In this document: one piece after another, positions 1-24,345 of the stretch
Layout of the letters: the number at the start of each line of letters is the position of its first letter
Numbering within the stretch: position 1 is the first letter of the stretch
IMG/VR virus record: IMGVR_UViG_3300021963_000634
Span: 1 to 24,345 of that record
Length of the DNA: 24,345 nucleotides
Origin: a virus
Direction: 5' to 3' (one strand)
Notes under the pieces: generated by a model
Told to the model about the DNA's origin: nothing
Database searches by the model: none
The model's input: only the letters and a program-made list of their open reading frames with translations
Position numbers and translations under genes: made by a program

Positions 1-19
1 TGTTAAATCCGATTCTAAA

Positions 20-292
20 CTACTCACAGTAGCACTCCTTGTTTACATGTCGTTGTACGGTACTTACACTAACTTGGTATCCATTTTTACGCAACACCTT
101 AGAAAGCCAAACAGAACTATACACCTTGCTCTTGCCTTGAGCATCAGAATCACGAACAAGTTCAACGGCTTTTACAAGTGCGTCTTGCTCGTTAGTAGGA
201 AGGTCTTTAACAATCCTTCCAATTTTACAAGGTGATGTTTTTGTGGTTTTTAATGGGTTGAGTAAATCGTTTAGTAATGAGTCATTTGACAA
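20..292 (-). CDS. Small HTH-like putative DNA-binding protein
   Basis: A 90-aa protein and the last gene of the visible operon. Residues 60-82 (SSVWLSKVLRKNGYQVSVSTVQR) look like a helix-turn-helix: a first helix, a Gly-containing turn, then a Ser/Thr-rich recognition helix ending in Arg-His. It ends in a Cys pair (C87, C89) before the last Glu. Small proteins of this shape are common in actinophage genomes, from memory. The start is TTG at 290-292, chosen because GGAG lies 6 nt upstream and no ATG is available. It follows the endolysin by 24 nt. It could regulate transcription, or be a small-terminase-like DNA binder, but it lies away from the large terminase gene. The DNA-binding role is inferred from the motif only. 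Confidence 0.6.
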   Translation of the reverse strand: MSNDSLLNDLLNPLKTTKTSPCKIGRIVKDLPTNEQDALVKAVELVRDSDAQGKSKVYSSVWLSKVLRKNGYQVSVSTVQRHVNKECYCE

Positions 293-316
293 ATTGTGCT
301 CCAGATTGTTAACTTG

Positions 317-868
317 TTACTGCGCTTCTTTCCTTTGCGTGTACTCTACCACGGCTTGAGGGAGATTATCACCACATACGTAACGCAAGTGCCAAGGTTC
401 TTCAGGGACGACTTCCCACGAGAAACCAAACTTTTTAACGTTGTCAATGAGCCACTTCAAACGCTTTGGCTCGGCAGCATTAGCAACATCAACAGCAATA
501 CCAAGATTATGTTGGGACTTGCCAGGAGTAGCAAGAGTTGCCATGCCCTTCTTCAAATACCAAGTCTTTCCTTCAAAGGTCTTTGTTTTACCTGTTCCCG
601 TATCTTCAAGGCTGTAGCGTTGTAGGAAGCCTTTTTTCTGCAACTCGTATTCACGATACGTGTCGCCTGCACTGGTCGGCTTGAGTTCAATACCCTCAGC
701 CTTTGCGGTAGCAACCATTGCTGCCCATGCCTTAGCAGCGATATGGTGCAACTTTCCACCGCCTACTGCGGGGACTAGTAGTTTGGCTGGCAACTTGCCA
801 GGTGTAACACCCTTAAGGTCTGTTGGCAATACCACTGGAACAATGTAATCCCATGCAACTTTACTCAT
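317..868 (-). CDS. Endolysin, M15 (VanY-like) D-Ala-D-Ala peptidase
   Basis: A 183-aa peptidase expected to cut peptidoglycan stem peptides or cross-bridges at the end of infection. The zinc-site pattern of M15B/VanY enzymes is visible: S118-x-H120 with D127 seven residues later (GKSQHNLGIAVDVA), and E157-x-W159-H160 (EPWHLRYV) near the C-terminus. H120, D127 and H160 are the expected zinc ligands and E157 the catalytic base. No signal peptide or obvious wall-binding domain is seen, so release probably needs the holin encoded just upstream. The first 60 residues (Val-Pro-Ala-Gly rich) are a short lead-in before the catalytic domain. The ATG overlaps the holin stop as ATGA, which indicates translational coupling. 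Family call is secure; the exact bond cut is not shown. Confidence 0.9.
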   Translation of the reverse strand: MSKVAWDYIVPVVLPTDLKGVTPGKLPAKLLVPAVGGGKLHHIAAKAWAAMVATAKAEGIELKPTSAGDTYREYELQKKGFLQRYSLEDTGTGKTKTFEGKTWYLKKGMATLATPGKSQHNLGIAVDVANAAEPKRLKWLIDNVKKFGFSWEVVPEEPWHLRYVCGDNLPQAVVEYTQRKEAQ

Positions 869-1113
869 TTTTTATCTCCGTCTTTCCCGTCAACTTTGTT
901 GAATACGGCGTTAATTTCGTCAAGACTAAGTTTACCATCGTCAAGAAATGCCCTTGACAACCCTTCTACTACAAAGGCAACTCCAGCAATACCAGCCATA
1001 AAGCAGGCTTTCCACAGGGGTACTCCAGCAATTGCTCCTGCACCAATAACGCCTAAGCCTGATGCTGCAAAGGTAGCAAGGATACGAAGCATGATGTTTT
1101 TAAACTGTGACAT
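865..1113 (-). CDS. Holin-like membrane protein
   Basis: An 82-aa protein with two predicted membrane helices (about residues 8-29 and 33-51) joined by a short turn. A charged C-terminal tail (residues 57-82, ending Lys-Lys) is probably cytoplasmic. It sits directly before the endolysin with a 4-nt overlap and after another small membrane protein, the usual place for a holin. The tail contains DDGKLSLDEINAVF, which resembles an EF-hand half-loop but lacks the first acidic positions. Similar small proteins with a DGKL-x-x-x-E tail are common in actinophages, from memory. It probably forms membrane lesions that trigger lysis. That function is inferred from size, topology and position. Confidence 0.75.
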   Translation of the reverse strand: MSQFKNIMLRILATFAASGLGVIGAGAIAGVPLWKACFMAGIAGVAFVVEGLSRAFLDDGKLSLDEINAVFNKVDGKDGDKK

Positions 1114-1331
1114 TATTTCTTTTCCTTATCCATATGCCAGTCAATATGTGTGTTTAAACGCCCTGCAACAGTTTCTACACCATGACGAACCTTACGGAGT
1201 TCGGACATTACGTTTGCGTGATCTTGACGATTTTCTACTCTGAAGTTTTTGAATTCCCTTATAAGAAAACCGACTCCAGTTCCTACTACGGGTATAGCAG
1301 CCGCAATGATAATCGCCCACGCATCGGTCAT
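1113..1331 (-). CDS. Small membrane protein of lysis cassette
   Basis: A 72-aa protein with one N-terminal hydrophobic helix (about residues 4-24, Ala/Ile/Gly rich) followed by a charged, probably helical or coiled-coil tail (residues 27-60). The tail ends in a His/Lys-rich segment. Its stop and the holin start share one base (TAATG). The ATG has GGAG six bases upstream. Single-pass proteins of this size beside a two-helix holin are often a second holin, antiholin or spanin-like accessory. Nothing in the sequence separates these options. Membrane location is well supported; the lysis role rests on position. Confidence 0.65.
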   Translation of the reverse strand: MTDAWAIIIAAAIPVVGTGVGFLIREFKNFRVENRQDHANVMSELRKVRHGVETVAGRLNTHIDWHMDKEKK

Positions 1332-1334
1332 TGG

Positions 1335-1892
1335 TCACTCCCCGAAGTTCTTTCCACGGAGTCCGATACCGTTATTCCCAACACGAAGTTGCTTAATTTC
1401 AGAATAGTCCATACGACGCTGAATATCTAGGTCATTAAGGTTTTGAGGGTTAGCCTTGTTATAAATGTTTTTAGCCCTGCTACGCATGCGAGAGGTGTCC
1501 ATAAAACGAATACGAGGGGTAACACCAGCACCTCTAAGGTGTACAAAAGCCTTATGAGGTTTAAAATGGTCTAGCGGCTCTTGGACAACTTTAGAACTAC
1601 TGGATTCTCTGCGGATTGATGTGTAACCACCGCCAATAAACCCAGTTCTACGTCCAGCATCATGTGGAGCAAACTTGTTTTTAATAGCAAAGTCATAACC
1701 CATATTTTTGTGGGTATGTTGTGTATTATAAAACTCTGACCAACGGGCTTGGCGCATTGCGCTAAAGTCATATAAACCACCACCTTGGCCTGCGCCACCA
1801 ATGGGGATACCAGATAGTGACGTAGTTAGCGGTTTAATAAGCCTTCTAGGGTCGCCACTGCGACCCCGTGGACTAGCGCCTGTATTAGCCAT
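1335..1892 (-). CDS. Hypothetical basic protein, unknown function
   Basis: A 185-aa protein I do not recognise. The first 40 residues are rich in Gly, Ser, Pro and Arg and look disordered. The rest is strongly basic, with many Arg, Lys and His, and no membrane segment or Cys pair. A run of four serines lies near the middle. The C-terminal third (Arg/Asn/Asp rich) may be helical. It lies between an unknown gene and the lysis cassette. The ATG has no Shine-Dalgarno sequence; just upstream is a 9-bp hairpin (1903-1925). The basic charge would fit nucleic-acid or virion contact, but this is a guess. Confidence 0.6.
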   Translation of the reverse strand: MANTGASPRGRSGDPRRLIKPLTTSLSGIPIGGAGQGGGLYDFSAMRQARWSEFYNTQHTHKNMGYDFAIKNKFAPHDAGRRTGFIGGGYTSIRRESSSSKVVQEPLDHFKPHKAFVHLRGAGVTPRIRFMDTSRMRSRAKNIYNKANPQNLNDLDIQRRMDYSEIKQLRVGNNGIGLRGKNFGE

Positions 1893-1902
1893 GACTATAC
1901 AA

Positions 1903-1925
1903 AATTAGTCGTATTGCGACTAATT
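1903..1925 (-). terminator. Hairpin, possible weak terminator or operator
   Basis: A perfect 9-bp inverted repeat, AATTAGTCG and CGACTAATT, separated by a 5-nt loop. Read on the minus strand it begins 2 nt after the stop of the upstream gene and is followed by TTG, so the RNA has a short U run after the stem. The stem is AT-rich at its base, so a terminator would be weak. It lies 10 nt before the next start codon, so it could instead act on translation or as a protein-binding dyad. Confidence 0.4.
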
Positions 1926-1927
1926 AA

Positions 1928-2329
1928 TCAGTCAAATACTACGGTTGGGTTTGGCCTTGCCATGTGAGCGCCACTGTTGTACTCCATCTCAAATGATGGC
2001 ATACCGTCGCCAGCAACTGCACCAGTAACGAAGTCAGAAAGAAGCGCAGGGGCTTCAACCCACGATGCAGAACCTACGTGAGCACGCTCACGCATGGTTT
2101 CTTCAGCGTGTTTAAACACGTTTTCTGGGTTTGGTTGGTTTTGACGCATTGGCGACGGGGCTGTATCAAAGTATGCTCCACGACTAAAGTCGTTTGGAAC
2201 ATCTGTGTCAGTTGCCACACCTTCTTCAAAGCGCAATGGACCTTTGTTACCAGGGATGCTTGGAGCATAGGTCTGCTCAAACATTACTGGGGTCTTCTCT
2301 GGAAACATCGGTGATGGTGCTACGTTCAT
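1928..2329 (-). CDS. Hypothetical protein, possible virion component
   Basis: A 133-aa protein I do not recognise. It is rich in Pro, Phe, Asn, Met and Glu, has no Cys and no membrane helix. Two APSP motifs occur, one at the N-terminus and one mid-protein. The ATG at 2327-2329 was chosen over an in-frame start 12 codons upstream because GGAGG lies 9 nt before it. The gene follows terminase after a 63-nt gap. Its position between terminase and lysis genes suggests late expression. A structural or packaging role is inference. Confidence 0.65.
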   Translation of the reverse strand: MNVAPSPMFPEKTPVMFEQTYAPSIPGNKGPLRFEEGVATDTDVPNDFSRGAYFDTAPSPMRQNQPNPENVFKHAEETMRERAHVGSASWVEAPALLSDFVTGAVAGDGMPSFEMEYNSGAHMARPNPTVVFD

Positions 2330-2392
2330 TGTTATATTCCTCCAAATGTGAATATTCGGTAGCACAACTTTACCATTTTTTTAGTGCACATA

Positions 2393-3967
2393 TTATCTAA
2401 AAAACGGAGAGTACCCTACTTGTATCTCTGGCATGGTCTCAAAAATGCTCATGGAACACGCCAAGGCTAGGGAGTCTGGGTAGTCGTCAAACGCTCCCTT
2501 TTCGTCAGGTGCGGCGGCTAGAAGGTATGGACCTTTGTAAACCTTTTCCAAATCGCTCATTTGCTGATTAAATCGTTTCCATGTTCTTGTGCGACGTGCT
2601 TTTGAATGGGCAGGGATAACCAATTGGTCTCTCTGGATAAGTTCGGTTAAGTGCACCCACCGCTCATGCTGTGCTTTGGAATCAGATGACATTGCAATAA
2701 CATCAATATCTGGAAGAAGTAGTTGTAACCGTTCTGCTACCGCCCCTCCAACACCCTGGGAGTCTACGCCAACTCTCATCACTTCGTAATGGCGCAAAAA
2801 ATCAACTATTTCAAAATACTGTTTTTCCCATTCTTGGTTGTTAATTTCTAACCAATTGAGGATTCTATGTTCGTGGAAACCAAAGGCATCAGGGTGGTCC
2901 CAATCCACCCAAACAACAGTTACCACTGTAGAGTCAGTTTGACGGGCAACGTCAATACCAGCAACTACTTGAGTTCTCCACCATTCTTTAATTAATGGCA
3001 TGGATTGGTCATATAACCTTTCCATACGTTCCTCAGTAACAAACATACCTTTTTCAAGAATCCAACGATTGCAATAGGACATTTGGAATTCGTCAGAATC
3101 TTCACCAATGCGTAGTTTTTCCTTAGAGATAAACTTTCCATAGTTGCTGTTATATTTAGACGCTACTCTATAATCATATTCAAAGTGTGCTTGTCTATAA
3201 CGCCTTCCAGCATTTACTAAGCGTCGTTTGTTGAATTGAATCATCTTATAAAAATAAGATTTATTACGGTTAGCAGTACCAGTTAAACAAATAGTTCCGT
3301 TATTGAACGCCAACATAGGTTTGATGGATTTAGTAATCATTACTTCGTCGGCTTCTTGAGCCTCGTCTACGATTACAAAATGGTACGTTTTTGATTCAAT
3401 TTTTGCTTTTGGGTTACAGGTTTGCATACGGCAAAGTGACCCAGAGTTCTTAAGATTGATAATTTTTCCCTTACCACGAGCGCCTCCAGACGCTGCTTTA
3501 TCCCCAATTTCTGGGTCAAGTAAGAAGTTCAAAGCGTGATCGCTTGTAAGTTTTGTTACGATACGACTAAACACCGTGTCTGCTTGGTCTTCAGTTGGAG
3601 CAAATACACCACACCAAAACCCTTTTTCAAACTTGTCTAACCACGTTGGGTATACGGGAGCAAGTTTTGGAAGAATAACCATTAGTGAAGCCATTACCGC
3701 AGACATTACTTCTGACTTTCCAGACTGACGTGTGGCAATAACTGTCAACTCGTCACCATCACCTAAGATAACGGATTCAATTAAGCGATAAGCAATAGGT
3801 ATTTGATAAGGGAAAAACTCAACGTCACAGAATTCTTCTGTAAATATAAGAATACGTTTCACCAGCATGTCAACAAATTCAGCAGATGTTTCATCTAGTT
3901 CTGGCGCTAATTCCTCAATGTCTAGAACCTGCTGAAGTTCGTCTAATTCTGGGTCTGTTTCTTGCAT
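2393..3967 (-). CDS. terL: Terminase large subunit (ATPase and nuclease)
   Basis: A 524-aa motor that pumps phage DNA into proheads and cuts concatemers. ATPase part: Q-x-x-P-like segment (PYQIP) about residues 53-57, Walker A ATRQSGKS at 78-85, Walker B with catalytic Glu (VIVDEA) about 198-203, and a coupling motif LTGT at 228-231. Nuclease part (RNase H fold): acidic residues D339 (AGIDVA), D402 (GVDSQG) and D498 (YPDSLA), the expected metal triad. Length is normal for the family. The start is ATG at 3965-3967, overlapping the upstream stop as TAATG with AGAAGG six bases before it. An ATG nine codons earlier has less support. No small terminase is recognisable beside it. It lies downstream of the fibre genes, an unusual place. 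Confidence 0.95.
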   Translation of the reverse strand: MQETDPELDELQQVLDIEELAPELDETSAEFVDMLVKRILIFTEEFCDVEFFPYQIPIAYRLIESVILGDGDELTVIATRQSGKSEVMSAVMASLMVILPKLAPVYPTWLDKFEKGFWCGVFAPTEDQADTVFSRIVTKLTSDHALNFLLDPEIGDKAASGGARGKGKIINLKNSGSLCRMQTCNPKAKIESKTYHFVIVDEAQEADEVMITKSIKPMLAFNNGTICLTGTANRNKSYFYKMIQFNKRRLVNAGRRYRQAHFEYDYRVASKYNSNYGKFISKEKLRIGEDSDEFQMSYCNRWILEKGMFVTEERMERLYDQSMPLIKEWWRTQVVAGIDVARQTDSTVVTVVWVDWDHPDAFGFHEHRILNWLEINNQEWEKQYFEIVDFLRHYEVMRVGVDSQGVGGAVAERLQLLLPDIDVIAMSSDSKAQHERWVHLTELIQRDQLVIPAHSKARRTRTWKRFNQQMSDLEKVYKGPYLLAAAPDEKGAFDDYPDSLALACSMSIFETMPEIQVGYSPFFR

Positions 3968-4194
3968 TACTTGCCTTCTGCAATTCTTGAACACAGAGCA
4001 GTGTGTAGTTCATTAACAATGTTAATAAGTTCTGTTACTTCAGAAAACTCACCGTTATGAAACCTATATCTGTCAAGAGAACCACCCAGTTCCATTAGGC
4101 TTGTATCAAGCCAATTAAGTAAAGATGGTTTATCCATTTTCCCAATACGGGAAGAATTGTTTGTATTGTCTACTACTTTTTTCCAAATACTCAT
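3967..4194 (-). CDS. Hypothetical protein upstream of terminase
   Basis: A 75-aa protein, unrecognised. It is probably mostly helical, with an amphipathic C-terminal half and no Cys cluster or membrane segment (one Cys near the end). Starts at the ATG overlapping the previous stop (TAATG), with AGGA eight bases upstream. An in-frame ATG two codons earlier is too close to that site. Because it directly precedes terL with a 1-nt overlap, a terminase-partner role is possible, but no HTH is evident. Confidence 0.6.
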   Translation of the reverse strand: MSIWKKVVDNTNNSSRIGKMDKPSLLNWLDTSLMELGGSLDRYRFHNGEFSEVTELINIVNELHTALCSRIAEGK

Positions 4195-4469
4195 TACCAT
4201 GTTCCTATTTCAGTTGGGTCATAGTCTAAATTGCGACCATTAACTACGGACAATAATCCTTGTTCTTCACTATCGGTTGGATATTTTTTACAAATACCTA
4301 TTTGAAATATATATTTTTTATATTTAAATTGGATGCCTTTACCTTTTCTCCAATACCCGCCTATCTCGTGCATAAATGCTTTGCAGACTCTTGGTGTATT
4401 TTCTTTTGCAATATCTCTGTAAATCCAGTAAAGTTTCCCAACACCTTGTACAACATTTAGTTTCTTCAT
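4194..4469 (-). CDS. Hypothetical protein, Lys/Tyr-rich
   Basis: A 91-aa protein I do not recognise. Rich in Lys, Tyr, Ile and Trp. The middle (residues 38-62) alternates aromatic and basic residues (RKGKGIQFKYKKYIFQIGI), suggesting beta strands. Ends in an acidic tail with Trp as last residue. Its start shares a base with the previous stop (TGATG), and its stop with the next start (TAATG), so it is translated as part of the operon. No Shine-Dalgarno sequence precedes it, consistent with coupling. Function unknown. Confidence 0.6.
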   Translation of the reverse strand: MKKLNVVQGVGKLYWIYRDIAKENTPRVCKAFMHEIGGYWRKGKGIQFKYKKYIFQIGICKKYPTDSEEQGLLSVVNGRNLDYDPTEIGTW

Positions 4470-5065
4470 CAGTTCAGTTTAATACCTGCCGAGTCAGTTA
4501 GGCTACTTGGGCTGAAATCTCCAAAGTATTTTGAAACTTCTTCAGGAGTTGCTGGTCTATGAGCGGTATTCAAAGTTGTATTAATGAAATGTCCTTTTGA
4601 AGAACTGTTTGCAAATTGCTTATAGGTTTCAAAACTAAACGGGCCATACGCCCAGTCAGTACCACGTTTTCCTTTTTTGTGAAAACGTACGTAAATAAAC
4701 CCAACTTCAGCACCGTAGATATTAAACAAAGGTTGGTCAATTACAAACTTGTGGGAACATAGGCGAGTACTTGCCGAAGGTCCTTGACCATAGTTTCTAG
4801 GGTTGTCTGGTTTGTTGGCAATCTGAGCCACGTGCACAGTGTCAAGAAACGGCAACTCATCTATACGGCGTTCACGGTTAGTTTCTTCGTTTAATACTGG
4901 CTTGCCACTTTCGTCAACTTCAGCACCGCCAGAAATGCGCTGTTTACTTATGCCACGAAGTGTCTCTTGACGTGCTTGGTCAATAGCATCGTACTTTTTC
5001 TGTTCGTCCAGCATGTGCTGTCCGAGGTTGAAGTTGGGGTTAAGCCCAGGTCTACGTCTTGCCAT
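4469..5065 (-). CDS. KTSC-domain-like protein
   Basis: A 198-aa protein. Residues 1-95 are charged and low-complexity, with an Arg-rich start (MARRRPG) that looks disordered. Residues about 120-170 resemble the KTSC domain: a strand pair (VGFIYVRFHK), a Tyr-Gly-x-x-Ser segment, then FANSSSKGHFINTTL, matching the Ala-x-Ser-x-Gly-x-Phe-(x)2-Thr pattern of that family. KTSC domains occur in phage and bacterial proteins of unclear function, sometimes fused to nucleases or lysyl-tRNA synthetase. The match is from memory and moderate. A candidate -10 box (TAAAAT, 5072-5077) ends 6 nt before the ATG; the intervening AGG could instead be a weak ribosome site. Confidence 0.6.
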   Translation of the reverse strand: MARRRPGLNPNFNLGQHMLDEQKKYDAIDQARQETLRGISKQRISGGAEVDESGKPVLNEETNRERRIDELPFLDTVHVAQIANKPDNPRNYGQGPSASTRLCSHKFVIDQPLFNIYGAEVGFIYVRFHKKGKRGTDWAYGPFSFETYKQFANSSSKGHFINTTLNTAHRPATPEEVSKYFGDFSPSSLTDSAGIKLN

Positions 5066-5071
5066 GCGCCT

Positions 5072-5077
5072 ATTTTA
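5072..5077 (-). promoter_or_regulatory. Candidate -10 box, possible leaderless start
   Basis: TAAAAT preceded by TTG on the minus strand, ending exactly six bases before the ATG at 5063-5065. This spacing would put the transcription start on the A of the start codon. No good -35 hexamer is seen. Spacing and flank resemble the candidate boxes at 21734 and 21160. Confidence 0.35.
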
Positions 5078-5746
5078 CAATACTATTTGTGGACATATAT
5101 AACTCTGAACCATGTGCATACCCGACAAATTATAAACGTTGTCATCCTCTGGATATAAATTAATAATATTATTTAAATCATGCACGAAATGTGGAAGTCC
5201 TAAAAAGTCATAGATTTCAGCAAGAACTTGTTCTGTATTGGCACATAGATTGTTGTAATCAACTAACAGATACGTGTTTGGGTCATCCTGTTCTAGCGCA
5301 TTACTAACCCCTGCAATAGATATAGATAGTTCGCTGGCAAATGGTGAGGATTCAAAATCGTCACGCCCGTTACGGGCAAACAACTTCTGGAAAGATTGCA
5401 CCACATCATCAACAGGGCGCACACACAGAATAACCTTTGGATTTAATGTCACATATTCCCTAACCATCTGCATATTGAGTGGCAGTGTCCATGCCCTGCA
5501 CTTATCAATTACAATCGGTTTTTGAACATCCCTGTAGTACAGAGCAGGGAGATCACGCACAACCTGTTCAGTATTGCGAGGGTTGCCATTCCACTGCTGG
5601 TTGCGCTTCACAGATTGTGATGCTGACCACATCAGATCACACAATCCTGATACACCTTCACTGTGTATTGCAGGGTTCTGCGAAAGAATGGAAGTTAAGA
5701 GTGTGCTACCGCTTCGTGGTAAGCCTGAAAGGAAATGCAGTTTCAC
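5075..5746 (-). CDS. Sulfotransferase family protein
   Basis: A 223-aa enzyme predicted to move a sulfuryl group from PAPS to a hydroxyl, often on a sugar or protein. The 5'-phosphosulfate loop is near-ideal: GLPRSGSTLL at residues 8-17. A 3'-phosphate site fits CVRPVDDVVQSF at 108-119 (R110 and S118). DKCRAW at 81-86 and YDFLGLP at 179-185 are also typical of the family. It is somewhat shorter than the usual 250-300 aa, but the C-terminal YNLSG-x-H segment (205-211) is present, so it looks intact. It starts with GTG, overlapping the upstream tail-associated gene by four bases, so it is co-expressed with adhesins. It could sulfate phage fibres or host surface glycans; the substrate cannot be read. 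Confidence 0.85.
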   Translation of the reverse strand: MKLHFLSGLPRSGSTLLTSILSQNPAIHSEGVSGLCDLMWSASQSVKRNQQWNGNPRNTEQVVRDLPALYYRDVQKPIVIDKCRAWTLPLNMQMVREYVTLNPKVILCVRPVDDVVQSFQKLFARNGRDDFESSPFASELSISIAGVSNALEQDDPNTYLLVDYNNLCANTEQVLAEIYDFLGLPHFVHDLNNIINLYPEDDNVYNLSGMHMVQSYICPQIVL

Positions 5747-6120
5747 GCAGGGCGTGTGTCAATCCAAGAAAGCGAGGACTCATCCCAAATCCAAACATCA
5801 CGCTCAACGCTGTAGTCACCTGCGAGGTTTGTCCAAGTCCAAGTGTCGTCACTAGGTTTCGGCGTTGGTGGATTCCAAATGCGATCCGCTTCATTCCATG
5901 TCCAAGAATCAAATGGTGCTGAAGGTGCAAAGGTATCTGTGTCATCAAAATAGCGACCGCCCATTAGTGCAGGGCGTTCAGGTGACGATTGCACATAAAC
6001 GAAACCATCACCAACACGGGCGTTGATTTGCTCAATCGTTGCAGAGATCACATTGACAACATTTCCATCTGCATCTACTTGCGCCCAATCAGTAGGGTCT
6101 TGAATTGTAATCTCGTTCAT
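5743..6120 (-). CDS. Trp-rich tail-associated protein, copy B
   Basis: A 125-aa protein. The N-terminus carries a DADGNVVNVISA strand motif. The C-terminal half repeats a Trp-rich unit: SWTWNEADRIWNPP, then DTWTW, then DVWIWDESSLSW. It is related to the 121-aa protein at 7705-8070, sharing the order SW-x-x-NE, W, Pro, Trp-repeat and final Pro-Ala. Similar proteins accompany tail fibres in many marine and freshwater phages, from memory, but their role is not established; a fibre-tip or assembly role is plausible. It is the last member of the second copy of a duplicated four-gene block. Stop and start overlaps with both neighbours show tight coupling. Confidence 0.65.
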   Translation of the reverse strand: MNEITIQDPTDWAQVDADGNVVNVISATIEQINARVGDGFVYVQSSPERPALMGGRYFDDTDTFAPSAPFDSWTWNEADRIWNPPTPKPSDDTWTWTNLAGDYSVERDVWIWDESSLSWIDTRPA

Positions 6121-7082
6121 AGTGCATACCTCACAATAACAATTCCTGCCGTGCCGTTTCCTCTAAAACCTTGAGTCCCTGTGCCAGCACATCCACCATT
6201 GCCCCAACCTCTAGCACCAGACACTGCCGAGTTGTATGTTGTAGAAGTTCCACCTGTATATGCTCCAACACCATCAGATGATAAAACACCCTGAAAACCT
6301 GCGTATCCGTACCCCAATCCTCCCCATGCAATAGCAAGGTTTGGATTGACAGCATTGGTATATTGGCTTGACCCTGATACAACACGCAAGTTGTCAAACA
6401 AAGGTGCATTAGTCAAATCATCAGGGAGGTTGAAGCCAACACCACAACTTCCAGCAACATCTCTGTTTCCTCCTCCGTAAGGTGCGCCTTGTGCGCCTGC
6501 TCTTGCGGCTGTAGATGCACCACCACCTGAACCACTTGCTCCTGCTTCAACATTTCGCCCAGTAGCACCAGCAAAACCCTCTGCTGGTGTATAAGAACCA
6601 GCGTTGCCAGCAGCACCTGATGCAGTCAGATATCCACCACCACCTGACCCACCAGATGACGCTGCCTGACCTGACACGCCACCACGACCACCACCAGTTG
6701 CAGAAATTGTTGTAGTTGATGTAACGATAGATGAGTTTCCACCTGCTGTTGGAACTGTGTTACTCATTGTTCCCGCAGCCCCAACCGTCACCGTGTATGT
6801 AGTACCCACAACAAATGTTGCAGCAATTAGGTTACGAACTCCACCTGCTCCACCACCACCGCCACCTGCACCTGTACCTCCACCACCTGCAACAACAATT
6901 ACATCGGCAGAAGTAACAGGCGCAGTCCAAGAACCTGACGAAGTGAAAATGTGATATTTGTGCGAAGCACCAACCCACAGAACACCGCCGCCAGCGAAAT
7001 CAGTGAAGTATGTCCTTGATGGGTTAGCCTGTTGCCAACTCTTTACATACTGACTGACAAGCGTTCTACTTCTATCAGCCAT
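6117..7082 (-). CDS. Glycine-rich tail adhesin, copy B
   Basis: A 321-aa glycine-rich protein, probably a receptor-binding tail part. It begins with a polar segment (1-40), then F-x-SSGSW (46-52) and the strand VIVVAGGGG entering the Gly core (about 65-215, many GGGG and GGAGG runs). It ends with AGIVIVRYAL. This strand-Gly core-strand plan is that of phage Gly-rich domains, in which Gly runs may pack as polyglycine-II helices as in T-even-type gp38 adhesins. It differs from its paralogues by a longer non-Gly insert (about 215-260) with two Asn-Ala-Pro-type loops. The start is ATG, 3 nt after the stop of the upstream gene. Confidence 0.75.
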   Translation of the reverse strand: MADRSRTLVSQYVKSWQQANPSRTYFTDFAGGGVLWVGASHKYHIFTSSGSWTAPVTSADVIVVAGGGGTGAGGGGGGAGGVRNLIAATFVVGTTYTVTVGAAGTMSNTVPTAGGNSSIVTSTTTISATGGGRGGVSGQAASSGGSGGGGYLTASGAAGNAGSYTPAEGFAGATGRNVEAGASGSGGGASTAARAGAQGAPYGGGNRDVAGSCGVGFNLPDDLTNAPLFDNLRVVSGSSQYTNAVNPNLAIAWGGLGYGYAGFQGVLSSDGVGAYTGGTSTTYNSAVSGARGWGNGGCAGTGTQGFRGNGTAGIVIVRYAL

Positions 7083-7085
7083 AAG

Positions 7086-7448
7086 TTACGCCGTAATTCT
7101 GTTTACGTACCCGTGGATTGTAAGAACGTTTGTGGTTGCCGCAAACGCACGAACTACTAACGGGGTTGCATTTCCTTTTAGTATTAAACCTGGTGCAATC
7201 AAAACTAATCCAGATTCTGATGCAATGGTGGCTTCAATGTCATCGTTTGGAGAAGTGGTACCACCCCATTGAATGGTAAGTTTCACAGAAGTTGCTGAAG
7301 TGTTTACAGCATAAAGCCAAATCTCCTCAAAGGTTGTTGTAGTAGATGAACCTGTGTGAATCGTGGTTCCTGCCGAAGCAGTCGCTGCTACAAGGATTCC
7401 TCTACCGTCAGTAGAACCACTAAGTAGTTGCTTGGTAAACGTTGCCAT
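7086..7448 (-). CDS. Small beta structural protein, copy B
   Basis: A 120-aa Thr/Ser/Ala-rich protein with alternating hydrophobic strands and no Cys. The pattern is a strand with a Thr-rich loop, W-L-Y-A-V-N-T, then L-x-I-x-WGG, then VLIAPGL and a final IHGYVNRI. It shares its layout with 9035-9388 and 13639-13977: a central 'Asn-Thr/Ala' strand, then 'L-x-x-G-x-x-L'. All three precede a Gly-rich protein. Probably a small beta-sandwich that decorates or links fibres; this is inference. AGGAG lies six bases before the ATG. Confidence 0.65.
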   Translation of the reverse strand: MATFTKQLLSGSTDGRGILVAATASAGTTIHTGSSTTTTFEEIWLYAVNTSATSVKLTIQWGGTTSPNDDIEATIASESGLVLIAPGLILKGNATPLVVRAFAATTNVLTIHGYVNRITA

Positions 7449-7457
7449 ATTTGTCTC

Positions 7458-7688
7458 CTAACTAAATACTTGAGCACTAATAATTGCTTGATCGGTGTCG
7501 TAAATTGCCATAGTTCCAGGAGCACCAGCAATACCACCGTACGAAAGGCTAGTCCAGGCAGTTAGACCGTCACCGATCTTAAACTGGTCGGTGTCTGTTT
7601 CAATGCCCATCTCACCTTCAGCAAGAACTGGGTTAGCGGTAGTCCATGAAGATGCAGTACCACGGCGAAATTGAATCTGTACAGCCAT
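7458..7688 (-). CDS. Mtd N-terminal-like tail protein, copy B
   Basis: A 76-aa protein. Residues 3-51 match the short N-terminal domain of the major tropism determinant and many fibres: QIQFRRGTASSW, then NPVLAEGEMGIETDT and KIGDG-x-x-AW-x-SLSYGG. This domain normally trimerises and anchors a fibre to the tail. Here almost nothing follows, so it is a free-standing anchor. It pairs with 9392-9646 as duplicate copies. The AAGG closest to the ATG is about 14 nt away, so initiation signals are weak. Confidence 0.7.
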   Translation of the reverse strand: MAVQIQFRRGTASSWTTANPVLAEGEMGIETDTDQFKIGDGLTAWTSLSYGGIAGAPGTMAIYDTDQAIISAQVFS

Positions 7689-7704
7689 AGATTACTAGTT
7701 TACC

Positions 7705-8070
7705 TTACGCAGGAAGTGTTACTTCATCCCAAGTTTGTGCTTCTTCGTTCCAGGTATAGAAACCTTCTGTTGGGCGAGCAACTGGTGCTTCCCATTCAGT
7801 AGTTTCTTCGTTAAGTGCCCATGATGGGTACGGCTTTGGGGCGATGTATGCGTTTAGAGCGGAGTCATACTTGTAGCCGATTCCTGCATAACGAGCACGC
7901 ATATTGCCGTTATATGAGGTCTGCTTCCACGTTCCACCAAGAAGATTGCGACAGAATTCAGCGCCTACTGCTTCTGATTCGTTGCCCTCTGAGTCCTTAC
8001 AATCATCGTTAGATACTACGATTACTCGCAATACGATATTGTCTTCGCCAAGTTCTGCAAAATGTGCCAT
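7705..8070 (-). CDS. Trp-rich tail-associated protein, copy A
   Basis: A 121-aa protein related to 5743-6120. Residues 1-20 form a strand pair (DNIVLRVIVV), followed by GGTWKQTSYNG and a Tyr/Ala-Gly-Ile-Gly-Tyr segment. The C-terminal half has SWALNEETTEWEAP and YTWNEEAQTWDE. I recall very similar short proteins in cyanophage and pelagiphage tail-fibre regions; their role is unclear. It contains two Cys (about residues 24 and 40) lacking in copy B. AGGAG precedes the ATG. It is the last gene of the first copy of the four-gene block. Confidence 0.7.
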   Translation of the reverse strand: MAHFAELGEDNIVLRVIVVSNDDCKDSEGNESEAVGAEFCRNLLGGTWKQTSYNGNMRARYAGIGYKYDSALNAYIAPKPYPSWALNEETTEWEAPVARPTEGFYTWNEEAQTWDEVTLPA

Positions 8071-8081
8071 TTAAGTTTCTC

Positions 8082-9035
8082 CTAAAAAGTAATACTGCCA
8101 GTTGCAGTAAACGTATATACATGATAGCCCGAACGAGACACCGAACTGTATGTTGGTGAACCTGTTGTAGTGTTTGCGACTGGAAATGTTGATGGGTAAG
8201 CAATAATAACTACTCCAGAACCGCCATTACCGCCACTTGTTGTACTACCACCTGCTCCACCACCTCCACCACCGCCAGTGTTTGATGTTCCTGATACACC
8301 ATTACCAGCATGGTTTCCTGCACCACCACCACCTGAACCACCAGCACCACCCGCTGTGCCACCGTTTTGCCAAGGTGAACCTCCACCACCACCTGCACGA
8401 GTTACAGCAGAACCAGTGATTGAAGAAGATGTTCCAACGCCACCAGCGCCTCCAACGCTTCCAGAACCGCCATTACCTACAGCGCCAGCACCACCACCGC
8501 CACCACCCCAGTATGGGTTTGCATTATTTCCGTTTGCGCCATTATTTCCTTGTGATGGTGTAGTAGCAGGGGTGTTACCTGCACCACCAGCACCGTCAAT
8601 GTTGCCTCCACCACCACCACCTGAACCACCTGAACCAGCGTTACCGCCACCCCTACCGTCTGCTCCACCACCGCCGCCAGCAGATGTAATGGTGCTAAAT
8701 ATAGAGTTTGAGCCACTTGCACCGTCAGATGCAGTAGTACCAGTTCCACCAGCACCAACAGTCACGGTATATGAAATACCACCCGCTACAGCAAATGCAG
8801 AATCAGTTCTATACCCACCTGCACCGCCACCACCAGTACCACGACTATCACCATTAAAAGAACCACCACCTGCACCGCCACCAGCAACTACAAGAAGTTC
8901 AATAGTAGGCGTAGTTGAACCAGGCCAGTTAAATACCCCACGTTCACGTTGAGCATCACGGATAGCCCAAATACCAGGTGCGGAAGAAGCATTTACTGTT
9001 CTTTTTGGACCAATAATGCTTCCATTAGATCGCAT
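8082..9035 (-). CDS. Glycine-rich tail adhesin, copy A
   Basis: A 317-aa Gly-rich adhesin candidate. Residues 1-40 contain APGIWAIRDAQRERG-x-x-NWP, a motif common just before adhesin domains in aquatic phages. Strand ELLVVAGGG (46-53) leads into a long Gly core to about 270 with runs of up to seven Gly. The exit strand is SGVVIIAYP, then YHVYTFTATGSITF closes the protein. No Cys is present. The ATG shares a base with the stop of 9035-9388 (TAATG). It pairs with 6117-7082 in the duplicated block and is also similar to 9867-11060, 11721-12689 and 12686-13639. Confidence 0.75.
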   Translation of the reverse strand: MRSNGSIIGPKRTVNASSAPGIWAIRDAQRERGVFNWPGSTTPTIELLVVAGGGAGGGSFNGDSRGTGGGGAGGYRTDSAFAVAGGISYTVTVGAGGTGTTASDGASGSNSIFSTITSAGGGGGADGRGGGNAGSGGSGGGGGGNIDGAGGAGNTPATTPSQGNNGANGNNANPYWGGGGGGAGAVGNGGSGSVGGAGGVGTSSSITGSAVTRAGGGGGSPWQNGGTAGGAGGSGGGGAGNHAGNGVSGTSNTGGGGGGGAGGSTTSGGNGGSGVVIIAYPSTFPVANTTTGSPTYSSVSRSGYHVYTFTATGSITF

Positions 9036-9388
9036 TAACTAATTTCCTCATAACTACATACGGCTTCAAGGTCAGAGTTAGCACTAGCAGTAAGGCGCAG
9101 TTCATCGCCTTCCTCTAGATAAATAGATTTACTAATAACATCAAGAGTTGAGTCAGCAGGAACAGCCACAGTGTGGGCAAGTTCGTAAGAAACAGAAGAA
9201 CGAAACAAAGCAACTGAGATATCTGCGGAGTTAACTCCATCAACGTTTGCAATATACAAAGCATTGATTTTAAATACTTTGTTTGAACCTGATGAGTTTG
9301 TAACAATAGCGGTAGCAGAGGTAGTCACCTGTTGTACTGCGGTCTTACCAATGATGGTTGTTACGTTAACGATATTTGGGGCTGCCAT
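9035..9388 (-). CDS. Small beta structural protein, copy A
   Basis: A 117-aa protein of alternating strands, Ser/Val/Ala rich. Features in order: a Thr-rich first strand, KINALYIANVDG, a SADISVALF strand, VPADSTLDVIS, YLEEGDELRLTAS and a final EAVCSYEEIS. The 'proline-alanine, then L-x-x-GD-x-L' layout is that of small phage tail beta proteins and matches 7086-7448 and 13639-13977. GGAGG lies seven bases before the ATG, inside the end of the upstream gene. Probably virion-associated; exact role unknown. Confidence 0.65.
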   Translation of the reverse strand: MAAPNIVNVTTIIGKTAVQQVTTSATAIVTNSSGSNKVFKINALYIANVDGVNSADISVALFRSSVSYELAHTVAVPADSTLDVISKSIYLEEGDELRLTASANSDLEAVCSYEEIS

Positions 9389-9391
9389 AAA

Positions 9392-9646
9392 CTATCCTCC
9401 GAAAACTATAGCCATAGCAATGGCTTTACCTGTAGATGCTGGGGTGTAACCTAATGCGGTAGTAACCATGTTACTTGTTATGGTTCCAATAGGGGCGTAA
9501 CTTAAAGAGTTCCACGCCGTAGAACCATTTCCAACTTTCATTTTATTTGTGTCAGATTCAACGGCTAATTCACCAGCCGCAAGAATAGGGTTAGTGGCAG
9601 TCCACTCAGAAGCAGTACCTCTACGAATTTGAATTTGATAATACAT
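9392..9646 (-). CDS. Mtd N-terminal-like tail protein, copy A
   Basis: An 84-aa protein with the Mtd-N/fibre-anchor signature: QIQIRRGTASEW, NPILAAGELAVESDTNK and KVGNGSTAWNSLSYAP, in residues 3-54. After it come about 30 residues including ALGYTPAS, a motif typical of fibre linkers. It resembles the opening of a long fibre cut short, so it may be a free anchor or a remnant of a larger fibre. It is paired with 7458-7688. Starts with ATG overlapping the next upstream stop (TGATG). Confidence 0.7.
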   Translation of the reverse strand: MYYQIQIRRGTASEWTATNPILAAGELAVESDTNKMKVGNGSTAWNSLSYAPIGTITSNMVTTALGYTPASTGKAIAMAIVFGG

Positions 9647-9867
9647 CAGGTAACCGTTCCTGCGTCAACAGGCCCCATAACATAGAATTGAAGTGTATTA
9701 GGTCTACCACCATCTAGTGTAGTGGTACTTGGCTCAATAACTACTTCTGCCAAAATCATACTAGACGTAACTAAACGCCAGGCAGAACCATCATAAACCC
9801 ATGTCTTACCACCAGAATTAAATATCTGATTGGTTGTAGGAGAATTGGGAAAATCTATAGCAGGCAT
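9646..9867 (-). CDS. Short tail-fibre-like protein
   Basis: A 73-aa protein. Residues 2-32 (IDFPNSPTTNQIF, then KTWVYDGSAWRLV) form the short 'pre-fibre' motif also found at the start of 9867-11060. The rest (VVIEPSTTTLDGG, LQFYVMGPVDAGTVT) looks like one beta unit. It probably derives from, or assembles with, fibre proteins. It shares one base with each neighbour at its start (TAATG) and end (TGATG). Confidence 0.6.
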   Translation of the reverse strand: MPAIDFPNSPTTNQIFNSGGKTWVYDGSAWRLVTSSMILAEVVIEPSTTTLDGGRPNTLQFYVMGPVDAGTVT

Positions 9868-11060
9868 TATGCGATCACCAAACTCCCTGATGCCGTGAAT
9901 GTGTGAATAGTGTAAGAACCTGACGTAGTTTTAGTGCCGCCAGTAATGGTTGCGTCTGTTGCAGATGCTGTTAAGTAGCGCACAATAACGACACCTGAAC
10001 CACCAGTGCCATTGGTGTTTGAAGACGCTGCTATCGCACTTTGCCCACCAGCGCCACCTCCTGTGTTTGCTACACCAGGGTTTCCGTTAGCACCACCGTT
10101 TCCTCCACCACCGACTCCTCCAGTACCAGGGGAACCGCCATACCCACCACCACCTCCACCGCCAGCGTAAGTTAATGATGAACCAGATATTGCTGTTACT
10201 GTTCCAACACCACCGTTCCCTCCGTTAGTTGCGGCGTTTCCTCCCACCGCACCTGCACCACCACCACCACCAGCGCCACCAGTGTTATTTCCAGTACCTC
10301 CAGCGTACCCCTGATCTGCTGTTCCTGAACCTGGAGAGTTTGACGACCAAGCACCACCACCGCCAGAACCACCCGTCATGCGAGCAGGTGCACTACGAGA
10401 ACCACCGCCACCGCCACCTATAGATGTGATTGTGTGGAACACGGAATTAGAACCATTTGCTCCGTTAGCCGATGTTGTAGTAGTTGGAGCACCACCACCA
10501 CCAATGGTTACTCCGTAGGTTCCAAAAGGAAGAAGTAACGCAGACTCTAATACACCGCCACCACCTGTTGCTGTAACAGTTGAACGAAATCCCCCTGCTC
10601 CACCGCCACCACCAATGTCTGCTCCACCGCCACCGCCTCCTGCGACAACTAAGTAATCTACAGAAATAGTGTTAGATTGTGTTATACCAAAAGACCATGC
10701 AGAGCCTAACCAAACTTTCATTTTACTTGTGTCAGTTTCAAAGATAGTTTGACCAGTAAAAGGTGACCCAGGTCGTGTACTAGAGGTACAAATTGTAATG
10801 CCCGACAACGTTGAGGCTAACTTAGCCTGCGTCACAGCGTTACTTGCAATGTCTGCCTCAACTACAGCACCTGCGGCTATTTTGGCTGTAGTGATTGCAC
10901 TATCGGCAATCTTGGCTGTAGTAACGCCCAAGTCTTGTATTTGGGCCGTAACAATCTTACCGCCAGTCATTTCCCATACAGAACCAGTCCATGTATAGGT
11001 ACGGTTGTTTACTGTGTATGTGTCATTAACAGCAGGGGAAGCAGGGAAGGAGAATGCCAT
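9867..11060 (-). CDS. Modular glycine-rich tail fibre/adhesin
   Basis: A 397-aa protein and the longest of the Gly-rich set. Modules in order: the short motif FPASPAVNDTY to TYTWTGSVWE (4-30); a repeat stretch VTTAKIADSAITTAKIAAG to about 85, a typical fibre-shaft repeat; the anchor motif ITICTSSTRPGSPFTGQ and FETDTSKMKVWLGSAW (88-122); the strand VDYLVVAGGGG (134-144); a Gly core to about 345; then SGVVIVRYL and a closing TGGTKTTSGSYTIHTF unit. The build suggests a shaft carrying an adhesive tip. AGGTAA lies upstream of the ATG. Probably determines host binding. Confidence 0.75.
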   Translation of the reverse strand: MAFSFPASPAVNDTYTVNNRTYTWTGSVWEMTGGKIVTAQIQDLGVTTAKIADSAITTAKIAAGAVVEADIASNAVTQAKLASTLSGITICTSSTRPGSPFTGQTIFETDTSKMKVWLGSAWSFGITQSNTISVDYLVVAGGGGGGADIGGGGGAGGFRSTVTATGGGGVLESALLLPFGTYGVTIGGGGAPTTTTSANGANGSNSVFHTITSIGGGGGGSRSAPARMTGGSGGGGAWSSNSPGSGTADQGYAGGTGNNTGGAGGGGGAGAVGGNAATNGGNGGVGTVTAISGSSLTYAGGGGGGGYGGSPGTGGVGGGGNGGANGNPGVANTGGGAGGQSAIAASSNTNGTGGSGVVIVRYLTASATDATITGGTKTTSGSYTIHTFTASGSLVIA

Positions 11061-11067
11061 TAGTTAC

Positions 11068-11721
11068 CTACTTTGCATACCCGTAAACAGCAATAGTGCC
11101 ACCAGTCATTGTGCTTGAACCTCCACCAGTCAAAGTAAATGCCGTGTACTGAGTTGTGTCTGCAACCATTCCACTAAACCAAAAAGAATTAGCATAACCA
11201 AATCCAGCACCAGTGACGGTGGTTCGTTTTGTCAAATTTGGGCTAAACACATCAAAGGAAAAATTTGATGCACTTGTTGTATCAGAAATACCTGCATAAA
11301 TACTTGATGAGTTGTTTCTCTTTAAAACAGAACCAGTGGTGTCATACCTATCGTAAGTAAATGTTCCATAGTATCCAGTTGTAGTTGAACCAAACGTCAA
11401 TAGTCCAACTTGGTCATTTGCTGAACAGTTCATTCCACCGAATACGACTCTATAATTGTCGTAGGTGCTGCTGAATACATTGCTTACCGTTACACTTGTT
11501 ACTGCTGTCCCAATTGTTTGGACTTTAATTAAGTCCAATCCACCTGGATTTGCCCTACCAGTAGATAGCACTACCCAACCAGTTCCGTTCCAAACCATTG
11601 CACTATCCGTGTCAGTCTCATAGATAACTTGACCGTCATATGGTGAAGCAGGGCGAGTAGTAGACGTGCAAACACCAGGTTGCATAATAGAAGATGAGCC
11701 GATAACAGAACTAAGAGGCAC
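11068..11721 (-). CDS. Tail fibre protein with anchor motif
   Basis: A 217-aa protein. It shares the anchor motif with its Gly-rich neighbours: PGVCTSTTRPASPYDGQ and YETDTDSAMVWNGTGW at residues 15-49. It then has no Gly core but a beta-rich domain (about 60-217) with STYDNYRVVFGG, an F-x-S-N-F-S-F-D segment and a C-terminal YTAFTLTGGG to GTIAVYGYAK. This C-terminal pattern is frequent in aquatic phage fibres. It starts with GTG, overlapping the previous TAG by one base. It may be an alternative tip built on the same anchor. Confidence 0.7.
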   Translation of the reverse strand: MPLSSVIGSSSIMQPGVCTSTTRPASPYDGQVIYETDTDSAMVWNGTGWVVLSTGRANPGGLDLIKVQTIGTAVTSVTVSNVFSSTYDNYRVVFGGMNCSANDQVGLLTFGSTTTGYYGTFTYDRYDTTGSVLKRNNSSSIYAGISDTTSASNFSFDVFSPNLTKRTTVTGAGFGYANSFWFSGMVADTTQYTAFTLTGGGSSTMTGGTIAVYGYAK

Positions 11722-12689
11722 TAGGCAATTACCAAACTTCCTGAACTAGTGAATGTGTGAATTGTATATGTGCCTGACGTGGTTTTTGTGCCACCAGTAA
11801 TTGTCAAACTTGATGCGTCGGATGTTAAATATCTACAAATCACAACGCCTGAACCACCTGCACCACCAGAAGGTGTTGGACCACCAAAACCGCCAGCACC
11901 ACCACCGCCACCACCAGTATTTGCTGTGCCAGCAGTACCAGCAGCAGCCCCACTTGAACCAGCACCACCTCCGCCAGAACCTCCAGCACCACCAGTGGAT
12001 GAACCAGTACCACCTCCACCACCGCCACGAGTAACTGCTGAGCCAGTTATTGAAGATGAAACACCTGCTCCACCTGCACCGCCAACTGTGTTTCCAGAAA
12101 TGTTTGGAGCGACAGCACCTGCTCCACCACCACCAGCGTATCCACCCGATGTTCCATTACCACCAGCAAAACCTTGTCCACTTGTACCAGCAGCACCAGT
12201 TGTAGTTATATTATTTGCTCCACCACCAGAACCACCGATGTTAGGTGTGTTTAATCCCGCACCACGCCCACCACCAGTGGAAGTTATAGAACTAAAAACA
12301 CTGTTTGAACCAGCCGTATCAGAAGCCCCACCGCCACCAACAGTTACTGTGTATGTACCAAGTGTAAAAACCAACGGAGATTCTATGGTCCCACCACCAC
12401 CAGTTGACTCTCCAGCGACAGAAGAACGATAACCACCAGCACCACCACCGCCACCGCTGTAAGTAGAACCATCTGTTTTTCCACCACCGCCACCACCAGC
12501 GATAGTTAGGTATTCAACACTTATGCCAGAAATATGTTTGTAGCCATTTGACCACCCAGAACCAACCCATACTTTTTGCAATAAAGTATCGGTCTCAAAG
12601 ATCATCATTCCAATATACGGGTTAGCAGGACGACTAGTAGAAGTGCAAACTCCTGGGCGCATACCCTTATCTGATGCTGAAATACTCAT
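11721..12689 (-). CDS. Glycine-rich tail adhesin
   Basis: A 322-aa paralogue. Order of parts: the anchor motif RPGVCTSTSRPANPYIG and FETDTLLQKVWVGSGWS (11-48); the strand VEYLTIAGGGG (58-68); a Gly core (68 to about 283); SGVVICRYL; and a closing TGGTKTTSGTYTIHTF unit. One Cys lies in the exit strand (VVICRY), where the paralogues have Val. The start overlaps the next gene's stop as ATGA. Very similar layout to 12686-13639 indicates recent tandem duplication. Confidence 0.75.
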   Translation of the reverse strand: MSISASDKGMRPGVCTSTSRPANPYIGMMIFETDTLLQKVWVGSGWSNGYKHISGISVEYLTIAGGGGGGKTDGSTYSGGGGGAGGYRSSVAGESTGGGGTIESPLVFTLGTYTVTVGGGGASDTAGSNSVFSSITSTGGGRGAGLNTPNIGGSGGGANNITTTGAAGTSGQGFAGGNGTSGGYAGGGGAGAVAPNISGNTVGGAGGAGVSSSITGSAVTRGGGGGGTGSSTGGAGGSGGGGAGSSGAAAGTAGTANTGGGGGGAGGFGGPTPSGGAGGSGVVICRYLTSDASSLTITGGTKTTSGTYTIHTFTSSGSLVIA

Positions 12690-13639
12690 GCGATTACCAA
12701 ACTACCAGAGGATGTGAACGTGTGAATTGTATAGGAACCTGATGTGGTTTTAGTTCCACCAGTGACAGTTAAACCTGATGCTGTTCCAGTGTCATAACGG
12801 ACAATAACAACACCAGAACCACCAGACGTTGCACTTCCACCACCACCGCCACTACCACTATTTACTGTTGCTGATGTACCACCACCACTAACACCACCAT
12901 TACCACCACCTGCTTGACCAGTACCACCAGTAGCGCTTGCGTAGTAACCACCACCGCCACCTCCAGCACGAGCAACGCCTGTTCCAGTTATATTAGATGT
13001 AACACCGTTACCACCATTACCAGCAGCATTTCCAGCACCAGCGACACCGACAGAGCCAGCGCCTCCACCGCCACCTGCTGGTCCCACGTTTGCTACACCG
13101 TTAGCGATACCACCTGCATAACCTTGTCCACCAGTTCCAGCACCTGCGGCAAGTGAGCCACCTCCAGTTCCACCGCCACCACCTCCAGAACCTCCAGCAT
13201 TACCTACTGCTTCACCATTACCACCTTTTCCACCTCCAGTTGAAGTAATAGTTGAAAAAACTGAATTAGAACCATTAGAGTTTGAACCACCAGCACCAAC
13301 AGTGACCGTATAAGTTCCTACAGTCAGAGCCAAAGTAGATTCAGCACTTGCTCCACCGCCACTACTTTCCCCAACTACAGAAGAACGGTAACCGCCAGCA
13401 CCTCCACCAGCGCCATAACTTGTACCACCACCGCCACCTCCAGCGATAACAAGGTATTCAACAGGTAAATTAATGCTTTGCTTTATACCTGTTGACCAAC
13501 CACCAGACAAATACACTTTCCACAAACCTGTGTCTGTTTCAAAGATGTGTTGACCTACAAAAGGTGAAGCAGGGCGAGTAGTGCTAGTGCATACACCTGT
13601 TCTAATAGAACCAAGACCGTAAGCAGAACTAAGAGACAT
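12686..13639 (-). CDS. Glycine-rich tail adhesin
   Basis: A 317-aa paralogue of 11721-12689. The anchor motif is TGVCTSTTRPASPFVGQ and FETDTGLWKVYLSGGWS (14-49). The strand VEYLVIAGGGG opens the Gly core (to about 278), then SGVVIVRYD, LTVTGGTKTTSGSYTIHTF and SGSLVIA. Its first residues MSLSSAYG resemble the MPLSSVIG opening of 11068-11721. It follows the small beta protein 13639-13977 with a one-base overlap (TAATG). Confidence 0.75.
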   Translation of the reverse strand: MSLSSAYGLGSIRTGVCTSTTRPASPFVGQHIFETDTGLWKVYLSGGWSTGIKQSINLPVEYLVIAGGGGGGTSYGAGGGAGGYRSSVVGESSGGGASAESTLALTVGTYTVTVGAGGSNSNGSNSVFSTITSTGGGKGGNGEAVGNAGGSGGGGGGTGGGSLAAGAGTGGQGYAGGIANGVANVGPAGGGGGAGSVGVAGAGNAAGNGGNGVTSNITGTGVARAGGGGGGYYASATGGTGQAGGGNGGVSGGGTSATVNSGSGGGGGSATSGGSGVVIVRYDTGTASGLTVTGGTKTTSGSYTIHTFTSSGSLVIA

Positions 13640-13977
13640 TAGGCTGTTTGCTTCTCCCAGCCAACGGCTGTAACTGTTACTTTAGATGCTGTGTCTGACA
13701 ATCCTTGAAGTGTTTCACCAGCGGCTAATACAATGGCTGTGTCAAACACCATGATGTCGTTTGCGCCAATAGGGAGAGCCGACATTAAACGGTTAGCGGC
13801 TGTTGCGGCTGAACCAATAGCCAATGTCACGGTACGATCAATAGTGTCAGTGTTACAAATAATAATTTGTTTAATGATTTCAGCGTACCCTGTAGCGGCA
13901 GTGCATATGGTGGTTGTAGTTGTACCAAGTTGTATTGGACCACCTAGTCGTGATTCGTTTCTGTCTCCGATTGCCAT
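13639..13977 (-). CDS. Small beta structural protein
   Basis: A 112-aa protein with the same plan as 7086-7448 and 9035-9388: a Thr-rich strand, then IIKQIIICNTD, TVTLAIGSAAT, a PIGAND turn, LAAGETLQGLSD and VTVTAVGWE. It begins MAIGDRNESRLGG, a start often seen in small phage head or tail proteins. It lies between a long fibre gene and a Gly-rich adhesin. AGGAG precedes the ATG. A virion decoration or fibre-linking role is inferred from neighbours only. Confidence 0.65.
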   Translation of the reverse strand: MAIGDRNESRLGGPIQLGTTTTTICTAATGYAEIIKQIIICNTDTIDRTVTLAIGSAATAANRLMSALPIGANDIMVFDTAIVLAAGETLQGLSDTASKVTVTAVGWEKQTA

Positions 13978-15345
13978 TTACGCTCCTATAGCCATAGTCA
14001 TAAGTGCTCCTTCAGTACTGGTGGAAAGACCACCAGAAGGAGGTATTGCTGCCCATTTTACTCCATACGTTGCTGATGAATCAACGGTAAGTACTTGTCC
14101 TGTTGTTCCAACAGATAGTTTGGCGGCAGTATTGTCGGCGCTACCAACAAACATGTCACCTTTAGCATCTAAAAGATTAAGTAAGTTGTTTACAGGTACA
14201 GCACCGACTTCTGTCCAAGCACTGCTGTAATAGATGTAAGTACCACCATTAAGAGAATTAAACCAAACTTGTCCTGTTACGGGGCTAACTGGGGCGGTGT
14301 CTGAAACGATTGCTGTAGGGGCAAGTCCACCTACTTCAACCCAGAATGAGTCGTAGTAGACATAAGTACGAGTGGTGTCTGATTCAAACCACAAGTCACC
14401 TGAACTAGGTGATGCTGGTGGTGTTTCAGAAACAGTAACACTCGCCCCACCACCTGATGCGGAAGCAGAAGTCCATAGTGAGCCGTTGTATGTAAGAACA
14501 TCCCCAACATTTGGTGATGGGATGCTTACGTCATGTAATTCGTCTAGTTCGTATCCGTTTTGTGTTGCAACGTAAACAATACCGTTGTTAGTTGCACGGA
14601 CAACTACACCTATGAATACAAGATGGTCTGGGGCGGTTGGTTTAGTTGTAGTAAACGCACCGTTTTCACCAAGCCACAAAATATCACCAGCGGTATAACC
14701 AACAGACAAGTCAATACCATCAACATAACCACGAGTAATAACTGGACCATTATTACTTGCTGTAATGTCTGCACCAACAAGACCAATTGTTTTTGACGAA
14801 GTAGCGTCAGAATTATTATCTGCTCGTTTTACTGTGGCATGGTCACCAGTAGCGCCAAACAAATAAACAACTGTGCCAGTAGTAAGAGTTGTTGCTTCGG
14901 CATTACGAACATTAGAGACAACTGAAGAATAAGTGTTTACCCAGTTTGTTCCATTGTATTCTAATGTTTGAAATTCTTCTGGACTCGTAATAACAACATC
15001 AGTTAAACCGTCAAGGCTTGTGGCTCCACTGGGTGCAGTTGCGGCGACAAACTTAGTTCCATCAAACTTAAGAACTTGATCGGTTGTTGCACCCGTTGGG
15101 TCAATCTCAATACTGTCTACAAACAGAACAGGTGTTTTAAAAGTGTCGTCTGTTTGTAGTACATCAGCAGATGCACGGTAGAGGTTTACGTCACCAGCAG
15201 ATGCGCCAGAACCCCAAGTAAGACGACCACCCGCTTCAACTTTTAAGCGAGAAAATGTATCTTGGTCAACATAGACGGTGACAGCATCAGAACCAGCAGA
15301 AGCAAGTTGCTTAACAGTAATAGGTACTGTAAATTTTTGTGCCAC
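13978..15345 (-). CDS. Long tail fibre protein
   Basis: A 455-aa fibre. The first residues MAQKFTVPI echo those of the next fibre (MAQKFLTNI). The mid-part (about 150-265) contains TRGYVDGIDLSVGYTAGD, a shaft-type beta domain. Then two tandem units follow: PPASPSSGDLWFES to YVYYDSFWVEVGG (309-340) and APVSPVTGQVWFNS to YIYYSSAWTEVGA (351-382). A later KGDMFVGSADNTAAKLSVG segment and GQVLTVDSS (395-424) is a very common fibre motif. No Cys in the protein. It starts with GTG; the nearest ribosome site (GAGG) is only two bases away. Probably part of the adsorption apparatus. Confidence 0.75.
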   Translation of the reverse strand: MAQKFTVPITVKQLASAGSDAVTVYVDQDTFSRLKVEAGGRLTWGSGASAGDVNLYRASADVLQTDDTFKTPVLFVDSIEIDPTGATTDQVLKFDGTKFVAATAPSGATSLDGLTDVVITSPEEFQTLEYNGTNWVNTYSSVVSNVRNAEATTLTTGTVVYLFGATGDHATVKRADNNSDATSSKTIGLVGADITASNNGPVITRGYVDGIDLSVGYTAGDILWLGENGAFTTTKPTAPDHLVFIGVVVRATNNGIVYVATQNGYELDELHDVSIPSPNVGDVLTYNGSLWTSASASGGGASVTVSETPPASPSSGDLWFESDTTRTYVYYDSFWVEVGGLAPTAIVSDTAPVSPVTGQVWFNSLNGGTYIYYSSAWTEVGAVPVNNLLNLLDAKGDMFVGSADNTAAKLSVGTTGQVLTVDSSATYGVKWAAIPPSGGLSTSTEGALMTMAIGA

Positions 15346-15393
15346 GACCTCAATCGCTTCCTATGTTGTGACCCCTCAAGGTCTATTTAATGA

Positions 15394-16689
15394 TTAACCT
15401 ACGACAACGATGGTGTAATCGTTAGCGGCGATTGTTCCATAGAGTACTACAGAAAGCGTGTTGCCGTTTGAACGAGTCACATCACCAATTACCGTTGCGC
15501 CAGTTGCTACTTCGTAAATTTGCACGTTTACATCAGTTGTACCAAAGTTGTGAGTAACTGTGGTGGTTGAAACACCTGTGCTACTTGCGGCACAACCTTG
15601 TTTGGAAATACGAGCCAGAACTGGGGTGCTGGTTGTAAGACCACTTGCTGAGGTGTCAGCGAGGTTTGTACGGGCACCAGAAGCCGATGACGAGCCAGTA
15701 CCACCGTCTGCAACAGCAATGTCAACGCCGTTCCATGTACCCGTGGTAATCGTGCCAAGGGTGGTAATGCTGGACTGACCAACATAAGTGCTTGCAATGT
15801 CTACAGCATCTGCGCTAACCGAGATGCGGTTTGTGGTGCCAATAACATTGAGAGTGTTGCCAGTCTTGGTAAGACCGTCACCAGCAAAGATAGAACCAGC
15901 AACTGAGAACAAAGCCCATGTGAGACCCGTTACACCTACGTTGATGGTTCCGTTAGTTGTGAGAACCCAACCGCTGTCTGCGTTGAGTGTTCCTTCTTCT
16001 ACGAAGGTAAACGCTCCAGGAGTTACTTCTGCGTTGGAGTCAAAGTCAGTTGCACGAACTGCGGCACCTGAAGCCTGAACAACGTAGATACCGTTCTCTG
16101 ATGCGGTGCTCTGGTCTTTAACAAGAACACGGTCACCAGCAACAAGTGTTACGTTGGTGTCAAGGGTGTCACCAGCCTCAAGGTCTGATGCAAGGTTGAT
16201 TGGAGCAGTGGTTGCGGCACGTACCGAAGCCTTAACGTCAAGACCTGAACGAGCAGCGTCTACGTAAGACTTAGTTGCGGCATGGTCAGGGTCAGTTGGC
16301 GTACCAAACTTTGCTTGACCGTTAGCGTCACGGAGAACAAGTTTGTTTGCAGTTGCTTCAGAGGTGGCATCTGCCAACTTTGAGAAGTCTGAGGCTGAAA
16401 GGAGACCTGCACTTGCTGAGGTAGCGAGGTTTGGCGTAATGGTAATGGCACCATTAGATTCGTTGATAGTAAGGGCTGTTGACTGGGAACCAGCGGCGGT
16501 TACGCCAGTAATCATCTTTCGCCATGCAGAAGCGGTTATATCATAAACTTTAATTACACCTTCAGTGCTATTAAAGATCATGCGACCATCAAATAGGCCA
16601 GTGTTAGGGTCGGTGCCTACTACTTCAAACGAACCATTGAGTAATTGGTTCTGATTGAGGTCAATGTTAGTTAGAAACTTCTGAGCCAT
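15394..16689 (-). CDS. Long tail fibre protein
   Basis: A 431-aa fibre. It opens MAQKFLTNIDLNQNQLLNGS, a form widely seen in aquatic phage fibres. It then has a FDGRMIFNSTEGVIKVYD unit (34-51) and the PDHAATKSYVDAARSGLDVK trimerising motif (about 128-152). Next come a beta domain with LVAGDRVLVKDQST and ENGIYVV, the TLGTITTGTWNG shaft motif with VADGGTGSSSASGARTNL, and a C-terminal domain (VTHNFGTTDVNVQIYE) that may contact receptor. Its tip differs from the neighbouring fibres. AAGGAA lies before the ATG. Confidence 0.8.
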   Translation of the reverse strand: MAQKFLTNIDLNQNQLLNGSFEVVGTDPNTGLFDGRMIFNSTEGVIKVYDITASAWRKMITGVTAAGSQSTALTINESNGAITITPNLATSASAGLLSASDFSKLADATSEATANKLVLRDANGQAKFGTPTDPDHAATKSYVDAARSGLDVKASVRAATTAPINLASDLEAGDTLDTNVTLVAGDRVLVKDQSTASENGIYVVQASGAAVRATDFDSNAEVTPGAFTFVEEGTLNADSGWVLTTNGTINVGVTGLTWALFSVAGSIFAGDGLTKTGNTLNVIGTTNRISVSADAVDIASTYVGQSSITTLGTITTGTWNGVDIAVADGGTGSSSASGARTNLADTSASGLTTSTPVLARISKQGCAASSTGVSTTTVTHNFGTTDVNVQIYEVATGATVIGDVTRSNGNTLSVVLYGTIAANDYTIVVVG

Positions 16690-16698
16690 TAAAATTCC

Positions 16699-17124
16699 TT
16701 ACGTGAGGTAGGCATAGCCTGAAAACGCTGATGAAAAGTTTACTACAACTTGTGAGGTGTTTGTATAATTAATTTCTCCATAAACAACAGTTTTAGCGCT
16801 ATCTACAATGGTTACGGACGGGTAGCCGCCTAAAGCATGGGTAATTGACCATGTTGTAGAAGCGGTTCCCTGTGTATGCACATGCCGTGCGGCTACTGGA
16901 TAAACAAGATTTAGTACTTGGTTTGGGGCAACCCCAGTAATATTGGCACTAGGTTCACCTACGGTAACTGTACCAATACTAAGGCTATTAGGTGGACCAG
17001 CAACGCCTGGGTCGTGAAACTCTACAAGGTCTTTTAAGGTTTCTTGAGTTGTAACCGTTTCTGCTAACGGCTTTGTTACAAGAGTGACATTCTTAGGTTT
17101 GGTGACTGTAAGCGTCTTACTCAT
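16699..17124 (-). CDS. Tail fibre tip/baseplate-associated protein
   Basis: A 141-aa protein. Residues 50-95 hold a short collagen-like spot (DPGVAGPPNSLSIGTV) and the motif GEPSANITGVAPNQVLNL common in fibres. The C-terminal domain (about 97-141) has HTQGTASTTWSITHALGGYP, then VVYGEINY and FSGYAYLT. The His/Trp pattern (H-x-Q, W-x-I-x-H-x-LG) recurs as a C-terminal domain in many phage fibres. Overlaps the upstream baseplate-like gene by four bases. Likely a small fibre or adaptor. Confidence 0.7.
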   Translation of the reverse strand: MSKTLTVTKPKNVTLVTKPLAETVTTQETLKDLVEFHDPGVAGPPNSLSIGTVTVGEPSANITGVAPNQVLNLVYPVAARHVHTQGTASTTWSITHALGGYPSVTIVDSAKTVVYGEINYTNTSQVVVNFSSAFSGYAYLT

Positions 17125-17846
17125 GCGGGAGGTGCAGAAATAGCGGCTTCAACAACCAGAGCACCCTGCACTAAACAATCCCAGTCTCCAGCGCTGTCTT
17201 TAACAAACAGGTCAAATGTATAAGTTCCAGCCGCAACGTCATTTTTGTCCGAAATGTGCATTTCCAAAGTACCACCAGACGCAGGGGCAAGATACCCACG
17301 CTTGCTTGCAGGAGTTAGCGCAATAACAGTTGACTCATTTGGCGCTGGGTTATACCAACGCAAATCAATGACTGTAGTACCTGCCGAGTTTTTGGCTTGC
17401 ATAAAGGCATCTGTAACAGCGATAAGCACACCATCGGCATCTTTCCAAGTGAAGGTACGACGGTAATCAGTACGTTGTTTGTAACGGATTTCCATAAAGT
17501 CGGTATCCTCCAGTGGGGTCACATTGTCGTAGTTAACTACACCAATAGTACCTCTTGCAACTGGTTTATACTCGTAATTAGTATTGTTTGTATAAACGTT
17601 AGCCCAAACATCATAGTCGTAGGTGCCAGCAGGTAAATCAAGTGTTTCGTCTTTGGCTAAAGAAAGCCGAATTATGCCTTCTGTGGTTATAGTTGTTGTG
17701 ATTTGTTTTTTATGACTGCTACTAACTTGAATAAAGGCAGAAGGCTCAGAAAGTTTCACCCTACGGTGGTTAGCCTTGTTTTTTACGGCAATTAAGCGTT
17801 CAAAGGACAAGCCACGAGTAAGCGAGTAATTTACAGATGAAACCAT
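17121..17846 (-). CDS. Baseplate upper protein-like, two-repeat protein
   Basis: A 241-aa protein built of two related halves. The first (1-107) has RGLSFERLIAVKNK, a sandwich strand set and AGTYDYDVWANVY followed by ARGTIGVV. The second (about 115-235) has YRRTFTWKDADG, GGTLEMHISDKND, AGTYTFDLFVKD and VQGALVVE. Each half resembles the N-terminal domain of phage baseplate upper proteins (BppU-like), in which a Phe/Trp strand and an 'AGTY-x-Y/F-D' strand recur. One Cys (C224) in the second half. Precedes and overlaps the fibre-tip gene (ATGA), so it may attach fibres to the tail. The name is from fold pattern, not close identity. Confidence 0.65.
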   Translation of the reverse strand: MVSSVNYSLTRGLSFERLIAVKNKANHRRVKLSEPSAFIQVSSSHKKQITTTITTEGIIRLSLAKDETLDLPAGTYDYDVWANVYTNNTNYEYKPVARGTIGVVNYDNVTPLEDTDFMEIRYKQRTDYRRTFTWKDADGVLIAVTDAFMQAKNSAGTTVIDLRWYNPAPNESTVIALTPASKRGYLAPASGGTLEMHISDKNDVAAGTYTFDLFVKDSAGDWDCLVQGALVVEAAISAPPA

Positions 17847-17861
17847 GCTACCTATTTTACT

Positions 17862-18026
17862 CTATTCTTTGCCTTTAAATAAAGCCCCTATCAAGTGGAC
17901 ACCAAGAGAGGCAATGGTAATCCATATGCCCAATTTAAGAGTTTGACCACTAAGGGTAATTAGAACCATGCCCGTTCCACCCAGTGTCCAAGCCAATGCG
18001 TGCAATTCATTAATAAGTTTTTTCAC
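17862..18026 (-). CDS. Small two-helix membrane protein (54 aa)
   Basis: A 54-aa frame starting with GTG at 18024-18026, with AGGAG five bases upstream. It has two hydrophobic segments (about residues 8-26 and 32-50) separated by a short Ser-Gly-Gln turn, Lys residues at both ends (KKL near the start, KGKE at the end), and no Cys. This is a holin-like or other small membrane protein shape. It lies just after the secreted surface protein (27-nt gap) and before the baseplate-like gene, far from the lysis cassette. The good ribosome site, sense direction and hydrophobic pattern make it a credible gene. Possible roles are a second holin, or a helper for the secreted protein. Confidence 0.65.
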   Translation of the reverse strand: MKKLINELHALAWTLGGTGMVLITLSGQTLKLGIWITIASLGVHLIGALFKGKE

Positions 18027-18053
18027 AAGTCTCCTAGAAAGGGTTTAAGCAAC

Positions 18054-19601
18054 TTATCTACGTCTAGAAACGACTGGTGCGGGTAATACAAATGATACCG
18101 TAGTGGCGGCTACCACGACACGGCGAGCACCTACGGAGATAACTGAATCCGTAGGAACGTAACTATCAAAGCCACCCTCAAAGACGTTAATTTCTTCCTC
18201 AAAGGCTTCCTTTACTTCTGTTGGCGCATCTTGTACGGCATCAACAATTGCCTGTGCTTGTTCTCCAGTTAACTCGCCAGTATCTACTGTAGCGAAAATC
18301 TCAGTTGCTTGGTCAGCAGTTACATTTTCCAGAACGGCTGCGCTGGTAGCAAGTTGGGTTGCTTGGTCGCTAGAGATTTCTGTAGCCAAGATGGTGTCCA
18401 CAACTTCTTGAACTTGTTCTTGGGTAATGCTGTCTGACTCCAAGATACCTAATACTTCGTCTAAAATCTCTGCCGTAATCTCAGTAAGGTTGTCCAAATT
18501 TTCCACCACAGCATCCACAATGGCTTGAACCTGTTCTTCTGTGATGTTGTCGGAGTTAAGGGCATCTACAACTTCTGACAAAACTTCTGGGGTAATTTCT
18601 TCAATAGTAGTTAATTCTTCAACTACAGCCGCCACTTCTTCCTCTGTCAATGGCTCTAAATTTGGCTCTAAATTTGGCTCTAAATTTGGCTCTAACGTTG
18701 TTGTGGTTGTTTCTTCAACGGTAGTCTCAGGGTATGTTTCAGTTGTTGTGGTCTCTGGTTCAGTTGTTGTGGTTGTTTCTTCTGGAAGCGTCGTTTCTGG
18801 CGTGGGTTCCTCTACTACTGTCGTTGTGGTGCCTGTCGGCACTTCAACGGGCGGTTCAAACACGGGAGGCAATGTAGATGAAGTTGTTGTGGTGGTGCTT
18901 GTTGTATTCTCCACTAACGTGGTACTTGGTTCTGGCACTGTTGTGGAAGTTGAGGAAGTCGTTGTCGTCTGAGGCTCAGTCGTAGATGTTGACGTTTCTT
19001 GCGGTAGTGTCGTGGTCGTTGTTGATTCTGGCAATGTTGTTTGGGGTACGGAAGAAGTAGTCGTTGTAGAACTGGTGGTTGTAGAAGTAGTTGTAGAAGA
19101 AGTAGTTGTAGTCGTGGAAGACGTAGTTGTAGTTTGTGAAATACCGTTCCACAAAGACAAATTACTAATTGTTAAATGACCTGGTTGACAGCATGAGTCC
19201 AGTGAGTACTGACGGAACGTGAACACGTCACCCTCGCTGACGCTGATTGACCCTGAACCTGACGCATTGCTTTGGTTCGTGAGTTGCGTATACACCCCGT
19301 TTACACCTATCTGCGGTGGGTCAAAGTATGCGCCGTCATTGGTTTGATATGACCACAAGAAATCTATTGTGTCTACATCTGCTGGAATTGTGGTCTCAAT
19401 TTTGACCCAGTTTGCACCAGGGCAACCGTCAGGTCCATGCAGGGTAATGGTGTTGTCTACTACTTCAACTGAACCGTTGCAGGGAATTGATTCGCTATAT
19501 GTCCATTCACCTAAAGCGTCTGCCTTAACAGATGTAACTGGTGCAAACCAAGCCAAGAGCGCTACGGGAAAGTAAAACCAAAATCCTTTACGAAGTTTCA
19601 T
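18054..19601 (-). CDS. Secreted mucin-like surface protein
   Basis: A 515-aa protein that looks exported and anchored. It has a signal peptide (KLRK, then a hydrophobic core at about 7-22, probable cut after VKA or ADA at 27-29). An N-domain (30-152) carries four Cys (C41, C60, C137, C138) and a jelly-roll-like pattern (IDFLWSYQTNDG, GDVFTFR, GHLTISNLSL). A Thr/Ser-rich stalk (155 to about 317) includes a four-fold LEPN repeat. Helical repeats follow (about 318-480, units like TEEQVQAIVDAV). The end (about 491-512) is hydrophobic and followed by Arg-Arg-Arg. The stalk would suit O-glycosylation. Such proteins are typical of actinobacterial cell surfaces, so it may be host-derived; its use in a virion or on the infected cell is open. 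AGGA precedes the ATG. Confidence 0.7.
   Translation of the reverse strand: MKLRKGFWFYFPVALLAWFAPVTSVKADALGEWTYSESIPCNGSVEVVDNTITLHGPDGCPGANWVKIETTIPADVDTIDFLWSYQTNDGAYFDPPQIGVNGVYTQLTNQSNASGSGSISVSEGDVFTFRQYSLDSCCQPGHLTISNLSLWNGISQTTTTSSTTTTTSSTTTSTTTSSTTTTSSVPQTTLPESTTTTTLPQETSTSTTEPQTTTTSSTSTTVPEPSTTLVENTTSTTTTTSSTLPPVFEPPVEVPTGTTTTVVEEPTPETTLPEETTTTTEPETTTTETYPETTVEETTTTTLEPNLEPNLEPNLEPLTEEEVAAVVEELTTIEEITPEVLSEVVDALNSDNITEEQVQAIVDAVVENLDNLTEITAEILDEVLGILESDSITQEQVQEVVDTILATEISSDQATQLATSAAVLENVTADQATEIFATVDTGELTGEQAQAIVDAVQDAPTEVKEAFEEEINVFEGGFDSYVPTDSVISVGARRVVVAATTVSFVLPAPVVSRRR
18651..18696 (-). repeat. 12-bp tandem repeat in surface-protein stalk
   Basis: TGGCTCTAAATT is present three full times and once in part (plus-strand reading). 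Period 12 keeps the frame and encodes the Leu-Glu-Pro-Asn unit. Identical copies suggest recent slippage expansion; copy number could vary between relatives. Confidence 0.85.
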
Positions 19602-19615
19602 GTGTGTCCTTAGTC

Positions 19616-19646
19616 ACAAAAACGGGCCGCTCGCAAGCAACCCGTT
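19616..19646 (-). terminator. Intrinsic terminator/attenuator hairpin
   Basis: On the minus strand the stem is AACGGGTTGCT, loop TGCG, then AGCGGCCCGTT, followed by TTT (five U in a row in RNA, counting the end of the stem). All 11 positions pair, two as G-U, and the loop is of UNCG type. It lies after 19698-20162 and 15 nt before the start codon of the secreted-protein gene. The candidate promoter at 19670-19698 lies upstream of it. It may terminate the upstream operon, control the surface-protein gene by attenuation, or stabilise its mRNA 5' end. Confidence 0.75.
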
Positions 19647-19669
19647 CGTGAGAGAAAACCTCGTGTTAA

Positions 19670-19698
19670 AGTATAACATACACCTACTACTTTGTAAT
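19670..19698 (-). promoter_or_regulatory. Candidate extended -10 promoter for surface gene
   Basis: -35 ATTACA (19693-19698), 17-nt spacer, -10 TATACT (19670-19675) with an upstream TGT (extended -10). It begins right at the stop codon of the preceding gene. A start near 19663 would give a leader of about 60 nt holding the hairpin 19621-19646 and the AGGA ribosome site. The same ATTACA hexamer appears 16 nt before the -10 at 21734. Confidence 0.45.
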
Positions 19699-20162
19699 TA
19701 AAGGTTTTTAAGGTACGTTTCTCCGTCTTCTTCTGCCCAATTCACCATATGCTGGCGCAGTTCTTCTGGTCCTATTGTTTTTGGCGAATTATTCTCGTAA
19801 TCGTGTAATGGGATAAAGGCTACTGCGCTATCTGGATTAGACGCATGTGCAATGTCTATTCCCCCACCTTTGTAACGACCTATCCAATTCCCGTAAGAAA
19901 ACTTTACATGAGGTTGTGAAGATTCATCAATACTGATGTTTTGTATATCGTGACCAGCAGATGTTAAACGGTTGATAATGTCTGAACGATTATTATAGCG
20001 GTCTTCGTCAGTCCGTGCATAATGAACTTCAGATGAGCCACAGTATGAACATTTTTTATTATTTCCCATTCCAAAATGATTGCTGTTACCAGTTGCACCA
20101 CATCCGTAACATTCTTGGTCATGGTTTCCAGAACCAGAATTAAAATGTTCGTTACGACTCAT
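19698..20162 (-). CDS. Zinc-ribbon protein, unknown function
   Basis: A 154-aa protein. Two CxxC pairs (C18/C21 and C38/C41) form a likely zinc ribbon in a Gly/Asn/His-rich N-terminus. The remainder carries NWIGRYKGGGIDIAH (residues 92-106) and IGPEELRQHMVNWAEE near the C-terminus. The pattern W, then Arg/Lys-Tyr/Trp, GG, Ile-His/Ala, then Pro-Glu-Glu-Leu is echoed in 20525-20995, suggesting a shared domain. AGAGG lies six bases before the ATG; the start overlaps the upstream gene by 11 nt. It is the last gene before a strong terminator. It might be a nucleic-acid-binding or protein-binding factor; not recognised further. Confidence 0.6.
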   Translation of the reverse strand: MSRNEHFNSGSGNHDQECYGCGATGNSNHFGMGNNKKCSYCGSSEVHYARTDEDRYNNRSDIINRLTSAGHDIQNISIDESSQPHVKFSYGNWIGRYKGGGIDIAHASNPDSAVAFIPLHDYENNSPKTIGPEELRQHMVNWAEEDGETYLKNL

Positions 20163-20535
20163 CTTTTACCTCTGGTGTTTCTTGTGCTACTTCGGTAGTT
20201 TCCTGAGACTTCTTTTGCATGCGACGCTCAAATTGTTTTTGACTTTCATTTCTACGTGGAAAGTCGTGACCAAGTTGTCTAATGTTTCGCCTTAAATCAC
20301 TTTCAAAGTTTTGATGACCACGACCACGACCACCACTTCCAGCGCCTGTGACAATACCGTCATCTTTAATGTGTACTCTAAAATGGTTATTACGTTGCTT
20401 TACAACAATTAAAGGAACAGGACCAGAAGACGCACGTGCAACCACCTCACTGTAGTCTTTATCAAGACCTAAACCATGAACGTTTTTAGGAGTAACACGC
20501 ATTTGGTCAAAGTTGAGTTTATCTTCAATCCCCAT
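20152..20535 (-). CDS. Hypothetical basic protein
   Basis: A 127-aa protein of unknown function from the ATG at 20533-20535; an in-frame GTG two codons earlier (20539-20541) is a second choice. Residues about 40-75 hold LIVVKQRNNHFRVHIK and a Gly/Arg-rich stretch (GAGSGGRGRG). The C-terminus is highly charged (QFERRMQKK, then a Glu/Thr/Val-rich acidic tail). The Arg-Gly run and basic middle would suit nucleic-acid or virion contact. It overlaps both neighbours, by 11 nt on each side. Confidence 0.55.
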   Translation of the reverse strand: MGIEDKLNFDQMRVTPKNVHGLGLDKDYSEVVARASSGPVPLIVVKQRNNHFRVHIKDDGIVTGAGSGGRGRGHQNFESDLRRNIRQLGHDFPRRNESQKQFERRMQKKSQETTEVAQETPEVKDES

Positions 20536-20995
20536 AATCACTCAAATTTTCGTTGTTAACAAACTCGTGTAACGATTCGTCAAGTTCGTCAGGGTGAACG
20601 GTTGCAATTTCACCATTTGGCATAGAGAAGTTAAACACTTCAACAGGGTTGCCCTTGGGTGTGTGTATTTCTGCATAAGTCCCACCAGACCATTTTACAC
20701 TCCAACCAGAAGGATGTTGAACTACACCGTGCAAACCGTAGTCTGCTTCTCCTTTTTCATCTGTGTCATCCTGTAATGAAACAATACTGCCACGTGAAGT
20801 CCTAGTTGGTTGCATTGGAAAATGTTTTAACCTTTTTGCTGCTTCTTCATTAACAAGCGCTTTGTACCCTCCAACACCACCAAAAAGTGCTATTTCCATG
20901 CCTTCAAAGAGGTGGTCACCAAGAGCACGAGTGGAAATCTCTTTTTCTTCATCTTTGCTCATATTGAATTGTTTTCCAAAATGTTCTGGATTCAT
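20525..20995 (-). CDS. Hypothetical protein with W-GG-IH motif
   Basis: A 156-aa acidic protein. The ATG at 20993-20995 is chosen because it overlaps the stop of the small gene 20992-21153 as ATGA and has GGGG five bases upstream; a longer TTG start ten codons earlier is less supported. The C-terminal half has SGWSVKWSGGTYAEIHTPKG (residues 97-116), then VEVFNFSMPNG and VHPDELDESLHEF. This matches the layout seen in 19698-20162. N-terminal part: charged, then FGGVGGYKALVNEEAAKRL. No known family is recognised. Confidence 0.6.
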   Translation of the reverse strand: MNPEHFGKQFNMSKDEEKEISTRALGDHLFEGMEIALFGGVGGYKALVNEEAAKRLKHFPMQPTRTSRGSIVSLQDDTDEKGEADYGLHGVVQHPSGWSVKWSGGTYAEIHTPKGNPVEVFNFSMPNGEIATVHPDELDESLHEFVNNENLSDYGD

Positions 20996-21153
20996 TTTGT
21001 CCCCAAACGTAATACTATTTCCCAAGAACCATTTCCAACTTTGTTGGCTTTAACTAGGAATGTAACAGAGTAGCCATTTGCTTTTGCCATACTTTTAGCA
21101 AGAGTTATGGCATCAGCCAAAGATGCAGTAGAGATGGGGTAGGTAACTAGCAC
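20992..21153 (-). CDS. Small unknown protein (53 aa)
   Basis: A short gene, GTG at 21151-21153 to TGA at 20992-20994. It reads MLVTYPISTASLADAIT, then a Lys/Ala helix, a SVTFLV strand and GSWEIVLRLGTK. The stop overlaps the next gene's ATG (ATGA), good evidence that it is translated. No in-frame ATG is available and no Shine-Dalgarno sequence is present; a TAGAAT box six bases upstream suggests a leaderless start. The strand-helix-strand-strand pattern could form a compact alpha/beta fold. Unknown function. Confidence 0.6.
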   Translation of the reverse strand: MLVTYPISTASLADAITLAKSMAKANGYSVTFLVKANKVGNGSWEIVLRLGTK

Positions 21154-21159
21154 TGTATT

Positions 21160-21187
21160 ATTCTACAGCATTACCAGTTGTTTTAAA
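21160..21187 (-). promoter_or_regulatory. Candidate leaderless promoter with dyad
   Basis: -10 TAGAAT (21160-21165) preceded by CTG, ending six bases before the GTG start at 21151-21153; -35 TTTAAA (21182-21187), 16-nt spacer. The -10 sits inside a dyad, CTGTA and TACAG, spaced by 6 nt (21153-21168), which could be an operator. The gene has no ribosome site. Confidence 0.45.
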
Positions 21188-21190
21188 TTT

Positions 21191-21205
21191 TTGGGTAGTA
21201 CCCAA
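21191..21205 (-). terminator. Short hairpin after 173-aa gene
   Basis: TTGGGT and ACCCAA arms, 3-nt loop, immediately after the stop of the gene at 21206-21727. On the minus strand the following RNA is A/U mixed (AAAUUU), not a clean U run, so termination strength is doubtful. It lies just upstream of the candidate promoter at 21160-21187, so it may separate two transcription units. Confidence 0.35.
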
Positions 21206-21727
21206 TTAATGGTTATGGTGCCCAGCGTCTTCTCGGTCACGAGCAAGGTTCATCAATCCTTGAACACGGTCATGGGAGTACTCGTCATCTGATTGCCAAG
21301 CACTGCCTGGTATCATCTCTGGTTTTGAATTCCTAGTGTATTTTGGTTCTAATGAACGCTTATCAACACCTTTGTTACGGTCTTGGGTGGCTCGCAATAG
21401 CGCAAACATACGGTCTGTACTTTTACGTTCATTAAAACTGTTTGCAAGTTGTTCAGGAACACCAAGCAATTCCATGCCTTCTTTACGCAAAGCAAGGCAG
21501 TCTGGGTGGGTGCAAAACTCTTTTGCTTGTGGCTTAAGGGTCATCATAACTGCAAAAAGACCTCTGTTAAAGTTTACAGGGTCACTAAATTGACGACCCC
21601 CAGAACGGTCAAGTTCATTAGCACCAGCCGAAGATGCGGAGCCACTAGAAGCGTTTTCCACCTCCATAGGAGTTGCAGCGTCTTTTGATGGGTCAAACCC
21701 AAATTTGTCTCTTTGTTCTTTTGCCAT
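21206..21727 (-). CDS. Hypothetical protein, unrecognised
   Basis: A 173-aa protein. It starts with a charged stretch (AKEQRDKFGFDP), then a Ser/Ala/Gly-rich segment (residues about 27-36). Residues 45-110 look helical and hold the only two Cys (CTHPDC, about residues 72-77), a C-x4-C spacing with His between. The C-terminus is charged and His-rich (EDAGHHNH). No membrane segment. The ATG lacks a ribosome site but has a perfect TATAAT six bases upstream, which suggests a leaderless transcript. A single CxxxxC with His might bind metal, but partner ligands are not clear. Confidence 0.6.
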   Translation of the reverse strand: MAKEQRDKFGFDPSKDAATPMEVENASSGSASSAGANELDRSGGRQFSDPVNFNRGLFAVMMTLKPQAKEFCTHPDCLALRKEGMELLGVPEQLANSFNERKSTDRMFALLRATQDRNKGVDKRSLEPKYTRNSKPEMIPGSAWQSDDEYSHDRVQGLMNLARDREDAGHHNH

Positions 21728-21733
21728 ACCAAA

Positions 21734-21761
21734 ATTATACAGTATTAATCAATAATGTAAT
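21734..21761 (-). promoter_or_regulatory. Candidate leaderless promoter, TATAAT
   Basis: -10 TATAAT (21734-21739, consensus) preceded by CTG, with -35 ATTACA (21756-21761), spacer 16. The -10 ends exactly six bases before the ATG at 21725-21727, so the transcript would start at the start codon. No Shine-Dalgarno sequence intervenes (TTTGGT). The best promoter candidate in the window. Confidence 0.55.
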
Positions 21762-21894
21762 CGTAAAGGTAATTAATGGTTTTCTTTTTAGAAACCTCGT
21801 AATGAACCTCATTTGGAATGTGTAGGGACTGCTCACCCAATAGTTCGTCCAATGGGTTAGGTACTAAAAACTGTTCTGCGTTTAAATCAGCCAT
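21745..21894 (-). CDS. Small acidic protein (49 aa)
   Basis: A 49-aa gene from ATG 21892-21894 to TAA 21745-21747. It reads MADLNAEQFLVPNPLDELLG, then a mid part with HIPNEVHYEV and SKKK, and ends NYLYDYIID. The start shares one base with the upstream stop (TAATG), the same junction seen throughout this operon. Acidic overall with a Lys run. The segment PLDELLGEQ resembles a short linear peptide motif, but no partner can be named. Confidence 0.6.
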   Translation of the reverse strand: MADLNAEQFLVPNPLDELLGEQSLHIPNEVHYEVSKKKTINYLYDYIID

Positions 21895-22076
21895 TACTCT
21901 GGTCCTCCAGTGTGTTTAACTTGGTACTTCATAATTCTTGTCCCATTTGGGTTATTACCATAAACTGTTGTTATGTAACTATTATGCAAGTTTGACCATT
22001 CGGTCACCCTGTCTTCCATAATATTAACTGCTTTATTTTTAGCAGGCTGGCGATTTCGTTTTCTAAACGAGAACAT
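21894..22076 (-). CDS. Small basic protein (60 aa)
   Basis: A 60-aa protein of unknown function. Strongly basic N-terminus (FSFRKRNRQPAKNK), then EDRVTEWSNLHNSY and a C-terminal TRIMKYQVKHTGGPE. ATG at 22074-22076 overlaps the upstream stop (TGATG) with AGAGGA six bases before it; a GTG one codon earlier is less likely. The basic N-terminus would suit contact with nucleic acid. Confidence 0.6.
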   Translation of the reverse strand: MFSFRKRNRQPAKNKAVNIMEDRVTEWSNLHNSYITTVYGNNPNGTRIMKYQVKHTGGPE

Positions 22077-22645
22077 CACATATCCTCTTGCTTAGGCTCT
22101 AGGGGATTTACATGCCTAGAAAACTCTTGGGTTCTAGGATTAAATTTATAGGTACGACCTTCATGAGAAACAAGCAATTCCCCTCTGTTGGCTACCATTC
22201 CTTCATGTATGTTCGTGTTTTCACTTTCTACATACTTTTTTTGATTAATCATAGACCTAAATTGATCTTGAGAAAACCCTTTTAACCGTTCATTGACTAC
22301 ATCAAAATGGTTTTTTACATCTTCTCCAGATGAGGTGTACGTACGTACATGGTTCCGATCACCAAGTAAAAAGTCTTCATTTTTACCTTCATCACTTCTA
22401 CCAAAAGCAAGAGTTGTTAAACTAGAAGTGTTGTTTCTGTTAACTGATAACTCAGTATGTGTGGGTCTTTCATCCAAAAGACTGGACCATAATTGAACCG
22501 TATTTGGGTTCTTTGGGGTGGTAAACATTATTGCTCTGTCTAAGGCAATAGGTTGTCCATGCAAGGTTGTTCGTGGTGTTGTTAAATCCAAACCTGCGTT
22601 TGTTCGCAGATTTTCTAGTATCTCTGAAAATTGGTCGCTGTTCAC
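22076..22645 (-). CDS. Hypothetical protein, related to 23079-23699
   Basis: A 189-aa protein. The N-terminus has FSEILENLRTNAGLDLTTPR and HGQPIALDRAIMFTTP, which matches the layout of 23079-23699 (F-x-x-L, then N-G-x-DLT, L, P, D-R/K-x-I-M). The rest is polar, with DQFRSMINQKKYVES and a C-terminal GRTYKFNPRTQEFSRHVNP. No Cys. Starts with GTG overlapping the upstream TGA (GTGA). Function unknown; two copies in one operon suggest a lineage-specific family. Confidence 0.6.
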   Translation of the reverse strand: MNSDQFSEILENLRTNAGLDLTTPRTTLHGQPIALDRAIMFTTPKNPNTVQLWSSLLDERPTHTELSVNRNNTSSLTTLAFGRSDEGKNEDFLLGDRNHVRTYTSSGEDVKNHFDVVNERLKGFSQDQFRSMINQKKYVESENTNIHEGMVANRGELLVSHEGRTYKFNPRTQEFSRHVNPLEPKQEDM

Positions 22646-23082
22646 GTGTTTGTCTCCGTGTAGAACACTGGGACTTCGCTTCCTGGATTAATGTCGTGTG
22701 CAATTGCCACTCTATGGTGACCGTCAACAAGTTCCATAGAATCATCTGATGTACGAATAGTTACGTGCACAGGTTTTACAACCCCACGTTTTTTAACATC
22801 GTCGTAAAGGTTACTTTCCTCAAGGGGAATATGTGTTTGATTATACTTTTTAAAAAATGGAGTATCGTATTGGGCGTAGTATTCTGGGTCCTTAGATTCT
22901 TCTATGTTGTCTTTTACTAACTGCTCTGCCTTTTCATAAGGCACATCAGACCTATATGTGTCTGGAAATGAACCATCTGGGTTTATAACTACATCTGCAT
23001 CACTTGAATCCATTTTCATAAGTTCACGAGCAGGGATAAACATTTGAAGTTGAGGACTACTTAGGTGCGGTCTATCGCTCAC
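22642..23082 (-). CDS. ParB/sulfiredoxin-like domain protein
   Basis: A 146-aa protein. Residues 92-131 have the ParB/Srx fold signature: a helix LYDDVKKRGVVKPVHV, a strand, then the central ELVDGHHRVAIAHD motif (GHHR replaces the G-E/H-R/H-R box) and a following VPVF strand. This fold appears in ParB partition proteins, nucleases and DndB-like proteins. N-terminal 90 residues are charged with an acidic patch, and have QMFIPARELMKMDSS and DPEYYAQYDTPFF. No HTH is visible, so chromosome partition is unlikely. Similar proteins annotated as 'ParB-like nuclease domain' are common in actinophages, from memory. Starts with GTG, overlapping the upstream stop (GTGA). Confidence 0.75.
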   Translation of the reverse strand: MSDRPHLSSPQLQMFIPARELMKMDSSDADVVINPDGSFPDTYRSDVPYEKAEQLVKDNIEESKDPEYYAQYDTPFFKKYNQTHIPLEESNLYDDVKKRGVVKPVHVTIRTSDDSMELVDGHHRVAIAHDINPGSEVPVFYTETNT

Positions 23083-23699
23083 AGGTTAAACATGTCCTCT
23101 AGCGGGTCTCTACGTCTAAACGTTTCATCTTTTACGTTATATTCATGCCAAGGGGTTGTCTCATCAATCCACTCTTTTGGAGTATCGTGATAGTACTGAA
23201 GTACGTGTGGTTTTGTTAAGTTAGTCATTCTATGCTGTAGAGCATTTTTCAATTCTTCTGGAGACATTTCTACGTCTGCATCATGGTTAGAATACCTATG
23301 CAAACCATATAAAGGTTTTTTAGACCATTCGGAAAACGGAGTTTTTTCTGGAAAATTAAAATCCCAATCAACTTTAGTACTGTCTTTATGTGAAGTTTCT
23401 GAAGGTACAATTTTGTCTTTAAAATGAATCGTACTTGGGACAAGGTGTGTGATGCGACCAGAGGTATAGCCATCGGGAAAAATGCTCACAGAATGGGAGG
23501 CAGTAGTACCGTTTTCCATAGGAACTTTAAAATAAGCAGTAAAACCATCTGTTGTATGTCGCATTATTTTTTTATCATATGCTGGATGTGGAGTATTGTT
23601 TAAAAGTACACCATGCTGTGAGGTAAGGTCAATACCATTTGCTTTTAAAGAACGAACTGTGTGTAACAGTGTTTCAAATGGGTCATTTTTTCGTGCCAT
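23079..23699 (-). CDS. Hypothetical protein, related to 22076-22645
   Basis: A 206-aa protein, not recognised. N-terminus FETLLHTVRSLKANGIDLT, then HPAYDKKIMRHTTDGFTAYF matches the opening of 22076-22645. The middle has SVSIFPDGYTSGRITHLVPS. The C-terminal half is rich in His, Trp and Tyr (EKTPFSEWSKKPLYGLHRY, MSPEELKNALQHRM, VLQYYHDTPKEWID). The PEEL segment resembles that of 19698-20162. No Cys or membrane segment. ATG shares a base with the stop of 23699-23968 (TAATG). Confidence 0.6.
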   Translation of the reverse strand: MARKNDPFETLLHTVRSLKANGIDLTSQHGVLLNNTPHPAYDKKIMRHTTDGFTAYFKVPMENGTTASHSVSIFPDGYTSGRITHLVPSTIHFKDKIVPSETSHKDSTKVDWDFNFPEKTPFSEWSKKPLYGLHRYSNHDADVEMSPEELKNALQHRMTNLTKPHVLQYYHDTPKEWIDETTPWHEYNVKDETFRRRDPLEDMFNL

Positions 23700-23968
23700 T
23701 ATTTATAATCTCTCAAAATAGTTGCAATATAGGTTCTATTTAACCTACGAACTATGGGGTCTGAATGAAAAGCCCGTTCAATTGTGTTATCTGCTATTTC
23801 CGTAGTAAGTTTATCAAAGTCTTCACCTGTAACTGGACCGTCGCCATAGTCCCATTTTCCATCATACATTTGCGTAAATACACTTTTTAGTTTTTTATGC
23901 AATCTGGGCAACGGGCGGTTTAATTCCACACCTTGAGTAATGTGGTGAAACTGCTCGCCAAAATCCAT
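23699..23968 (-). CDS. Hypothetical protein, mostly helical
   Basis: An 89-aa protein. Pattern: FGEQFHHITQGVEL, basic LHKKLKSVFTQM, then an acidic mid part (DYGDGPVTGEDFDKL), then IERAFHSDPIVRRLNRTYIA ending near the C-terminus. Probably helical, with no Cys. There is no Shine-Dalgarno sequence before the ATG; a TATACT box lies five bases upstream, fitting a leaderless start. Function unknown. Confidence 0.6.
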   Translation of the reverse strand: MDFGEQFHHITQGVELNRPLPRLHKKLKSVFTQMYDGKWDYGDGPVTGEDFDKLTTEIADNTIERAFHSDPIVRRLNRTYIATILRDYK

Positions 23969-23973
23969 GCACC

Positions 23974-24002
23974 AGTATACTTTAAACTACCCGCCGTTAG
24001 AA
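23974..24002 (-). promoter_or_regulatory. Candidate leaderless promoter, TATACT
   Basis: -10 TATACT (23974-23979) ends five bases before the ATG at 23966-23968; -35 candidate TTCTAA (23997-24002) with spacer 17 matches consensus at only three positions. The intervening GGTGC is not a good ribosome site. Weaker than the box at 21734. Confidence 0.35.
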
Positions 24003-24160
24003 TAAAACCCTTTACCTACAAGGTGCATTGCTGGGGCGTAATACACAGGACGTAGGTCTTCCTTACAATCAGGGCATACCGTAGTCCTTTGATTGTCGTT
24101 TATCTTACGTACTTCCTCTAGGTAGTGACTATTTTTGCATTTGTAAATGTATGTTGGCAT
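23987..24160 (-). CDS. FmdB-like zinc-ribbon protein (57 aa)
   Basis: A 57-aa protein from ATG 24158-24160 to TAG 23987-23989. It begins MPTYIYKCKN and ends HLVGKGFYSNGG, both hallmarks of the FmdB/putative regulatory zinc-ribbon family; the second Cys pair CPDC (C29, C32) is intact. The first knuckle is C8-K-N-S11, so its second Cys is replaced by Ser (H12 may compensate). AGGT lies five bases before the ATG. Small FmdB-like proteins are seen in phages and bacteria; a DNA- or protein-binding regulator is the usual suggestion. Confidence 0.7.
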   Translation of the reverse strand: MPTYIYKCKNSHYLEEVRKINDNQRTTVCPDCKEDLRPVYYAPAMHLVGKGFYSNGG

Positions 24161-24172
24161 TGTTTACCTAGT

Positions 24173-24345
24173 TTAGTTGATTTGTACCGACCCTGAAAAA
24201 GGAACACCTTCAAGGTTAAAGTTGACAAAGGGGTTAATAGAATAAGTAGTACAACCGTAATTGGTAAGCAACCACCGTTTCATCATAATAAGTTGTTCGT
24301 TGTACAATTCCCAAGGAGTATCTCCTGGAACATACCCACTAAAAC
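24173..24345 (-). CDS. Partial protein, C-terminal end only
   Basis: Only the last 56 codons lie inside the window; the gene enters from the right edge, so its start is unseen. The visible end reads FSGYVPGDTPWELYNEQLIM, a basic MKRWLLTNYG, then a strand-rich tail ending FSGSVQIN. A stop (TAA at 24173-24175) is 12 nt before the FmdB-like gene start. The PGDTPWE segment and Tyr/Asn-rich helix could belong to a virion or DNA-handling protein; I do not recognise it. Confidence 0.6.
   Translation of the reverse strand, partial: FSGYVPGDTPWELYNEQLIMMKRWLLTNYGCTTYSINPFVNFNLEGVPFSGSVQIN

Follow-up and report, generated by a model that had tools for sequence, protein, structure and literature searches.

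A phage gene family that may display exchangeable adhesive tips on the surface of infected actinobacteria

Why would an apparent actinophage encode a large protein built for export and membrane anchoring, and would that protein act on the infected cell, in the virion or in lysis? The question arises from a gene in virus record IMGVR_UViG_3300021963_000634, a 24,345-bp linear, actinophage-like contig that was analyzed over its whole length and is referred to here as the window. The open reading frame (ORF) at 18054-19601 is real: the ribosome site AAGGA precedes its ATG, and the encoded architecture lies far beyond chance because it recurs in 132 distinct viral sequences. The features of the locus, in the order of its coding strand, are as follows.

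19670..19698, minus strand: promoter-like site ATTACA-17-TATACT upstream of the surface-protein gene; a consensus match only, with 5 in the region against 6.2 expected
19621..19646, minus strand: leader with a GC-rich hairpin and then a T run, ~16 bases before the start codon (z = -2.97 for 19590-19700)
18054..19601, minus strand: surface-protein ORF, ATG start, 515 aa (ORF call, family comparison)
19521..19601, minus strand: signal peptide-like N-terminus, residues 1-27, predicted cut between VKA and D (sequence, hydropathy)
19137..19520, minus strand: N-domain or tip, residues 28-155, a swappable beta jelly-roll of the CBM/MAM type (AlphaFold, Foldseek, VIA-align)
18651..19136, minus strand: Thr/Ser/Pro/Glu-rich stalk with NLEP repeats at its end, residues 156-317 (composition, tandem repeat)
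18192..18650, minus strand: alpha-helical solenoid, residues 318-470 (AlphaFold mean pLDDT 81.8; weak armadillo-like match)
18120..18218, minus strand: near-invariant anchor motif, residues 462-494, overlapping the solenoid by its first nine residues (two alignments of the family)
18057..18119, minus strand: hydrophobic membrane segment and RRR, residues 495-515 (sequence, hydropathy)
17862..18026, minus strand: partner gene directly downstream, 54 aa with two hydrophobic segments (phrog_29041)

By hydropathy, the window protein begins with a Sec-like signal peptide, MKLRKGFWFYFPVALLAWFAPVTSVKA, cut before D, and a hydrophobic N-terminal stretch with at least one Lys or Arg ahead of it is found in 96 of 98 family members (90% non-redundant; scored by a hydropathy rule, not SignalP). 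The tip that follows contains four cysteines, at residues 41, 60, 137 and 138. Residues 156-305 of the stalk are 48% Thr, 13% Ser and 11% Pro with no Lys or Arg at all, and its coding region includes a 12-bp tandem repeat (18651-18695, 3.8 copies). AlphaFold folds the helical part into a solenoid of ten helices with pLDDT mostly near 90, the C-terminal helix (173-187) being of low confidence, and a Foldseek search of the solenoid returned nothing below E 0.001. Pfam matches on this part to GatB_Yqey, MMS19 and similar families were dismissed as driven by its acidic helical repeats. The GatB/YqeY match scores 31.4 bits against a cut-off of 27, spans only 54 residues of these repeats, and is taken as repeat-driven because other helical families match too and the protein is secreted; weak PADLOC matches to Drt8 and OloA fall on the same repeats. 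The original prediction, made from the letters alone, had proposed a signal peptide, a Thr/Ser-rich stalk, helical repeats and a hydrophobic C-terminal anchor with RRR, and all four are borne out; the disulfide-type N-domain that it also named is present, with four cysteines that may form disulfides. Its likening of the protein to a mucin holds for the stalk, but the whole protein is better likened to a fibrillar adhesin or flocculin. The two-TM partner gene, the promoter-like site and the hairpin leader were absent from that prediction.

Beyond the solenoid, the motif EVKEAFEEEINVFxGxFDxYVPxxSxxxVGxRR leads directly into the hydrophobic segment, and this region has invariant residues across proteins with little other similarity. 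The hydrophobic end itself, VVVAATTVSFVLPAPVV followed by SRRR, is conserved, and most unfused members have at least two basic residues at the C-terminus. A test for a sortase signal found neither LPXTG nor a Gram_pos_anchor match in the window protein, which ends in YVPTDSVISVGARR-TM-RRR. The anchor went unrecognized in the Pfam, NCBIfam and PHROGs searches made; NCBIfam gave nothing above cut-off for the window protein, and the PHROG search returned no match. The overall plan suggests a fibrillar adhesin-like architecture, with a CBM-like tip as candidate adhesive domain, a long stalk of 150 residues, a putative signal peptide for export and a putative transmembrane segment for anchoring, both assigned by hydropathy, the anchor being of no known type.

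The anchor is accompanied by a small two-TM protein. The partner in the window matches phrog_29041 (E 4.8e-14), a PHROGs entry that has neither a function nor a link to a surface protein; this was its sole match, with none to a holin family or to Pfam. Across the 132 distinct members, the partner is encoded separately in 100 and fused to the C-terminus in 30, and it is never missing where the sequence has room for it. Genes that are neighbors in some members and fused in others classically point to proteins that work in physical contact. One group of fused genes has a ribosome-site-like AAGGAGG and an ATG in frame ahead of the two-TM part, which is suggestive of a free form being made as well; against resampled synonymous codons, the best single sequences give p 0.03-0.09, and the other fused group has no such site. 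Two variations of this arrangement were observed. In L087 (8351-11565), a gene for an LPXTG protein sits between the family gene and the two-TM partner, whereas the close relative L084 has the partner directly. In the L076/L011 group (L076:10648-13072), glycosyltransferase-like, PhyH dioxygenase and methyltransferase genes come straight after the two-TM gene, and these enzymes are possibly surface-modifying.

A single protein query retrieved 72 viral loci, and an alignment of the C-terminal domain as query extended the family to at least 213 viral stretches; architecture and partner counts given here refer to the 132 distinct members, and signal peptide counts to the 98 non-redundant ones. Among 50,697 phage records, the only convincing named relative is DSL-LC01, where the gene is annotated as hypothetical. 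DSL-LC01 was assembled from a lake metagenome and is predicted to infect Actinomycetia (PMC10611076). The large terminase (TerL) of the window is nearest to those of Streptomyces phages (46% identity over 95%), and the window also encodes a VanY-type peptidase and a holin-like gene (phrog_443). Given the TerL relationship and the predicted host of the sole named relative, an actinobacterial host is likely, in keeping with the actinobacterial link drawn originally. Two scans of 84,980 bacterial and archaeal species genomes with short exact or near-exact peptide patterns found no relative of the anchor or of the window tip, no family relative was found on plasmids, and our literature search found no paper describing the family. 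The family thus appears to be large, undescribed and virus-only. The original prediction had implied borrowing from a host wall protein and had named a lack of host-surface homologues as evidence against itself; the absence of cellular homologues in these pattern scans weakens that idea, although other members carry tip domains that are frequent in cellular adhesins (PA14, L-type lectin).

The tip is the variable part of the protein. The 128-residue window tip is modeled by AlphaFold as a beta jelly-roll (pLDDT 88.1), and its best VIA-align match is the C-terminal domain of the protease VesC (Z 12.2, 111 residues, 2.4 A). CBM51, CBM16, CBM29, an evolved CBM4 and a hyaluronan-binding module follow at Z 8.0-9.5, MAM domains are also among the neighbors (Z 8-9.5), and the tailspikes TSP4 and K2-2 appear among the Foldseek and VIA-align matches. 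As sequence identity to these structures is ~10%, the comparison tells the fold and not the ligand, and a CBM-like fold would be no proof of sugar binding. A PDB sequence search with the N-terminal 155 residues gave no match. On one constant anchor, the 132 distinct members carry jelly-roll, PA14, PPC, fn3, L-type lectin (E 5.7e-43) and SUEL lectin tips. Replacement can be followed between two genomes, G001 and G002, whose proteins are mostly 90-100% identical: the alignment runs at 91% identity from upstream to 67 bases inside the gene, is lost for ~480 bases and resumes at 96-97%, so that the exchange falls exactly between signal peptide and stalk. Parts of the tail-fibre-like genes differ between the same genomes, indicating that both classes of surface-contact gene diversify. 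In a comparison of tip type with the upstream tail region, 35% aligned in same-tip pairs and 19% in different-tip pairs (16 such pairs, half with one frameshifted ORF). The window's tip type occurs in 97 ORFs of the loci, of which 85 have the anchor and the others are cut by contig ends or frameshifts; none of the 97 is a tail protein. Some tip ORFs stop prematurely, within the Thr-rich stalk or beyond it, and are apparently frameshifted (L221:7881-9002, L183:2651-3235, L169:575-1225); assembly errors or switching by repeat slippage could be the cause.

The strongest argument for where such tips act comes from sister proteins. At least six loci (L019, L020, L021, L025, L027, L087) encode a second protein whose tip is homologous to those of long family members, with 54-61% identity over ~170-310 aa to L042, L066, L030 and others. 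The second protein consists of a signal peptide, the tip, a Thr-rich stalk, LPITG or LPVTG, a hydrophobic segment and a basic tail, and in L019 it exceeds the curated cut-offs of Pfam Gram_pos_anchor (27.2 against 20 bits) and TIGR01167 (26.4 against 15.9). Sortase substrates are displayed on the cell wall, so the site of action of such tips would be the cell surface rather than the virion, an argument that rests on the tips of other members and not on the window's own. Other phage proteins with LPXTG-like ends, unrelated to the family tip, are also encoded near family genes (L012:8240-9697, L024:8371-9741, L086:10625-12058, L015:7364-8920), and three of the four match Ig-like domains (Big_1) weakly.

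By these comparisons, the reading of the window protein as a host-surface protein is well supported by inference. We consider it probable that two phage genes make up a host-surface system, of which this protein is the display component, serving as a fibrillar adhesin on the infected cell. That it is instead part of the virion, as a fibre or decoration protein encoded among tail genes, would be a very improbable alternative. Tail-fibre-like genes do come after the surface-protein gene in the window, and jelly-roll folds are common in tailspikes too, as the matches to TSP4 and K2-2 illustrate. Nevertheless, the protein has a membrane segment and a two-TM partner, the signal peptide-like start is nearly universal in the family, there is no PHROG match, and every one of the 97 tip ORFs is a family member or a truncated one; the homologous tips of other members, moreover, are found on sortase substrates. 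The original view that this is a surface protein and no virion part is supported by the family-wide signal peptides and by the tip domains that family members share with LPXTG proteins; the coating, receptor masking and cell-cell contact that it listed are guesses. A role in lysis draws on gene order. Of 100 members whose sequence extends far enough, 72 have a VanY endolysin or holin-like gene within 3 kb downstream on the same strand, and VanY alone is near the family gene in 52% against 15.5% at random positions in the same loci, counts that, like those for promoters, are not independent because relatives share ancestry. This order is compatible with a lysis accessory, the two-TM protein acting as holin or antiholin and the large one, bound to wall glycans from within, as its membrane-wall tether or timer. 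The obligatory coupling to a small two-TM protein and the internal start that might release it from one fused group would also suit such a role. We regard it as unlikely, since a holin-like gene (phrog_443) is already present separately in these phages, as is another one-TM protein, 30 members have the two-TM part permanently fused to an ectodomain of 500-1500 aa, which would be odd for a holin, and lectin and PA14 tips together with LPXTG sister proteins point outward. In the window, moreover, the unit is 17 kb from the endolysin and holin-like genes, which lie downstream on the same strand.

Transcription of the family genes may be separate from that of their neighbors. Of 98 members, 20 have a -10-like box at 4-8 nt ahead of the start codon, against 37 of 1007 other genes. 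Leaderless actinobacterial transcripts show this arrangement, and the counts suggest separate and often leaderless transcription. The leader in the window, which by eye resembles those of its relatives in L152 and L090, looks attenuator-like, with no obvious regulator.

For the display system, we envisage expression late in infection followed by Sec export of the surface protein. The C-terminal segment and the two-TM partner would then form a membrane bundle that retains the protein in the cytoplasmic membrane, and the stalk of ~150 residues, perhaps O-mannosylated by the host, would be long enough to cross a Gram-positive wall, placing the tip beyond it to bind glycans there. One feature sits uneasily with this scheme: the proposed topology would leave the basic RR that precedes the hydrophobic segment outside the cell, an unusual position. 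Within the display reading, the use that we rank first, at close to an even chance, is the hiding or occupying of glycans on the surface, which would keep other phages as well as the phage's own progeny from adsorbing to the cell or its debris. Adhesion of the infected cell to neighbors or particles shortly before lysis is a less likely second, and a role in lysis comes third. Attachment might instead be ecological cargo, an adhesin that alters dispersal by fixing infected cells to algae, particles or grazers, with no role in superinfection. The order of N-terminal adhesive domain and C-terminal anchor, as in Gram-positive fibrillar adhesins (PMC8286594), and swapped tips that imply changing ligands are in its favor, but adjacency to lysis genes implies very late expression that would leave little time for attachment to matter, and we judge this somewhat less probable again than the lysis accessory. 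More broadly, and at slightly less than even odds, the display system could be a virus-only device of actinobacteriophages, with a two-component anchor and exchangeable lectin-like tips deployed on the infected cell around lysis and diversified like tail-fibre tips, that controls who adsorbs or sticks to the dying cell.

The usual view is that lytic phages change the surface of their host little ahead of lysis, and most phage proteins known to act there are small. The streptococcal phage proteins PblA and PblB are phage-encoded, occur on the bacterial surface and mediate adhesion, but they are tail proteins. Similar in design are the fibrillar adhesins of bacteria, anchored by LPXTG or otherwise, which likewise combine an N-terminal adhesive domain, a long stalk and a C-terminal surface anchor and count PA14 among their adhesive domains (PMC8286594). 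Here, however, the protein is phage-encoded, and an undescribed solenoid-motif-TM anchor with an obligatory two-TM partner stands in place of a sortase motif, SLH or CHU_C. The yeast PA14 flocculins Flo1 and Flo5 share a carbohydrate-binding tip (PA14 in some members here), a Ser/Thr-rich stalk and a C-terminal anchor (PMC6308950, PMC6218569); theirs is a GPI anchor on a eukaryotic cell, and stalk and anchor are without homology. A functional parallel is Llp of phage T5, which blocks the phage's own receptor during infection, and related superinfection-exclusion lipoproteins (PMC9586334): a phage product made during infection, exported and acting on the host envelope to stop further adsorption is shown for Llp and proposed here. 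Llp, though, is small, a lipoprotein of the periplasm that jams FhuA allosterically, in contrast to a large, modular, stalked and TM-anchored protein in a probably monoderm host. The present family is large and widespread, its proteins are built in the manner of bacterial adhesins, and the phages that carry it apparently infect freshwater actinobacteria. These bacteria are abundant and hard to culture. If the display reading is true, infected cells would receive a new coat late in infection, with consequences for superinfection, for the loss of progeny to debris and for natural plankton aggregation. The anchor and its partner form a compact pair for laboratory study, and as cultured Planktophila phages exist (PMC10202952), the host side is becoming testable.

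The window holds two further observations on its tail region. A sulfotransferase gene (5075-5746, minus strand; Pfam Sulfotransfer_3, E 3.6e-16) lies amid the tail-fibre-like genes, and five clustered Gly-rich, tail-tip-like proteins are encoded on the minus strand at 6117-7082, 8082-9035, 9867-11060, 11721-12689 and 12686-13639. The five are apparently paralogous, and the product of 9867-11060 matches PF21722.
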